Assembly: GCF_000255115.2 (NCBI RefSeq)
Contig: NC_018068.1
Coordinates: 2,761,977 to 2,825,976 of the forward strand
Source of the DNA: Desulfosporosinus acidiphilus SJ4
GTDB lineage: Bacteria > Bacillota > Desulfitobacteriia > Desulfitobacteriales > Desulfitobacteriaceae
Direction: 5' to 3'
Length of the DNA: 64,000 bases
In this document: positions 1 to 64,000 of the stretch, in pieces
Position numbering within the stretch: position 1 is the first letter of the stretch
Layout of the letters: each line of letters opens with the position of its first letter
Program-made: the position numbers and the translations under genes
Notes under the pieces: generated by a model
The model's input: the letters and a program-made list of their open reading frames with translations, nothing else
The model's database searches: none
Told to the model about the DNA's origin: nothing

Positions 1-116
1 AATATCTTTACATATAAAATGTCACTCTTGTGCTGTCCAATACTTTCATATATAGCTCTTCTTCTAACTGCAATTTTGAGAGCTTTCTCAATTATATCAG
101 CAACGTTGTATCCCAT
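1..116 (-). CDS. Partial small protein of unknown function (N-terminus only)
   Basis: An open frame runs off the left edge of the window. The ATG at 116-114 is preceded by AGGAG, with rather short spacing. The visible 38 residues start MGYNVADIIEKALKIAVRRR and form a basic, probably helical segment. I do not recognise the family. Upstream (249-299) lies a perfect 13-bp inverted repeat in its leader or promoter region. The gene is cut by the window edge, so length and function cannot be judged. Confidence 0.5.
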   Translation of the reverse strand, partial: MGYNVADIIEKALKIAVRRRAIYESIGQHKSDILYVKI

Positions 117-248
117 AGACTCCTACCTCAATTATAAATAAATGCTGCTTGAATTATCACCGATAGTCAAAGACGCTATACAGCTTCAATTAAGTAATTA
201 TAACCATTCGGGACCTGCCCATTCTCAATTTATTATATAGAATCATCA

Positions 249-299
249 TATCGAACACAAAGGAGCTACACCTTGGAGCAGCACTTTTTGTGTTCGATA
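249..299. repeat. Perfect 13-bp inverted repeat in intergenic region
   Basis: Arms 249-261 and 287-299 (TATCGAACACAAA and its complement) are perfect, with a 25-nt loop. The repeat lies in the 435-bp gap upstream of the truncated minus-strand gene. It could be a terminator-like hairpin or a leader structure. Read on the minus strand, the first arm is followed by an A-rich stretch, not a terminator T-tract. Confidence 0.5.
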
Positions 300-426
300 A
301 CCTTCTCTCTTCTGCCAATGAGTTTTAGTGAAGATCATGTTGATCAATGCCTAACTCTCACGGTTCCAGTGCGCAAACAGAGCTGCCCTATTTATAAAAT
401 TGACAAACTATATATGATTAAATAAA

Positions 427-475
427 ATACCATTATTAATACTACTACATATAATAGTAGTAGTATTAATGGTAT
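427..475. repeat. Long imperfect hairpin between divergent genes
   Basis: ATTAATACTACTA (435-447) pairs perfectly with 458-470. ATACC/GGTAT extends the stem across a 3-nt bulge, with a 10-nt loop. There is no T-tract on either side, so it is not a typical terminator. Apart from this and the 249-299 repeat I see nothing in the 117-551 gap. Confidence 0.5.
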
Positions 476-551
476 CTAGGATTGCAATTGTGCTTACCAA
501 TATTGAACTTATAACTTATTTTTCTTAAATTTATCCAACTAAAACCCTCAT

Positions 552-746
552 ATGCATAACGAAATTGAACGCATGTTTCTTTCTCTCAGTAGAGGAATTT
601 TATCTAACTATTCGGCAACGGTTAGATCAAATACGTTTATCAAAAATTTTAATGAAGAAGTTGAAAAGGCAAAAGAACTTTACCCCGATAAAAAACTAAT
701 GGTTCGACGCTATCTCTTATCGCACTGCAAGCTTGAACAAAAGTAA
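552..746 (+). CDS. Small protein of unknown function (64 aa)
   Basis: A 64-residue ORF ends 24 bp before the MFS gene at 771, on the same strand. It is basic and probably helical, with a central segment containing FIKNFNEEVEKAKELYPDKK. It has no membrane segment or cysteine motif. There is no convincing ribosome binding site before the ATG, which weakens the call. If real it would be co-transcribed with the transporter. The family is not recognised. Confidence 0.35.
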   Translation: MHNEIERMFLSLSRGILSNYSATVRSNTFIKNFNEEVEKAKELYPDKKLMVRRYLLSHCKLEQK

Positions 747-770
747 TTGCATGAAATGGGTGGTTAAACA

Positions 771-1997
771 ATGTTAGCAAAACTCAAGGAAACATACCCT
801 GCATTAACTCAACGAAATTTTCGTTATTTTTGGCTTGGTCAATGTATTTCTTTAATAGGCACTTGGATAGATACGACTGGCCAACAATGGCTGGCATATA
901 CTTTGACTAAATCCGCATTATTATTGGGGCTGCTCGGAGTAGCACAATTTGGACCGGTCATGTGTTTTTCACTTTTTGCCGGAGTAATTATTGACCGTTA
1001 CCCTAAAAAACGAATACTCCTATTCACACAAACATGCATGATGATCCTTGCGTTCATTCTTGCCATTCTAGTCTTGTCCGGACAGATAACTTATTGGCAT
1101 ATCTTTACTTTAGCTATCTTCCTTGGGTTGGTAAACACCCTCGATCAACCTACACGCCAATCCTTCATGCCGGAATTAGTAGAAAAAAAAGATTTGAGAA
1201 GTGCAATTGGGCTAAACTCATCCATTTTTAATGTCGCCAGAATGATTGGGCCGGCCATAGCCGCCGTATTAATGGCCAAATATGGAGCGGGTCCGTTGTT
1301 TATCCTTAATGGAATCAGTTTTATTCCCGTCATAATTGCAATCAACTTGATAAAAACTAAACCCTTTGAAGCTAAAAAGGTATCCAAGAAAGTACTGACT
1401 GAAATATATGAAGGGTTAATGTATATCAGACATTCAGTCTTTCTGCGCAGCGCTGTCCTATGTACGCTCTCTGTTGGTACTTTTGTCATGAACTATAACG
1501 TGATTATTCCTCTATTTGCCGGAGAAGTACTTAAACAAGGTGTTGGGGGATATGGTTTTCTATTGTCTTCCAGTGGTGCAGGTTCACTCATTGGAGCACT
1601 AATGGTAGCCTCTTGGGCTAAAGGTAAGCCTAGGTTAAGACTGCTATTTGGCAGCGCTTTTTCCGTATCCGCCTTTCTTACGCTGCTATATTTAGTCCAC
1701 TTTTTACCCTTGGCTTCCGTCATGTTAGCGATTATTGGGTTTTCTAACATTCTATTTATGACGACTGCAAACTCAACAATGCAGTTCAATTCCGCCGACG
1801 AATTCCGGGGCAGAGTCATGAGTGTTTACTCGTTTGCATTTTTAGGGACTACACCCATTGGAAACCTTTTTGTCGGGAGCATTGCGCAAAGATGGGGAGC
1901 TGGTATTGGAGTTTTGGTTTGTGGATCAATTTCAGTTTTGCTAATTCTGCTAATTGTTATTAATACAGTGATAAAGAAACATGCGGTTCAGCACTGA
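771..1997 (+). CDS. MFS exporter, EntS/MFS_3-like
   Basis: A 408-aa major facilitator protein with about 12 hydrophobic segments. The N-terminus (FRYFWLGQCISLIGTWIDTT) matches the EntS/transmembrane-secretion-effector branch (MFS_3), and the MFS signature DRYPKKR follows TM2-3 near residue 75. A second conserved stretch, DQPTRQSFMPELV, near residue 125 is typical of this branch. A GGGTGG sequence precedes the ATG. Members export siderophores, drugs or metabolites across the inner membrane; the substrate cannot be told from sequence. It may form a short unit with the small ORF upstream. Confidence 0.85.
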   Translation: MLAKLKETYPALTQRNFRYFWLGQCISLIGTWIDTTGQQWLAYTLTKSALLLGLLGVAQFGPVMCFSLFAGVIIDRYPKKRILLFTQTCMMILAFILAILVLSGQITYWHIFTLAIFLGLVNTLDQPTRQSFMPELVEKKDLRSAIGLNSSIFNVARMIGPAIAAVLMAKYGAGPLFILNGISFIPVIIAINLIKTKPFEAKKVSKKVLTEIYEGLMYIRHSVFLRSAVLCTLSVGTFVMNYNVIIPLFAGEVLKQGVGGYGFLLSSSGAGSLIGALMVASWAKGKPRLRLLFGSAFSVSAFLTLLYLVHFLPLASVMLAIIGFSNILFMTTANSTMQFNSADEFRGRVMSVYSFAFLGTTPIGNLFVGSIAQRWGAGIGVLVCGSISVLLILLIVINTVIKKHAVQH

Positions 1998-2092
1998 CCA
2001 GTATCCCCTTCTTATCACCTCGCCTGCCTTTATTATATTTGCGACTACGTTTACATTAGCAATATATTTTGACGTACGATGGCAAAACGATA

Positions 2093-2121
2093 TTGACGTA
2101 TACTTAAATTATGCTTAATAT
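2093..2121 (+). promoter_or_regulatory. Putative sigma-A promoter of the 14-TM MFS gene
   Basis: TTGACG (2093-2098), a 17-bp spacer and TAATAT (2116-2121) fit the vegetative consensus. The predicted transcript would have a leader of about 140 nt before the ATG at 2270. No recognisable riboswitch was seen in that leader. The gap 1998-2269 contains nothing else I can support. Confidence 0.5.
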
Positions 2122-2269
2122 TAAGATTATATAAGAATATTTATAAATAATCTCTATCTACCCTTAATCCTTGGAGATTTTACCTTAAAATATAGGGCTA
2201 GTCAAACCCAAAGGACTTCGGATCTTTTTCTTATATCTAGTTTTCTACTCTGTTAAGGAGTGATAAATA

Positions 2270-3730
2270 ATGAATGAGGATGTATCAAAGAATCAACCCT
2301 TGTCTAGAAAAAGAGGCTATCATTGGTATATTGTTGGCGCAGTATGTATAGGTGCCTTTATGGCTGCCTTGGATGCCAGCATCATCAACGTCTCCATGCC
2401 CACTTTAAGCAGAAGTTTTTCCGTTAGCATGAACATTATTGAATGGGTTTCTATTGCCTATCTTTTGACTTTGACATCTCTTTTAACTTTGTTAGGCAGT
2501 TTATCCGATAGACTGGGCAGGAAATTATTTTATACCATTGGGTTTGCTGTTTTTGGCCTGGGTTCAGGGTTATGCGGTGTAGCGCCAACAATATCTTTTC
2601 TCATCGTTTCCAGAGTTCTGCAAGCTCTCGGGGCAGCGATGCTGCAAGCTAACTCCGTGGCGATTATTACAGCCTCAGTTCCTGAAAACAGTCGGGGGAA
2701 AGCAATTGGCATTCAAGGTTCCGCTCAGGCGATTGGTTTATCTATTGGACCAACGGTAGGGGGAATTCTCTTGGCTAATTATGGATGGCGTTTGATCTTC
2801 TACGTGAATCTTCCTATAGCACTTGTCGGGACCATTATTGCCGCCTTTATCCTACCTAAGGATAAGCCAAACCCGCATTCTTCTCGCTTTGATTACCTAG
2901 GGGCAATACTTTTTACACCAGCTTTAATCTTATTAGTTCTGATATTTAAAGACGGTTACATCGTCGGCTGGTTATCAACTACAATTATCTGCGAATTTAT
3001 GGGTGTAATCTTGTTTTTATTTCTGTTTGTCCTTCGGGAAAAGAGATGTCAGAATCCTATGATGGATTTAAATTTACTTAAAATCAAGTCTTTTAGCGGG
3101 GGGAATATCTCAGGGATGCTTTCCTACTCGCTAATGTTCGGTGTCATCTTTTTAATGCCGTTTTATCTAGAATGGGTGATGCAACTCCCCACTTATTATA
3201 CCGGCCTCATTTTAACAGTCGTTTCCATAGCTATGTTTATTATGTCTCCCCTCTCCGGGGCGCTTGACGACCGGATAGGCCCCAAAGTTTTGACCGCCAG
3301 CGGGATGATTCTGGCATCCAGCGGAGCAATGGTGCTGGTATTCTTATCAAGCAAAACTGCTATCTATATTGACATTTTGGGCTTGATTCTGGTAGGAGCA
3401 GGCATGGGTATATTCACTCCTCCCAATAACAGCTCAGTTATGGGAAGTGCTCCCCCCGAACATATTGGAGTAGCCGGCGGAATTCTGAATATGTCTCGCT
3501 CTCTGGGCATGAGTATGGGAGTAGCTATTGCAGGCACTCTTTATGACAGTAAATTTAACAGTTTTCATCTTGTCCACCACACCACTCTGAGTGCCCAGAT
3601 TCTTTCGTTCCACGTAGGTTTTGAAGGAATGATGGCGTTGGGAATAGCTGCTGCTTTGATTTGCCTATTTATTTGTAACGACTCCCGGCTTGATAAGATT
3701 TCAACAAGTGAATATATCTCATTTCATTAA
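2270..3730 (+). CDS. MFS drug exporter, DHA2 (EmrB/QacA) family
   Basis: A 486-aa protein with about 14 predicted membrane segments. Motif A (GSLSDRLGRK) lies after TM2 near residue 80. The segment MAALDASIINVSMPTLSR in TM1 is the hallmark of DHA2-family drug:H+ antiporters such as EmrB and QacA. AAGGAG lies 8 nt before the ATG. A hairpin at 3750-3781 follows the stop. The likely role is proton-driven export of lipophilic drugs or cations. There is no adjacent EmrA-type adaptor, as expected in a Gram-positive cell. Substrate unknown. Confidence 0.88.
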   Translation: MNEDVSKNQPLSRKRGYHWYIVGAVCIGAFMAALDASIINVSMPTLSRSFSVSMNIIEWVSIAYLLTLTSLLTLLGSLSDRLGRKLFYTIGFAVFGLGSGLCGVAPTISFLIVSRVLQALGAAMLQANSVAIITASVPENSRGKAIGIQGSAQAIGLSIGPTVGGILLANYGWRLIFYVNLPIALVGTIIAAFILPKDKPNPHSSRFDYLGAILFTPALILLVLIFKDGYIVGWLSTTIICEFMGVILFLFLFVLREKRCQNPMMDLNLLKIKSFSGGNISGMLSYSLMFGVIFLMPFYLEWVMQLPTYYTGLILTVVSIAMFIMSPLSGALDDRIGPKVLTASGMILASSGAMVLVFLSSKTAIYIDILGLILVGAGMGIFTPPNNSSVMGSAPPEHIGVAGGILNMSRSLGMSMGVAIAGTLYDSKFNSFHLVHHTTLSAQILSFHVGFEGMMALGIAAALICLFICNDSRLDKISTSEYISFH

Positions 3731-3749
3731 TTGAGCTTGAATATAAAAA

Positions 3750-3781
3750 TGCAACCACATTGTGCCAATAATGTAGTTGCA
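3750..3781. terminator. Hairpin between convergent MFS and sulP genes
   Basis: TGCAACCACATT and AATGTAGTTGCA form a 12-bp stem with one wobble and an 8-nt loop. It sits between the stop of the plus-strand MFS gene and the stop of minus-strand sulP, where a bidirectional terminator is expected. On the minus strand it is followed by a T-containing tract. Confidence 0.6.
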
Positions 3782-3857
3782 TACAGAGTATTGTTTAAAT
3801 TGGATCAGAACTGTTTAATTTCTTAATAAGATATTTCCCTAGAATGATGTTCTATTG

Positions 3858-5618
3858 CTAAAATTGGAAGGAACTAGCTAATATATCACAGGATTTTGAT
3901 TTATTGTCCGTATCGCATTTCAAAACAGCTCTAGCCCTTTCCATGTCCTTAGAAGAAAATGCAAACGTCTCTTTTTCTGACATGAATTTATTGTTGGAAT
4001 CAATACCGAAATCAAAATTTGAACTGACTAAAATAGAATTAAGATTGGAAGTTAACCCACAGATAATGACTTCTCCATCAGCTTCTTTAACCGATCGTGT
4101 AAAAACTTTAAGAGCATTAAGTGCGGTAACATCAATATTCCGTACATGTTTCATTCTCAAAATAAACACTTTTGATTTGTTAACCAAACTATCAAGTTTT
4201 TGTTCAAGGTTATCTGCCATTCCGAAATAAAGGTTGCCCTCTAATTCAACGATTAAAATCTCAACGTTATCCTCGACAACCTCAACTTCTTTTTCAACGA
4301 TTTTGACACCTTCAGCTTCCAAAGGAACAAAAATTCTTATGGGAGCTTTATTGGTGTCTTTTAAATGCAGCATAATTGTCAGCACAATTCCAGTATAGAT
4401 CGCATAGGAAAGGTTAGGGAGTAAAATGGTTGCAAAACAGGTCACCCACATTGCTAAAGAATCAGACTTCAATTTACCAAGACTTACGACCTTCTTAATT
4501 TCATCTTTATTTACGAGATTATAAGCTGTAACCATCATTACACCGGCAAGACAAGCTGTTGGAATATATTTAGCAAAAGGTGCAAAAAACAGAAGAACTA
4601 CAGCCATAATTCCACCTTGGAGAACACCGGAAAGTCTTGAAACAGCTCCGCTATGATAATTAAGCGCTGTTCTTGTGAAAGAACCGGACCCCGGGAATCC
4701 TTGGAAAAATGAGGAAGCTATATTCGCTATCCCTTGACCTATAAATTCTTGGTTAGGATCAATTTTCTGCCGTGATAATGTTGCAATTGATTTAGCACTG
4801 GAAATTGCTTCAACGCAGCCTATGATGGCAATAGATAAAGCTCCGCTGATGTTATTCTGAATAAAACTGAAGTCGAAGTTTACCATTTTAAACGGGGGTA
4901 AAGAAGTAGGTATATTTCCAGTCAGTTGGACGCCAAGCTTATCTAAGGAAAAAATGATGATGAAAATAATTGGAATAATAATCCCGATTAGTGCACCGGG
5001 TAAACTCTTATTAATTTTTTTACAAGCTATTATCACGATGATCGTTATTAAACCCATCCCAAGAGCATATACGTTGGTTTGCTGCAAATGGGTCAAAACA
5101 TAATACAATTTTTCTGTTGTCGCCATTTGGGCTGAATTTTTAATAGGAATACTTAGAAGTGTGCTAAGTTGTCCGAGGGCTATTAAACAACCTGCGCCGG
5201 TTGTAAAACCAATAATTACTGAGTGAGAAACATAACTAATTAATCGGCCAAGCTTTAAAATTCCAAAAAGCATCTTAAAAGCACCTACTAAAAATGTCAA
5301 GAGGAAAACCATTTGATAGGCATTATCGAGTCCCATATAGTTCTTCATAACACTGGCAACCAGTAAAGCAGACGAATTAGTCGGCCCCGTAATTAAATGT
5401 TTAGAACTTCCAAACGTTGCACCGAAAATAGCGGATACTATCGCGGTATAGAGACCATAAACCGGGTTGAGTCCTGCAATCAAAGCATAGGCCATACACT
5501 GAGGAATCGCTACGACGACTCCAGTTAGCGCTGCCATAAAATCCTTGTGAAGATTCTCGATTTTATAATTCTTTATACCCTCAATAGAGGGAATACGGTT
5601 AATATTTGCAAGGTACAT
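3858..5618 (-). CDS. SulP/SLC26 family anion transporter with STAS domain
   Basis: A 586-aa protein. Residues 20-420 are hydrophobic (about 12-14 segments) with the SulP signature region (AGLNPVYGLYTAIVSAIFGA, then TGPTNSSALL) near residues 48-85 and the conserved FQGFPGSGSFTRTA near 300. Residues about 440-560 form a cytoplasmic STAS domain. The family carries sulfate, bicarbonate or carboxylates by symport or exchange; in a sulfate reducer sulfate uptake is attractive but not proven. An AAAGGTGG site precedes the ATG. The gene is monocistronic. Confidence 0.88.
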   Translation of the reverse strand: MYLANINRIPSIEGIKNYKIENLHKDFMAALTGVVVAIPQCMAYALIAGLNPVYGLYTAIVSAIFGATFGSSKHLITGPTNSSALLVASVMKNYMGLDNAYQMVFLLTFLVGAFKMLFGILKLGRLISYVSHSVIIGFTTGAGCLIALGQLSTLLSIPIKNSAQMATTEKLYYVLTHLQQTNVYALGMGLITIIVIIACKKINKSLPGALIGIIIPIIFIIIFSLDKLGVQLTGNIPTSLPPFKMVNFDFSFIQNNISGALSIAIIGCVEAISSAKSIATLSRQKIDPNQEFIGQGIANIASSFFQGFPGSGSFTRTALNYHSGAVSRLSGVLQGGIMAVVLLFFAPFAKYIPTACLAGVMMVTAYNLVNKDEIKKVVSLGKLKSDSLAMWVTCFATILLPNLSYAIYTGIVLTIMLHLKDTNKAPIRIFVPLEAEGVKIVEKEVEVVEDNVEILIVELEGNLYFGMADNLEQKLDSLVNKSKVFILRMKHVRNIDVTALNALKVFTRSVKEADGEVIICGLTSNLNSILVSSNFDFGIDSNNKFMSEKETFAFSSKDMERARAVLKCDTDNKSKSCDILASSFQF

Positions 5619-6068
5619 CTGAATACCACCTTTAAATCAATGAAATTTACGACAAACACATAAAAAGGTTTTGCGCTTATCTAAACTCAGATTAATGTGG
5701 AGGACAGTCAAATCCAATAACAATCCTTAACTAAATCCTCCCTTCCAAATTTTTTGATCAAATTTCTTAGCATCCCTTATAGGGTCTTTCTAAAACTTTG
5801 CTTTTTTCAAAATCAAAGTCTTTTTGTATGTACTTATCCTCACAATTAAAGATTATCATTGGGTTTCGCGAATGTCTATAAGAAGACAATATTGTCGTAA
5901 TCGAATTTAATAATGCCCAGGTTTTCTCACTAATTAGTTTAAATATTATTAGCTTCAATCAGTTAAAGTCTATGAATCTGGTTATAGCACCAAAAACTCT
6001 TAAAATAAATATATCAGAAGATTTATAGGCCCTGAAAATCGGCTTATTTTCTATGTTATATATAGTTA
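5619..6068. other. Intergenic region upstream of sulP
   Basis: About 450 bp of AT-rich DNA between the sulP start and the insertion sequence. It presumably holds the sulP promoter. A 63-aa minus-strand frame at 5767-5958 lacks a ribosome binding site and is not called. The last six bases (TAGTTA, 6063-6068) are the left target duplication of the insertion sequence. Confidence 0.5.
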
Positions 6069-7713
6069 GATTCCCCTGAAAAAGTCGGTTAAAAAATACT
6101 CGTTTTAAACTCGTCTGGAAACAACATAGTTTTTAAGCTTTATACTCAAATACCCCTTGCCATTTCTCGGTTTCCTCTAAATCAGGGCCGCTATTCGTCT
6201 CAAATTGTAGGTTAATATCCCAAATCCCACCCAGGTACTTACACCTTGGTGGCCTCGGGACAGACTTCTCCCTAGACCATATTTCCGTTTCAAAATGCTT
6301 ATGGTACCTTCTCCGCCAGCTCTCCAAGCTTGCAATCGTCGGAACCATCTCTGCTTTTCGTGAGATGCCTGTGCTTTACTCTTCTTGCCCTTTTTAGGCA
6401 TCGATATTCGTTTGATTCCTAGGTCAGTCAGTTCTTTTTGGTTCTTACCGCTGCTGTAACCTCTGTCGGTAGCGATTGAATATGGCACTTTTCCTGTTTT
6501 AGAAATATGACGTTTAACAGTTTCTACCAAAAGACTGTCATCACTAGGATTTCCAACATGAACTTTATAATCGGTTATAATGCGGTCTTCATTTTCTGTG
6601 ATCTCTGTTTTATAGCCAAACTCTGTCGGACTCTTTAATTTCCCTTTTTGAATCGGCCGTGCATCTGGATCATGAAGACTAATCACTCGATTCGAAATGT
6701 GGGTGTTTCCGCCGTTGACTTTTAGTGTTTGATTCACAATTTTGTCGGCGGTGACTATGACCTTATCGAGTTTCTCAATCTTGCGTTTTGTAGTGTTGCT
6801 CATCTGCTCGCCTAGAGCTTCTTCGGCTTTATCCATAATCTGATGGGCGTTAGTCATAGTTTCAATGGCTTTATCAACTAATTTATCGGTAATCTTACGA
6901 ACTTCTTCAACAGCCTGATGATTACGCCGCTTAAGTGTTTTACCGATTTCCAAAATTCGCTTCTTCGCTGAACGACAGCGTTCAATCATCTTGGGCATCG
7001 TCGAACCCGCAGTTTCTCGAAGGCTTTGAGCTTGGCGTGTTATCGATTTAATAGCATCGGCCAAGAGCTGAGCATCCGTAGGGTAATGAATATTGGATTC
7101 CGTCACCGTTGTGTCCGTGCGAAGTCTCCGGCTCCGAGTAATCTTGTCTTGAGAAGCCTTAACAACGAGAGCTTCATTAAGCTGTTCAACGATGTCTTCT
7201 CCATACTTTTGAGTCAGTTTAATCAAGGTCGTACTATGAGGAACTGTCGCATCTAAGTTAATTCGACAAAAGCGACGCCATTTAATGCTGTCACTAACCT
7301 CTGCAACGAGAGTTTCATAACCAAACTCATAACGGAACTTAAGGTACATGAGACGAAGAAAGGTTTCGACAGGAACTGTCGGTCGGCCAATACGTATATT
7401 CCAACGAGAAAGGAAAGGCCGCATAAATTTCTCATCATCCAGAAGTTCATCGATAGTCTTTAATTCCTTGCTTAGTTCTAGAACTTGCTCAGGTAAAGCA
7501 AAATCCCAAATAGTAAGTTGCTCATTGTGAAGACGTAACATTTTTTGACCCCCTGAAAGGATTTTTCACCCTCTTGGAGAATCTAAAAACTAGGAATTCT
7601 CCAAAAGGGTAGTAGAATTTGGTTGCTTGTCACTTCTAAATTTCTACCAAATCCTTGGGAATTCCTTTTATTTTGGCCATTTTGAAAATATCGGTTAGTT
7701 TTTCAGGGGAATC
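6069..7713 (-). mobile_element. Complete insertion sequence, 1645 bp, 6-bp target duplication
   Basis: Perfect 15-bp terminal inverted repeats GATTCCCCTGAAAAA lie at 6069-6083 and, as complement, at 7699-7713. They are flanked by the direct repeat TAGTTA at 6063-6068 and 7714-7719. One transposase gene fills the element. A TCGGTTA word lies just inside both ends, in direct orientation (6085-6091 and 7691-7697). Intact ends and an intact transposase suggest recent insertion. Length and 6-bp duplication fit the ISNCY/ISDol1-like group better than IS1182; that assignment is from memory and tentative. Confidence 0.92.
6177..7541 (-). CDS. DDE transposase of the 6.1-7.7 kb insertion sequence
   Basis: A 454-aa transposase. 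The N-terminal DUF772-like region (residues 50-100, GRPTVPVETFLRLMYLKFRY) is followed by a DDE catalytic domain. Candidate acidic residues are the D in LRTDTTVTESN (about 142), the D in IATDRGYSS (about 358) and the E in GGEGTISILKRKYG (about 418). A charged helical insertion lies between the first two. GGGGG precedes the ATG. The frame is intact, so the element may be active. Family: ISNCY-like or IS1182-like. Confidence 0.9.
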   Translation of the reverse strand: MLRLHNEQLTIWDFALPEQVLELSKELKTIDELLDDEKFMRPFLSRWNIRIGRPTVPVETFLRLMYLKFRYEFGYETLVAEVSDSIKWRRFCRINLDATVPHSTTLIKLTQKYGEDIVEQLNEALVVKASQDKITRSRRLRTDTTVTESNIHYPTDAQLLADAIKSITRQAQSLRETAGSTMPKMIERCRSAKKRILEIGKTLKRRNHQAVEEVRKITDKLVDKAIETMTNAHQIMDKAEEALGEQMSNTTKRKIEKLDKVIVTADKIVNQTLKVNGGNTHISNRVISLHDPDARPIQKGKLKSPTEFGYKTEITENEDRIITDYKVHVGNPSDDSLLVETVKRHISKTGKVPYSIATDRGYSSGKNQKELTDLGIKRISMPKKGKKSKAQASHEKQRWFRRLQAWRAGGEGTISILKRKYGLGRSLSRGHQGVSTWVGFGILTYNLRRIAALI

Positions 7714-8120
7714 TAGTTAATAATAAATATATAATCATAATTTACATCTTATTTTAACTTAGCAATAGAGCTAAAATAGTATTTAAAATCCCCTTTATAA
7801 ATTATATTGTTTTAACAAATATTTATTTTTTAAATTATAATGATTTGGCTTTATGCGAAAAATTTACTATTATCTATATATAATCCTTTAATCTAAGTGT
7901 TTGTAAAAGGCGATTCTAATTACGACAAAGTACCCAAGCCCAAACGAACCTCTACCCCATCTTGCGGCATTCATAAAAAAGCGGCCTCAATTCATCTTGA
8001 ACTGAAGTCGAGTCAACGCCAAATTCTTTTGTTTTGAATGCAAAAAATCCCTCCTCTCAATGGGCAGGGACCTTTTAAATCGTTATATTGTTCTAGAGTT
8101 TTGAAATTGTTTCTTCCAAC
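7714..8120. other. AT-rich intergenic region
   Basis: About 400 bp between the insertion sequence and the CheY-like gene. It begins with the right copy of the target duplication and contains the terminator at 8042-8070. Otherwise it is very AT-rich and I see no gene or structured RNA in it. Confidence 0.4.
8042..8070 (-). terminator. Terminator of the CheY-like gene
   Basis: On the minus strand TCCCT and AGGGA form a short stem followed by six T residues. It lies 50 bp after the stop of the response regulator gene. The stem is short, so confidence is moderate. Confidence 0.5.
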
Positions 8121-8480
8121 TTAAGTAATACAGTGGTTAACTGTTAACTTTAACTGTTCTAATTCAAACGGCTTAACTATTAACCCCTGATATAAAGATT
8201 CCTCAGGAAAAGTTTTATTATCTGGTGTGTGAGCCGTCATTATTATTGCTGGAACATTTGATAAGCGATTTTCGGATCGCATCTTTTCAATGATATCCTT
8301 TCCGCTTTTACCAGGAAGTTGTATATCAGTAATAACAAGATCTGGGGTCTGTTTACTTAATAAATCAATGGCTTCATTTCCGGATTTACAGAATTGTACT
8401 ATATGCCCGTTTTCTTCTAGTGCCAATTGAATTACCCGGCTTATCGCAGCATTATCTTCAACAATCAATATATTCGCCAA
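8121..8480 (-). CDS. CheY-like single-domain response regulator
   Basis: A stand-alone receiver domain of 119 aa. The acidic pocket lies in ILIVEDN near the N-terminus, the phosphoacceptor D in DLVITDIQLPG near residue 50, the conserved T in IIMTAHT near 80 and K in LIVKPFE near 102. The frame is open further upstream, but GGGGAG is correctly spaced only for the TTG at 8480, so that start is chosen. It lies downstream of a REC-kinase, CheR and hybrid kinase on the same strand and is probably one of their phosphorelay partners. No output domain is present. Confidence 0.85.
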   Translation of the reverse strand: MANILIVEDNAAISRVIQLALEENGHIVQFCKSGNEAIDLLSKQTPDLVITDIQLPGKSGKDIIEKMRSENRLSNVPAIIMTAHTPDNKTFPEESLYQGLIVKPFELEQLKLTVNHCIT

Positions 8481-8615
8481 GATTTCACTCCCCAACTAAA
8501 AATTACAGACAAATATACTATATAATAAGAACGCCAAGAATTTTGTAGATGCATGTCTGAAGTATATAGAAAATTTGGTCAAGTTATGTTGAATTGAGAT
8601 AAGGTAATCATGTTA

Positions 8616-9680
8616 TCATAATTTAAACCTAACATTAAATGTAGTACCATGAGATCCCGTATCAATCACTATGGCGGCTTTATGGTGAGCGGCAATCCTG
8701 TAACAAATACTTAATCCTAATCCATTCCCATTTTCTTTGTCAGAGAGAAAAGGTGTCCCTAACTTTGTTAAAATTTCCGGTTTAATTCCTTTACCTTGAT
8801 CCCTAATGGACAATACAACCTCATCGTTTTCAACATATGTTTTTATGCTAAGGGAACCTTCTGGCCCCATGGATTCTAAACCATTGCGGCACAGGTTCAA
8901 GATCATTTGACGTATCTCATGACTCTTCAAGCTAAAATTGGGCAGCACATCACTTTCTATCTTTACTGTCTTACCCTGTTGTAAAGCATCGGCTTGAATT
9001 AACGGTACTAATGAATTGATAATTGAATTAAGGTCCTGCATTTTAAATTCCGCAGTATTATTGTGACCAATCGAAAGAAATTCAGAAATTAAAGAATTTG
9101 CCCGATTAAGTTCATCGATCATTATATCAATATCTTCTTTGAATTTAATTAACTCAAGTTTACCCTGTAATAATTGTAAATAGGCTTTGACTCCTGTGAT
9201 AGGATTTCTGATCTCATGACTTACCCCAGCGGCCATTTCACCAATCAGTCGTAATTGATCCCATCGAAGAACTTCTTTTTCAATTAATGCGTTTTGATGT
9301 TTGACTGAATCTACGAAACTCGCTACTTTGTATCTCAAATTCGCCGGATTAACCGGCTTTAGTATATAATCGATCGCGCCTAGTTCGTATCCTTTGTTTA
9401 TCTGATCTTGGGCCTGATAATTTGCAGTAATAAAAATAATCGGTATATACTTTGATTTTTCTCTGGTTCGTATTAATCTCGCGGTTTCAAATCCATCCAA
9501 TCCAGGCATCTGAACGTCTAATAAAATTAAAGCAAAGTCGTCTTTTAGCAATTGCTTCAAAGCCTCGTGCCCAGAATTTGCCTGAACCAATTCGTATGAG
9601 GTAGAATTCAAAATTGCCTCTAAAGCCATGAGATTCTCAATCCGATCATCCACCATCAGAATCTTTATATTGTCAGTCAT
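8616..9680 (-). CDS. Response-regulator/histidine-kinase fusion
   Basis: A 354-aa soluble protein. An N-terminal receiver domain (residues 1-120, phosphoacceptor D in LILLDVQMPGLDG near 55) is followed by HisKA (phosphorylatable H in AAGVSHEIRNPITG near 156) and a C-terminal HATPase domain with N box (NLCRNGLESM) and G boxes (DQGKGI, GNGLGLSICY). GGGAG precedes the ATG. The REC-first order suggests it receives phosphate from another kinase, such as the large hybrid kinase upstream. It is 13 bp downstream of cheR and likely co-transcribed. Confidence 0.88.
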   Translation of the reverse strand: MTDNIKILMVDDRIENLMALEAILNSTSYELVQANSGHEALKQLLKDDFALILLDVQMPGLDGFETARLIRTREKSKYIPIIFITANYQAQDQINKGYELGAIDYILKPVNPANLRYKVASFVDSVKHQNALIEKEVLRWDQLRLIGEMAAGVSHEIRNPITGVKAYLQLLQGKLELIKFKEDIDIMIDELNRANSLISEFLSIGHNNTAEFKMQDLNSIINSLVPLIQADALQQGKTVKIESDVLPNFSLKSHEIRQMILNLCRNGLESMGPEGSLSIKTYVENDEVVLSIRDQGKGIKPEILTKLGTPFLSDKENGNGLGLSICYRIAAHHKAAIVIDTGSHGTTFNVRFKL

Positions 9681-9693
9681 TAAAAGTACTCCC

Positions 9694-10548
9694 TCATATT
9701 TTTTTATATATCTTTTCTATTTTATCTAGTTCGGTATACTTTTGCTTATACGGACCAAAATCAATACTTTCCTTTTTCCCGATAATAAAAAAGCCCGCTG
9801 AACTAAGACTATCAAAAAATAGACTATGTGCTTTATTTTGTAAATCTTTATTAAAATAAATTAATACATTTCTGCAAACAATCACATTAAACTCATTAAA
9901 TGAACGATCCGTTACTAAATTATGTTGCGCAAAAACTGTGTTTCTCCGGAGAATATTATCAAAAATAACTTCATCTCCTATCACTGAATAATATTTAGAG
10001 AAAGGCTGTTTTCCACCAGCACGCAGATAATTGTTTGTATATGTTTTCATTTTTTCCAAAGAGACAATTCCTTTTTTAGCTTTTTCCAGCGCCTCTTCAT
10101 TAAAATCTGTGGCGTAAAGGCGGGATTTATCATATAATCCTTCTTCCAAGAGTAGTATCGCCATTGAATAAACTTCCTCACCTGTGGAACACCCTGCATG
10201 CCAAATTCTAACATAAGGAAGTTCCTTGAGACATGGTATTACATTCCTGCGAAATGAAATAAAAAATTCAGGATCTCTGAACATCTCTGTTACTTGGATC
10301 GAAAAATCCATAATTAATCTGTGCATACAAGTCGGATCATGAAATACCTTTTCTTGGAGTCCCGAAACAGTATTGAGCCTCTCCGCTTGAACTCGATGCC
10401 AGATACGCCTGCGAATGGAGGGAAAGTTATACTCTCTGAAATCATAACCACAAACCCTAAATATCCCTTCCAATAAGAACTCGATTTCCAGTTTTTCTAA
10501 CTTGCTGATATTCTTGACGTCACTTTCTATTTGATTTATCTTGCTCAC
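9694..10548 (-). CDS. CheR-type protein-glutamate methyltransferase
   Basis: A 284-aa CheR homologue. The all-helical N-terminal domain (residues 15-85) is followed by the SAM-binding Rossmann domain with VRIWHAGCSTGEEVYSMA near 125-142 and VIVCRNVLIYF near 225. The GTG start directly abuts the TAG stop of the upstream hybrid kinase, indicating translational coupling. No CheB methylesterase, chemoreceptor or CheA is nearby. It therefore probably methylates or signals within this kinase module and not in flagellar chemotaxis; that is inference from context. Confidence 0.87.
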   Translation of the reverse strand: MSKINQIESDVKNISKLEKLEIEFLLEGIFRVCGYDFREYNFPSIRRRIWHRVQAERLNTVSGLQEKVFHDPTCMHRLIMDFSIQVTEMFRDPEFFISFRRNVIPCLKELPYVRIWHAGCSTGEEVYSMAILLLEEGLYDKSRLYATDFNEEALEKAKKGIVSLEKMKTYTNNYLRAGGKQPFSKYYSVIGDEVIFDNILRRNTVFAQHNLVTDRSFNEFNVIVCRNVLIYFNKDLQNKAHSLFFDSLSSAGFFIIGKKESIDFGPYKQKYTELDKIEKIYKKI

Positions 10549-13278
10549 CTACCTGTACAACCATATTCGAATCAAAGAAATTAACTTGTCAATAACTATT
10601 GGTTTACTAATGTAATCCGTTGCACCCGCCTGCAAACATTTCTCCCGATCGCCCATCATCGCCTTAGCGGTTAAGGCAATGATGGGAATATCCGCATATT
10701 CCGGAAACTGACGGATTAATTCCATTGTCTGATAGCCATCCAGTTCCGGCATCATAATATCCATAAGAATAAGTTCGATATCATAATGCTCTTTTAATTT
10801 TTCCAGTGCTTCACGCCCATTCTCAGCGAACAATACTCTGATATTTTGAGTCTCAAGAGCAGCGGATACCGCAAATATGTTTCGCATGTCATCGTCGACA
10901 ACTAATACGACTCGCCCAGTTAGGTCACCAGAGGCCTGAGGATTTTGGAGAATATTATTTTCACCTGATATAGTATCAGCGGTAGTACCTGGGAATTTAA
11001 TTGTACCCTGGTCTAGGGTGACAGCTGCTTGGCATAAATCCTCGTTACTACCCGAAATTGCTAAGTTTTTTTCCGTACTGTTCGTTGGTAACAAAAGGGT
11101 AAAAGTACTTCCCTTTCCCTCAATGCTCTTAAGTTCGATGAATCCGCCTAAAAGAGTTGCCAGTTCCCGACAAATAGATAAGCCCAATCCGGTACCTCCA
11201 TAGTTACGGCTGGTAGTGCCATCCGCTTGTCGAAATGCCTCAAAGATCAATTCTTGTTTATCTATGGGAATACCAATTCCCGTATCTATTACCGAAAATG
11301 TAATCAGATCTTCATTATTCGACATGATCATTTTTACATATCCTCGGTGGGTAAACTTAAGGGCATTGCTTAAAAGGTTTATTAAAATTTGTTTTAGATA
11401 ATGTCGATCCGAGATAAACTTGCCGGATATCTCTTCATTTACTTCGATAGTGAAATCAAGCTCCCTTTCACGGGCAATTGGATAGAATTGCCGTTCCAAA
11501 TCTTCTTTTAAATCTGTGAATGAGATTTCTTCAGGATTGAAAGACACCTTACCGGCCTCAACTTTTGATAAATCAAGAATATCATTAATTAAATTTAGTA
11601 AATCCTTTCCGGAAGTCCAAATCGTTTTGGCAAAATCAACTTGTTTATTGCTCAAATTCCCGTCGTTATTTTCCCATAAAATCCTGGACAAAATTAACAG
11701 GCTATTAAGGGGAGTCCTCAATTCGTGGGACATATTGGAGAGAAACTCAGATTTGTACCGGGAACTGTTTTCAAGTTGGCTTGCTTGTTCTTCTAAACTA
11801 ACTTTAGCATGCAGCAATTGATGATTCTTTTGCTCTAATTCCTTGTATTGTTCCTCAAACTTTTCATGGAAGATTTTCAATTCTTCTTGTTGCGTTTGCA
11901 ACTCCTGAGATTGAGTTTGTAATTCCTCCGTGAGGGTTTGGTATTCAACTAAAAGTTCTTGAACTTGGGCATGAGCTTCTATACGATTTAATATAATACC
12001 AATGTTAGAGCGAACTTGTTCCAGGAATTCTTTTTCTAGGGATGTAAACTCTACTAGTGAAGCTAATTCAATCACGGCAATGACTTCTTTTTCAAATTCG
12101 ACGGGAAGTAACTTTATGTGTTTAGAGGTAATTTTCCCCAGTCCCGTAATAATTTCAATGCATCGATCCGACTCATTGGTTAAATTGATGATCCGGTTTG
12201 TAGTAAAACACTGGCCTACTAGGCCTTCCTCAGGCGAAAATTCTGCTCTGGCAACGTCATCTCCATCCGCGGCATATGAAGCCGTTTTGATTAATTTGAA
12301 CGTACCATTTTCTGAACTTAGAACGTAAAACGTGCCATAACCTGCACCGACAATTTGACATAACCAGTTGATTAATAAGCGTGAAAACTTTTCTACAGTA
12401 TCGACCCCCTCAAATAATGCAAGCATTTCCGCAGACTTCGATTGCAGCCAGTGTTTCTCCTTAATGGCCTGAGTCGAATCGTTCTCTAGACGGGCATGCC
12501 GTTCGAGAGCCGCAGCCATTTCATTAAATGATTCCGATAGCTCTCCCCACTCGTTCTTGCTTGCTATTTCCAAACGCGGTAGTGCTAACTTGTCCTCATA
12601 TGAAGAAATTCTTTTCATTCCATCTGACAATTGATCAATATTATTCAAGATAGACCTTATCAACAATGATGAAACAATAATACCTATAAATAAACCAATG
12701 AGGACTATTATTACGAAAGAAATAATACCTCTAATTAAGGTATTTTGGGATTGAATTAATACTGAACTCATATTCTGCTTTTCTGTACTGACCAAATCAT
12801 TGACTGCCTGCAAAAGTTTATCTGTTGTGGGCTTGGGTTGTACATCATTTAAAACTAAATTTCTAGCCTCCTCTATTTTTTTCGATTTTACAAGATCAAT
12901 AATTTGGTTCTCATAATTAAGGTAGGCTTCAAAAGCTCCTCTTAGCTGGGCTACCTTTTTTATTTCATTTTTCTCCGAGATTTTTTCTAGAGTTGTAATG
13001 ACTCGAATAATGTCTGTATTTGAGTCGTTTATACTGTTGATATATGAACTTGGATCAGCTCTATTATCAATTAAAACAAGTTCTCTGATGTTCCGCCGAA
13101 TAATATCAAAATCTATAGGAATATTGTTTACTAGGTCAACGTTTTGGTAATCATCGTTTACTACTCGGACAATGTTATCATTAAGACTTTTCATTTGAAA
13201 TAAACCGATTCCCGCAACAACCATTAAGAGAACTAACATACTGCCCATTCCTAATATAAGAAGATATTTAAGTTTCAT
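10549..13278 (-). CDS. Membrane hybrid histidine kinase (4HB-HAMP-GAF-HisKA-HATPase-REC)
   Basis: A 909-aa protein. TM1 is at residues 5-27, an extracytoplasmic four-helix-bundle sensor at about 30-180, TM2 at about 185-208, then HAMP, a GAF domain (about 285-435) and a glutamine-rich coiled coil (about 440-510, with EELQTQSQELQTQQEELK). HisKA follows (H in NMSHELRTPLN near 518), then HATPase (GTGLGLSICREL) and a C-terminal receiver (D in LILMDIMMPELDG). The coiled coil resembles those of methyl-accepting signalling proteins, which fits the adjacent cheR. The ligand is unknown. Confidence 0.88.
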   Translation of the reverse strand: MKLKYLLILGMGSMLVLLMVVAGIGLFQMKSLNDNIVRVVNDDYQNVDLVNNIPIDFDIIRRNIRELVLIDNRADPSSYINSINDSNTDIIRVITTLEKISEKNEIKKVAQLRGAFEAYLNYENQIIDLVKSKKIEEARNLVLNDVQPKPTTDKLLQAVNDLVSTEKQNMSSVLIQSQNTLIRGIISFVIIVLIGLFIGIIVSSLLIRSILNNIDQLSDGMKRISSYEDKLALPRLEIASKNEWGELSESFNEMAAALERHARLENDSTQAIKEKHWLQSKSAEMLALFEGVDTVEKFSRLLINWLCQIVGAGYGTFYVLSSENGTFKLIKTASYAADGDDVARAEFSPEEGLVGQCFTTNRIINLTNESDRCIEIITGLGKITSKHIKLLPVEFEKEVIAVIELASLVEFTSLEKEFLEQVRSNIGIILNRIEAHAQVQELLVEYQTLTEELQTQSQELQTQQEELKIFHEKFEEQYKELEQKNHQLLHAKVSLEEQASQLENSSRYKSEFLSNMSHELRTPLNSLLILSRILWENNDGNLSNKQVDFAKTIWTSGKDLLNLINDILDLSKVEAGKVSFNPEEISFTDLKEDLERQFYPIARERELDFTIEVNEEISGKFISDRHYLKQILINLLSNALKFTHRGYVKMIMSNNEDLITFSVIDTGIGIPIDKQELIFEAFRQADGTTSRNYGGTGLGLSICRELATLLGGFIELKSIEGKGSTFTLLLPTNSTEKNLAISGSNEDLCQAAVTLDQGTIKFPGTTADTISGENNILQNPQASGDLTGRVVLVVDDDMRNIFAVSAALETQNIRVLFAENGREALEKLKEHYDIELILMDIMMPELDGYQTMELIRQFPEYADIPIIALTAKAMMGDREKCLQAGATDYISKPIVIDKLISLIRIWLYR

Positions 13279-13777
13279 TTTAGCTCAACCTTTCGACATT
13301 CTGTCAGATAATCATTTCTGTAATAATCTACAAGTATATTCCGATTTATACTCTTCAGGAAATATCTTACATCAAAATGCAATTAAATATCTACCTTTTT
13401 ATTTCAAAAAAACTAATATTAAAAATTTGATAAGTCTCCTATCGCTCTTAATGGCATAATAGTCTCGACAGCTATGAAATTCTTCACAAGAATGGAACTT
13501 CCTCTGTCATAAGGCATCTAGGCTGATCTGAACAATTGAAGTGCTCAGGATAGGCTAATACATACTCCGATGTTTCAAAGATAGATTTCATATTAGATAA
13601 CAATCTGGGATCTCGCGCTTATTCATTTATAGTTAATCATAAAGTTATTTCACTTTGAAAAATATAACCAGAGAAGTAACTGCTGCTAATTAGATCTATC
13701 GTTACTTCTCTGGTTAAAATAGATAATCTAGATTAGAATAAATAATTTCATTATTATACAAAACTATTTAACATATC
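13279..13777. other. Intergenic region between the kinase operon and the dsrJ-like gene
   Basis: About 500 bp. It should hold the promoter of the kinase operon (minus strand) and contains the terminator hairpin at 13666-13715. I see no ORF with a ribosome binding site and no recognised structured RNA. Confidence 0.4.
13666..13715 (-). terminator. Terminator of the DsrJ-like gene
   Basis: Perfect 15-bp inverted repeat AACCAGAGAAGTAAC/GTTACTTCTCTGGTT with a 20-nt loop, followed on the minus strand by ATATTTTTC. It lies about 60 bp after the stop of the cytochrome gene. Confidence 0.7.
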
Positions 13778-14158
13778 TTATTTTTGATGACATTCCCAAC
13801 AATAAAGACTCACTCCAGCATATGTATGACATCTCTGACAAAACTGCTCTTCATTGGAATGACACTTCAGACAGGTTTTTTCAAGGCTGATCGTATATTT
13901 CTGGCCACGACTGTTAACATAGATAGTGTTTCCCTTACGAACTACCTCATCTCGCCATTGGTACAATAATTCCATGTGATTAGCTTTCATATATTTAGTT
14001 GGCTCAACGCATTGCTTAACGGTCATTGCGTTAATGACCGGAGTATCAAGCGATGGAGCAGGCGCAGCATTTACCTTTCCTAAACTAGCAAGAAATGGCG
14101 AAATGAGTATGATTATAAATATCAATATTCCTAAGTATATTTTCTTGTTATAAATCAT
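13778..14158 (-). CDS. dsrJ: DsrJ-like triheme cytochrome c
   Basis: A small exported or membrane-anchored cytochrome with an N-terminal hydrophobic segment (residues about 8-30) and three CxxCH heme sites (CLKCH, CQRCH, CWECH; about residues 98, 109 and 122 counted from the first ATG). The arrangement WRDEVVRKG...YTISLEKTC...CH...FC..CH...YCWECH matches DsrJ of the DsrMKJOP complex. C52 in KQCVEPTKYM sits where DsrJ has the unusual cysteine heme ligand. The second ATG (14158) is chosen because GGAG is 8 nt away; the first ATG (14164) is only 2 nt away. No dsrMKOP is adjacent. Confidence 0.8.
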   Translation of the reverse strand: MIYNKKIYLGILIFIIILISPFLASLGKVNAAPAPSLDTPVINAMTVKQCVEPTKYMKANHMELLYQWRDEVVRKGNTIYVNSRGQKYTISLEKTCLKCHSNEEQFCQRCHTYAGVSLYCWECHQK

Positions 14159-14412
14159 ACTCATTACTCCTTTTCAAGAACTCGACTATATAATCTTACC
14201 CATCTACTTCCTGAGGTTTTTTACTGATATTCACTTTCTTTTAGAACCTTCCTGAAAAACTTAGCCAGCGCTAACGAAGGCACGGTTATAGCACGAATTA
14301 GCCCTTCTTTCACCCCTCTGGCGAAAATGGCAAGGATAGATTACTTATAGAGTTTGCCCTATATCCAGCGCTCTATTCGTCTCAGTTAGGAACTATTATG
14401 CTTTGAATTAAA

Positions 14413-14456
14413 AGAAATCCCCCTCATCTCCCATTATAAAGATTGAGAGGATTTCT
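14413..14456 (-). terminator. Terminator of the SHOCT gene
   Basis: AGAAATCC and GGATTTCT plus inner paired bases form a stem. On the minus strand it is followed by TTTTAATT. It lies about 140 bp downstream of the SHOCT gene stop. The remainder of the 14159-14593 gap shows nothing I can name. Confidence 0.5.
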
Positions 14457-14593
14457 GATTTAAGGTTTGGATTATCCTATCCAACAGATCATTTTCTCAA
14501 ATAACTCAAACATTATAAGAAATAATAATAGGACAGTTTCTCCTATGGAGTACTGCCCTACTTTGGACTTATACATATACTTATACTTATGCT

Positions 14594-14869
14594 TTACTTT
14601 CCCTCCAAATCACGTTTCTTGCTTTGAAATTCTACTGAATCGATTTCACCACGAGCATAACGTTCACGAAGAATATTCAAAGCAGTATTTTGGTTTTCGA
14701 AATTATTTAAAGGTTTTCGCCGAAACAAATAAAGAATAATCCAAATTCCACTGATGAGCGGAATTATCATCATCGCCATCATCATTATCATACTTATCCA
14801 GCTATATCCACCAAATCCATAACCGCCATTTCCCCATCCTCCCATCATATTGCCCCAACCATACATCAT
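14594..14869 (-). CDS. Small membrane protein with SHOCT domain
   Basis: A 91-aa protein starting at the ATG with GGAGG 7 nt upstream; the open frame extends 47 codons further but without a ribosome binding site. A Met/Gly/Trp-rich N-terminus (MMYGWGNMMGGWGNGGYG) precedes one membrane segment (about residues 28-50). The C-terminal ALNILRERYARGEIDSVEFQSKKRDL is a SHOCT motif. Such proteins are common beside heavy-metal ATPases in Firmicutes, and this one lies just downstream of cadA. A role in metal handling is inference; Met and Gly richness alone does not prove metal binding. Confidence 0.8.
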   Translation of the reverse strand: MMYGWGNMMGGWGNGGYGFGGYSWISMIMMMAMMIIPLISGIWIILYLFRRKPLNNFENQNTALNILRERYARGEIDSVEFQSKKRDLEGK

Positions 14870-15013
14870 ATAAATTCCTCCTTCACTATTATTTACCCTA
14901 GTAGATCCCGTCACAGGATCGGGGGGCGACTTACACTTCGAAGGTCTCCCTATGTTCATAGTGTAACCTTTACTTTGGATTATCTTATGAAAAAGTTGTG
15001 AATTTCTCATGAA

Positions 15014-15050
15014 TAAAAAAACGCAACAAAACTATTGTTTCGTTACGTTT
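15014..15050 (-). terminator. Terminator of the CadA-type ATPase gene
   Basis: On the minus strand an AACG.AAC.AAAC-type stem with a 4-5 nt loop is followed by TTTTTTTATTC. It lies about 30 bp after the ATPase stop codon. The sequence resembles a canonical intrinsic terminator. Confidence 0.75.
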
Positions 15051-15079
15051 CCAATTTAAATATTATTAACCATCCCCAC

Positions 15080-17575
15080 TTACTTGGCTGAGTTTCCACT
15101 AAATTCAGTATATTGCTTTCTCTTTGTCTTATCCGTATGATTGGTCAGATAATTTCTAACCCTAGTTGCATTGAGTATAGCAAGTAAAGCAACACCAACA
15201 TCGGCAAATACAGCCTCCCACATATTAGCCGCTCCAAAAGCACCTAGGACTATAAATCCAAGTTTGATCGCCATTGCAAAAATTATATTTTCCCAGATAA
15301 TCACTTTCGTATAGCGTGCAATACTGATAGCACTTAGCAGTTTTTCGGGTTGATCCTCCATAATGACCACATCAGCAGCTTCAATCGCTGCATCGGAACC
15401 TAAACCGCCCATAGCCACTCCTATATCGGCTTGGGTCAAGACAGGTGCATCGTTTATACCGTCACCTACGAAGGCCACTTTTCCTTTATCATGTCTCTTC
15501 GATTCCTCGATTAGCTTCTCAAGCCAAGCTACTTTGTCTTCCGGCAGCAAGTCAGCGTGAAACTCCGCAATACCTAACTCTTCAGAGACGGATTTTGCTA
15601 CGGATTCGTGGTCACCGGTTAACATTACGGTTTTAACCCCCAACTTATTCAACGTTTGTACCGCTGCAAAAGCACCGGCTTTAAGTTTATCTGAAATCAA
15701 TATATATCCTGCATATCTGTCGTTAACTGCAAGGTAAACTGTTGTACCTGTTCTATCTCCAGGCTCATCTATTATTTCTATACCTTCCTCTTCCAGTAAT
15801 GCAGCCTTACCAACTAATACTGTTTCTCCGCTCAGGTTCACTTGAATTCCTTTGCCGCCTATTTCTTGGTAATCCCGAATTATTGATGAGTCAACGTTCT
15901 TTCCATACTTATCACGAATTGATTGGGCGATTGGATGACAGGAGTGAACTTCGGCGGTTGCAGCAATTTCGAGAAGTTCGTTCTCGCTAAAACCATGGGC
16001 TGGATTTATTTGCACAACTTCAAATACCCCTTGAGTCAAGGTGCCCGTTTTATCAAAAACCACAGTGCGGACTTTGGTCAATGCTTCCAAAAAATTCGCC
16101 CCTTTAACTAAAATTCCTTGCTTTGAAGCACCTCCGATTCCTCCGAAATACCCTAAAGGAATTGAAACTACCAGAGCACAGGGACAAGAAATTACCAAAA
16201 TAGTTAAAGCACGATACAGCCATTGGTTTAAGGAACCATCAAATATCAACGGAGGTAAGAACGCAATCACTAACGCAACGATTACTACCAAAGGAGTATA
16301 ATATCTGGCAAAAGTCGTAATGAACTTTTCAGTGTTGGCTTTGCGGGCACCGGCATTTTCAACCAAATCCAAAATCTTTTGTACTGATGAATCGGCAAAT
16401 TCACGGGTCACACGCACAGTAAGAACACCCGATTGATTGATTGTCCCCGCTAAAACGGTATCTCCTGTTCCAACTCGCCGAGGTACTGATTCTCCTGTCA
16501 GAGCTGAAGTATCAAGAAATGAATTGCCATTGAGGACTTCTCCGTCCAGCGGAACCTTTTCACCGGGGCGTATCAAGATGCATTGACCGATTTGCACATC
16601 CTCCGGGTCGACTTTGACTACGTCCAACTGGTTAATTATGTTCGCATAATCGGGTCTAATATCCATAAGAGCCTCAATTGATTGGCGAGAACGGTCAACG
16701 GCTCTTGCCTGGATATATTCACCAACTGAATAAAACAGCATTACCCCAACGGCTTCTGATAACTGGTGAATCGAAATTGCACCAATGGTTGCTAAAACCA
16801 TTAGAAAGTTTTCGTCGAAGACCGAACCTCTTAAAATATTTCTAAAGGCCGTCCTCAACACGTCATAACCAACCAATCCATACGCTGACAAAAAAACTGC
16901 GTATTCAATAAATTCCCATGAGGTATCATGCCATTGAGAGCTATAAATCAATCCGATAGCCAGCAGAATTCCAGCAACGATAATCCTCATTAGCTTACCA
17001 CCAACCGTAGACCCTTCGCTTTTCTGGTTGCTGTTCTGGTCTTTTGGGTTTTCCACAGCCACCAACTTTACCCCATGTTCAATATTTTCCATAATTCGTT
17101 GGGCTTCTTGGATCATTTCAGGTGGCAGAAGTACAGTTTTCGCCGCATAATTAATCGTCGTTTCTCCAAACCCCGGAGTGGAACTTAATGATCGCTCCAT
17201 TTTCGCGGAACAACTTGGACAAAATTCACCTTCGATTCGGCATTTAACTCGTCCTGCTAAAGATTTAGCGCTCACGGCCGACTTTTTAGGTTCAGCTAAG
17301 ACCAGTTTAACACCTGGTTCAATCGTTTCCATAATTCTCTGAGCCTGGTTTGACATAGAAGGAGGTAAATAGACGGTTTTCGTTGCATAGTTAATCGCTG
17401 TCTCTCCAATACCGGGGGTAGTACTTAAAGCTCTTTCCATCTTGGCCGAACAATTAGGGCAAAAGTCCCCTTCAATTCGATATTTCAGACGTTCTCCATA
17501 GCCTTCCTGATCTTCGAGACATTGTTTCTCTTTATGCTTTAGGTTATTAACAGCTCCAAATTTGTCTTTCTCCAC
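15080..17575 (-). CDS. cadA: Heavy-metal P1B-type ATPase (Cd/Zn/Pb exporter)
   Basis: An 831-aa P-type ATPase. Two N-terminal HMA-like domains carry FCPNCSAKMER (C39, C42) and FCPSCSAKMER (C119, C122). TM helices follow from about 192. The membrane site is SCPCALV (C464, C466), the phosphorylation site DKTGTLTQG (D508), the A-domain motif TGES near 360 and the hinge GDGINDAP. CPC with these features points to Zn/Cd/Pb export. The GTG start has GGAGG 8 nt upstream. The ArsR/CadC gene is immediately upstream with an operator between them, so metal-induced derepression is likely. Confidence 0.9.
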   Translation of the reverse strand: MEKDKFGAVNNLKHKEKQCLEDQEGYGERLKYRIEGDFCPNCSAKMERALSTTPGIGETAINYATKTVYLPPSMSNQAQRIMETIEPGVKLVLAEPKKSAVSAKSLAGRVKCRIEGEFCPSCSAKMERSLSSTPGFGETTINYAAKTVLLPPEMIQEAQRIMENIEHGVKLVAVENPKDQNSNQKSEGSTVGGKLMRIIVAGILLAIGLIYSSQWHDTSWEFIEYAVFLSAYGLVGYDVLRTAFRNILRGSVFDENFLMVLATIGAISIHQLSEAVGVMLFYSVGEYIQARAVDRSRQSIEALMDIRPDYANIINQLDVVKVDPEDVQIGQCILIRPGEKVPLDGEVLNGNSFLDTSALTGESVPRRVGTGDTVLAGTINQSGVLTVRVTREFADSSVQKILDLVENAGARKANTEKFITTFARYYTPLVVIVALVIAFLPPLIFDGSLNQWLYRALTILVISCPCALVVSIPLGYFGGIGGASKQGILVKGANFLEALTKVRTVVFDKTGTLTQGVFEVVQINPAHGFSENELLEIAATAEVHSCHPIAQSIRDKYGKNVDSSIIRDYQEIGGKGIQVNLSGETVLVGKAALLEEEGIEIIDEPGDRTGTTVYLAVNDRYAGYILISDKLKAGAFAAVQTLNKLGVKTVMLTGDHESVAKSVSEELGIAEFHADLLPEDKVAWLEKLIEESKRHDKGKVAFVGDGINDAPVLTQADIGVAMGGLGSDAAIEAADVVIMEDQPEKLLSAISIARYTKVIIWENIIFAMAIKLGFIVLGAFGAANMWEAVFADVGVALLAILNATRVRNYLTNHTDKTKRKQYTEFSGNSAK

Positions 17576-17626
17576 TCTTTTTTCCTCCGGATAAATTTAC
17601 AATATCTTTATCTACGGATATATTTT

Positions 17627-17648
17627 CATATGATTACATGTTCATATG
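17627..17648. promoter_or_regulatory. ArsR/SmtB-type operator before cadA
   Basis: Perfect inverted repeat CATATGA/TCATATG with an 8-bp spacer lies between cadC and cadA. It resembles the ATATGA...TCATAT core of CadC/SmtB/ZiaR operators. Its position about 50-70 bp upstream of the cadA start fits repression by the adjacent ArsR-family gene product. Confidence 0.65.
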
Positions 17649-17732
17649 TAGAATAACAGCTTACTAACCTTTAATCAATATGAAAACCTATTGTACGTGA
17701 TAGAAATTTTTTACAAATTGTTCATTCTTGTT

Positions 17733-18158
17733 TTAATAATGGTGTTCGTTAATATGTTCTAACCCTTGAGAATATAAACCTAAGACATGATCATCATCAA
17801 GGGAATAATAAACCATTTTCCCTTCACGACGGAACTTAACCAACTTATTGCTTCTTAGTACACGTAATTGATGGGACGTCGCCGATTGGCTTAAGTTTAA
17901 GAGCTCGGCTAAATCACATACACATAGTTCGGTTTTGGCGAGAGCGTCAATTATTCTAACCCGTGTTGGATCTGCTAATGTTTTGAACAATTCCGCTAGA
18001 TCCTCCGCTTGTTCGCTAAGAATCAATTTGTTGTCAAAGTGATTAATTATCTCAGGATGTATGCAGATAGACTCGCAGACAGGACTGTCATTTTCCTTTC
18101 CTCTAAAAGTATTTTCGCTCGCTAACATATTCTTACTAAAGCGATTCTCAGCAACCAT
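17733..18158 (-). CDS. cadC: ArsR-family metal-responsive repressor (CadC-like)
   Basis: A 141-aa winged-helix repressor. The helix-turn-helix contains LADPTRVRIIDALAKTELCVCDLAELLNLSQSATSHQLRVL, with the ELCVCDL motif that supplies thiol ligands for Cd/Pb in CadC. The C-terminal helix DDDHVLGLYSQGLEHINEHHY keeps D, H, H and E/H residues like the SmtB alpha-5 zinc site. The ATG at 18158 has GAGGTG 5-6 nt upstream and is preferred over the GTG at 18164. It should bind the 17627-17648 operator and release cadA when metal binds. Confidence 0.88.
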   Translation of the reverse strand: MVAENRFSKNMLASENTFRGKENDSPVCESICIHPEIINHFDNKLILSEQAEDLAELFKTLADPTRVRIIDALAKTELCVCDLAELLNLSQSATSHQLRVLRSNKLVKFRREGKMVYYSLDDDHVLGLYSQGLEHINEHHY

Positions 18159-18357
18159 AATCACACCTCAAATATCCAACGCATTTGCTATTCTTCCTTA
18201 TAATTTATACTTGTATTCTCTATCTTGCAACTACAATAAGTTAATTCAATCTTAATATTTTCTTGAACCGAAGCTGATAAAATATGATAAACTTTATTGT
18301 ATTCTAATTTCAGAGGAAATCGCAAAGATATAGAAAAATAAACACATGAAAAAGGCT

Positions 18358-18386
18358 AAAAGCGGCCTTGCTGTGGGGCGGCTTTT
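18358..18386 (-). terminator. Terminator of the fluoride/MFS unit
   Basis: On the minus strand AAAAGCCGCC pairs with GGCCGCTTTT (9 of 10 positions, 9-nt loop) and TTTTAGCCTTTTT follows. It lies just after the MFS stop. Confidence 0.7.
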
Positions 18387-18400
18387 AACATGGCTAGACC

Positions 18401-19570
18401 TTAGAGAGAAGCCTTTTCATTCAGAATTAGAGCTAACCCAATGGCTGATAATAACCCCATGCTCGCTCCAAAATAGAAAGGTACGGCGGCACCAAAAAAA
18501 TCCCATAACAAACCCGCTATCAACGATGCAGGCAACAGCGCTAACCCGACTAGAGTTGCATGTAACCCTATGACTGTTCCTCGCAAATGCGTTGGAGCAA
18601 TCTCAGCCAACAGTGCCTTTTCGACACCTTCTGTAAAAGCGATATACAAGCCATAAAATGCAAATAACGTCCAAAGGCCGGAGAGTTTCGTAACAAGGGC
18701 AAAACCAAGATAGACGAATGCATAAATGAAATAACCTGTTACCAAAATACGCTTACGTCCTATGCGATCGGATAAACTGGCCATAGGATATGATAAAATT
18801 CCATAACTTATGTTATAAACTAAGTAAAGTAAAACCACCAAGGGAGCAGATGCGCCAAGCTTATTGGCTCTAAGCAACAGAAATTGATTCGATGAATTCC
18901 CAAGGTTAAAGATAAATGCTAGTATCAAGAAAGCTTTGAGTTTTTTATCCAAAGAAGACCAGGCAAAGGACAACTTTTTCTTACCTACATTTATTTCACG
19001 AGGTTGACGGACAAAGAAAAGGACGATCACTCCTAGGAGAGCCGGTATCCCCGAAAATAAGAAAATGCGTTTGAAATTTGTAGTATTAGCAAGGAGAAGG
19101 AAATAGGCAATTAACACTCCTATGACGGCCCCAAAAGTATCCATTGCTCGATGTAAGCCAAAGGCTTTTCCATAGGACTTCTCCTGGGCTGAATCTGCAA
19201 TTAGGGAATCACGGGGAGCGGTACGGATGCCCTTACCTAGCCGATCCAAAATTCTTGAAACCAAAACGCCGCTCCAAGTCCCCGCCAAGACCAGGATAAT
19301 TTTCCCTAAAAAGGAACTGCTGTAGCCTGTAATGGCCAGTTCTTTTTTCTTTTTAGTTTTATCTCCCCAATATCCGGAAAAAACTTTGAGCAGACTCGCA
19401 ATGCTCTCTGCGATTCCCTCAATGACACCAACTATGGCAGGACTTGCTCCTAAACTCATCGTCAAAAAGATCGGGAGCAGGGGATAGACCATTTCAGAGC
19501 TTATATCGGTTAATAAGCTTACGATTCCAAGAACAACAATATTAAACACAGCTTCACCGCCAAAAGTCAA
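18401..19570 (-). CDS. MFS transporter downstream of fluoride genes
   Basis: A 389-aa, 12-TM major facilitator protein. It contains the TM1 stretch SLLTDISSEMVYPLLPIFL and the loop ILDRLGKGIRTAPRDSLIADS (about residues 105-127), typical of a widespread but poorly characterised MFS branch. The TTG at 19570 is the longest start; a GTG about 21 nt downstream (VFNIVVLG) with GGCGGTG before it is an alternative. It lies 80 bp after the DUF190 gene with no terminator between, so it may belong to the fluoride-riboswitch operon. Substrate unknown. Confidence 0.8.
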   Translation of the reverse strand: MTFGGEAVFNIVVLGIVSLLTDISSEMVYPLLPIFLTMSLGASPAIVGVIEGIAESIASLLKVFSGYWGDKTKKKKELAITGYSSSFLGKIILVLAGTWSGVLVSRILDRLGKGIRTAPRDSLIADSAQEKSYGKAFGLHRAMDTFGAVIGVLIAYFLLLANTTNFKRIFLFSGIPALLGVIVLFFVRQPREINVGKKKLSFAWSSLDKKLKAFLILAFIFNLGNSSNQFLLLRANKLGASAPLVVLLYLVYNISYGILSYPMASLSDRIGRKRILVTGYFIYAFVYLGFALVTKLSGLWTLFAFYGLYIAFTEGVEKALLAEIAPTHLRGTVIGLHATLVGLALLPASLIAGLLWDFFGAAVPFYFGASMGLLSAIGLALILNEKASL

Positions 19571-19650
19571 TGTCCTGGGAATCTACTTGACTCCCGAAGA
19601 TAAGGTAAACAATATCCAGAAAACACAAATTAGGACTTTTAAAGTAATAC

Positions 19651-19983
19651 TTATAAATGGTCTTTTCCATGTCTGTGAACTTGGACTTCAGTTGTAAAAA
19701 CTAACCCTTTGGGTACCATCGCACAAATCTCCTCTATAAGAGGATCGATTTTCTCGGCTACATCCACGATTTCCAAGATCATGGGCAAATCCGAAGATAG
19801 CTCTAAGAGGCGAGCAGTATGTAGTACTTTATCCTGCCCATAACCTTCGATTCCGCGGCTGACCGTGACACCTCCGATCCCTTTTCCTTTAAGCCAATGA
19901 ACCAAATATTGGTACAACGGTTTATTTTTATATCGTTCACTTTCTCCCATATAAACTTTCAATAATTTCGCTTTACCTAACAT
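19651..19983 (-). CDS. DUF190 protein associated with CrcB/FluC
   Basis: A 110-aa soluble protein of the DUF190 family, PII-like in fold. Recognisable parts are LLKVYMGESERYKNKPLYQYLVHW at the N-terminus and IGGVTVSRGIEGYG near residue 40. DUF190 genes very often neighbour crcB in bacteria and are thought to modulate it; the mechanism is not established. GGAGGGATGG precedes the ATG. It is the second gene behind the fluoride riboswitch, 56 bp after crcB. Confidence 0.88.
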   Translation of the reverse strand: MLGKAKLLKVYMGESERYKNKPLYQYLVHWLKGKGIGGVTVSRGIEGYGQDKVLHTARLLELSSDLPMILEIVDVAEKIDPLIEEICAMVPKGLVFTTEVQVHRHGKDHL

Positions 19984-20039
19984 GATAAGACCATCCCTCC
20001 TTTAAAAAATCACATTATCATATTGATACGATATCTGAA

Positions 20040-20411
20040 TTATAAAATTCGAGCCAGTCCAACTCCCAATGCAGCTGCGGCAAATCCAATAATAACTGTT
20101 AAAACGGTATAAAGTCCCGCTGTAAGTATACTGCCTCCTTCCAGTAACATAATCGCTTCATAGCTAAACGTTGAAAAGGTTGTGTAAGCTCCCAGAAAGC
20201 CCACACCGATGCCTAGACGCCATAAAGAGCTTAATGTTAATCTTTCAATAAATAATATATTCAGAAATCCTAATAAGAAAGCACCCGTTATGTTAATTAG
20301 AAAAGTTCCTAATGGAAAACCTTGACCCCATTTGCTAGATACCCACAATCCAAGACCATAGCGTGACAGCGCGCCAAGAGCGCCTCCTAAAGCAATGACA
20401 ATAATACTCAA
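20040..20411 (-). CDS. crcB: Fluoride exporter CrcB/FluC
   Basis: A 123-aa protein with four membrane segments. Conserved features are GGALGALSRYGLG at the N-terminus, GTFLINITGAFLLG (with the key Asn) near residue 36-50 and GFLGAYTTFSTFSYE near 72-86 containing the phenylalanine-box and Na+ site region. Dual-topology dimers form fluoride channels in the cell membrane. The TTG start has AAGGAG 8 nt upstream. A fluoride riboswitch lies directly upstream. A single crcB copy fits a homodimeric channel. Confidence 0.95.
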   Translation of the reverse strand: MSIIVIALGGALGALSRYGLGLWVSSKWGQGFPLGTFLINITGAFLLGFLNILFIERLTLSSLWRLGIGVGFLGAYTTFSTFSYEAIMLLEGGSILTAGLYTVLTVIIGFAAAALGVGLARIL

Positions 20412-20430
20412 CAGTTTTGCTCCTTCCTGA

Positions 20431-20510
20431 AAAAAATAAAAGACTCCTACTGAAAATAGTATCAGTAGGAGCCATCAGCGTTATGCAATAGCGAGCCCCA
20501 TCGCAAATTA
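20431..20510 (-). ncRNA. Fluoride riboswitch (crcB motif) with terminator
   Basis: On the minus strand the aptamer shows GCGATGGGGCTCGC (20491-20504), then ATAACGC and TGATGGCTCCTAC, the near-invariant crcB-motif elements. The CTCCTAC part is also the left half of a strong terminator stem (20442-20453 with 20462-20473) followed by TCTTTTATTTTTTT, a classic overlapping expression platform. Fluoride should stabilise the aptamer and block the terminator, turning on crcB. It ends about 20 nt before the crcB start. Confidence 0.93.
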
Positions 20511-20611
20511 GGTTTCATTGATCACCTAACTCATTTTCTATGATAACTGATAATGTACCTTAAAGCAAGACGAGATAATATTATCGTTTAAGTTACATAA
20601 ATAAAAACGTT

Positions 20612-20640
20612 TTTTTACCTTTTAAACAATAAGGTAAAAA
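20612..20640 (-). terminator. Terminator of the 83-aa gene
   Basis: TTTTTACCTT and AAGGTAAAAA form a 10-bp AT-rich stem with a 9-nt loop. On the minus strand further T residues follow. It lies just after the stop of the small gene. Confidence 0.5.
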
Positions 20641-20663
20641 TGAAACCAGTAGTCTTTTGGGAG

Positions 20664-20915
20664 TTATCCAAGTTTAGGCAGCAAATCGCTAAAATTCTCA
20701 GCAAACTGCATTACAGCTGTTTGCACTTCCTCCAATTTTTCCGGTTTCAGTAAGGCAATCATTTTAGGAATAAACTGCATAATGTCGTCCTGTGTAAATT
20801 TGCCTTCTGACAGCTTTTTAAAGTTTTCCAGAAGTAATACTTTGGCTTCCTCAACCTTATCATCTTTTACTCTTTCTAAAATAAAACTTAAAAATTGTTC
20901 CTGTCCTTGATTCAT
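20664..20915 (-). CDS. Conserved small helical protein, function unknown (83 aa)
   Basis: The start MNQGQEQFLSFI is fixed by GGAGG five nt before the ATG; the frame is open 41 codons further upstream without a ribosome binding site. The sequence is almost wholly amphipathic helix (VKDDKVEEAKVLLLENFKKL and MIALLKPEKLEEVQTAVMQF) with no cysteines or membrane segment. I do not recognise a characterised family. A terminator follows and the gene stands alone. Confidence 0.65.
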   Translation of the reverse strand: MNQGQEQFLSFILERVKDDKVEEAKVLLLENFKKLSEGKFTQDDIMQFIPKMIALLKPEKLEEVQTAVMQFAENFSDLLPKLG

Positions 20916-21166
20916 ATTAACCTCCATTAAGTTTATAACTTTCCATAGTATATCATAAATCGTGAGTATGTTAATCTCTTCATTATGAAGCATCTCAAAT
21001 TCGGATATTGTTCTGCAATTTGACTCATTACTATTCAAACTTCAAGTTGCTTTGCTTCTAAGTAATTAATAATGTCCAATTTTTTTCTCAATTATCAAAA
21101 ACGTACTGGCACATTGGATTTTTGTCCTTTCATATAGTGGTTTAGAATGGTAAAGGAGGAATAAAG

Positions 21167-21319
21167 ATGCATAATCATCATGTTGTACGTCACGGTGAAA
21201 CCCTGCATAAGATTGCCAAGCGTAGAGGAACAAGTGTCCATCACCTTTTACGTTTAAATCCCAAGCTTCGTCGCAATCCGAATCTAATATACCCCGGTGA
21301 AAGAATTAGAACTTGGTAA
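21167..21319 (+). CDS. Minimal LysM-domain protein (50 aa)
   Basis: An excellent AAAGGAGG site lies before the ATG. The 50 residues are essentially one LysM repeat: VVRHGETLHKIAKRRGTSVHHLLRLNP then PNLIYPGERIRTW. There is no signal peptide. Free-standing LysM mini-proteins occur in spore-formers, where LysM proteins such as SafA attach to the spore cortex or coat, so a spore role is plausible but unproven. It is monocistronic, with two downstream hairpins. It falls below usual ORF length cut-offs and is easily missed. Confidence 0.8.
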   Translation: MHNHHVVRHGETLHKIAKRRGTSVHHLLRLNPKLRRNPNLIYPGERIRTW

Positions 21320-21323
21320 TCCG

Positions 21324-21353
21324 CTAAAGAAGAGTATTTCTATACTTCTTTAG
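21324..21353 (+). terminator. First hairpin after the LysM gene
   Basis: CTAAAGAAG and CTTCTTTAG form a perfect 9-bp stem with a 12-nt loop, five bases after the LysM stop. It is followed by TTAAAATATAG, so termination may be weak. Confidence 0.5.
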
Positions 21354-21369
21354 TTAAAATATAGAAATT

Positions 21370-21400
21370 CAGGACTGCAAATAAGCAGTCCCTGTTTTTT
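21370..21400 (+). terminator. Intrinsic terminator after the LysM gene
   Basis: CAGGACTGC, loop AAATAA, GCAGTCCCTG and then TTTTTT is a canonical rho-independent terminator on the plus strand. Confidence 0.85.
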
Positions 21401-21448
21401 GGGATGTATAGAAAGGATTGCAAAAATTTGATCTTATATAATCTATAT

Positions 21449-21862
21449 CTATAATCCCTGTATCTCGTCATACAAATATTCAACTACTGGTTCAAGGGGA
21501 TCGACGATATCATCCTCTTTCACTTTATAATTTAACTTCTTCCCAACGAGACTTGAGAGAAATAGAATAATTTTTTGATTCTTATCGTTAATGAACGGGG
21601 GGATATCGTGTTCTACAACTTGAATAATATCATTGGAATTGATCGTTAACTTACAAAGTAAGTCTGCAGCATCCCACTTATCTTCATTATAATAGTCCTT
21701 AAGAACAAAGGTCATGCCCCCATCCTTTTTGAACATTTCAAAATCCACATAACCTTCCACAGGCATGACTTCTTTCAGCATCTTTTTCAAGTCTTCCAGG
21801 TCTATCGTTAACGATTTAAAATAACTGTCTTGAACCTTCTGAATAAAGCTGTTGTCTGTCAT
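21449..21862 (-). CDS. Hypothetical protein, 137 aa
   Basis: An acidic soluble protein starting MTDNSFIQKVQDSYF with AAGGGG before the ATG. It has alternating helix and strand character and no cysteines, membrane segment or recognised motif. The C-terminus VVEYLYDEIQGL is helical. The family is not recognised. It is transcribed alone, separated from the upstream alcohol dehydrogenase by a terminator at 21945-21985. Confidence 0.6.
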   Translation of the reverse strand: MTDNSFIQKVQDSYFKSLTIDLEDLKKMLKEVMPVEGYVDFEMFKKDGGMTFVLKDYYNEDKWDAADLLCKLTINSNDIIQVVEHDIPPFINDKNQKIILFLSSLVGKKLNYKVKEDDIVDPLEPVVEYLYDEIQGL

Positions 21863-21944
21863 GCTAAGTACCCCTTTATCTCCGCCCTTAAGAGCAGTTT
21901 ACTTCCGATTGCTTTTGTATATTTTATTATTCCATCTATATTAA

Positions 21945-21985
21945 AAGGATATCCATTAAACTTCTGTCATCTAGTGGATATCCTT
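21945..21985 (-). terminator. Terminator of the first iron alcohol dehydrogenase
   Basis: Perfect 11-bp stem AAGGATATCCA/TGGATATCCTT, followed on the minus strand by TTTTAATAT. It lies 40 bp after the dehydrogenase stop. Confidence 0.75.
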
Positions 21986-22024
21986 AGTATATCTTCATTA
22001 GCCAATTGAGCATCTTTACATTTA

Positions 22025-23143
22025 TTAATTGGTCAAGGATTTTGTATACATAGTTTTTATATCATCTTCTGTTGGTTTGACGACACAATTATTCATGTTT
22101 TTGGTTTTGCTGGCTCTCGCACTGTATTGAAAAATCTCTTCGCTGCTGATCTCTTCCCTTGGCCCCAATAGTCTATTGAGCAGTTCCTTAAATTCCTCAG
22201 TTTCACTGACATTCATGACTTTCAAGATTCTTGTGCTTAAATTCGGCTCTTCCTTTTCCACTAGTTTAAGATATTCTCCTAAAAGCAGTCCGTTGGCTCG
22301 TCCATGATCAATATCCTTAAAGTACGTCAGGGGATAGCCCATAGCGTGCACTGCTGTGGTACCGGTTTGGGCAATTACCATCCCAGCTATACAGGAAGCC
22401 TGAAGCAATAGCTCCCGCTGTTTTAAATCCAATGGGTTCTTTATCTCTGCTCCCTGGATCATGTCGGGAATACAATTCATGATCAACCTGATGCTCTCGC
22501 TGGCTAATGCATCAGATACTGTTGTTGCTTTCACGGATAACATACCTTCAATTGCATGAGACAAGGCGTCAATTGCTGTATTAATGGTTGTCATTAATCC
22601 TAAAGATTCAGTGTATTTGGCATCGAGAAAAGCAAAGGTTGGAAAAAGCAAATCCGAAGCAATACTTGTTTTTGTCTGGGCTTTATGATTGGTTAAAATA
22701 GAATACGGAGTTACTTCTGACCCTGTTCCTGCTGTTGTAGGCACAAGAGCCATAGGTAAAACCTTATTTTCATATTGACCTGAAAATAAATTCTCTTGCC
22801 CAATATCCTGAGCTGCTAAGAGGGCTATCGCTTTGCCTGCATCCATAGGAGAACCCCCGCCTATGGCAATAATAAAATCGGCAGACGTTCCTTTAGCCAT
22901 TGAGGCACCCTCATAAACACAGTCAATCGTTGGATTGCTCATAACCTTGTCGAAAACCTCATATTGGATACCTATGGATTCTAAAGCTATTTTTACGTCG
23001 TTTTCGGAACCGTTCATTTTTGATGATTTCGCCCCGGTTACAATTAAAGCTTTCCTTCCCAGGGTGGTCAATAGTTCACAATTTTTAATGATACAGTCCT
23101 CTCCCATGATGACTTTTGTTGGCATATAAAACTTACTTAACAT
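22025..23143 (-). CDS. Iron-containing alcohol dehydrogenase (group III)
   Basis: A 372-aa NAD(P)-dependent dehydrogenase of the Fe-ADH/dehydroquinate-synthase-like fold. The nucleotide-binding motif is IIAIGGGSPMDAGKAIA (about 92-108) and the phosphate loop PTTAGTGSEVTPYS (about 136). Metal ligands are D and H in INTAIDALSHAIEG (about 188-197), H in TTAVHAMGYPL and H in DIDHGRANG. GAGGAGG precedes the ATG. It may reduce or oxidise short-chain alcohols, butanol or 4-hydroxybutyrate; the substrate is not predictable. It is monocistronic and has no sigma-54 site, unlike the second Fe-ADH at 59.8 kb. Confidence 0.9.
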   Translation of the reverse strand: MLSKFYMPTKVIMGEDCIIKNCELLTTLGRKALIVTGAKSSKMNGSENDVKIALESIGIQYEVFDKVMSNPTIDCVYEGASMAKGTSADFIIAIGGGSPMDAGKAIALLAAQDIGQENLFSGQYENKVLPMALVPTTAGTGSEVTPYSILTNHKAQTKTSIASDLLFPTFAFLDAKYTESLGLMTTINTAIDALSHAIEGMLSVKATTVSDALASESIRLIMNCIPDMIQGAEIKNPLDLKQRELLLQASCIAGMVIAQTGTTAVHAMGYPLTYFKDIDHGRANGLLLGEYLKLVEKEEPNLSTRILKVMNVSETEEFKELLNRLLGPREEISSEEIFQYSARASKTKNMNNCVVKPTEDDIKTMYTKSLTN

Positions 23144-23291
23144 AGTTCCTCCTCTTCAGCATCTGACCATCCATCTAATGATAGACCGAATTGCATTGTT
23201 CTCTTGTTGGAAATTCTAATACGACAATGTCGGATTGTTATCATTATAACTCTCTTGTCTTCAAATTTTAACATGGCTGGTATTAAAATCA

Positions 23292-23316
23292 GACTGCCAG
23301 TTCCCAACTGACAGTC
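23292..23316 (-). terminator. Terminator copy shared with the YjcZ-like locus
   Basis: GACTGCCAGTT/AACTGACAGTC form an 11-bp stem with one mismatch and a 3-nt loop, followed on the minus strand by TGATTTTAAT. Almost the same hairpin occurs at 53272-53296 after the YjcZ-like genes. It sits just downstream of the YjcZ-like remnant. Confidence 0.6.
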
Positions 23317-23329
23317 CAACAGAGATTAT

Positions 23330-23404
23330 CTTAACCCCCAAAGCGACTAAGATAAGAATTGCAATAGAAATTATCCCAGTGCCGATTGGCACAAAAATTC
23401 CCAC
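23330..23404 (-). pseudogene. Remnant of a YjcZ-like glycine-rich mini-protein gene
   Basis: A minus-strand frame reads GTGIISIAILILVALGVKII, clearly like the C-terminal hydrophobic helix GAGIIAIAILILIALGVIF of the intact gene at 53395-53529. The Tyr/Gly-rich N-terminus and start are missing and the frame runs on past the normal stop position. The homology continues into the downstream hairpin at 23292-23316. It is most likely a decayed paralogue. No ribosome binding site is visible. Confidence 0.55.
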
Positions 23405-23449
23405 ACCATTGGTATGGGAATAAACAATATATTAAGAGAGATGAGTTGA

Positions 23450-24460
23450 TTAATACGTTTTCAGACTTTCAGAAATCTCTCGTAATAAAGTAAAAGAGTG
23501 CTCGATACTTGCAGTTCCATCTGCGTTAATTAAACAGCAACGGGAAGGAGCTAACCAGGATCGCTCATAGATTAAATCATCATCCAATCCATGTTGATTG
23601 AGAAACTTCCATAATGTGAGCAGACGGTTTCGAAGGGTTTCCGCGGTCTCAGAATTTAATTCGCCAGTCAATGTGGGAACGATTCCCCAGGATATGATTC
23701 CGCCTCCGTGTAAAAACTCCTTAACCTCATCGATATATCTCACTAGGATGTGTCCCCAACTGAAGGCATCTACTGACAATATATCGAGGTTAGCATTTAA
23801 TAGAAAGGCCCAATCTGGATTACCACAGAGATGAACTCCTTTGGGACCAGGTATTTTAGAGAAGAATGACCTATATTCAGCAGAGGCCATTTCGTAAGTA
23901 TAAGCACTTAGAGAATTGAATATCATTTCAAGTCCGGGTTCATCCAACCAAACAAATGGATTTGGATGAACTTGTTTTAATTGGTTATATTGCCACATTA
24001 TCTTGCGCTGTAAAAAATCATATAAAATTTCTCGTACAAAATCATTGTAAATCATAGGCTTACGTTCTTCGTCACAGATTTTGAGTCCAAAGCTTATAGG
24101 ACCGACAGTCTGCCCGTGTATCATTGGATATGCTGATAAATCTTCCTCCAAAAATCCATGAAAGGCAGCCGAAGATTCTTCATCCAACGCAAAATATTCC
24201 GGGGAGACACTTTTCTCAAGATATTCGTCAATTTCACTGGCAAATCTTTGATGAGAAAAAGTAATACGCTTTTGAGCTTCATCAACAATCATTCCTGGAA
24301 AATGTTCGGCAAATTGAGCGTACATGTCTTCTCTAAATCGAAAATGAGGTAATTGAGGCCAAAATGGAATATCCAAGCTAAGAGTTAACTTTTGAGCATC
24401 TTTTAGATTTATATGAGGTAAAATACCCATAGCTGTCGTCATGGCTTGACCTATAAGCAT
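23450..24460 (-). CDS. MetE C-terminal-like (core-MetE) methyltransferase family protein
   Basis: A 336-aa protein with the UROD/MetE-like barrel. Candidate zinc ligands are H and C in KGVHLCGNPDW (about residues 215-218), an acidic residue in VWLDEPGLEMIF and a cysteine in SWLAPSRCCLI near the C-terminus, the spacing of cobalamin-independent methionine synthase catalytic domains. The N-terminal half of MetE is absent. Core-MetE proteins of anaerobes can take methyl groups from corrinoid proteins; the real donor and acceptor here are unknown. GGAGGGTG precedes the ATG at 24460. Confidence 0.75.
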   Translation of the reverse strand: MLIGQAMTTAMGILPHINLKDAQKLTLSLDIPFWPQLPHFRFREDMYAQFAEHFPGMIVDEAQKRITFSHQRFASEIDEYLEKSVSPEYFALDEESSAAFHGFLEEDLSAYPMIHGQTVGPISFGLKICDEERKPMIYNDFVREILYDFLQRKIMWQYNQLKQVHPNPFVWLDEPGLEMIFNSLSAYTYEMASAEYRSFFSKIPGPKGVHLCGNPDWAFLLNANLDILSVDAFSWGHILVRYIDEVKEFLHGGGIISWGIVPTLTGELNSETAETLRNRLLTLWKFLNQHGLDDDLIYERSWLAPSRCCLINADGTASIEHSFTLLREISESLKTY

Positions 24461-24607
24461 CAAACAACACCCTCCACTTTTTTAAATTTTCTGTCTTTTA
24501 TTATAGTTAATATTCATATCCTTGAGCGTGAGCAAAATCACGCTTTGATTTCTTTCTTAAGATAATACTCTGCCTTAATTCTCTATACGATGTGAGGTTT
24601 CAATAAA

Positions 24608-24735
24608 CCTCCCCTACTTGCACTTTGTTAAGATGTAGGGGCTTTCGGCAAGTACAAATTTAGAACTAGTTTTCTTTAACATTTTAGGAGCGGCGATTCA
24701 TCTCGCAAACTAAAGAGGCTGGGAGTCTTCTCGCC
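24608..24735. mobile_element. Two IS200/IS605-end-like sequences without a transposase
   Basis: On the plus strand GGCGATTCATCTCGC, then AAACTAAAGAGGCT and GGGAGTCTTCTCGCC (24692-24737) resembles right ends of IS200/IS605 elements (ATTCATC, hairpin, GGGAGTCTTCTCGC). About 60 bp to the left, CCCCTAC/GTAGGGG (24611-24641) followed by GCTTTCGGC looks like a related hairpin end. No tnpA or tnpB gene is present, so this would be a relic or non-autonomous derivative. Identification is by eye only. Confidence 0.4.
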
Positions 24736-24765
24736 GCAAAAAGATGAATTAAATTAGCGACAAAG

Positions 24766-24797
24766 AAAATGCATGGATTTTATGGTCCATGCATTTT
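24766..24797. terminator. Terminator of rubrerythrin gene
   Basis: AAAATGCATGGA and TCCATGCATTTT form a perfect 12-bp stem with an 8-nt loop and T-rich flanks on both strands. It lies about 65 bp after the rubrerythrin stop on the minus strand. Confidence 0.7.
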
Positions 24798-24860
24798 TCC
24801 ATAGTTACGTCATATAAACATTCGGCTAATACTTCAGCGCAAAGGATATGGATTATAAGC

Positions 24861-25400
24861 TTAATAATTTTCTTTTCTAACTTCGAAGTAGCTTTGTGGA
24901 TGTGCGCAGACAGGACAAACCTCAGGTGCTTTTTTACCCATGACAAGATGTCCGCAGTTACGGCATTCCCACATTGTTTCATCTGCCTTTTCAAACACCT
25001 TTTTCATTTCTACATTGTTAAGGAGAGCCCGATATCTTTCCTCGTGAGATTTCTCAATCTTAGCAACCATTCTAAACTGTGCAGCAAGAGCAGTAAAACC
25101 CTCTTCCTCTGCATCCTTAGCAAAACCTTCATACATATTAGTCCATTCATAGTTTTCGCCTTCGGCAGCATGAAGTAAATTAGCAGCAGTGTCTTCCAAC
25201 TGGCCTAAAGCCTTAAACCAAAGTTTGGCATGTTCCTTTTCATTATTAGCAGTTGCTTCAAAGATCGCTGCAATCTGCTCATAACCTTCTTTTCTGGCAA
25301 CAGAGGCAAAGTAGGTATATTTATTTCTTGCCTGTGATTCTCCAGCAAATGCATCTTGTAAATTCTTCTCAGTCTTTGTACCTTTTAGTTCTTTCGCCAT
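24861..25400 (-). CDS. rbr: Rubrerythrin
   Basis: A 179-aa protein with an N-terminal ferritin-like di-iron domain ([15 protein letters not shown], then [11 protein letters not shown] and [13 protein letters not shown] carrying ExxH ligands) and a C-terminal rubredoxin domain with CRNCGHLV...[12 protein letters not shown]. It reduces hydrogen peroxide in anaerobes with electrons from rubredoxin or NADH. GGGAGG fixes the start at MAKELKG; the frame is open five codons further upstream. A PerR-like box lies about 150 bp upstream, which fits peroxide induction. Confidence 0.95.
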
Positions 25401-25545
25401 TGCTATTCCTCCCATTAATCACAAACTTACTTTCCATCGGCATGGATGTTAGAAAACTCTCTAACCCTATGAAATTGCCTCCTTTCATAACTATTATCAA
25501 ATTCAACGTGAACGCAAAATTTCCCTTCATAATTAGACACTAAGA

Positions 25546-25560
25546 TTACAATAATTTTAA
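25546..25560 (-). promoter_or_regulatory. PerR-like box upstream of rubrerythrin
   Basis: TTACAATAATTTTAA matches the Bacillus/Clostridium PerR consensus TTATAATNATTATAA at all but two positions. It lies about 145 bp upstream of the rubrerythrin start in the 25401-25745 gap, which otherwise holds only the terminator of the RIC gene. Many clostridial rubrerythrins are PerR-controlled. No perR gene is in this window. Confidence 0.45.
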
Positions 25561-25701
25561 TTCTGACCTTTCCATTATTTTTACAAATGAACTACAATGA
25601 GTTCCAATGAGTTGCATCGTATCGAGCGTTCAGACAATAGATTTATAAATTTTATCAAAACTTAAATACTTTATCCTTCCTATGAACCAGAAGTCATTAC
25701 T

Positions 25702-25733
25702 AAAAAAACCGGAAGCACTTAAATGCCTCCGGT
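25702..25733 (-). terminator. Terminator of the RIC gene
   Basis: On the minus strand ACCGGAGGCA, loop, TGCTTCCGGT is followed by TTTTTTT. It begins 12 bp after the RIC stop. Canonical intrinsic terminator. Confidence 0.88.
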
Positions 25734-25745
25734 AAGTTAATTGTT

Positions 25746-26447
25746 CTATTTTCTGGCTAAACGGGGAAAGAGGATGTTGTTTTCGAGATGAATATGCTGA
25801 AAAATATCGCTTTCAAGGTCTTGGAACTTATGGTAAGTCAAGCCGAAGGAATTGCAGGCATCATCCGGAACATGATAATCATTGGTAATCTTTCTTAATT
25901 CTTTAAGAATTCGTCCCGCTCCTTCATGTTCTGTTTCTAATTCACCGATTGCCTCCATAACCTTAGTAAGAGTCTCCGGATTAGTCGTTCTTACGTACTC
26001 CTTAATTAAAGGAAACTCGATGACTTCCTCTTTTATCAAATGCTGATCTAGCTCTGTCTTCAGTTCATGAAATAACTTGTGTACCTTTACTAACTCGGGA
26101 TGATTTACTCCATGAACACGTAAGATTTTTGTTGTCAACTCGCTGATTTTAGGAAGTTCGAGCTGAAGATAAGCATGATGGGTGTTAACAATATGGTCGA
26201 TTAGATCTTCTGAAGGTTCCCTCGTCCAATCTTTAATTACAGTTTCTTTGTTTCGAGCCTCTTCATACATTTGATTTAGTTGACTTAGAATCTCTATTTC
26301 ATTTAAATTCTGATCTTGAATAGCCTGTAAGAGCAATCGATCTCCGCCACAACAAAAGTCAATTTTGTATTTTTTAAAGAGATCAGCCGCCCCTGGAAAC
26401 GCTGAAACAATCGTACCGATCTTTTGATTTGCTTGAAATTGGGTCAT
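25746..26447 (-). CDS. ric: Iron-sulfur cluster repair protein RIC (ScdA/YtfE/DnrN)
   Basis: A 233-aa di-iron protein. The N-terminal ScdA/DUF542 domain (residues 1-60) contains KIDFCCGGDRLL. The hemerythrin-like domain follows with metal-binding His/Glu in HIVNTHHAYL, LHELKTELDQHLIKEE, ETEHEGAG and IFQHIHLENNILFP. GGGAGG fixes the start at MTQFQANQ; an 11-codon extension has no ribosome binding site. RIC repairs Fe-S clusters damaged by nitric oxide or peroxide. It lies 77 bp downstream of a hemerythrin gene and may be co-transcribed with it. Confidence 0.93.
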   Translation of the reverse strand: MTQFQANQKIGTIVSAFPGAADLFKKYKIDFCCGGDRLLLQAIQDQNLNEIEILSQLNQMYEEARNKETVIKDWTREPSEDLIDHIVNTHHAYLQLELPKISELTTKILRVHGVNHPELVKVHKLFHELKTELDQHLIKEEVIEFPLIKEYVRTTNPETLTKVMEAIGELETEHEGAGRILKELRKITNDYHVPDDACNSFGLTYHKFQDLESDIFQHIHLENNILFPRLARK

Positions 26448-26524
26448 CTCCGACACCTCCCAAATTATATAATTTAGCACTTTTTATTTAAGAACTTTAA
26501 AGCGCCTTTTTCAAGTTCATAGGG

Positions 26525-27082
26525 CTAACCTTTAAGATAATTGGCCTTTAATTGTTCGATAACTTTAAAATACTTTTCATATGAACCATTACCTGTCTCC
26601 CGAGCTTGAAGACTTGAAAAATCTTGCGCCAGTTTTATTTTCATTGGATCTGAGAGATGCGTTTCTGCCATTTGATAAAGAATATTATTTTCCTTATCAA
26701 TATGCGCATACATAAGGGCTGTATAGTCAGATGCGTTCGCAGCAAACGTTTTAAAAGCTTGTTTATCCCCTTCCTTAACCCTTTCAAAAGCTTCCCTCAT
26801 CCCGCTGATATATCTTCGTCCGTTGTCATGTTCATAGAGCATTACGCCAACAGGTCCGCCTTCTCTGGGAATACCCGCAGATTCCAGGGCCGTAAATAAA
26901 ATTTTCTCTTCCTTACCGTGATGACAGCGGTCTACGAATACTTTCATAACATCGAGCAAAGTTTCGAGATCATTAATATTAATATCGTTTCCTTCAGTAA
27001 TTCGCAGACTAATCTCATCAAGAATCTGCAAAACTGTGAGAACAGCTTCGTGTTCAATGACGAGTTCTTTGGTTGGTCGCAT
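26525..27082 (-). CDS. Hemerythrin-domain protein (185 aa)
   Basis: A hemerythrin-like four-helix bundle. Candidate ligands are IEHEAVL (residue about 11), CHHGKEEKILF (about 52-62), LYEHDNGRRYI (about 84) and YAHIDKENNILY (about 125-136), i.e. H-HxxxE-H-HxxxxE. It probably binds or senses O2 or NO via a di-iron centre. The ATG at 27082 is chosen because AAGGAG is 8 nt away; a GTG three codons upstream overlaps the ribosome binding site. It precedes RIC on the same strand. An FNR-like palindrome lies in the divergent upstream region. Confidence 0.88.
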   Translation of the reverse strand: MRPTKELVIEHEAVLTVLQILDEISLRITEGNDININDLETLLDVMKVFVDRCHHGKEEKILFTALESAGIPREGGPVGVMLYEHDNGRRYISGMREAFERVKEGDKQAFKTFAANASDYTALMYAHIDKENNILYQMAETHLSDPMKIKLAQDFSSLQARETGNGSYEKYFKVIEQLKANYLKG

Positions 27083-27250
27083 TTTTACCACTCCTTTTAT
27101 TTCTTAGCAATGACAGGCTCTAATCATATACAAATTTATCTCTTACTAAACTCTGCCTATATTATTTCCGTGTTTTTATCTTCTTGACTCCTTCTCAAAA
27201 TATCTTTCCTTCTGCTGATTTAATTGTATATAAATCGGCAATTTAAATCT

Positions 27251-27264
27251 GTGACTTAAATCAA
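27251..27264. promoter_or_regulatory. CRP/FNR-family-like half-palindrome in divergent promoter region
   Basis: GTGACTTAAATCAA partly matches the FNR/HcpR-type palindrome TTGAT-N4-ATCAA; one arm is perfect, the other has two changes. It lies between the divergent hemerythrin (minus) and ferritin-like (plus) genes, in a gap of about 360 bp with no other feature I can name. Confidence 0.35.
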
Positions 27265-27441
27265 ATTATTCTATGACTTTAAGCATAGGTTTTTGGTTAC
27301 GGAGTTTTATTCCTCAGTATTTAAGCAGCGAGAGTCAATGCTGGAGTACTCGTAATGTTCCATTTTTTTCGGGTAATTTATGAATTAGAAACTGAGCATA
27401 ATAGTTTCTGAACTATTTGAATTAAGGAAAGAAGAAGGATA

Positions 27442-27888
27442 ATGATGGACACCACCGAGTTAATTACCGAACTCAATAAGATTTTAACATTAGAACATGG
27501 TCACCTTGGGATGTATAAAAACTTTATGAATTATAGCGATAGGGATGTCAGAAGGACTTTCCGACATTTTATGGAGATGGAAATGGAACACGTAAACAGG
27601 ATTCAGACGATTCTTCGTAATCTTGGAATCAAACCTTCTCTCATCGTTGAAGGTGGAGATATTATCGGTAAGATGTTTGGTGTTTCAATAAACATTGCCG
27701 ATGAATTAGAGGCCATAAAAGCCTTTAAATTCATCGAGGAAAAATCACATCAAGGTTATTTAAAATTTACGGAAAAACTTGAAAAAGAAAACACGCCATT
27801 ATCAAACTTCATTGCGGAAGAAATCACATCATCCAATCAGCTCGAATCTTACTTACAGTATTTATGGTTAAAAGATAGGCTTATATAA
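27442..27888 (+). CDS. Ferritin-like domain protein (148 aa)
   Basis: A four-helix protein with ferritin-type di-iron ligands: LTLEHGHLGMY (E and H near residue 18), HFMEMEMEHVNR (ExxH near 47-50), FIEEKSHQGYL (near 97) and IAEEITSSNQLESYL. It is shorter than rubrerythrin and has no rubredoxin domain. GAAGGA precedes the tandem ATGs. It may handle iron or reactive species; its exact family is uncertain. It is divergent from the hemerythrin/RIC genes and ends at a plus-strand terminator. Confidence 0.7.
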   Translation: MMDTTELITELNKILTLEHGHLGMYKNFMNYSDRDVRRTFRHFMEMEMEHVNRIQTILRNLGIKPSLIVEGGDIIGKMFGVSINIADELEAIKAFKFIEEKSHQGYLKFTEKLEKENTPLSNFIAEEITSSNQLESYLQYLWLKDRLI

Positions 27889-27956
27889 CAAGGTAACGTT
27901 GACTACAGAGGTTCGAGTCTCTCTAAAGACAACGATGGAGTGAAGAAATCATCTAA

Positions 27957-27984
27957 CCCTTCAATAAAAATTGGAGGGCTTTTT
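27957..27984 (+). terminator. Terminator of the ferritin-like gene
   Basis: CCCTTCAAT, AAAA loop, ATTGGAGGG and then CTTTTT form a 9-bp stem with one wobble and a T-tract on the plus strand. Confidence 0.8.
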
Positions 27985-27995
27985 AACCCCATAGA

Positions 27996-28009
27996 GTGAT
28001 CTGAATCAC
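27996..28009 (+). promoter_or_regulatory. Perfect FNR-like palindrome before spo0E-like and hemerythrin genes
   Basis: GTGATCTGAATCAC is a perfect 5-4-5 palindrome of the TGAT-N4-ATCA type bound by CRP/FNR-family regulators. It lies about 90 bp upstream of the Spo0E-like gene. With the similar half-site at 27251 it suggests common redox or NO control of this gene group. Confidence 0.45.
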
Positions 28010-28100
28010 GGATACTTATGCTAAATAACACTCAGCTCCGAGATTCGAGTCACATCTGACTTTTCCTCCATACGTTATAGTTACGATGGAGGCGGAAGAA

Positions 28101-28298
28101 ATGTACGGATTAAGCTTCGATCCAAACGAAGAAGTCGAAAAACTTAATATTGATATTGAAGACTTACGCATGAAACTAATCAACGAAGTGCAGCAAAAAC
28201 GCGATCTTCTGGATCCCGAAGTTATAAAATTGAGTCAGAGGTTAGATAGATCATTAAATCAATTTTATAGACTCACCTTTCATTTGGGGCAGAAGTAA
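28101..28298 (+). CDS. Spo0E-like aspartyl-phosphate phosphatase
   Basis: A 65-aa two-helix protein with the Spo0E signature: helix one IDIEDLRMKLINEV and helix two with LSQRLDRSLNQFY (SQxLD motif). Family members dephosphorylate Spo0A-P and restrain sporulation. GGAGGCGG five nt before the ATG at 28101 fixes the start; five codons further upstream there is another ATG inside the ribosome binding site. It lies 65 bp before a hemerythrin gene on the same strand, so sporulation control and redox sensing may be linked here. Confidence 0.85.
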   Translation: MYGLSFDPNEEVEKLNIDIEDLRMKLINEVQQKRDLLDPEVIKLSQRLDRSLNQFYRLTFHLGQK

Positions 28299-28363
28299 AT
28301 CAGCCGTATACACAGCAATAGATTAAACTATTTCCAGATCAAAGATAAAGGAGTGCACTAGAG

Positions 28364-28774
28364 ATGAATATCGACAATCTAACTAGACAACATCGAGAAA
28401 TAGCTCAGTTAATTAAAGAAATCGAAACTCTCTTAACTCAGGACGTAGCGGCTAAATCTTTTGATATTTCTCTAAAAATGGCTGCCCTGTCCGGAAAGCT
28501 GTCAATCCATCTCAAGACGGAAGATGATTACCTTTACCCCTCCTTAAAAATTTCAAACGATGAACGTCTGAAAAGAACGGCCAATCTGTTTAATGAAGAA
28601 ATGGAGAATATTGCACATTCTTTTGCAAACTATAAGGCCAACTATATCTCCGGTACTCAAATCAAGAAGGACGTTACCAAGTTCATTAATGAAACACGTT
28701 CAATATTCTCGCTCTTAAAACATCGTCTTAATCACGAAGACAATCAACTATATCCTTTGGTCCAAAATTTATGA
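28364..28774 (+). CDS. Small hemerythrin-domain protein (136 aa)
   Basis: A hemerythrin-like bundle: LTRQHREIAQLI (His near residue 10), LSIHLKTEDDYLYP (HxxxE near 48), and LKHRLNHEDNQLYPLV (HxxxE near 122). AAGGAG precedes the ATG with good spacing. It follows the spo0E-like gene and the two probably form an operon. Di-iron O2/NO sensing or iron storage is likely, but there is no output domain. Confidence 0.82.
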   Translation: MNIDNLTRQHREIAQLIKEIETLLTQDVAAKSFDISLKMAALSGKLSIHLKTEDDYLYPSLKISNDERLKRTANLFNEEMENIAHSFANYKANYISGTQIKKDVTKFINETRSIFSLLKHRLNHEDNQLYPLVQNL

Positions 28775-28904
28775 AAACCATTACCCCAGTTAATGTAATT
28801 TGTCACACACTCGAAACTTCTACCCCCTAATATAGTTTGTACCTTTGCTTTCACCTCATTTAAAGTATCATCATTTTATGAAATTTACACTAGAATAAAA
28901 CAAG

Positions 28905-28925
28905 GCTGCCCTTGAATGGGGCAGC
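28905..28925 (-). terminator. Terminator overlapping the end of the tetraheme cytochrome gene
   Basis: On the minus strand GCTGCCC, loop, GGGCAGC is followed by CTTGTTTTATTC. The upper part of the stem reaches the stop codon of the cytochrome gene. Confidence 0.7.
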
Positions 28926-29398
28926 TATTCTGATAATGCCTCAAACTTTGCGTCTACACCAAGTCCATTCTTATGGCCGGTATCCCTGTGGCAATTGTTA
29001 CACCCTTGACCATTTTTAATGATCTTAGCATGATTACTAGGCATATGGGGCGCTTTCGTTTCGGGCTTAAAATCTCCTAGATGACAATTTATGCAATTTG
29101 AATCATAGTAAACTGACTTCATTAAAAAAGAATAATTTCCTTTAAGTTGAATACCTACATCACGTATACCTCGTAGCATTGTATCAATTCGATGGAAAGG
29201 CCCTCTTGTTTCATGACAATCCCTGCAATCAATCTCTTTATGTGGGGCTTTTTCCCATGATATAACATAGGGTTCTGTCTCATGACAATAGTTGCATGAA
29301 GAAGGGATAGTAAACCAGGCATATCCGATTCTGAATGATGTATAACCTGCTATAACTATAAGTCCAGCGATCACTAGCCCTTTTTGATATACTTTCAT
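28925..29398 (-). CDS. NapC/NrfH-like membrane tetraheme cytochrome c
   Basis: A 157-aa protein with an uncleaved N-terminal membrane anchor (residues 7-27) and four CxxCH sites at about 35, 58, 102 and 133, spaced as in the NapC/NirT/NrfH family. These proteins take electrons from menaquinol and pass them to periplasmic-side reductases. No partner reductase is adjacent; nearby redox genes are the hemerythrin group and the molybdenum oxidoreductase. AAAGGGG precedes the ATG. Length is typical of the NrfH-sized members. Confidence 0.87.
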   Translation of the reverse strand: MKVYQKGLVIAGLIVIAGYTSFRIGYAWFTIPSSCNYCHETEPYVISWEKAPHKEIDCRDCHETRGPFHRIDTMLRGIRDVGIQLKGNYSFLMKSVYYDSNCINCHLGDFKPETKAPHMPSNHAKIIKNGQGCNNCHRDTGHKNGLGVDAKFEALSE

Positions 29399-29596
29399 AG
29401 TATCCCCTTTTCGAACAAATTAATTAAATATCTTAGGTTAATCTCAAGTTAATCAAGCAACAATATTTAGTATTTTTCATCTCATAAAAATTATCCTCAG
29501 ATTTTGATACAGTCTAAAGAAAGTGCTCCTTGCTACCGGAAATGTCCAGAGACATCGATGAACGCATAATAGGATAGGATAGACACTCCGAACTTA

Positions 29597-29657
29597 ATAA
29601 AATTAGTGTAAAGCGGCCCCGCATTTTTATGCTTAAGCCGCTTTACACTAATTTTAT
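29597..29657. terminator. Exceptional 20-bp perfect hairpin downstream of the Mo-hydroxylase gene
   Basis: ATAAAATTAGTGTAAAGCGG (29597-29616) and its exact complement (29638-29657) flank a 21-nt loop that itself contains GCAT-TTTT-ATGC. It is about 80 bp after the stop of the minus-strand molybdenum oxidoreductase gene, so terminator function is likely. The perfection and length are greater than usual; a small MITE-like repeat is an alternative. The rest of the 29399-29739 gap is AT-rich. Confidence 0.6.
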
Positions 29658-29739
29658 ATCAATTCATCCGACCACTGATCATATTCGTTTTCTAATTCAC
29701 TTACACTATAGTTACTTCTTGTTTCCCTCAGTTGTCCAT

Positions 29740-32400
29740 TTATTCATGCTGCTGTAAGGCTGCTTTGATCTTATCCGGTGTTGCAGGCAAGTCGCAGATC
29801 CATAATCCTATGGCATCCTTAATGGCACTAATGATTGCAGGAGCAGTCGGAACCATCGTCATCTCGCCAACTCCGGTCGAACCTTTACCAGTACCATGGA
29901 CTCTTGGTGTCTCCCGGATGACGGACTCCATCGGGAAGGAAGTCCTTATACTTGGAAACTTAAATGTTATCCAGTCTTTTGTCTGACCTGCAATATACTG
30001 CTCACGAAGAGCAAATCCAGCACCCATATCTGCCCCGCCTTCAAGCTGTCCTTCATAGCTCTGAGGGTTAATTACGGGGCCGCTGTCCACTGCGGTGGTC
30101 ATCTTAAGTATCTTAACATGACCTGTTTCAAGATTAACCTCAACTTCAGCTAATTGTAACGCGTGAACCTGAGATTCAAAGGAAGGACCTTGACCCGTTT
30201 TAGAATCCAGCGATCCTTTTTCCTGTGTGGACTTGGTTCCAACATAGCGAACCGATTGTCCTGCCTCTATAAGTTCCTGGTAAGTCGCTGCTCCAAAATC
30301 AGTCATCGCTTGTTTTAACTGTTTAACTGCGTCTACCAAAGCCCCTCCCACCATGTAAGTCATTCTGCTTCCCGCAGCAGGTCCGGTGGCACCGGCGCAG
30401 TCGCTATTCTTCGTCACTAGGCGAACTTTGTTCAGAGGTAATCCTAAACCGTCAGCAGCTAACTGCGTAAGCATTGAGTCGTTGCCTTCGCCGGGATCGG
30501 CGACTGCGGCATAGATAGTGACTCCGTTGTCAGGATCAAGTTCCAGCGTTACCACAGCTTGGTCGCCGGCTCCCCCGATGCCGAAGGCACCGGCACCCAG
30601 CCCAACACCACGCCTGATTATACCCTTCTTATATTCCCTTGACTCAAGCAGACTTCGTTCATAGTGGGGTCGCATAGCTTCACAGAGTTCGGGGAAAGGC
30701 CACTGTTCTACGATACTGCCGGTGGATTTAGATTGGCCTGGCTGCAAAGAGTTCAATATCCGCATCGTCAAGGGATCTATTCCCAATTTATCCGCCAGCA
30801 TATTAACCGCACACTCCAGAGCAAAATGAGCTTGCGGCGGTCCTGCTCCCCGGGCCGCAGCTCCCCAGGGATTATTAGTGTACGTCAGTCTACTGAGAGC
30901 GCTTACATTGGGAATGTTATAGGCTCCTGAAAGCATTTGCATGGCTCGATTGATAATCACATCACCATTTGAGTGATAAGCACCATTGTCTACATCGATA
31001 TCAATTTTATAAGCAGTGATCCGGCCTGTACCATCGGCTCCAAGCTTAACTTTCATATCGAAAGGATGCCTCTTCGGTGTCATCAGCATTGACTCTATTA
31101 AACTTGGGATGTAACGAACCGGACGCTTGAAGAATAAAGCGGCGCCGGCAGCAATACCCTCCGAGGTAACTTCTAATTTTATGCCAAACTGCCCGCCCGT
31201 GTAGGCTTCTTCATAACGCATATTTTTCCAGCCAAGGGCCTCTTGGAGCATACTCAAATGCTTGTGAATGCTGATACTGCGTCCAATGACAACAAGCTGA
31301 GCATCAGTACCCTCGCCTTCCAAGTATGCAGCACAGGCCTCGGGCTCAAGGGGCGCTTGATGGTTAATCTGGGTGGTGAAATGGGCCTCAATGACCGTTG
31401 TCGATTCAGCCAAAGCTTTTTCCGCGTCACCTTTGATCTGAGGTTGAATAAAGCAAAGATTGGGTCTGTCATCGTGCAGTTGAATGGCTCCGGCGGCCAT
31501 TGCTTCTTGTGGTGAATTCAACACGGGAAGCAGTTCATATTCCACTTCTACCGTCCTGGCGGCCTCCACCGCCTGCTGCCGGGTCACTGCCGCCACAACC
31601 GCCACAGGATCGCCGATATAGCGAACTTTATCTTCGCAGAGAACGGGACGGTCAGCGACAGTGTATTTCAAACGATTGGTGCCCATGATATCCTTTGCCG
31701 TCATAACTCCTATAACCCCAGGCATACTGCAGGCAGCCGAGTAGTCTATCTTTTTAATGCGGGCATGAGGGTGTGGGCTTCGCACAGCAACCAGCTCAAG
31801 TGCACCAGGAATGACAATATCGGCCGTAAATTGTGCCGTACCGCATGCCTTAGCCAGCCCTGACGGGCGAGGATGCGAAACACCGTATTTCGGCCCATTG
31901 GGATCTGGCCGAACGTCGGCGGGGGAAAGCTCTTTTCGAATAAACTGTCCAGCTAACTTTACGGCATCAATGATCTTGACATAACCTGTACAGCGACATA
32001 AGTTGTGACGCAGGGCATCTTTTATCTCTTCTGTACTGGGATTTAGATTTACATCTAATAAAGCTTTAGTGGCCATAATAATGCCGGGAGTGCAATAACC
32101 GCACTGAATAGCTCCGGATAAAACCATAGCCTCTTGAATGAGGTGAGGATTTTCAGGGGTTCCTAAACCCTCAACGGTGATCACCTCGGCGTTGTCCAAT
32201 TTTTCAACTTTTAACAAACAAGATCTGACAGCCTTACCGTTGACGATGACTGTACAGGCCCCGCATTGCCCTGACTTGTCGCATGATTGCTTCGTTCCTG
32301 TCAAATGTAATTCGTCGCGCAGGAAGTCAAGCAACGTTAAATTCGGGTCGGCAACCACATGACGTGATGTGCCATTGACTTTCAGGAGTATTTTTTTCAA
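29740..32400 (-). CDS. MOP-type molybdenum aldehyde oxidoreductase (xanthine oxidase family)
   Basis: An 886-aa single-chain enzyme, close to the 907 aa of Desulfovibrio gigas MOP. N-terminal [2Fe-2S] domain with C40, C46, C49, C61, then helical [2Fe-2S] domain with C100, C103, C135, C137 (GYCTPG, CRCTGY). The molybdopterin-binding part follows from about 175 with GGQFGIKLE, RGAGPPQAHFALE and the catalytic-Glu motif GSTGVGEMT near the C-terminus. There is no FAD domain. It probably oxidises aldehydes or N-heterocycles. The TTG start has GGAGGTG 8 nt upstream. It is 66 bp downstream of the permease gene. Confidence 0.9.
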   Translation of the reverse strand: MKKILLKVNGTSRHVVADPNLTLLDFLRDELHLTGTKQSCDKSGQCGACTVIVNGKAVRSCLLKVEKLDNAEVITVEGLGTPENPHLIQEAMVLSGAIQCGYCTPGIIMATKALLDVNLNPSTEEIKDALRHNLCRCTGYVKIIDAVKLAGQFIRKELSPADVRPDPNGPKYGVSHPRPSGLAKACGTAQFTADIVIPGALELVAVRSPHPHARIKKIDYSAACSMPGVIGVMTAKDIMGTNRLKYTVADRPVLCEDKVRYIGDPVAVVAAVTRQQAVEAARTVEVEYELLPVLNSPQEAMAAGAIQLHDDRPNLCFIQPQIKGDAEKALAESTTVIEAHFTTQINHQAPLEPEACAAYLEGEGTDAQLVVIGRSISIHKHLSMLQEALGWKNMRYEEAYTGGQFGIKLEVTSEGIAAGAALFFKRPVRYIPSLIESMLMTPKRHPFDMKVKLGADGTGRITAYKIDIDVDNGAYHSNGDVIINRAMQMLSGAYNIPNVSALSRLTYTNNPWGAAARGAGPPQAHFALECAVNMLADKLGIDPLTMRILNSLQPGQSKSTGSIVEQWPFPELCEAMRPHYERSLLESREYKKGIIRRGVGLGAGAFGIGGAGDQAVVTLELDPDNGVTIYAAVADPGEGNDSMLTQLAADGLGLPLNKVRLVTKNSDCAGATGPAAGSRMTYMVGGALVDAVKQLKQAMTDFGAATYQELIEAGQSVRYVGTKSTQEKGSLDSKTGQGPSFESQVHALQLAEVEVNLETGHVKILKMTTAVDSGPVINPQSYEGQLEGGADMGAGFALREQYIAGQTKDWITFKFPSIRTSFPMESVIRETPRVHGTGKGSTGVGEMTMVPTAPAIISAIKDAIGLWICDLPATPDKIKAALQQHE

Positions 32401-32466
32401 TATGATTCACCTCCATTACGATTTTCATGAGTTATTAAGTACTAATCCAGGTTCCAGAAGATCTAC

Positions 32467-33873
32467 CTATTCATCGGCTACTACGCTTCCTACTCGACGA
32501 CCGAGTTCGGGATTACGACGGGTGGCAACCAGAGCATAGACGACAACTACCACAAGATAGGCCAAAATCAAGTAGGGAAATATATTATATGGAGTGGGCT
32601 GACCAGGCTGGATCAATCCCCATAGCGGCAGCAACATGGTTAATGTACTTACAGCAGGCACAATACCGTGCTTCAACGTTTTAAACTTGTCTGCCCGCTG
32701 ACGCTTGTAAAAGGTTGTCAGGGCAAAGTTCAATGTTATATAAATAAGAATAACACCAATTGCACCCAAAGTACTCAAAAAACCGTAAACATCAAGTGGG
32801 GCAGCTTTAGTGCTCCAAATGAAGGTTATCAGGCAAGCTGCGATAAGGTAAAAACGTATAGCCGCCACGGGCGTCTGCTTTTTACTCACTCCGGCCAACC
32901 ATTTAGGCAGGAGTCCCTCGCGAGCCGAACTGAATATTACCCTGGATTGCCCGTTAGTCGCACCTATAAGGCAGGCCAAAGTACTGGTAAAGCCGGCGAG
33001 ATAAGCCAGAATGACAAATCCGCCCAAGGCTTCTTTAGAAGCGTCAATAAATGGCACGCTCGCGTTAGCAATTAATGATTCATTAGCGTGCAGGCCGATA
33101 ATTGTCGCATACCCCAGAAAAGTGTACATCAAACCGGCTACAATAACCGTCGTATATACTGCCAGCGGTACATTCCTCCTCGGGTTTTCAGTTTCCTCTG
33201 CAAGCGGCGCTGAGTTGCCCACCCCGATAAACATGAATATAGCAATGGGGAAGCCTAATCCTACACCACTCAAACCGCCTTTTATGTTCGCCGGGTTAAG
33301 CGGCGCAAAGCTGATGTATGCGTGTCCGGCAATTAACATTGCTATGGCCGATATCAACAAAAGTCCCACTTCAAATGCAAAAACTGTAACCACAGTACGC
33401 ACAGACAACTTGATACCGGATGACGTTACCCAGTATACAAGCAACACGAACAACACACTAATAATCCACCAGGGTACTTGGATGTTTAAGAAATTTTTAA
33501 TAATTTCTGCCGTCCAGTAGCCACTCATAGTGATTACTGAACCAATGGCTACGATATAAGAGAAAACATACATTAAAGCAACGATAACACTCATGCTTCT
33601 ACCAAATGACTTCCCAATAAATGTTACATAAGATCCTGTGCTTGGCAGGGCCTTAGTAAACTCCGTAATTGCGTTGGCATGAAAAGCCATCGCGACTGCC
33701 GCCAAAAGAACGGTCAGAGGAGCTGCAATTCCTGCCCCCCCTACGATGAGAGAGAGAGAGAAGTAAATACACATTGCCGGTGCCACATTGGCCAGAGAAG
33801 AGGAGACTATTTCACTCAGACTTAAAGCGTTCTTTTTAAGACGGGGTACTTCAACCCCCGCATGATTTAACAT
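32467..33873 (-). CDS. APC-superfamily amino acid/amine permease
   Basis: A 468-aa protein with about 12 membrane segments. TM1 region SEIVSSSLANVAPAMCIYFSL and the loop PSTGSYVTFIGKSFGR near residues 90-105 match the APC family. EETENPRRNVPLAVYTT near 228-245 is the conserved segment before TM7. GGGAGG 8 nt before the ATG at 33873 fixes the start; a 13-codon extension is open but lacks a site. It lies between a sigma-54 activator and the Mo-oxidoreductase and probably imports the substrate or a related amine. Confidence 0.87.
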   Translation of the reverse strand: MLNHAGVEVPRLKKNALSLSEIVSSSLANVAPAMCIYFSLSLIVGGAGIAAPLTVLLAAVAMAFHANAITEFTKALPSTGSYVTFIGKSFGRSMSVIVALMYVFSYIVAIGSVITMSGYWTAEIIKNFLNIQVPWWIISVLFVLLVYWVTSSGIKLSVRTVVTVFAFEVGLLLISAIAMLIAGHAYISFAPLNPANIKGGLSGVGLGFPIAIFMFIGVGNSAPLAEETENPRRNVPLAVYTTVIVAGLMYTFLGYATIIGLHANESLIANASVPFIDASKEALGGFVILAYLAGFTSTLACLIGATNGQSRVIFSSAREGLLPKWLAGVSKKQTPVAAIRFYLIAACLITFIWSTKAAPLDVYGFLSTLGAIGVILIYITLNFALTTFYKRQRADKFKTLKHGIVPAVSTLTMLLPLWGLIQPGQPTPYNIFPYLILAYLVVVVVYALVATRRNPELGRRVGSVVADE

Positions 33874-34094
33874 GAACAACACCTCCCGTGATATTGTATT
33901 ATTCTCCTCCAAATCGCAAACAGAAAATAACTTGCTTCCGATAGGGCTCTTAGCCCTGTAATAGCAGGTTCACCCCCTTTCTGACAGTCATCATCGGAAA
34001 GTACCAAGATATCTGCGAATTATCTTATTTATACAAAGCTGTAACACAAAAATGGCTATTGCTTTTTATCTGCAAACTACCTAAAATGCGCGAG

Positions 34095-35843
34095 TCAGCT
34101 GGAACTGTCTTTTCCATATAAACATGTGAGCTTATCCTTATAAATACCATATCGCTGCATTTTTCTTACCACCGTTGATTGATTAATCTCAAGAGCATCG
34201 GCCATCTTATAGGTATTATGAAATTTGAGTAAAGCTTTGTTTAATAGCTGTCGTTCCATTTCTTCAGTGGCATTTTTCAGAGGACAAATATCCATGACAA
34301 AAATCCTTTCGGTGCTCCCATCGGTATGGACAATATAGTCCGGCAAATGAATCGGTAAAACTTCCATACCATCTACCGTAACCACCAATCTCTCAACCAA
34401 GTTCTCGATTTCCCGGACATTGCCAGGCCAATTGTAATTTAGCAACAGCTCCATCGTCTCCTGAGCGATGGTTTTATGCAGCTCATATTTTTGGAGGAAC
34501 GCCTTTAGAAAATGCTCGATGAGAATGGGAATATCCTCCTTCCGTTGCCTAACCGGCGGTACAACAAGGGGAATAACATTTAGGCGATAATAAAGATCTT
34601 CCCGAAACTTTCGTTCTTTGACCAGTTTGGGAATATTGCGATTGGTAGCAGCAATGATTCGGGCATCAATATCGATATCGTCACTTCCTCCAACCCTTCT
34701 CAGCCTTCTGTCCTGAATAACATGTAATAACTTTACTTGAAGATTCAGGGGCAGTTCGCTGATTTCATCCAAAAATACAGTGCCGCTGCCGGCAGTTTCA
34801 AAGAGACCCTTTTTCCCTTCTTTTTTGGCTCCGGTAAAGGAACCTCCTTCATATCCAAACAATTCCGATTCCATCAGATTCTCCGGAATGGCACCGCAGT
34901 TGATCGTAATAAAAGGAAAATTACAGCGTTTACTCAATTGGTGAATCTTTAAAGCCACTACCCCTTTGCCGACACCTGATTCTCCTTCTATTAACACGGT
35001 TGAATCAACGGCAGCGACCTTTTCCGCGAGTTCAATGATTTTTCGCATTGTTTCACTTTGATTGATAATTTCGGCACTCTTTATCCTTTCTTTACGTAAC
35101 TTCGCAATTTCCAGGCGATAGTTATCCATCAGTTTCTCAGTATCTTCTAAGCGCTGGCGTAAATTGCTCAATTCTGTAATGTCTCGCGAATTGGTAACCA
35201 CTCGAATAATTTGTCCTTTTTCATCAAATACCGGATTAGCAGTCACGACGATTTTTTGGCCGCTTTTAGTCGTTTGGATTAAGGTGGTCCGTTTTTTAGA
35301 CTTGAGAACCAAAGGGGTGATGCTTGGTGAAAACAACCCTAGCTTCTCTAATTTAGAAACATGTTTGCCCACTAATTCTTCCGCCTTAACTCCATAGAAA
35401 CGCTCTCCCGCTTTATTTACCCTAAGAGTGTAGCCTTCTCCGTCGGTAACATAAATTTCATCAGAAGAAGAACTAAAGATTGCTTCCAGTTCTTTATTAA
35501 GCTCTTTAGTGGCCTCCAGTTCCTGGGCTATTGCCTCTAAGTCCGTGATATCTTGGAAAGAGGTAACAACTCCCGTCAATTTGTTCCCTTCATAAACTGG
35601 TTTGTGATTCGACAGTATCACTCTGCCGCCGATATCAACCTTATTGTTGATTACAGGGGTGCCTGTGCTCAAGACATCATACATAGCCGAATCCGGCAGC
35701 ACCTCACGGGCCCTTTCGCCAACAATCTTGCCGTCGATTCCCAAGATCTCTTTAGCGGCCTTATTGCAAGCTAAAATATACCCATCTGAATTAACCATCA
35801 CGACACCATGGTAAATCTCTTGAAAGCCTGCTTCAAAATTCAT
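34095..35843 (-). CDS. Sigma-54-dependent activator with two PAS domains
   Basis: A 582-aa bacterial enhancer-binding protein. PAS domains at about 5-110 and 120-230 and a coiled linker precede the AAA+ domain: Walker A GESGVGKG (about 286), Walker B GTVFLDEISELP, second region of homology WPGNVREIENLVERL. The Fis-type helix-turn-helix is at the C-terminus (KMADALEINQSTVVRKMQRYG). The sigma-54-contacting loop reads GSFTGA, not GAFTGA. It is the first gene before the permease and Mo-oxidoreductase and is itself preceded by a -24/-12 promoter, so autoactivation is likely. Confidence 0.92.
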   Translation of the reverse strand: MNFEAGFQEIYHGVVMVNSDGYILACNKAAKEILGIDGKIVGERAREVLPDSAMYDVLSTGTPVINNKVDIGGRVILSNHKPVYEGNKLTGVVTSFQDITDLEAIAQELEATKELNKELEAIFSSSSDEIYVTDGEGYTLRVNKAGERFYGVKAEELVGKHVSKLEKLGLFSPSITPLVLKSKKRTTLIQTTKSGQKIVVTANPVFDEKGQIIRVVTNSRDITELSNLRQRLEDTEKLMDNYRLEIAKLRKERIKSAEIINQSETMRKIIELAEKVAAVDSTVLIEGESGVGKGVVALKIHQLSKRCNFPFITINCGAIPENLMESELFGYEGGSFTGAKKEGKKGLFETAGSGTVFLDEISELPLNLQVKLLHVIQDRRLRRVGGSDDIDIDARIIAATNRNIPKLVKERKFREDLYYRLNVIPLVVPPVRQRKEDIPILIEHFLKAFLQKYELHKTIAQETMELLLNYNWPGNVREIENLVERLVVTVDGMEVLPIHLPDYIVHTDGSTERIFVMDICPLKNATEEMERQLLNKALLKFHNTYKMADALEINQSTVVRKMQRYGIYKDKLTCLYGKDSSS

Positions 35844-35873
35844 AGTTTACCACCTCGACTGGTAATATTTATT

Positions 35874-35889
35874 AGCAACTTCTATGCCA
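35874..35889 (-). promoter_or_regulatory. Sigma-54 promoter of the PAS-EBP operon
   Basis: Minus strand TGGCATA-GAAG-TTGCT fits the -24/-12 consensus TGGCACG-N4-TTGCW with exact GG/GC spacing. Predicted start is near 35863, about 20 nt before the ATG of the activator gene, leaving room for its GAGGTGG ribosome binding site. Confidence 0.75.
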
Positions 35890-36154
35890 GTATAGATTAT
35901 AGACCGGTTTTATTATTTAACTGTTTATTCTATTATGAAAATTCTGTATATAGTAATTCCCTTAATGCACTATGACATTATATTTTTGCAGATTCCCATT
36001 AACTATATTTTTTTATCCTTAAGTTAATTGAATCAATTGGATGCAGATAAGCATTAAAATAATGCAAAATGGAATCATGTAGAATACTTCTATAATAAAC
36101 TAATGGTATAATATTTAATTATTACTAATTAATTACATTGCCTTCCGTTTATAA

Positions 36155-36192
36155 AAGGCTCTAATAAGCGTTTTGTAAGCTATTAGAGCCTT
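36155..36192. terminator. Hairpin downstream of the PEP-synthase-like gene
   Basis: AAGGCTCTAATA and TATTAGAGCCTT form a perfect 12-bp stem with a 14-nt loop; the minus strand continues TTTATAAACG. It is about 290 bp after the stop, behind a second AT-rich hairpin at 36333-36374. Confidence 0.5.
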
Positions 36193-36477
36193 CTATTTAC
36201 TATATTCTAACTATTCCGAATATTTATAGTATATATCCCCCTTCCCTATTTGTCCATTGTTTTCTGTTTAGGAGTCAATGTTATTTTTAAATCTATTGAC
36301 TATGCTCACCGGATAATGTTAATTAGTCGTATTTGCATTAAAAATGCCTTAAGGATAGATTATTTTTAATGCAATATTTTATCATCATACCAAAATTTGT
36401 TTAGCATCATTTCTCGAATTGACATTAGCCGATAAGTCAAATCTAACGAAGAAGTTTCATAAATATTTAACTTTCAA

Positions 36478-39426
36478 TTAGTTCGTTTTGAGAATAACTC
36501 CCTGACAACCATGACCGTCAATCTTCACTGTCAGTGGTTGATGCAAGCGAACTAACCTGACATAATCCGTTTGCTTGAGAACCGGTAAACCCTTGAGCCA
36601 CTCCCAATCAACAAATTCTGATTCATTTGCGTCACTAATATGAAGATAACCCATTCTCAGGGATATGAGGTTATGATGAAAATGACTCCCCAGAGAAGGT
36701 TCTGCTTGAAGAGTCCCCCAGTCCGATTCAACAACCACTTTTGCCTGAGATATTTGTGACCATATCAGAGGGATACCAAGCCAGGGATCAGAGGAACCCA
36801 GACGTCCGAAACCTAGGAGCAGGTAATTACGAGATTCATTATACAAGTATTGATTTAATTCTCCTATCTCCTGTCCGATAATCCTCGTCTTACCGCGGTC
36901 AAAGGTATCCGGATCAACGAAAATTATATCGTAGATAGTCTCAAAGACCCCATTGCCAATTGTATGACTGCTTTTACACAATACCCGATCTTTGGCGTAT
37001 TCATTAAGCATAACTTCTTGCAATTCCCTTCCGGAAACTAAAGGACGAATCTGAAGAAAGTAAAATTCAATCTCCTTTTTACGATCCGTAGGAATGTTTA
37101 CAGCAAATTCAATCTCGATATCTGTTCCAAAAGCATTTCTTCCCAGAACAAATAGCTCCTTAATAATATCTGCCAAGGGAAAGAGACCAAACTTCAAAAC
37201 AGGTGCAAACGACACAACTCGAGGTCCTGAAATCGTTAGAGTGTCGCAAAGGGTGTCATTCTCTTTTGAATACGTGCTGCCCACAAAATTTAAAGTACCA
37301 TCCCTTTCTGCACGATCTAAGGTATATGTGCCTAAAGTACACCCTGTGTCTTGGGAAATTTCGATAGCAGGATTGGTTAGCATTAAGCCGTAAAATTGGT
37401 TCTGTGACTTTTTTAGACTATCCTCCGCCGAAGCAAAATCTGGGTTCATCTTTGGATAAGCAGGGCAAAAACGGTAAGCCTTCTCCCCATCAACCACCGC
37501 TTTGCCTAAACCTAAAGCCAGACTAACAATCCCATGTTCAGGCCGCATGTAGGAAATCGGGTAAAAATTATAGGACTGAGCAACCCCGGACATTACCGGA
37601 TAAAAGGCATCCCTATGAACTTCCCCAACAATCTGCTGAATCAAAATTGCCATTTTTTCCTCTTCGATTCGCAAATCAGCATTTTTAATATAGCGTTTGG
37701 GAGACTGATAATAAACCGACGAGTAGACGAGCTTTATGGCATTGAGGAGTTGATATAAGCGGATTTCAGGGTCCTGATGATTATTGGGCAGCATAAAGGT
37801 ATTATATATTCCTGCAAAGGGCAGCATTTGTGAGTCTTCGAGAATGCTTGACGACCTCACCGCTAATGGATAATTAATCTTATCGATTAAGATACGAAGT
37901 TCATTCGTAATTTTGAGAGGAAGTTCGGCGTTTAGGAACCTTTGCGCAATCGTTTCTTCTGCTTCTGTAACCATCGCCATTTCCTGCAAAGAATTTATCT
38001 CAAGAAATTCCTCGAATACATCACTGCAAATAACAAAGGATTGAGGAGTTTTAACCCTGATGTTATCATACTTCTTAAAGACTTCCGTTTGAGATAGGAT
38101 GGAGTTAAAGAATGCTACTCCCCTGCCCTTTCCTCCAAGTGACCCACTGCCCAATTTAAGCAAAGAATTGTCCATATCCATTTTTGAATGTTCGAAGTCC
38201 GTGATAACTCCTTCCTGAATGCGTTTGAAATACATTTGAATTACATGGAGAATATATTCCCTGAGCTCTTCCGGGCTACGAAAATCAGAAACATCCACAC
38301 GACGGATTTGTTCTGCGCATTCAAATTCAGTTCTGGCTTTAAACCACTTGGAAAAATCATAGCGGCAGGCATGAAACAGCAAGCTTTCTTGTGGCAAGAT
38401 ACGAATAATTTCTTCAAATTCATCGATAATAGATGCTCTGGCAATAATGCTTCCATCCTGTTTCCTAAATAAAAAGTCACCAAAACCATAGTTTTCTTTG
38501 ATATACGTACTTAGTTCCAAAAGCATACTGGGCGAGTTTTTATTGAGAAAGTTAATCCCAATCCCCTGTACCCCATCCTCATTTTCAAGTTCACTCGATT
38601 GAACTAAAAACGGCAGGTAGGGAATCTCCTCCTTAATTTTTTTCGCTAAAAGCAGACCTGCCTGCGGGTTGTTTTGCCCTTCTTTTGGGTAGCCCATATC
38701 AGAGATGACACCCAGCAAGTTGTACCGATATTTGCTAAAGAACTCTACAGCTTCCTCGTATGTCTCAGCCAGTAATATTTTAGGTCTGGCCCGCATTCTC
38801 AATAAACGATGCAGATTATTAATACCCTTAGAGATAAGGTAACTCGTCTGTTTCATAATTTCCGTGTAAATAATGGGCAAGAACTGAGAATACGCCCAAG
38901 GTGAGTCTTCTACCACCAAAATAGCCTGAACACCTTCTCGGCAATCTGACTCTAAGTTTCCGAGATCCTCAACATACTTAATAATGGCTAGCAAAATTGT
39001 ATTGTTTCCGGACCAATAGAAGATCTTATCGATTGTTTTGGTCTCGCGAATTTCTTTAAGCAGTTCATAATTAAGAGTATCATAGGTAAGCATGACAACG
39101 GGTTTCCCGGGATAGGTTTCCTTAATACGCTTTCCAAATTCCAGCGGGTTCATATCTCGTATTCTTGCCATGGTCATAATCAAATCATAAGTTCTTTCCT
39201 TCATCTCTGAAAACGCTTCTTCAGCAGAAGAAACTCTGCTTATCCGAGGAACGAATTGCAGGTTATTATCTAAGTATTCTCCAAAGATTTTCTCTGATAA
39301 ACGGCCGTCTTCTTCCAACACAAAGGCATCATAAGGACTTGAAACCAGTAAAATCTCCCGGACACGAAATTTCATTAAGTCATGAAAACCTGAAAATTGG
39401 GTTTTATAAAAATTTGATGTATCCAT
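36478..39426 (-). CDS. PEP-synthase/PPDK N-domain-like protein with receiver-like N-terminus
   Basis: About 982 aa from the ATG at 39426. Residues about 20-330 contain two receiver-like segments (one with AILVVEDSPWAYSQF). A PPDK/PEP-synthase ATP-binding domain follows from about 430: LGSGSLGGKGRGVAFFNS, YPLAVRSSSILEDSQMLPFAGIYNT and a C-terminal LGSSDPWLGIPLIWSQIS block. The phosphohistidine and PEP-binding barrel of true PEP synthase are missing, so it is probably a regulatory or unknown phosphotransfer protein. The start is 4 nt after the stop of a leader ORF (39431-39559), implying translational coupling; the frame is open 37 codons further upstream, overlapping that leader. Confidence 0.75.
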   Translation of the reverse strand: MDTSNFYKTQFSGFHDLMKFRVREILLVSSPYDAFVLEEDGRLSEKIFGEYLDNNLQFVPRISRVSSAEEAFSEMKERTYDLIMTMARIRDMNPLEFGKRIKETYPGKPVVMLTYDTLNYELLKEIRETKTIDKIFYWSGNNTILLAIIKYVEDLGNLESDCREGVQAILVVEDSPWAYSQFLPIIYTEIMKQTSYLISKGINNLHRLLRMRARPKILLAETYEEAVEFFSKYRYNLLGVISDMGYPKEGQNNPQAGLLLAKKIKEEIPYLPFLVQSSELENEDGVQGIGINFLNKNSPSMLLELSTYIKENYGFGDFLFRKQDGSIIARASIIDEFEEIIRILPQESLLFHACRYDFSKWFKARTEFECAEQIRRVDVSDFRSPEELREYILHVIQMYFKRIQEGVITDFEHSKMDMDNSLLKLGSGSLGGKGRGVAFFNSILSQTEVFKKYDNIRVKTPQSFVICSDVFEEFLEINSLQEMAMVTEAEETIAQRFLNAELPLKITNELRILIDKINYPLAVRSSSILEDSQMLPFAGIYNTFMLPNNHQDPEIRLYQLLNAIKLVYSSVYYQSPKRYIKNADLRIEEEKMAILIQQIVGEVHRDAFYPVMSGVAQSYNFYPISYMRPEHGIVSLALGLGKAVVDGEKAYRFCPAYPKMNPDFASAEDSLKKSQNQFYGLMLTNPAIEISQDTGCTLGTYTLDRAERDGTLNFVGSTYSKENDTLCDTLTISGPRVVSFAPVLKFGLFPLADIIKELFVLGRNAFGTDIEIEFAVNIPTDRKKEIEFYFLQIRPLVSGRELQEVMLNEYAKDRVLCKSSHTIGNGVFETIYDIIFVDPDTFDRGKTRIIGQEIGELNQYLYNESRNYLLLGFGRLGSSDPWLGIPLIWSQISQAKVVVESDWGTLQAEPSLGSHFHHNLISLRMGYLHISDANESEFVDWEWLKGLPVLKQTDYVRLVRLHQPLTVKIDGHGCQGVILKTN

Positions 39427-39430
39427 AATA

Positions 39431-39559
39431 TTATCCAACCCAAATTTCAAAAATACCTTGAGATAGGGCTGCATTTTTGGCAGCAACGGCTTGATGAGAT
39501 TCAGGTTCAATCGAATTGTGCCTTTTGACGGTTTCAAATAATTCTTTTACATTGGACAT
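39431..39559 (-). CDS. Leader ORF derived from the glutamate dehydrogenase 5' end (42 aa)
   Basis: The frame starts MSNVKELFETVKRHN and continues ..EPESHQAVAA, matching the first 27 residues of the gdh product at 47632-48969 ([25 protein letters not shown]), then diverges and stops. AAGGAG lies 9 nt before the ATG, and the upstream DNA (AACATC, CTTATATT, CCAA) also matches that of gdh. Its TAA is followed by TATT and then the ATG of the PEP-synthase-like gene. It is either a translated coupling leader or a decayed gdh fragment whose expression signals drive the downstream gene. Confidence 0.65.
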   Translation of the reverse strand: MSNVKELFETVKRHNSIEPESHQAVAAKNAALSQGIFEIWVG

Positions 39560-39644
39560 AGGAACATCTCCTTAACTTATATTTCCAATAGAACTGAAAT
39601 GGCTTTGGGAACCAAAGTTTGACCGGACAACGCACGGCGAACGG

Positions 39645-39676
39645 AAACCATCTCTAAGTTTGCTTAGAGATGGTTT
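39645..39676. terminator. Terminator after the aldehyde dehydrogenase gene
   Basis: AAACCATCTCTAAG and CTTAGAGATGGTTT form a perfect 14-bp stem with a 4-nt loop, 15 bp after the stop of the minus-strand aldehyde dehydrogenase gene. The T-tract is on the plus side. Confidence 0.65.
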
Positions 39677-39690
39677 TTACAAGTATTTTA

Positions 39691-41202
39691 TTAGTGGCTA
39701 AACCACCCCGTTGGCTCAACAGCCAAATTGACGTTAATTTGTTTCACCTCGGTATATTCTTCAAAACCAAAAGTACCCAGTTCACGGCCGATCCCCGACT
39801 GCTTATACCCCCCCCAGGGTGCTTCATTATATGTTGGATGATAGGTATTTATCCACGTGATTCCGGCCCTCATCTTTTTGATTACCCGATGAGCTTTGCT
39901 AATATCGTTTGTAAATACAGCACCAGCAAGCCCGTAAACACAATCATTAGCTACCCGAATTGCATCTGCTTCGTCTTTAAAGGTTTGAACAACGAGAACC
40001 GGTCCAAATATCTCTTCCCGGACAATCCGCATATCTGACCGGGTATCAGTAAAAATTGTCGGTAATAAGTAATTGCCATGCTTACCCAAATCACCTTCAG
40101 GACGTTTCCCGCCGCACAGCAACCGGGCTCCCTCAGACAAACCGATGGCAATATAATCCTCAACGGTCTTTAAATGTTGGGCTGAAACCAACGGACCCAT
40201 CTCTGTCTCAGGATTGAAACCATCACCTACACGAATTTGCAATGCTCTTTCTACCAACCTTGTTACAAACCGGTCATGGATGGATTCTTCTACCAAGAGG
40301 CGTGATCCGGCAGAACAAACTTGCCCTGAATTTACAAAGATACCATAAAGTGCATAGTCGACGGCTACCTCGAAATCGGCATCTGCAAAAATAATGTTAG
40401 GTGATTTTCCTCCCAGTTCCAGGGCAATTTTCTTAATGTTTCCAGAAGCAGCTTGCATTATTTTACGCCCTGTGTCCGTACCGCCAGTTAAGGCAATCAT
40501 ATCAACCAAAGGGCTTTCTGCTAGGTACTGGCCGACACTAGAGCCTGGACCTACCAGAATGTTCACCACACCTTTCGGAAATCCAACCTTGTCAATGAGG
40601 GTTCCTAACCGTAATGCTGTTAGAGGTGTCCATGTTGCAGGTTTTAAAACGCTTACGTTGCCTGCGGCAAGCGCCGGCCCTAGTTTCCAGGCGCACATCA
40701 AAAGCGGAAAGTTCCAGGGAACAATTTGACCGCAGACACCAACAGGCTCTCTTACCACAAAGGATTGGGATGGTGCGGGAACATCGAATACCTGCCCGTG
40801 GGGTTTTGTAACTAATCCGGCGTAATAGCGGAAGCAGCCGGCAGCATCTGCCACGTCATATTCAGCCTCCCGCAACGGTTTACCATTGGACAATGTCTCT
40901 AGCGCGGCTAATTCCGGGGCAATTGCTTCGATTTCATCAGCAAGCTTAAATAATAAATTGGCCCGTTCCTGGGCAGTAGTCTCTGGCCAGCCGTCTACAT
41001 CAAAAGCACGTCTTGCGGCACGAATCGCTCGCTCCGCATCTTCTTCTGATCCAAATGCTACCGAGCCAATGGCTTCACCGGTTGCAGGGTTGTAGAGTTC
41101 TTGAGTTTTCCCGCCGGAGGATGAAACCCACTCACCATCGATAAACATTAGAAAGGTTCCGTCTGTTGATTGTTTCAGGTTTTTTAAGATATTATGCATC
41201 AT
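39691..41202 (-). CDS. NAD(P)+-dependent aldehyde dehydrogenase (possible 4-aminobutanal dehydrogenase)
   Basis: A 503-aa ALDH-superfamily enzyme. Recognisable motifs are PWNFPLLMCAWKLGPALAAG (about 165), ALTGGTDTGRKIM (about 240), ELGGKSPNIIFADAD with catalytic Glu (about 265) and the catalytic Cys in FVNSGQVCSAGSRL (about 300). GGAGAGG precedes the tandem ATGs. It lies in the same direction as, and downstream of, PatA and an APC permease, so oxidation of 4-aminobutanal to GABA is the most economical proposal. Sequence alone does not separate it from betaine-aldehyde or other ALDHs. Confidence 0.87.
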   Translation of the reverse strand: MMHNILKNLKQSTDGTFLMFIDGEWVSSSGGKTQELYNPATGEAIGSVAFGSEEDAERAIRAARRAFDVDGWPETTAQERANLLFKLADEIEAIAPELAALETLSNGKPLREAEYDVADAAGCFRYYAGLVTKPHGQVFDVPAPSQSFVVREPVGVCGQIVPWNFPLLMCAWKLGPALAAGNVSVLKPATWTPLTALRLGTLIDKVGFPKGVVNILVGPGSSVGQYLAESPLVDMIALTGGTDTGRKIMQAASGNIKKIALELGGKSPNIIFADADFEVAVDYALYGIFVNSGQVCSAGSRLLVEESIHDRFVTRLVERALQIRVGDGFNPETEMGPLVSAQHLKTVEDYIAIGLSEGARLLCGGKRPEGDLGKHGNYLLPTIFTDTRSDMRIVREEIFGPVLVVQTFKDEADAIRVANDCVYGLAGAVFTNDISKAHRVIKKMRAGITWINTYHPTYNEAPWGGYKQSGIGRELGTFGFEEYTEVKQINVNLAVEPTGWFSH

Positions 41203-41279
41203 CTTTACCTCTCCTTTTCTTTTTACTCAATTGCACGGCGAAGTTTTAATCCCAACCTCTCGATAGGACATGTAAATGC

Positions 41280-42104
41280 TCATTTTACAAAATTCAAGAT
41301 AATAGAAATAATAATTTCTAATGTTATTAGAAAAATAACAGCATACTCTAGTCGACTACCCCGCCTGGCATGAGCAAGCTCACTGAAAACTTGGGTTATG
41401 TCCATCATCATTTCTGACTTCTGCCTAATATTTTCACACCTATCATTTAATTCAAATAGAGTACTAAGTTTATCAAACAAATTTTCAGCCTCTTCGTTAA
41501 CCCAGGTAATCTCAGGTTTATCAAGCAGCATAATGTATGAAATTACTCTTAATCGAAAGTCTAAAATACGTGCTGACATTTTTGCCAGCTTTTTATCGGA
41601 TACTGTTAAATTCCCTTTTTGCAAATAATTAATTATCTCCTCTATCTCGTCTATCAATTTATCAATTTGGAATTCAATTCGTTCCAATGCAACTGATTTT
41701 GCTAATACGGTACTAACAATTTCCTTTTGAAAGTTTAAATCATAGGCTGTGACCAGATTATCATTATAAATTTTCAAAATCTCATTTGGTGATATCTCAA
41801 CTTTGTAATCATCAGAGAAATCCAAGTAATAACTTATTTGCTCAAGATTTTTTTCAATATGACTCAAGTAGTCTGTTATATCCATGATTTCATGATATTG
41901 ACAGTTGATAAATACAATGCTGCCAAAAGGGAAGACAAAAATTGATTTATCTCGTGGATCCCGGACAATGCCTTTTAGAGCAACTTCATCTAAGGTAAGA
42001 GATTCTTCCCATTTGAATTTATGATTAATTCCAAAATGAATAGCAATTGTATTAACATTAATTTCATCAAGGAAAGCAATAGCTTTAAAATTAATTATCG
42101 TCAT
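41280..42104 (-). CDS. RMD1/YagE (DUF155) family protein
   Basis: A 274-aa protein. Its middle carries the DUF155/RMD1 hallmark DKSIFVFPFGSIVFIN near residues 53-68, and the C-terminus ends in a single membrane helix (AVIFLITLEIIISIILNFV). A long helical region lies between. Yeast homologues (RMD1, RMD8) are poorly understood and act in meiosis or organelle anchoring; the bacterial function is unknown. It sits between the permease and the aldehyde dehydrogenase of the putrescine-type operon, 46 bp from the permease stop, and is probably co-transcribed. Confidence 0.75.
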   Translation of the reverse strand: MTIINFKAIAFLDEINVNTIAIHFGINHKFKWEESLTLDEVALKGIVRDPRDKSIFVFPFGSIVFINCQYHEIMDITDYLSHIEKNLEQISYYLDFSDDYKVEISPNEILKIYNDNLVTAYDLNFQKEIVSTVLAKSVALERIEFQIDKLIDEIEEIINYLQKGNLTVSDKKLAKMSARILDFRLRVISYIMLLDKPEITWVNEEAENLFDKLSTLFELNDRCENIRQKSEMMMDITQVFSELAHARRGSRLEYAVIFLITLEIIISIILNFVK

Positions 42105-42150
42105 AATCTTTTATCTTCCAAACTAAATTGATTTTGCATGCACATCATTA

Positions 42151-43575
42151 CTATAATCCAATCCGATTTGAACTATCGAACTGACCGTCATAATTTTCCT
42201 TATTGCCTTTGTAAAATTCGCTTTTGTATTTCTTTTTGTAAACCACCATAGGAATCAGACCAATCAGCAAAGCACCAAGAGCAATTAAATCCGTAGTCCA
42301 ACCGAGTTGGGGAATATCATATATCGCCACAATCCATAGAAAGAGAGCGGATAAACCGGGCCAAATTCCCCGCATTAAAAGGGCTTTTTTATCAACAGCG
42401 AATAGTTTGCGATAGTACCAAACACTGGTAAATCCTGTAAGACCATAGTAAAATGCAATTTGTAAGCCAAGAGCATTTATGGCACCTGTCATCAGGGTAT
42501 TAATACTGGGACTGAAACTTGAAACCACGAAAGAAAACAAAGCTACGATCCCAATGACAATACTGGCCATCCATGGCGTTTGAAATCGAGGATGTAATTC
42601 GGAAAACCTGGTACTAATCACCCGGTCTCGACCCATTGCAAAAAGTGTTCGGCTGGCTTGCAAGAGAGATGTTTCCAAAGTAGCCACTGTACTTATGATT
42701 ACTGCCAAGATTGCAATATCTCCCCACGGCCGGGGAAAAATCATATCGCCAATGACCGGCAGGAGATTTGTATTAGAGTTGCCGATCTGATCAGGGGTCA
42801 TGCCAATTTGAATTGCAACTTGCATAAACACAAATAAAATGAAAATAGCAATCATCCCAAAAACTCCGCCATACCCAGGAGCTGAATTCCTGTTTTCGGT
42901 CTCTTCAGTCAAGTTGGCGGTTACATCCCATCCCCAGTAGTAAAATACAGCTACTAAGGCACCGGACATAAATGTGTTTATATCCCCTGGAGCAAACCAA
43001 CTTAGAGAAAAACTCTGTACCGGCGCGGAGTTGAATTTGACAAAGGCTCCAACGGTGATAAGAACTAGACAAGCTACTTCTATTGTTGTCATAACTTTCT
43101 GAAAATTATTTGTAATCCTAATCCCTAAAATAATTAACACGTCCATTGCTATAAACCACATGGCTCCTACCACAGTGACGGCAATTACATTATTTGTCAA
43201 GTCCGGAGCTAACAGATCAAGTGTTGCAGAGCCCACCGGCAGGGAGCCCGCAACCATGAAGAGGGTTGAAGCAACTATAAGTGCCCAGCCGCTCATGAAT
43301 CCCAAGGAAGGGTTAATTGCCCGACCTACCCAGGCATAACTGGCACCAGCGTCGGAGCGCCACTCATTTAAATATTTAAATGCAAATGCAATACCAAACA
43401 TAAATATTGCTGCATAAACAATAGAACCGGGTCCCCCTAGACCGACAGCGGCGACCAAAGCCGCTGTACTGGCCGATAAAGAGTAGGCTGGAGCGGTGCC
43501 GGCGATTCCCATGATCACGGAATCGGCCTTAGACAAAACATTATGGCGAAGTTCTTTCACATTATCACTAGCCAA
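42151..43575 (-). CDS. APC-superfamily permease, probably amine/polyamine uptake
   Basis: A 474-aa, 12-TM permease. TM1 segment ADSVIMGIAGTAPAYSLSAS and the loop WRSDAGASYAWVGRAINPSLGF near residues 73-94 are APC-family features, and LTEETENRNSAPGYGG lies near 215. The TTG start has AAAGGAGGGG about 9-11 nt upstream. It is 27 bp downstream of patA, so import of putrescine or a related amine is likely from context. Confidence 0.87.
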   Translation of the reverse strand: MASDNVKELRHNVLSKADSVIMGIAGTAPAYSLSASTAALVAAVGLGGPGSIVYAAIFMFGIAFAFKYLNEWRSDAGASYAWVGRAINPSLGFMSGWALIVASTLFMVAGSLPVGSATLDLLAPDLTNNVIAVTVVGAMWFIAMDVLIILGIRITNNFQKVMTTIEVACLVLITVGAFVKFNSAPVQSFSLSWFAPGDINTFMSGALVAVFYYWGWDVTANLTEETENRNSAPGYGGVFGMIAIFILFVFMQVAIQIGMTPDQIGNSNTNLLPVIGDMIFPRPWGDIAILAVIISTVATLETSLLQASRTLFAMGRDRVISTRFSELHPRFQTPWMASIVIGIVALFSFVVSSFSPSINTLMTGAINALGLQIAFYYGLTGFTSVWYYRKLFAVDKKALLMRGIWPGLSALFLWIVAIYDIPQLGWTTDLIALGALLIGLIPMVVYKKKYKSEFYKGNKENYDGQFDSSNRIGL

Positions 43576-43602
43576 ATATCGTTCCCCTCCTTTTTAGATA
43601 AC

Positions 43603-44988
<1,386 letters not shown>

Positions 44989-45205
44989 TTATTGACCTAA
45001 CTGCCAGAACTCCTATAACAATAATTCTTTCTTCACATTAGGACAGCCGATGTTCGAAAACATAAATTAACCCAACAAAGGTGTACACATTTTCCGACTG
45101 ACATCCATTATCATAGAAATTTATTTACACCGCCTTTCTTCACATCAACTTTTCTCACCCAGTAAGGAGAAAAAAATGATAGTCTATCTCGACAATAACA
45201 AAGTT

Positions 45206-45222
45206 AGCAATAGTTGTGCCAA
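45206..45222 (-). promoter_or_regulatory. Sigma-54 promoter of the patA operon
   Basis: Minus strand TTGGCACA-ACTA-TTGCT is an almost perfect -24/-12 element. The predicted transcript starts near 45195, leaving a leader of about 225 nt before patA. It lies in the divergent region next to the sigma-54 activator gene at 45539. Its -24 half is also one arm of a perfect inverted repeat (45209-45256). Confidence 0.85.
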
Positions 45223-45256
45223 TCATTTAACTATTCTAATAATTGGCACAACTATT
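45209..45256. repeat. 15-bp inverted repeat duplicating the -24 element
   Basis: AATAGTTGTGCCAAT (45209-45223) and ATTGGCACAACTATT (45242-45256) are perfect complements 18 bp apart. The right arm gives a plus-strand TTGGCACA-ACTA followed by TTAAT, i.e. a -24 half facing the activator gene without the -12 GC. It could be an activator site, a dead promoter or a hairpin. Confidence 0.75.
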
Positions 45257-45327
45257 AATTAATTTCGCATATCTTCCCTTTTTGTTCTCAATAAATAGTT
45301 ATCTGACTATGTATAAAATAATCAAGG

Positions 45328-45367
45328 GCGCCTTAGGTAAACCAGCAAAACAGGTTATCTCGGCGCC
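45328..45367. other. Strong unexplained stem-loop upstream of the activator gene
   Basis: GGCGCC at each end, an inner stem of AG.TAA.ACC with GGTTATCT, and a loop of about 9 nt (AGCAAAACA). There is no T-tract. It lies upstream of the sigma-A promoter at 45478-45505, so it is not in that transcript; its role is unknown. Confidence 0.45.
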
Positions 45368-45477
45368 GTTGATATGTAAATATTATTATGAAGAAGATAC
45401 TACATTACCTTCTTAGATTAATACCTACCTTTGATGATAAACCCACTTACTTCTTGTAAATTCAATAACTTTCATTC

Positions 45478-45505
45478 TTGTTAATTGTATGCATTACTGT
45501 ATAAT
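45478..45505 (+). promoter_or_regulatory. Putative sigma-A promoter of the sigma-54 activator gene
   Basis: TTGTTA, 16-bp spacer, TATAAT. It lies 34 bp upstream of the ATG at 45539, so the leader would be short and carry AAAGGGG. Confidence 0.55.
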
Positions 45506-45538
45506 CTAGTTAATTCTAAATAAAGGGGCACTGCCATT

Positions 45539-48981
<3,443 letters not shown>

Positions 48982-49102
48982 CTATCTTATATTCCAAAAG
49001 AGCCGATAAAGGCCTTTTGTTTCCAATATAGTTACAATAGTAAGTCGTTCAATTGCATAGTTTTATTTTTTTTCAAGCTATCTTCTGTCCAGGGAAATCA
49101 AT

Positions 49103-49119
49103 ATGCAAAGATCGCGCCA
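49103..49119 (-). promoter_or_regulatory. Sigma-54 promoter of gdhA
   Basis: Minus strand TGGCGCG-ATCT-TTGCA fits the -24/-12 consensus with exact spacing, about 135 bp before the gdh start. The remaining 48970-49500 gap holds the gabT terminator and otherwise AT-rich DNA. Confidence 0.8.
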
Positions 49120-49423
49120 GAATTTCAGTCATTATGTGAACTGTCTGACAATTCATTCCAATATAATTATGTCTTATTACAAGTAGCTTGAATCAAGGGT
49201 TATCTCAAAAAAAATTGCAAAGGTAAATTCATTTTGTTACAGCCCGTAGATCTGCATCTTAGTTAATTGACCCACTTAATAGCACCAGAGCATTAAGTGA
49301 TTATTGAATGCATCCTACTGTGAGTGAACAACTTCTGGAAAATTTGGGCTGACAATAACTCCCCCTGAATAGCAATGTTATTGCAAATTCTAAGCAGTCT
49401 ATTATAAGAGAATTAAATAAAAG

Positions 49424-49458
49424 GCCATTAAGTGCCGGGCTATCCGGTACCTAATGGC
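49424..49458 (-). terminator. Terminator of gabT
   Basis: GCCATTA.GT.CCGG with CCGG.AC.TAATGGC forms a long stem with a small loop; on the minus strand CTTTTATTTAATT follows. It lies about 40 bp after the gabT stop. Confidence 0.8.
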
Positions 49459-49500
49459 GTATTTGCCGCTATTCAGAAAAGAAGAGTTTCTACAAAATCG

Positions 49501-50835
49501 TTATATATTTTGACGGCTAACTTTCGCAAAAGCGGCTTCTAAAATATTTAAGGCCTGCTCTAGCTGCTCGTTCGTGATAACCAGGGGCATTAACATCCTA
49601 ATGACATTTCCGAAAACCCCTGCCGAAATAATCAGAAGGCCATGTTTTAGACATTCTTGAGTAATTTGAGCCGTTTCCTCTTTGGCCGGTTCCTTGGTAA
49701 CCCGGTCTTTAACAAGTTCAATTCCAACCATAGCCCCCAAACACCGAATGTCCCCAATTAAAGAGTAAGTCTCCTGCATTGCCTTTAAACGCTCAACGAC
49801 GGTTCCGCCAATCCTATCTGCGCTTGATGAAAGATTTTCTTGCTGAATATAATCGATTGTTGCCACACCGGCAGCACAGGCAATTGGATTACCTGCATAG
49901 GTGCCCCCAAGCATTCCTGGTTCGGGAGCGTCCATGATTTCAGATTTGCCCACCACCGCACTTAAGGGAATCCCAGCGGCAATTGATTTTGCCATGGTCA
50001 TAAGATCTGGTTCTACTCCGTAATGTTCAACAGCAAACATTTTTCCTGTCCGGCCAAAACCTGTCTGAATCTCGTCGGCTATAAAGACGATGCCATTATT
50101 TGAGGCGATGGACTTCAGGCCCGGCAAAAACTCTTTAGGCGGGACAATAAAACCACCTTCCCCTTGTACCGGCTCGATAATCATAGCGGCAATGGTTTCC
50201 GGGGCTGCTTCAGCCGCAAAGAAACGTTCAAATTGTTCCAGACAGTGCATTCCGCATCCCGGGTAGGTTGATTTATAATAACAACGATAACAATAAGCTG
50301 ATGGAATTCTGTAAATTTCCGGAGCAAAGGGACCAAAACCAAATTTATAGGGTTTTACTTTACTTGTTAACCCCATGGTTAGATTTGTCCGCCCGTGAAA
50401 AGCCATTTCAAAAGCAATAATTCCAGTCTTTTTGGTATACGATCTGGCAATTTTTATAGCATTTTCCACGGCTTCGGCACCACTGTTACCGTAAGTTACT
50501 TTTAAATCGCCGGCTATAGGGGCAATTTTAGTCAGCCTTTCGGCCAGGTCAACCCATCCCTCATACATAGAAGTCATAAAACACGTATGAATTAATTTGT
50601 CTGCTTGATCCTTTATTGCCTTAACAACAGGTTTAGGACAATGGCCCGCATTTAAAACACCAATTCCACCATAAAAATCAATAAATTCATGACCATCAAC
50701 ATCGATTAGTAAGGCACCCTCTGCTTTTTCAATAAATAAAGGGGTTCCCTGTGAAATCCCCCGAGCTGTGCACTGATTTTTTCTCTCGATCAGTGCTTTA
50801 GATTTTGGTCCCGGCAGTGTAAGTTCTTGAGACAC
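49501..50835 (-). CDS. gabT: 4-aminobutyrate aminotransferase (class III)
   Basis: A 444-aa PLP enzyme. Motifs include FIDFYGGIGVLNAGHCPKPV, VTYGNSGAEAVENAIKIAR, FEMAFHGRTNLTMGLTSK, IIEPVQGEGGF, FIADEIQTGFGRTGKMFAVEHYGV and MTMAKSIAAGIPLSAVVGK with the PLP lysine, all in the GabT/ornithine-aminotransferase pattern. A cysteine-rich insert AYCYRCYYKSTYPGCGMHC at about 185-205 is typical of bacterial GabT. GTG at 50835 is 9 nt from GGGAGG; the TTG three codons earlier abuts the site and is rejected. It would convert GABA plus 2-oxoglutarate to succinate semialdehyde and glutamate. Confidence 0.9.
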   Translation of the reverse strand: MSQELTLPGPKSKALIERKNQCTARGISQGTPLFIEKAEGALLIDVDGHEFIDFYGGIGVLNAGHCPKPVVKAIKDQADKLIHTCFMTSMYEGWVDLAERLTKIAPIAGDLKVTYGNSGAEAVENAIKIARSYTKKTGIIAFEMAFHGRTNLTMGLTSKVKPYKFGFGPFAPEIYRIPSAYCYRCYYKSTYPGCGMHCLEQFERFFAAEAAPETIAAMIIEPVQGEGGFIVPPKEFLPGLKSIASNNGIVFIADEIQTGFGRTGKMFAVEHYGVEPDLMTMAKSIAAGIPLSAVVGKSEIMDAPEPGMLGGTYAGNPIACAAGVATIDYIQQENLSSSADRIGGTVVERLKAMQETYSLIGDIRCLGAMVGIELVKDRVTKEPAKEETAQITQECLKHGLLIISAGVFGNVIRMLMPLVITNEQLEQALNILEAAFAKVSRQNI

Positions 50836-50956
50836 CTGATACAACCTCCCGTTCTCATCTAAAATTTGTGTCTATTTACGATCCATTATAAGAGCTTTCT
50901 TTGGGTTGTCTCCTTTTAGAGGCGACAATCCTTGGGAACTATTCTGATATTGGCTA

Positions 50957-50973
50957 ATGCAAGTTTCAGGCCA
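50957..50973 (-). promoter_or_regulatory. Sigma-54 promoter of gabT
   Basis: Minus strand TTGGCCTG-AAAC-TTGCAT fits the -24/-12 consensus, about 125 bp before the GTG. The rest of the 50836-51245 gap holds the terminator at 51186-51217 and nothing else recognised. Confidence 0.78.
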
Positions 50974-51185
50974 ATTATTAGAGTTTCTAAAAATGGATTG
51001 TACAGGCAGCTTTCTTAATCATTACAAAGAGTCTTTAATGCAATCAAACATTAAGAGCTCCAAAGATTGTGGGATGTCGTATAGATAAACTGAGATCTTG
51101 TAATGCTCCAATGCATAAAATAATGCATAAATACAGCAAATAATCTACCCAAAACCCTTCCTCATACTACCCCCTTAAGATAAAA

Positions 51186-51217
51186 GGAGTTGTAACCGAC
51201 CTGTCTGTTACAACTCC
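51186..51217 (-). terminator. Terminator of the zinc-ribbon gene
   Basis: GGAGTTGTAAC/GTTACAACTCC is a perfect 11-bp stem; on the minus strand TTTTATC follows. It lies 30 bp after the stop of the 98-aa gene. Confidence 0.8.
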
Positions 51218-51245
51218 ACGACTCAAACCACAATACCCTACTGCA

Positions 51246-51542
51246 TTAACATTCAGCATCTTCGGGATTGAGTTCAAAATACTCGACCATTTTTATTAAA
51301 TCATTGTATTTATTTAAAGCCCAAGGATAAGGGGTTCCACATTGATGACAATAGGATGACTCTACTCCTCCTATAAACGCATTACATTTGATACAATTAG
51401 AGATATTCTTTGCGTTAAAGGTCTCAAAATCCTTCGTTTCGCTCTCAGTAACTTTCATACTTGATCTGTTAATCATATAATACGTCCTTTCAAACATATT
51501 AATGCTTGCATCTTGTTTTCGGCATAATTGATTGACAGTCAC
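51246..51542 (-). CDS. Small zinc-ribbon-like protein (98 aa)
   Basis: The C-terminal half carries NCIKCNAFIG...SSYCHQCGTPYP, two CxxC pairs of zinc-ribbon type. The N-terminal half is polar without recognised motif. GTG start with AGGGGG 8 nt upstream. Function unknown; the fold suggests protein or nucleic-acid contact. It is monocistronic, between gabT and a small membrane protein. Confidence 0.7.
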   Translation of the reverse strand: MTVNQLCRKQDASINMFERTYYMINRSSMKVTESETKDFETFNAKNISNCIKCNAFIGGVESSYCHQCGTPYPWALNKYNDLIKMVEYFELNPEDAEC

Positions 51543-51675
51543 AGTTATTCCCCCTTGGAAAGCCGTATTTTCACCAATATAAGCATTTGTTAACCTTTTA
51601 GAGACTCATGGATTGAAGAATCAAATATTAATATTGCAATTTCCATGCCATTGCGTCTCTGGCGGTCTGAAACTC

Positions 51676-51709
51676 AACGAGGAAGACCAAATTTTTGGTC
51701 TTCCTCGTT
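51676..51709. terminator. Bidirectional terminator hairpin
   Basis: AACGAGGAAGACCAA and its complement form a stem of about 15 bp with a very small AT loop. It lies about 70 bp after the stop of the 81-aa membrane protein gene and upstream of the zinc-ribbon gene. Confidence 0.75.
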
Positions 51710-51777
51710 TCCTATTTATGTTCCGATATATAGATATTTCAACCTTTTAAAGTTTCAATTTCGAATACCAACTCTAT

Positions 51778-52023
51778 CTACAATTGCATATTTAAACCGG
51801 ACTTACCAAATAAAATAGCAGAGATTATCAGCAGGCGCAGGGCTTCCCAATATGAAATTTCTCTGATGTTAAAAATACGAGTTATTGTAATATTCCATAA
51901 CCACATTAGAACACCACTAACTATAAACAACAGCACAATCCATAGTAATAACATTGAAAATATGCCGCCCATTATTCCTGGAAAAAAACTCATCGGACTG
52001 CCACCAAAAGAAATATCATGCAT
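51778..52023 (-). CDS. Small membrane protein of unknown function (81 aa)
   Basis: AAGGAG lies 10 nt before the ATG. A glycine- and phenylalanine-rich start (SFFPGIMGGIF) leads into a long membrane helix (about 20-43) and a weaker hydrophobic segment near the C-terminus (ALRLLIISAILFG). I do not recognise the family. A strong terminator follows. Confidence 0.6.
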   Translation of the reverse strand: MHDISFGGSPMSFFPGIMGGIFSMLLLWIVLLFIVSGVLMWLWNITITRIFNIREISYWEALRLLIISAILFGKSGLNMQL

Positions 52024-52115
52024 ATATAACTCACTCCTTATATCCTGATCTAACTATAGGGTTCTAAATAGATAAGAAAAAGGCGTAGGATATTCTAGCT
52101 ATCTTACAAATATTC

Positions 52116-53084
52116 TTAGTATATTAGTTTAATAGTTTCTAACTGCTTAATCTTATTCTTTAATATATACTGATTTACCTCATTATTTCTAATTTCATTT
52201 ATTATTTCCGAGGTTGTTTCGTCATTGTCAGAAGCTAAGTTTAAATACGTCTGTAAATGTTTGATACATTGATTTAAGTAAAATAAATGAAAGCACTTCT
52301 TCGAACATAAACCACCTTTACGATCTAGAAAATCCTTGTTAATATATTCCAGTAAATCGAATTCTCCTATTTTGAGTGTCTGAGTATCTTGAATTCTCAA
52401 ATCATCTTTGTTAATTTTTTGGGGATCAAATATTCTTCTATCTACGTTACAAATTGCCAAACCATTATTAATACATCCCATACAGACAAACGATCTTTCA
52501 GGTGCTATATCCCCCTCATGCAAATTTCCCTTACAAAAAACACATTCCAAATTTAAGGGGTCATTAACATAGATTACCTTAGGTCTGTTTTTTCTTATAC
52601 TCTCACGTGTTTTTACTTCTAACCCTTTAATACTCTCGATTTTTTTGATTTCATACTCATCATCTGTTTCAAAATAGGCTTGTCTTTCGTGGGATGTGCT
52701 GATAAGCCAAGGCTTTTGTTTTTTGATAAAAGATAAGTCTTCGAGCAAATTTGGTTGCAGCCAAGAATACAATGAATTTGCAGCGTCTAATAAGATTTTT
52801 TTGGCGCCATCCTGAGTTCTATAATAATAGACTAAGGCCGGCTTTTGTTGCCGTCCAAAGCAATCCCTTCCTGACCATAATCTTGTCCCCGGCCATTCGT
52901 ATTGTTCTTTTTTTTCGATTAGGAACGTTGACAAACCTTTTAATACATTATTCATAGTTTCCGACGGGATATCGCCTTGCCTGGCGTTTTGTCTAACAAC
53001 AAGTATAAATTGCTCACACTCGCTGAAAGCAAGATCCAACAAATCTTTATAAACCTTGTCTTTAGGATCAGAAGTTATATACAT
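52116..53084 (-). CDS. Unknown cysteine-containing protein (322 aa)
   Basis: A soluble protein with an N-terminal helical part containing EWPGTRLWSGRD and ALVYYYRTQDGAKKILLD (about 65-105) and a C-terminal part with paired cysteines: LECVFCKGNL, FVCMGCINNGL and GLCSKKCFH (about 185-265), possibly a zinc-binding or treble-clef-like module. I cannot name a family. GGGAG is 8 nt before the ATG at 53084; nearer starts at 53093 and 53090 are too close. It stands next to the YjcZ-like genes and the MoxR/VWA cassette and could be an accessory gene. Confidence 0.65.
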   Translation of the reverse strand: MYITSDPKDKVYKDLLDLAFSECEQFILVVRQNARQGDIPSETMNNVLKGLSTFLIEKKEQYEWPGTRLWSGRDCFGRQQKPALVYYYRTQDGAKKILLDAANSLYSWLQPNLLEDLSFIKKQKPWLISTSHERQAYFETDDEYEIKKIESIKGLEVKTRESIRKNRPKVIYVNDPLNLECVFCKGNLHEGDIAPERSFVCMGCINNGLAICNVDRRIFDPQKINKDDLRIQDTQTLKIGEFDLLEYINKDFLDRKGGLCSKKCFHLFYLNQCIKHLQTYLNLASDNDETTSEIINEIRNNEVNQYILKNKIKQLETIKLIY

Positions 53085-53271
53085 AACCATCACTCCCTAT
53101 ATAAGTTTAACAAGTTCTCTGAGAGAGTATTTTAATTTGGGGTTCTCGTATCATTTATTCCATACAAAGGATATTAATCCTTTATTCGTTAATACTTTTG
53201 TTCGGGGACAGTGATTCTTTAATTCAACGATAATTCTTGTTCAAAATTCATGTATTATTTTTAAGAGGTGA

Positions 53272-53296
53272 GACTGCCAGTTCAAAACTGACAGTC
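53272..53296 (-). terminator. Terminator after the YjcZ-like genes (copy of 23292-23316)
   Basis: GACTGCCAGTT, short loop, AACTGACAGTC. Nearly the same hairpin lies behind the YjcZ-like remnant at 23.3 kb. On the minus strand the tail is CACCTCTTAAAAATAA, a weak T-tract. The rest of the gap 53085-53394 shows no gene. Confidence 0.5.
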
Positions 53297-53394
53297 CAAT
53301 AGATTTTCAGACAATTACTACCTGAGCTTTTTATTAACGTCATACCCGTAGTATGCCATTCCCCTATCAGGAATGTCTGAGCGTCTCTATAGAA

Positions 53395-53529
53395 TTAGAA
53401 GATCACTCCGAGTGCTATTAAGATCAAAATGGCAATAGCAATAATTCCCGCTCCGACACAGCCGCCGCCGAAGCCGTAGCCACCACCATAGCAGCAGCCG
53501 TATCCTCCCATACCTCCATAACCGTACAT
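53395..53529 (-). CDS. YjcZ-like glycine-rich mini-protein (44 aa)
   Basis: Starts MYGYGGMGGYGCCYGGGYGF and ends in the hydrophobic helix GIIAIAILILIALGVIF. This Gly/Tyr/Cys-rich head with a short membrane tail is typical of the YjcZ/sporulation-associated mini-protein family of Firmicutes. GAAAGGAGGA lies before the ATG. It is tandem with a paralogue 27 bp upstream. Below usual ORF cut-offs. Confidence 0.8.
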   Translation of the reverse strand: MYGYGGMGGYGCCYGGGYGFGGGCVGAGIIAIAILILIALGVIF

Positions 53530-53556
53530 AAAGTCATCCTCCTTTCATTTCTGGTT

Positions 53557-53670
53557 TTAGAATACGATTCCCATCGCAATTAACAAAAGAATAATTACTA
53601 CTACGATTCCAATACCTGCACCAAAGCCGAAACCACCGCCGCAAGCACCACCAGCTCCACCAAATGCCAT
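53557..53670 (-). CDS. Second YjcZ-like glycine-rich mini-protein (37 aa)
   Basis: Starts MAFGGAGGACGGGFGFGAG and continues with the hydrophobic helix IGIVVVIILLLIAMGIVF. GAAAGGAGG precedes the ATG. It is a paralogue of the 53395-53529 gene and first of the pair. A single-membrane-helix mini-protein, probably spore- or envelope-associated by analogy with the family. Confidence 0.78.
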   Translation of the reverse strand: MAFGGAGGACGGGFGFGAGIGIVVVIILLLIAMGIVF

Positions 53671-53785
53671 CTCATTTCCTCCTTTCTAACAAACCTAGTA
53701 CAAAATATGCAAGAAGCCTGTAATATTCTACATGTTTTCCCAAATATTAACTTTCAAATTTAATGTCCATTAACCATTTCCAAAT

Positions 53786-53834
53786 AATTCACCAAATAAC
53801 CCCTGAAATAGTTCCAGGAGTTATTTGGTGAATT
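53786..53834. terminator. Very strong hairpin after the VWA gene
   Basis: AATTCACCAAATAAC plus CCTG pairs with CAGG plus GTTATTTGGTGAATT: about 20 bp with one mismatch and a 9-nt loop. It lies 43 bp after the stop of the VWA-metallopeptidase gene, between it and the YjcZ-like genes. Confidence 0.75.
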
Positions 53835-53876
53835 ACTTGTATTATAATTTCTGTATTATTTATTTAAATTGAATCA

Positions 53877-55352
53877 TCAGATATGCATACTTTCTTGGTC
53901 ATTCATCGAATATCCATCTCTTCGAACGTCACTCATTGTTAAAGTCTCATCTTTGGCCGCAATAATCTTAAGTTTTTTAACCGCACCATAAGCCTCTTCT
54001 AAAGAAAGCTCATCTCCTCCCCCAGAAAGAACCCATAATGTTTTATACCCTCTGGGTAATGCTTGAAGCTTATTTTCCCCTTTACCATCTGTGAAATAAA
54101 CCAATAAGTTAACTCTATGATGATTGGCGTATTCAAAAACCGGGGTAAACTTAGTGCCACCTCTATTATGAATTCTTTCTTTTACATCCTTTACAGTTTT
54201 AACGTCATACACACGTCTAATATCACTGTCACATTCGACAATCGTAATTTCATGCTTATAATTTTTTACAATATCCAGTACTTCTTTGATGGCTTGGTTA
54301 AATTCTGCATCACTAATGCTCCCGCTGATATCCAGGGCAACTACAATTTTTGCCAGATAGTTCCTAAGCTGACCTCTTAAATCTAAGCGATCGGGCTGTC
54401 TTCTGTTTCTTCTTGTGATTGTCTTCTTTTGATGACCTGCAACAGTTCCCATTAATCTCTTAAGATATAAGTTCCAAGGCAATTCACCCTTGCTATTTTT
54501 AAGTGAGGAGATCAAACCTTCTAAATAATTTGGGAGATTGTCTTTTTGAACGATATTAAGATATTTCTCAGTAAATTCCTGAAGTGTTTTCTCATCGATA
54601 GAACTAGAATCTTCCCAGATATCGTGGGCTTTTTCCGGGTTATAATCCGTTTCTATTTTTTCATCGCTATTAAGCTTGGGATTATCATCATCAACCTTAT
54701 CTTCGCTTTCGTCTTTATCTTTATCTTTATCTTTAACTTCATCTTGATCATCATTTTCATCCTGTAAATCTATGGCAGCTTGAATATTCTCCGCATAATA
54801 TTCAAAAGGTTTAAAAGGCAAAAGTTCTAAAGAGTAATGTAAATTTACCCATTCTAGGGTTACGGCATAGGGCGGCAGATTGTCTAAATATTTATTAACA
54901 ACTACATTCATTGCCATATTAAGAGCCAGCTTGCTATAATCCTTTAATTTTTTTGCTCTCAGCAAATGCATGGATAAAATGTGAAGTATTTCATGTTTAA
55001 TTGTACTTTCCATTTGTTCGGGATTAAGATCTAAAAAAATTAAGGGATTAAAATATATGACATACTGAGCTCTTTTAAAATTCACTGCCGTCGGACTACT
55101 AATGTCAAATCGTATTTCTCTTGCCATTTGGAGCAAAAAATAACCGTAAAAATTATCTTTATCCTCCAATAGATTTAGATTTACCTTATCAACCAAGCTA
55201 AAAAATGCTTCTTTAAAATCCTTTGGGATAACAATTTCAGTTTCATTATTAACTCTCTTTGATTTCAAATAAATATTAATAATGTTATTTGCTTGTTCAT
55301 AAAGCTCTTTTACTTGGTTAGCAAATCGGTTAATAAATTCAATCTCTTCCAT
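53877..55352 (-). CDS. Putative metallopeptidase with C-terminal VWA-like domain (DUF2201 type)
   Basis: A 491-aa protein. The N-terminal domain contains the zincin motif H120-E-I-L-H124 (TIKHEILHILSMH) with hydrophobic surroundings. A very acidic/lysine linker (KDKDKDKDESED) lies at about 200-230. The C-terminal VWA-like domain has the MIDAS motif VVALDISGSISDAEF near 343 and FTDGKGE near 430. Such proteins pair with MoxR AAA+ ATPases. AAGGTG lies before the ATG. Ancestrally the gene followed the MoxR gene by 16 bp; an insertion sequence now separates them. Confidence 0.85.
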   Translation of the reverse strand: MEEIEFINRFANQVKELYEQANNIINIYLKSKRVNNETEIVIPKDFKEAFFSLVDKVNLNLLEDKDNFYGYFLLQMAREIRFDISSPTAVNFKRAQYVIYFNPLIFLDLNPEQMESTIKHEILHILSMHLLRAKKLKDYSKLALNMAMNVVVNKYLDNLPPYAVTLEWVNLHYSLELLPFKPFEYYAENIQAAIDLQDENDDQDEVKDKDKDKDESEDKVDDDNPKLNSDEKIETDYNPEKAHDIWEDSSSIDEKTLQEFTEKYLNIVQKDNLPNYLEGLISSLKNSKGELPWNLYLKRLMGTVAGHQKKTITRRNRRQPDRLDLRGQLRNYLAKIVVALDISGSISDAEFNQAIKEVLDIVKNYKHEITIVECDSDIRRVYDVKTVKDVKERIHNRGGTKFTPVFEYANHHRVNLLVYFTDGKGENKLQALPRGYKTLWVLSGGGDELSLEEAYGAVKKLKIIAAKDETLTMSDVRRDGYSMNDQESMHI

Positions 55353-55370
55353 AGAGTTTTCACCTTACTT

Positions 55371-57007
55371 AGGGATTACTGAACAGTCCCCATATTTTTA
55401 GTTTCTAGGCAACAAACAAAATCTCCCAACTCGAAAAAAGGCGTTTCCCAAAAAAGGTACAAAAGATCCCGGAGGCGCTTCCCCAGGTTCATGATGATGA
55501 ACTGTAAGCCAATGACCGTCTCACTCGTTTCTTTGAGACGTACCATTATTCGACCTAGTCCATAACGACGTTTTCCTTCACCGAATTTCGCCTCGACTGC
55601 ATTTCTTAGGCCTGCCTCTTGTTTCTCTAGCCGCCTTTGTTCTAAATGCTCTTTTTTATCCTTCGAGGGTCGACCTAGTTTGGGCCCGTTAAGCCGAATG
55701 CCATGTAACTTGCAGTACTGCAGGTTGTCTCGGTTCCGATATATTTTATCGGCAATCACGGATTCAGGATAGTTTCCATGGCGCTCCTTATAGGTTTCTA
55801 CCGAATCAATCAGGGTGGTGCCCTCATTAAAGGCTTCCCAACTCAACTTCTCGATCCAAGCAAATCCGTTGACGATACTTATGGCAACTTTCGCTCCAAA
55901 TTCTGTGGCTGCTGTTTTTTTACCCCTCACAATCGGGCGAACATGCGGTTGGCTAATGCTCACGATACGCTCTTCTATAGTGTGGACTCGTTTGTCATAC
56001 ATGGTTTTTTGCTGTTCAAAGAGTGTTTGTATGGTTTCTAAGTCTTTTTGCTGCCGTTTACTGAGTCCTTCTGGGTACTTGGCTGATAGTTTCAAGACGA
56101 TCTGAAGGTCTCTTGTAACGAAGCTCAGCTGTTTCCGAATGGCCTTGCGGATTTCACGACTTCTGGGTTTCCGATTCTTTTCTAACTTCAGATAGAGTTT
56201 ACGTGCCTTTTGTCGATAGGTTCTTGGCTTGAGCTCTTTCCCTATTTGATTCTCATGCAAGGTGTCCACCATGGCCTCTAACTTTTCCCGTGCGTCATTT
56301 AGTAGAGAAAAATCCGTGGGATATTTCACATCGGCCGGGGTGCATGTGGCATCCAAAATGAGTTTTCCGTGGTTTTGTTGGGGTGGTTGCTCACTGCTTG
56401 CTTGATCTTCACGACGATTGTCGTCTGTACAACCTGAACTTGGTGGGGGAGTGTTTTGATCTTTATGATCTTCAGTTTCCGTCTTTGTTTCTCCCTTACA
56501 TAAGGCTTCGTTCAGTTCAGCAATTACCTTAGCGTCGAGGCGTTTCCGAAAATGGACCATACTCGATGAATCGAACGGTGGAGTGGTTTGAAATTCCTCC
56601 AGCCCGATGAAGTATTGCAAATAGGGGTTTTCCATGATTTGTTGGACGGTTTCTTCGTCGGAAAATCCACACTTTTCTTTGATGATGAGGGCACCCAATG
56701 CGACACGAACTGGTTTCGCAACATTTCCAGTATGCTTTGGGAAATGAGAAGCATATCGCTCTTCAACAACGTTCCAGGGAATCAAATCGGCCATCTTGAC
56801 CCAACGGTTATTCGCATCAAGTTTGCCGCCTGCAAAAAATCTGAAGTCTTCGAGTAAGCTAATTTGACCTGTAGGTTTTCGGTACATTTTCGTCCCCCAT
56901 CTGCAAGGTTTTTCGACCATATTCATCCTTTATCTTGCTTTATTATACCACGAAAATGGCCTTAGTTCCTACTCCCATGCAGGTTTCGAGGTTATTCAGT
57001 AATCCCT
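55371..57007 (-). mobile_element. Complete insertion sequence, 1637 bp, 4-bp target duplication
   Basis: Ends AGGGATTACTGAA at 55371-55383 and, as complement, at 56995-57007, flanked by ACTT at 55367-55370 and 57008-57011. A single intact transposase gene fills it. It sits exactly between the MoxR and VWA genes; the right copy of the duplication supplies part of the MoxR stop codon. Family assignment IS5/IS1182-like is tentative. Confidence 0.88.
55376..56887 (-). CDS. DDE transposase of the 55.4-57.0 kb insertion sequence
   Basis: A 503-aa transposase. DUF772-like N-terminus (VRVALGALIIKEKCGFSDEETVQQI, then PPFDSSSMVHFRKRL). Catalytic candidates: D in LILDATCTPADVKYPTD (about 195), D in SVIADKIYRNRDN (about 380) and E in NAVEAKFGEGKRRYG (about 440). 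The ATG at 56887 has GGGGG 6 nt upstream; the open frame extends 13 codons further. The gene stops 5 bp from the left end of the element. Intact and possibly active. Different family from the element at 6.1 kb. Confidence 0.9.
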   Translation of the reverse strand: MYRKPTGQISLLEDFRFFAGGKLDANNRWVKMADLIPWNVVEERYASHFPKHTGNVAKPVRVALGALIIKEKCGFSDEETVQQIMENPYLQYFIGLEEFQTTPPFDSSSMVHFRKRLDAKVIAELNEALCKGETKTETEDHKDQNTPPPSSGCTDDNRREDQASSEQPPQQNHGKLILDATCTPADVKYPTDFSLLNDAREKLEAMVDTLHENQIGKELKPRTYRQKARKLYLKLEKNRKPRSREIRKAIRKQLSFVTRDLQIVLKLSAKYPEGLSKRQQKDLETIQTLFEQQKTMYDKRVHTIEERIVSISQPHVRPIVRGKKTAATEFGAKVAISIVNGFAWIEKLSWEAFNEGTTLIDSVETYKERHGNYPESVIADKIYRNRDNLQYCKLHGIRLNGPKLGRPSKDKKEHLEQRRLEKQEAGLRNAVEAKFGEGKRRYGLGRIMVRLKETSETVIGLQFIIMNLGKRLRDLLYLFWETPFFELGDFVCCLETKNMGTVQ

Positions 57008-57009
57008 AC

Positions 57010-58131
57010 TTAAGCATAGGATTTAAAATATGACTCTACAAAAGCTTCATTTTCTATCGCATGCTTATATACTTCTGGATAATTTTTTCTGATTTCTTTC
57101 ATAATTCCTATCTTTAAATCGACAGGATAAACTTCTAAAAACTCAATAAGCCTATTAATATAATAACTCAAGTTATTTTGATCATTATTAATGATCGTCG
57201 TTTCTAACGTTTTAAGTATATTTTTAGCGGATAAATACAGTCTTGAATGGCTTTCGCTTTTTACTCTTTCAATTACGGATTCCTGAAGGGAATCTCCCGA
57301 AAATACATCATCGTAAGAAATTAATAAATTATAATCTGATTCAACAAAACCAACAAACTCTTCGGCAATTAACTTTCCAACATTCCCTCTGATAACATTT
57401 AAAAACACAGATCTCGGTATCAAATTTTCTTTGTCCTTATAAATTTTGTAAAGGCCGGAGATTCTCTCATAGCTTCTCGGAGTTGCCCTTAGATCATCTT
57501 CGTTGATCTTGTGTAAATAATCGGGGAAAGTTGAGATGAATTCTATAACTTTCTGTTCTAATCCGGTATTCATTGCCCAATCTAACCACTGATTATAATC
57601 CGGCTCCATAAATAACCAGACAAATCTATTTTCTTGCGCCGCATCCATATCGACGACTTGATAATCAAAATCGGAACCATATTTACTTGATGGATTCATT
57701 GCAGCTATTATTTTTACACTTTCATGTAACTTATAGCCATTAATTTCTCTGTTTAAGATCAAATTCATAAGTTCCTGTTGAACGGTATGTTCACAGCGAT
57801 TAATCTCATCAATGAATAGAAGAACGGTTTTTCCTTTAGATAATTCTTCATCTATTTCCCTTAACTTATGATGGACAGCATATACGGTGGTCTTCATTTC
57901 GGCTTTCTCTTCTTTGAAATCAATCCTCGGATAGGATTCTATTGTGGGAAGGCCTCCTATTTCACCTTCCTTAAGGAGATTCCCATTAAGAACAATTAGA
58001 CTCCAGTTATTCTCTTCGGCAATTTCCTTGGCAAGTGCTGTTTTTCCTATTCCACTTTCCCCAACGATCAAAGGCACTTCTCCAATGGATAGTACTAAGT
58101 GAACACTTTTTAATGTGTCTGAAAAATTCAT
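57010..58131 (-). CDS. MoxR-like AAA+ ATPase
   Basis: A 373-aa AAA+ protein: Walker A GESGIGKTALAKEI (about 24-37), Walker B KTVLLFIDEINRCEHTVQQELMN (about 102), sensor 1 KIIAAMNPSSKYG and sensor 2 region ATPRSYERISGLYKIY. MoxR-type ATPases act as chaperones on VWA-domain partners, often for metal insertion or complex assembly. Its stop codon overlaps the target duplication of the insertion sequence that now separates it from the VWA gene. It starts 14 bp after the repeat-protein gene, so the three genes were one operon. Confidence 0.9.
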   Translation of the reverse strand: MNFSDTLKSVHLVLSIGEVPLIVGESGIGKTALAKEIAEENNWSLIVLNGNLLKEGEIGGLPTIESYPRIDFKEEKAEMKTTVYAVHHKLREIDEELSKGKTVLLFIDEINRCEHTVQQELMNLILNREINGYKLHESVKIIAAMNPSSKYGSDFDYQVVDMDAAQENRFVWLFMEPDYNQWLDWAMNTGLEQKVIEFISTFPDYLHKINEDDLRATPRSYERISGLYKIYKDKENLIPRSVFLNVIRGNVGKLIAEEFVGFVESDYNLLISYDDVFSGDSLQESVIERVKSESHSRLYLSAKNILKTLETTIINNDQNNLSYYINRLIEFLEVYPVDLKIGIMKEIRKNYPEVYKHAIENEAFVESYFKSYA

Positions 58132-58145
58132 ATATCTATCCCCTA

Positions 58146-58949
58146 TTACATTTTCAGCTTTTCATCCACAGCAATTTTCTTGGCCTTCTTACCGCCGTAT
58201 TTATAAACAAACATCATCTTGTCCATTGGCATAAAGGGGCTATTTTTATCGAGAGCACTACAATTTAAATAATCTCTGACATATTTTTCTTCAACATCTT
58301 CATTAGACAATGTTTCCTTCAAAACTTGCTCTAATTCCTCTGGCACTATTTCCTTGACAATATATTTAAGAACTAAAATATTAACCCGCAAGAATTCCAA
58401 CATTTTATCTTTATCTAAATGATTGACAAAAGCAATAGCCCTTTCACTGTTCTTGATAGCTATAAGCTCAACCTTACGTGTCGGTGAATTAATATATCTT
58501 AAAGCATCGTAACTTATGGTTACTGCCTCTTCTTGTACACTTTCGCAAGGTTCCTTAATGAATTTTATAGAGTCGTAATTTTCTCTCACAGCTAGTAATT
58601 GTAATTCTTCGCTTGGATTTTCAACATATTTGATAGCCCATCCGGCTTGATTAATGGCTAATTTGATTAACTTATCGGTGGGATTTTTAATATATTCCAG
58701 GTAGATCCAGCCATGATTTATGGCTTTTATCATCATATCTTCTGTCGGATTCTTGATAAATTGAATCGCCCGGGCATTATTATCAATTGCTAATTCTTCC
58801 ATCTCTCGCGTTGGGTTTTTTATATATTCTAAAACTAGCCCATTTTTTTTAATAGCCAGTAACTTCATCTCTTCGGTGGGATTATTAATATAGGTTATAG
58901 CATTAGGATTATTCTTGATCAATTCAATAAGCTTTGCGTTTTCTTCCAT
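58146..58949 (-). CDS. Tandem-repeat protein (DUF4116-like helical repeats)
   Basis: A 267-aa protein whose first 190 residues consist of about eight repeats of 23 residues with the pattern NPTEEMKLLAIKKNG..LEYIK; each is probably two short helices stacking into a solenoid. The last 75 residues are different (EEKYVRDYLNCSALDK). AAGGAA lies before the ATG; 10 codons upstream are open but without a site. It precedes the MoxR gene by 14 bp. The solenoid could be the recognition or adaptor part of the MoxR-VWA system; that is inference. Confidence 0.75.
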   Translation of the reverse strand: MEENAKLIELIKNNPNAITYINNPTEEMKLLAIKKNGLVLEYIKNPTREMEELAIDNNARAIQFIKNPTEDMMIKAINHGWIYLEYIKNPTDKLIKLAINQAGWAIKYVENPSEELQLLAVRENYDSIKFIKEPCESVQEEAVTISYDALRYINSPTRKVELIAIKNSERAIAFVNHLDKDKMLEFLRVNILVLKYIVKEIVPEELEQVLKETLSNEDVEEKYVRDYLNCSALDKNSPFMPMDKMMFVYKYGGKKAKKIAVDEKLKM

Positions 58950-58963
58950 GACATTCCTTTCCT

Positions 58964-59222
58964 TCAGTCCTTTACCCACTTTGCCACTATAAATCCAGGA
59001 TTACCTTCTCTTTTCTCTTCCCTCGGAAGCGCTTCAGATTTCTTTTGAACATTCGGCGGGAAGAATAGACATTCTCCGATTTCGACGGGTACACCGATTT
59101 GCCAGGAATTTAAACATGGACTGGGCGAGATGTCGTTCAAGTTGATCAGATACTGCACCAACCTCAGTATCGTACCAAGAATCATAACTTGCAGCAACGT
59201 GGTCAAAAAGTGCTTCTTTCAT
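58964..59222 (-). pseudogene. Internally deleted class I methyltransferase
   Basis: GAGGGTG precedes an ATG at 59222 that opens MKEALFDHVAASYDSWYDTEVGA, the N-terminus of a SAM-dependent methyltransferase. After about 30 residues the frame becomes non-homologous. In another frame the last residues REEKREGNPGFIVAKWVKD look like the C-terminus of the same type of protein. The whole SAM-binding core is missing, so this is a deletion/frameshift remnant upstream of the repeat-protein gene. Confidence 0.6.
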
Positions 59223-59320
59223 TACAATCACCCTCGTTTATTTTATATGTTATAGTATATTTCTCATCTTATATAACTTAGAAATTCACACAACTTAGAG
59301 ACTCTTATGCTTTTACGCAT

Positions 59321-59382
59321 ACTCTTTACTCTTTACTCTTTACTCTTTACTCTTTACTCTTTACTCTTTACCCTTTACCCTT
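59321..59382. repeat. Heptanucleotide tandem repeat
   Basis: Seven perfect ACTCTTT units (59321-59369) followed by two ACCCTT-type variants. It lies in the 59223-59779 gap between the methyltransferase remnant and the second Fe-ADH, outside any supported gene. Apart from this and the terminator at 59699-59739 the gap is pyrimidine-rich on the plus strand with no recognised feature. Confidence 0.95.
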
Positions 59383-59698
59383 ACATAAACATTACTCTTG
59401 TTCTAATGTTCTCTTGTACTCCTATATTCCGTTTCTAAATTTCTACTTTTTGCTTTTAATTCCTTCTTTCTTCTTCTCCTTACCCTAAAGTCCGATAATT
59501 CAGATTGCGAAAATTTGGACACCGATGCCCCATTTATATTTTTTACATCTCTTTGATGCTTATTACTCACAACACAAGGATGATACTCCACTTCAACAGG
59601 TGAAAGATGTCGCGGCCTTTGCTAATTAATTGGTCTTAAGCCCTAGGCTATTTATGAACAATAGTTTCAAAAAAAGAAAACGTTGTCCTCAAAATATT

Positions 59699-59739
59699 AA
59701 GGCGTTGGCAAGATATAAAATATTCTTTGCCAACGCCTT
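59699..59739 (-). terminator. Terminator of the second iron alcohol dehydrogenase
   Basis: AAGGCGTTGGCAA/TTGCCAACGCCTT is a perfect 13-bp stem; on the minus strand AATATTTTG follows. It lies 40 bp after the dehydrogenase stop. Confidence 0.75.
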
Positions 59740-59779
59740 AACTTTTCCCTCAATCAATATTTCTGGTTAGTTCCCTGCA

Positions 59780-60943
59780 TTACATTGCATTTTTATAGAT
59801 TTGAATGACTTGTTCAAGAGTTGCTGCACGTGGATTCGTTAACTGACAGGCATCCATCTTAGCATTACCTGCCATCAGAGCAAAGTCCTCTTCTTTAACT
59901 CCAAGTTCGGTTAATCCGGAAGGAATACCAACATCCTTGGAAAGTGTAGCAATGGCAGCAAAGCATTTTTCGGCGGCCTCTCTGGCAGAAAGTCCTGTGA
60001 TATTCTCTCCCATAGCCGCCGCAATCTCTCCATACCGCTCAACATTGCCAATCATATTAAAGCGTGAAACATGAGGTAAAAGAATGGCATTGCAAACACC
60101 ATGCGGCAAGTTATAGAATCCGCCTAATTGATGAGCCATAGCGTGAACATAACCTAAACTGGCATTATTAAAGGCCATGCCGGCTAGTAATTGGGCGTAA
60201 GCCATTTGTTCACGTGCTTCGAAATCCTCTCCATTGGCTACGGCCCGGCGTAAATATTTGCTGATTAATTTAAAAGCCATGAGAGCCGCCGAATCAGTGA
60301 CTGGTGTTGCTATTGTTGAAACATAAGCTTCAACGGCATGAGTAAGAGCATCCATTCCTGTGGCTGCAGTTAAACTTGGAGGTTGTTTCATCATCAACAA
60401 GGGATCGTTAATGGAAACATTAGGGGTTACATGCCAATCAACAATGGCCATTTTGATATGTCTTTCTATATCCGTGATGATACAGAACCTTGTCATTTCT
60501 GCAGCTGTTCCCGCTGTTGTATTAATGGCAATCATTGGAGCCATTGGCGAAGGGGATTTATCCACACCTTCATAGTCATTAATTCTTCCGCCGTTACCGG
60601 CAACCAAGCCGATGCCCTTGGCGCAGTCATGGGATGAGCCTCCGCCTACAGAAACGATAAGGTTACAACCTTCTTTTTTATAGATATCAAATCCGTCATG
60701 AACATTTTTATCGGTTGGATTTGGTTCAGCTCCTCCGTATATAACTACTTCGAGACCTTCTTTAGTAATAACGTCAGCAATTTCTTGAGCCATACCGATC
60801 TTTTCTAGAAATGCATCAGTCACCAGCAGTACTTTTTTTCCACCTAATAATTTAGCTTGTTTTCCTGTTTCTTGGACAGCTCCGGCCCCCATAAGGTTTA
60901 CGGTGGGCATGTAATACCCATAGATCTGATGAATGATTCCCAT
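59780..60943 (-). CDS. Iron-containing alcohol dehydrogenase (AdhB/Desulfovibrio type)
   Basis: A 387-aa Fe-ADH. Nucleotide motif VSVGGGSSHDCAKGIG (about 90-105), NTTAGTAAEMTRFCI (about 145), metal ligands D and H in AATGMDALTHAVEAYV (about 195-203), H in YVHAMAHQLGGFYNLPHGVCNA (two more). GGAGG fixes the start at MGIIHQIYG; a 5-codon extension overlaps the site. The sequence type is that of ethanol-oxidising enzymes of sulfate reducers and Zymomonas AdhB. A sigma-54 promoter lies about 100 bp upstream. It is monocistronic. Confidence 0.92.
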   Translation of the reverse strand: MGIIHQIYGYYMPTVNLMGAGAVQETGKQAKLLGGKKVLLVTDAFLEKIGMAQEIADVITKEGLEVVIYGGAEPNPTDKNVHDGFDIYKKEGCNLIVSVGGGSSHDCAKGIGLVAGNGGRINDYEGVDKSPSPMAPMIAINTTAGTAAEMTRFCIITDIERHIKMAIVDWHVTPNVSINDPLLMMKQPPSLTAATGMDALTHAVEAYVSTIATPVTDSAALMAFKLISKYLRRAVANGEDFEAREQMAYAQLLAGMAFNNASLGYVHAMAHQLGGFYNLPHGVCNAILLPHVSRFNMIGNVERYGEIAAAMGENITGLSAREAAEKCFAAIATLSKDVGIPSGLTELGVKEEDFALMAGNAKMDACQLTNPRAATLEQVIQIYKNAM

Positions 60944-61038
60944 GTTTTGTTCCTCCATTTCATTTTAATTTTAAGCAAAGCTTTTGATGATGAATTTTTG
61001 ATTCGCTTATTTAGTATTTGCAATCTTGTATATCAATA

Positions 61039-61055
61039 TTGCAATTCTAATGCCA
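61039..61055 (-). promoter_or_regulatory. Sigma-54 promoter of the second iron alcohol dehydrogenase
   Basis: Minus strand TTGGCATT-AGAA-TTGCA fits the -24/-12 consensus with exact spacing, about 100 bp before the ATG. No activator gene is adjacent. ORFs drawn through this 450-bp gap on both strands lack ribosome binding sites and are not called. Confidence 0.72.
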
Positions 61056-61266
61056 AAAAAGTCAGAATATTTAGCAATTATTTTCACAAGTTTATATATC
61101 GGCATAATTAACGTAACATTGCAACGTATCCTCACTTTAAAAATAGGATTTAATATTAAAAATGAACTATTCTGGAACACTTTGTTCCAAACATACGGTT
61201 TATATTGGAGCACTTTTAGAGCAAAAACGTTGTCTCGTTTGGACATCCTTGGCTTTCAAATAGTAT

Positions 61267-61305
61267 AAAAAAAGTTAACTTGTCTGATTTAATCAGCAGG
61301 TTAAC
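61267..61305 (-). terminator. Terminator of the xdhC-like gene
   Basis: On the minus strand GTTAAC.CTG.CTGATT, loop, TCAG.CAAGTTAAC is followed by TTTTTTT. It lies about 90 bp after the xdhC stop. Confidence 0.8.
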
Positions 61306-61394
61306 CTTTAAAGAGGTTTAGTTTTGGTAAACTAAATTATTCAAATATGATAATAATATCTGCTAACATCTGAACTAAGCAATTTAGAATCCTT

Positions 61395-62504
61395 TTACTT
61401 TAAAGTCTGATCCAACTCCCTTTGAACTTTAATTAACTCACTTAGAATACTTACAGCAATTTCTTCCGGAGTTTCTGCCCCGATTTTCAGACCAATCGGG
61501 GAATAAAGATTTTGCAGCAATTCAGCAGTAACTCCTTCATCCTCTAATTCGGCTTTCAAAGCTTTAACCCTTTTGCGGCTGCCAATCATGCCAATATAGG
61601 CGGCCGGCTGATGAATTACTTTTTTCAAACATACCTTATCGTAGCGATGTCCTCTTGTGACAATTACAACAAATGTTTGCGGATTGATCGTTATACTGTT
61701 TAAGGCTTGCTCAAAATCATTGCAAATAACAGTGTCTGCCATATTAAATCGCACGGAATTTGCAAAGGCGGGACGATCATCAACCACTGTGATCTCGTAA
61801 CCGACTATTTTCGCCATGGTGGCAAGAGGCAGCGCAATATGACCTGCACCTAAAATCAGCAATTGCACAATGGTTGTTTGCGGTTCCAGTAATAGTCTAA
61901 AGGATGGTTTGGACACGGATATTTCGCAAGGCTCAAGATTTGAATCCAAACTGATTAATAATGGCTGGCAGCGTTTACCGCACATTTTGCCACTTTCTTT
62001 AGCAACCCGATTCAGTCCTTCAGAACCAAGCTCTCCGCTGACCTCCCCGTCATTCTTAATAAGGAGTTTATTCCCTATTAAAGACTCCTCAGATGCCTCG
62101 ATCACCGTGACAAGGATAGGATTATGCCTGCCATCCTCCAGTAAGGACAAATATGCTTTGTAGAGGTTGAATTGCTCTTCAGAGTTATAAGAACTCAAAT
62201 AATCAATGAATAACCCCATAATTCCCCCGCAAACCATTCCCTCATCCTGGGCAATATCAGCGGTCATATTCAAATAATGCACCTTTGAGGCGCGTGATGC
62301 AATAACATTGAGAGCTTCTCTTCGAGCTTCTGCCTCACCACATCCGCCGCCAATGGTACCCACGATGGTGCCATCGGGAAAAACTAACATTTTAGCTCCG
62401 GGCTTACGCGGCGTTGATCCAAGTACGCTGATGATAGTAACCAGGGCAACCTCGATATTTTCCTCTAAGGCTATTTTGAGTCTATAAATTATTTCATTCT
62501 CCAT
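61395..62504 (-). CDS. xdhC: XdhC/CoxI family molybdenum-hydroxylase maturation protein
   Basis: A 369-aa protein. The N-terminal XdhC/CoxI domain includes VLGSTPRKPGAKMLVFPDGTIVGTIGGGCGEAEA (about 30-62, conserved Cys) and a second conserved cysteine in EGMVCGGIMGLFID (about 90). The C-terminal Rossmann domain has LLILGAGHIALPLATMAKIVGYEITVVDDRPAFA (about 215). XdhC binds Mo cofactor, promotes its sulfuration and inserts it into xanthine-oxidase-type enzymes; the Mo-oxidoreductase at 29.7 kb is a possible client. The ATG at 62504 has AGAGGGG 9 nt upstream; 15 codons further upstream are open without a site. Confidence 0.88.
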   Translation of the reverse strand: MENEIIYRLKIALEENIEVALVTIISVLGSTPRKPGAKMLVFPDGTIVGTIGGGCGEAEARREALNVIASRASKVHYLNMTADIAQDEGMVCGGIMGLFIDYLSSYNSEEQFNLYKAYLSLLEDGRHNPILVTVIEASEESLIGNKLLIKNDGEVSGELGSEGLNRVAKESGKMCGKRCQPLLISLDSNLEPCEISVSKPSFRLLLEPQTTIVQLLILGAGHIALPLATMAKIVGYEITVVDDRPAFANSVRFNMADTVICNDFEQALNSITINPQTFVVIVTRGHRYDKVCLKKVIHQPAAYIGMIGSRKRVKALKAELEDEGVTAELLQNLYSPIGLKIGAETPEEIAVSILSELIKVQRELDQTLK

Positions 62505-62639
62505 TAGTTCTACCCCTCTTGGAATTAACTTTATGAGTAAATCACTCATTTAGGGAAATTATCTGTTCTTCTTTCATATATCCTGCTGGATAATGATACT
62601 AATAAAGTCTTATCTCGTCCTATATGACTTCTTATTCGT

Positions 62640-63983
62640 TCAATTTAAGACACTTTTTCTTCTGTCTTGAATCTGTCGCTTGGCACTGCTTTTTAGAGAA
62701 TTTATTTCAGGAGACGAAGTGAAATTAAGGTGTACCTTTAAGTTGCCGCGTTGTTCATCAGCCTTTAAGGCGGGGATTTCAGCAATAGATTGCAAGACTA
62801 TCCGTTCTATTGCCGTCGAAACAGGCTCCCTCAACTGAATAGTAATGTTTAAACGATTATGCTTTTCCTGCTCCGTTAGAATTACTTCAAAATCAACAAC
62901 ATCGCTTAATGAAAAGAGAACTTCGTCGAAATCGGAAATAGACAAGAAATCAATTTCATTCAGAAAAACGCGATCCCTGGATTTTAACCGTTCCAAACGC
63001 TTCAAAACTGTGTTACAGGAGCATTGGCTCGGCAAAAACCTGGAAATATCACCCGTGCGATAGCGAATTAAAGGCATAGCTGATCTGGTCAGAGTTGTAA
63101 AGACAATTTCCCCTGGTCCGCCGTCAGGAACAGGTTCTCCAGTACGCGGGTCGATAACTTCAATATATAGGTCTGCTTCTCTCAGGTGGTAACCACAAAA
63201 ACCTGCACATTCAATCCCGCCGCCAAACCCCATTTCCGTCATACCGTAGTGGTTAAATACCTGACACCCCCAGAACCTTTTTAGCTCATTGACCACCGTT
63301 AAAGGTACATAGTCGGTACTTAACAACACACTTTTTATCTTTAGTAAAGTTGAACTGCCAGTTGATTGGATAAACCTGGCTAAATTCAGCACTTGGGTCG
63401 GTATCCCGACGATCACATTGATGTTCTCCCGAATTATATGTTCAAGTGCAGATTCGGGGTTACTGACGATTCCATGTACTATCCCTGTGGCGCCTGCCCT
63501 TTCTAACCCTAAACGCAGCAGGTCTCCGACACTGCCTGGGATTTCACCCGGAAGTAAAATCAAGATTCTGTCCCCTGGGCTAACCAACGTTAACATTCCA
63601 TGATGAAAGAAATCAATGGTCAATTCCTGATCTGATTCGCTGAAGAAGAGGCGTTTAGGTTTTCCTGTGGTACCGGAAGTCTGTAAGGTGACGATTCTGC
63701 TGATATCATTTTGGGAAACACACAGGAAATCCAGAGGATTGTCTTTGATGTCTTCAGGGGTAGTAAAAGGCAGTTTAGTTAAATCACCTATATTTTTTAT
63801 TGTACAATCCAATCCCTCATAGTGACGTTGATAAAATCTGCTTTTGCCTTTTACCCCATGCAGGGTTTCCCGCAGTTTCGTTAACTGGTAGTCTTCAAGA
63901 AGTTTTCGAGTCAAGACTCCCGAACTGCTGCCGGTAATTTTTTGCAATATCCATGGTTCGAGCGGGGTGGTATTGATGTTCAA
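62640..63983 (-). CDS. PaaK/F390-synthetase-like adenylate-forming ligase
   Basis: A 447-aa member of the phenylacetate-CoA ligase-like branch of the AMP-forming superfamily. The N-terminus has RETLHGVKGKSRFYQRHYEG, the phosphate loop TLQTSGTTGKPKRLFFSE (about 100), then NHYGMTEMGFGGGIEC (about 240), PGEIVFTTLTRSAMPLIRYRTGDIS (about 290-315). TTG start with GGGGGAG 8 nt upstream. Genes of this type are often found with xdhC and Mo-hydroxylase accessory genes; the substrate acid is unknown. It is 135 bp before xdhC on the same strand and probably in the same unit; upstream genes lie outside the window. Confidence 0.85.
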   Translation of the reverse strand: MNINTTPLEPWILQKITGSSSGVLTRKLLEDYQLTKLRETLHGVKGKSRFYQRHYEGLDCTIKNIGDLTKLPFTTPEDIKDNPLDFLCVSQNDISRIVTLQTSGTTGKPKRLFFSESDQELTIDFFHHGMLTLVSPGDRILILLPGEIPGSVGDLLRLGLERAGATGIVHGIVSNPESALEHIIRENINVIVGIPTQVLNLARFIQSTGSSTLLKIKSVLLSTDYVPLTVVNELKRFWGCQVFNHYGMTEMGFGGGIECAGFCGYHLREADLYIEVIDPRTGEPVPDGGPGEIVFTTLTRSAMPLIRYRTGDISRFLPSQCSCNTVLKRLERLKSRDRVFLNEIDFLSISDFDEVLFSLSDVVDFEVILTEQEKHNRLNITIQLREPVSTAIERIVLQSIAEIPALKADEQRGNLKVHLNFTSSPEINSLKSSAKRQIQDRRKSVLN

Positions 63984-64000
63984 GTTTTATCTCCCCCTGC

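Follow-up and report, generated by a model that had tools for sequence, protein, structure and literature searches.

Organization of the Locus

The stretch of DNA analyzed here, which we call the window, comprises 64,000 nt from Desulfosporosinus acidiphilus SJ4 (contig NC_018068.1). It contains a gene for a 982-residue protein with receiver and PPDK_N ATP-binding domains (Pfam), a 42-codon frame immediately upstream on the same strand that opens like gdh, the gene for glutamate dehydrogenase (GDH), and an intact gdh that is separated from the short frame by a block of five genes. These features and those adjoining them are as follows.

36478-39426, minus strand: gene for the 982-aa receiver-PPDK_N protein, downstream partner of gdh
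39427-39473, minus strand: gdh 3' end and old gdh-to-PPDK_N intergenic stretch, collinear with congener G003 (blastn, and score versus shuffles)
39431-39559, minus strand: 42-codon frame ("leader"), very likely a gdh remnant, with about 26 codons of the gdh 5' end and the last few gdh codons; gdh stop lost, new TAA
39560-39606, minus strand: retained gdh 5' UTR with the Shine-Dalgarno sequence AAGGAG, duplex energy −8.2
39645-39676, no strand assigned: perfect hairpin with a 14-bp stem and a loop of 4, between the aldehyde dehydrogenase gene and the remnant
39691-47638, no strand assigned: putrescine-catabolism block between the two gdh copies (the putrescine block), consisting of the five genes marked "block" below
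39691-41202, minus strand: aldehyde dehydrogenase (block)
41280-42104, minus strand: DUF155 (block)
42151-43575, minus strand: permease (block)
43603-44988, minus strand: putrescine aminotransferase (block; NF008570, 714.5 bits against a cut-off of 612)
45206-45221, minus strand: putative sigma-54 −24/−12-like site TGGCACAACTATTGCT, ahead of the putrescine aminotransferase gene, judged by the −24/−12 consensus
45539-47638, plus strand: sigma-54 activator (block), divergent from the other block genes and overlapping the gdh end by 7 nt
47632-48969, minus strand: intact gdh, NADP-type GDH (NF006929), apparently mosaic
49501-50844, minus strand: GABA aminotransferase, which adjoins gdh upstream also in congeners G003, G011, and G001

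The Short Frame and the Gene Downstream of It

The 42-codon frame at 39431-39559 of the minus strand encodes MSNVKELFETVKRHNSIEPESHQAVAAKNAALSQGIFEIWVG, with the N terminus, read from 39559 toward 39431, being MSNVKELFETVKRHNSIEPESHQAVA. It was described in the first-pass annotation as a copy of the gdh 5' end that shares the gdh ribosome-binding region and ends 4 nt before the next gene, and in these respects the description is borne out. Nineteen of 26 residues are identical to residues 1-26 of the GDH encoded at 47632-48969, and in a blastn search against the window the DNA at 39481-39606 matches 48891-49016 with 79.5% identity over 127 aligned columns (E 3.8e-25). The local score of the two 5' ends is 120, as compared with a maximum of 32 among 294 random window pairs. 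The pairwise alignment that had been proposed as a check extends beyond the peptide into the 5' UTR, since the match spans 47 nt 5' of the ATG of the frame, including the ribosome-binding site, in addition to about 26 codons. The stop codon TAA is followed by TATT and then, at 39426, by the start codon ATG of the 982-aa frame. In a search of the whole genome (E ≤ 1) the 42-aa peptide matches only itself and the intact gdh; across 60 genomes (E ≤ 0.1) conservation of the short leader was not seen, the matches outside the locus being limited to the starts of full gdh genes in this genome, G003, and G025, although a query of this length is so short that remote copies can escape such a search.

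The start assigned to the 982-aa protein is also correct. Five relatives start it at the same place (MDTS, METS, MENL, VENL), and therefore a longer, 1019-aa frame with a TTG codon does not represent a conserved start; there is no conserved longer N terminus in these relatives. Comparison of the gene with that of G003 gives a dN of 0.057 and a dS of 0.66, which denotes purifying selection, and the gene is very probably still used. The earlier characterization of the protein as "PEP-synthase-like" is somewhat loose: although the protein has the PPDK_N domain, the PEP-utiliser mobile and C-terminal domains gave no Pfam match at E ≤ 0.001, and with the PEP synthase model TIGR01418 the protein scores 39.7 bits against a cut-off of 739.75, the best stretch being residues 447-648.

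Gene Order in Relatives

Close relatives of the PPDK_N gene (75-89% identity) are present in 5 of the 28 congeners searched, namely G003, G025, G011, G001, and G004; the other 18 relatives that match this gene are 28-31% identical, and only within query residues 387-935. Each of the five congeners that carry the close relative also has a complete gdh (445 aa) upstream of it and on its strand, an order and orientation that agree with those in the window, with the gap between the gdh stop and the PPDK_N start being 21 nt in G003, 125 nt in both G011 and G001, 184 nt in G004, and 503 nt in G025. The gdh gene was therefore the neighbor of the PPDK_N gene before the arrangement in the window arose. 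The proposed check of relatives for the leader arrangement is negative in these five congeners, as a full gdh occupies that place instead. In G003 the PPDK_N gene directly follows gdh and the block is absent; the block aside, the window and G003 are broadly collinear, with GABA aminotransferase, gdh, the PPDK_N gene, and a sigma-54 activator. No GABA aminotransferase gene was seen before gdh in the stretches taken from G025 and G004.

The start, ribosome-binding site, and 3' end of the G003 gdh are each recognizable in the short frame of the window. Unlike the pairs in its congeners, however, the window lacks about 1.2 kb of gdh and the gdh stop at this position and has its full gdh 8 kb upstream, beyond the putrescine block. 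Among the matches listed in a search of the open-access literature, there was no paper on this locus or on the gdh/receiver-PPDK_N pair.

The gdh 3' End and the Deletion Joint

After about residue 27, the short frame (..AALSQGI) matches the GDH C terminus (..AAAMMSQGIY in G003). A blastn match between the window and G003 at 36475-39463 begins in the PPDK_N gene, crosses the intergenic stretch, and ends within the final codons of the G003 gdh and, by eye, ..GCAGCCCTATCTCAAGGTATTT.. of the window corresponds to ..GCAGCCATGATGTCTCAAGGTATTTATTAG.. of G003. The tail together with the intergenic stretch (39427-39473) scores 37 against G003, whereas the maximum in 2000 shuffles is 23 and the next best place in the 34 kb of G003, with both strands considered, scores 26; in a random-window control, 8 of 3000 windows reach 37, all of them lying over the true place. 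The gdh-coding part of the tail, taken alone, also finds its best match in the 34 kb of G003 at the gdh 3' end, with a score of 27 versus 24 elsewhere, but with the gdh end of the window itself it has 11 nt in common, and another place in the window matches at least as well. It is the position of the tail beside the same downstream gene that makes its putative correspondence to the gdh 3' end convincing.

A split alignment indicates that about 1217 nt were lost, with the joint near codon 26, and several joints give like scores. Both ends of the G003 gdh carry the 7-bp sequence GTTGCTG, and a clean deletion between these repeats was considered and rejected, as the remnant has about 6 nt more than a simple join at the shared GTTGCTG would leave; the repeat pair is also missing from the intact gdh of the window.

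Since relatives carry a full gdh upstream of the PPDK_N gene and the frame keeps the gdh 3' end, the frame derives from a whole gdh that has undergone an internal loss of about 1.2 kb. It has the 5' homology, the 3' homology in place, and the full gene in relatives that are expected of a gdh pseudogene, and it is very likely the in-frame scar of a complete gdh that once stood upstream of the receiver-PPDK_N gene. Operon pseudogenes and gene remnants left by internal deletion are a known kind of feature, and the frame resembles them in that both ends are kept, the middle is lost, constraint is apparently relaxed, and an intact redundant copy is present; it differs in that it happens to stay in frame and ends 4 nt before the next start. 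A sequence that reads as a fused leader in a single genome thus becomes the scar of a lost operon gene once relatives are compared.

Coding Constraint on the Remnant

Over 26 codons, dN between the remnant and three intact gdh genes is 0.142-0.172, whereas the three genes give 0.033-0.051 when compared with one another. The changes peculiar to the remnant are 7 nonsynonymous and 5 synonymous, compared with 37 and 131 between the intact gdh and that of G003 (Fisher p 0.01); in this small sample of 12 remnant-only changes, the nonsynonymous share of 7/12 is below the neutral value of 79%, but not significantly (p 0.08). Residue 21, which is Phe or Tyr in 34 of 34 GDH rows, is Ser in the remnant (F21 to S), and residue 16, a Pro in 31 of the 34, is likewise Ser (P16 to S). 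The rows are tblastn matches with E ≤ 1e-60, with three genes counted twice and with those of <50% identity or starting after residue 5 left out. Small as the sample is, the comparison points to relaxed constraint on the remnant.

These results bear on the interpretation originally placed on the frame, in which the PPDK_N gene acquired a duplicate of only the 5' end of gdh, consisting of its ribosome-binding site and first codons, and with it gdh-like regulation through a coupled leader. The 5' match with its ribosome-binding site, the stop 4 nt before the ATG, the weak Shine-Dalgarno sequence of the downstream gene itself, and the weakness of the gdh-coding tail as a match when taken alone are all compatible with such an event. 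Nevertheless, we regard it as highly improbable, in view of the whole gdh upstream of the PPDK_N gene in every congener that has the close relative, the gdh 3' end that is still in place, the relaxed constraint on the peptide, and the coding strand of the stretch, which is free of promoter-like sites. The first two of these observations also dispose of the claim that gdh signals were captured onto an unrelated gene. The postulated gdh duplication can be upheld in part, as the frame is real gdh sequence and a second gdh copy is involved, but the start was not brought in to serve another gene. The suggestion that the downstream gene was thereby enabled to "borrow" gdh regulation finds no support: the upstream DNA held in common amounts to a 47-nt 5' UTR, the constraint on the peptide is relaxed, and a promoter scan of 39380-39760 gave no sigma-70-like site on the coding strand; a single such site on the opposite strand is no more than is found in shuffles. 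The frame is a real feature whose geometry was correctly described, but it represents what is left after the loss of an operon gene, as opposed to a captured control element.

The Intact gdh and the Putrescine Block

The intact gdh is the sole full copy of its type found in the genome. Its mismatch with the G003 gene is 10.0% up to nt 959 and 19.5% after this point (the last ~380 nt), a changepoint that none of 300 codon shuffles equals in strength (third positions 0.25 versus 0.44, p 0.0001). No changepoint appears when G003 is compared with G025 as a control (196/300 shuffles), and the one between the intact gdh and G025 is weaker and at another place (14/300 shuffles; third positions 0.41 versus 0.46, p 0.40). 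The gene consequently looks mosaic in these alignments. The 495 nt that precede the intact gdh have no second copy in the genome.

Outside this genome, the block permease is unmatched among the 28 further members of the genus at E ≤ 1e-80 (1 of 29 in the genus) and among the 81 further class members at E ≤ 1e-100 (1 of 82 in the class), and in a phylum sample of 398 genomes it matched one other (48%). For the aldehyde dehydrogenase there are matches of 64-65% in four other congeners and of 42-44% in three places, and the sigma-54 activator is matched in four other genomes of the class (E ≤ 1e-180), G031, G026, G452, and G453. In G031, a member of the same family, putrescine aminotransferase (85%), aldehyde dehydrogenase (84%), and activator (78%) occur together. 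Because the permease is unmatched in the genus and class and because G031 has this similar group of activator, aminotransferase, and aldehyde dehydrogenase, the block looks acquired. The G031 group is without the permease and DUF155 and lies beside a further activator and a GDH of another type (34%), and near the activator in G026 and G452 there are an aminotransferase (70% and 81%, respectively) and a remote permease (27% and 24%). A direct donor of the block was sought and not found, the permease being missing from the other 81 class genomes at E ≤ 1e-100.

From the homology at both ends of the frame, the gene order in five congeners, the absence of the permease from the sampled relatives, and the relaxed constraint, we infer the following order of events. 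The ancestral order on one strand would have been GABA aminotransferase, gdh, and the receiver-PPDK_N gene. In the lineage leading to this genome, the putrescine block would then have been inserted at gdh and would have come to be flanked by two gdh copies, possibly through recombination within gdh, as a single crossover or a duplication-like event. The copy beside the aminotransferase presumably stayed whole, and that beside the PPDK_N gene lost about 1.2 kb and its stop codon. If the block entered through a crossover inside gdh, it would have a chimeric gdh on either side, and the mosaic character of the intact gdh fits such an insertion; recombination within gdh is the most likely route, to which we would give about an even chance. 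Alternatively, gdh may have been duplicated in tandem, after which the putrescine block was inserted between the copies as an independent event and one of them decayed. This would yield an identical final map, with gdh sequence flanking the block on both sides, but requires two unrelated events at one place and does not by itself explain the mosaic 3' third of the intact gdh; it is possible, although we consider it less than probable. A genome with two full gdh copies flanking the block was not found among those searched.

Signals for Transcription and Translation

The ribosome-binding site of the remnant is strong, its Shine-Dalgarno duplex energy (−8.2) comparing with a median of −1.5 for random 20-mers, of which 5% are at −6.1. 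The PPDK_N gene has a value of −4.3 here versus −6.4 to −11.0 in the five relatives. The stop-start geometry noted earlier is sound: with a strong ribosome-binding site, and with its stop only 4 nt from the ATG that follows, the frame would allow translational coupling. As the ribosome-binding site and start codon of the remnant survive, the 42-residue peptide would probably be made if the region is transcribed, and a ribosome that stops 4 nt before the PPDK_N start could reinitiate there.

According to one study of coupled genes, a distance of about 20 nt nearly abolishes termination-reinitiation and very short distances favor it, and a spacing of +2 nt costs 5, 20, and 70% of reinitiation in three Escherichia coli pairs (PMC10666635). 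The remnant resembles translationally coupled genes in having a strong ribosome-binding site, a short frame, and a stop next to the downstream start; it differs in its +4 nt spacing, the usual arrangement being a −4/−1 overlap, and in that the short leader is not present in the five congeners. These distance data place +4 nt within reach, even though overlap is usual, and translational coupling between the remnant and the PPDK_N gene is plausible. The leftover start signal may help translation of the next gene, and the scar may have become useful.

A stronger form of this proposal refines the deletion-scar explanation without positing an alternative history. In it, translation of the PPDK_N gene would now depend on the leftover gdh ribosome-binding site and on reinitiation after the relocated stop, this having become the main route and having allowed the PPDK_N ribosome-binding site to decay. 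The contrast between the two Shine-Dalgarno energies, with that of the PPDK_N gene below the strength seen in the five relatives, is in keeping with such dependence, as are the reduction of the distance to 4 nt from the 21 nt of G003, the preference of termination-reinitiation for short distances (PMC10666635), and the purifying selection on the downstream gene. On the other hand, the arrangement is seen in a single genome, the weak Shine-Dalgarno sequence may still suffice, a nearby stop is unsurprising by chance once that of gdh has gone, and even +2 nt cost 5-70% in the three E. coli pairs of the same source; the peptide itself is not conserved, although the model does not need it to be. 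Dependence of this kind appears unlikely on balance. Should the scar prove to drive the downstream gene, it would illustrate clearly how the loss of a gene can leave a coupling leader behind.

By the rules of the promoter scan, 39380-39760 contains no terminator-like site. The hairpin at 39645-39676 has no T run after the stem on the minus (coding) strand, and transcription of the putrescine operon might therefore reach the PPDK_N gene or might not. The exact hairpin pattern occurs at a single place in the genome, so that it does not represent a repeat family, and an RNA element was likewise rejected as 36000-52000 is without an Rfam match at gathering thresholds.

Receiver-PPDK_N and GDH Genes beyond Desulfosporosinus

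Among the best 80 of 113 receiver-PPDK_N loci, which are not independent and for which GDH proximity was counted without a control gene, a GDH of the same type (at least 50% identity with more than 350 nt matched) is present in the flanks of 24; four of these are Desulfosporosinus loci that are also among the five congeners. In 13 of the 24 loci from this best 80 of 113, the GDH gene precedes the receiver-PPDK_N gene in the same orientation, at a distance of 73-507 nt. A GDH of this type was not seen in the other 56 of the best 80, some of whose flanks are short; they include the Firmicutes-like loci L033-L040 and L042, which are the next closest in sequence. The receiver-PPDK_N protein may be a regulator or partner of GDH, and its proximity to gdh in 24 of the best 80 of 113 loci makes it a possible uncharacterized partner of glutamate dehydrogenase. 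The titles of the other GDH-flanked loci include Thermoplasmatota/Thermoplasmatales/Thermoplasmata archaea (seven loci), as well as Bacteroidetes, Ignavibacteria, Neomarinimicrobiota, Cloacimonadota, Myxococcales, and Negativicutes.

Gene neighborhood of the receiver-PPDK_N gene

Among the best 80 of 113 loci matching the receiver-PPDK_N protein (36478-39426, minus strand), 24 carry a glutamate dehydrogenase (GDH) gene, gdh, nearby (GDH counted at at least 50% identity), and the record titles of these loci span many phyla. In 13 of these 24 loci, gdh is followed immediately by the receiver-PPDK_N gene, with both genes in the same orientation. Among the papers listed in searches of the open-access literature, none dealt with the gdh/receiver-PPDK_N pair; the protein is possibly an uncharacterized partner of GDH. 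In one-quarter of the same best 80 of 113 loci (20; L054, L056, L058-L063, L065-L067, and others), the receiver-PPDK_N protein has two long matches rather than one; the record titles are mostly Bacteroidetes/Bacteroidales, and the double match probably represents two receiver-PPDK_N genes in tandem.

Downstream of the receiver-PPDK_N gene, a sigma-54-like site, TGGCATAGAAGTTGCT, is present at 35889 (minus strand), 46 nt ahead of the next gene, which encodes a sigma-54 activator. Corresponding sites occur in three Desulfosporosinus relatives with a complete gdh upstream of the receiver-PPDK_N gene: in G003 an identical site lies 45 nt ahead of the same activator gene; in G001 a one-base variant, TGGCACAGAAGTTGCT, is found close to the end of the compared stretch, which stops short of the activator gene; and in G011 this variant precedes the same activator gene.

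Intact gdh and the putrescine block

The final ~380 nt of the intact gdh (47632-48969, minus strand) diverge from G003 almost twice as much as the initial 959 nt, and the gene looks like a mosaic. It is separated from the GABA aminotransferase gene by a 495-nt stretch (49024-49518) that is absent in G003 and of which no second copy was found in the genome. Both genes, which represent later steps of the putrescine-catabolism route, are adjoined by the following feature.

39691-47638, block for putrescine catabolism, containing a sigma-54 activator of its own as well as a sigma-54-like site at 45221 (minus strand)

The DUF155 gene of this block is AT-rich (31% GC).
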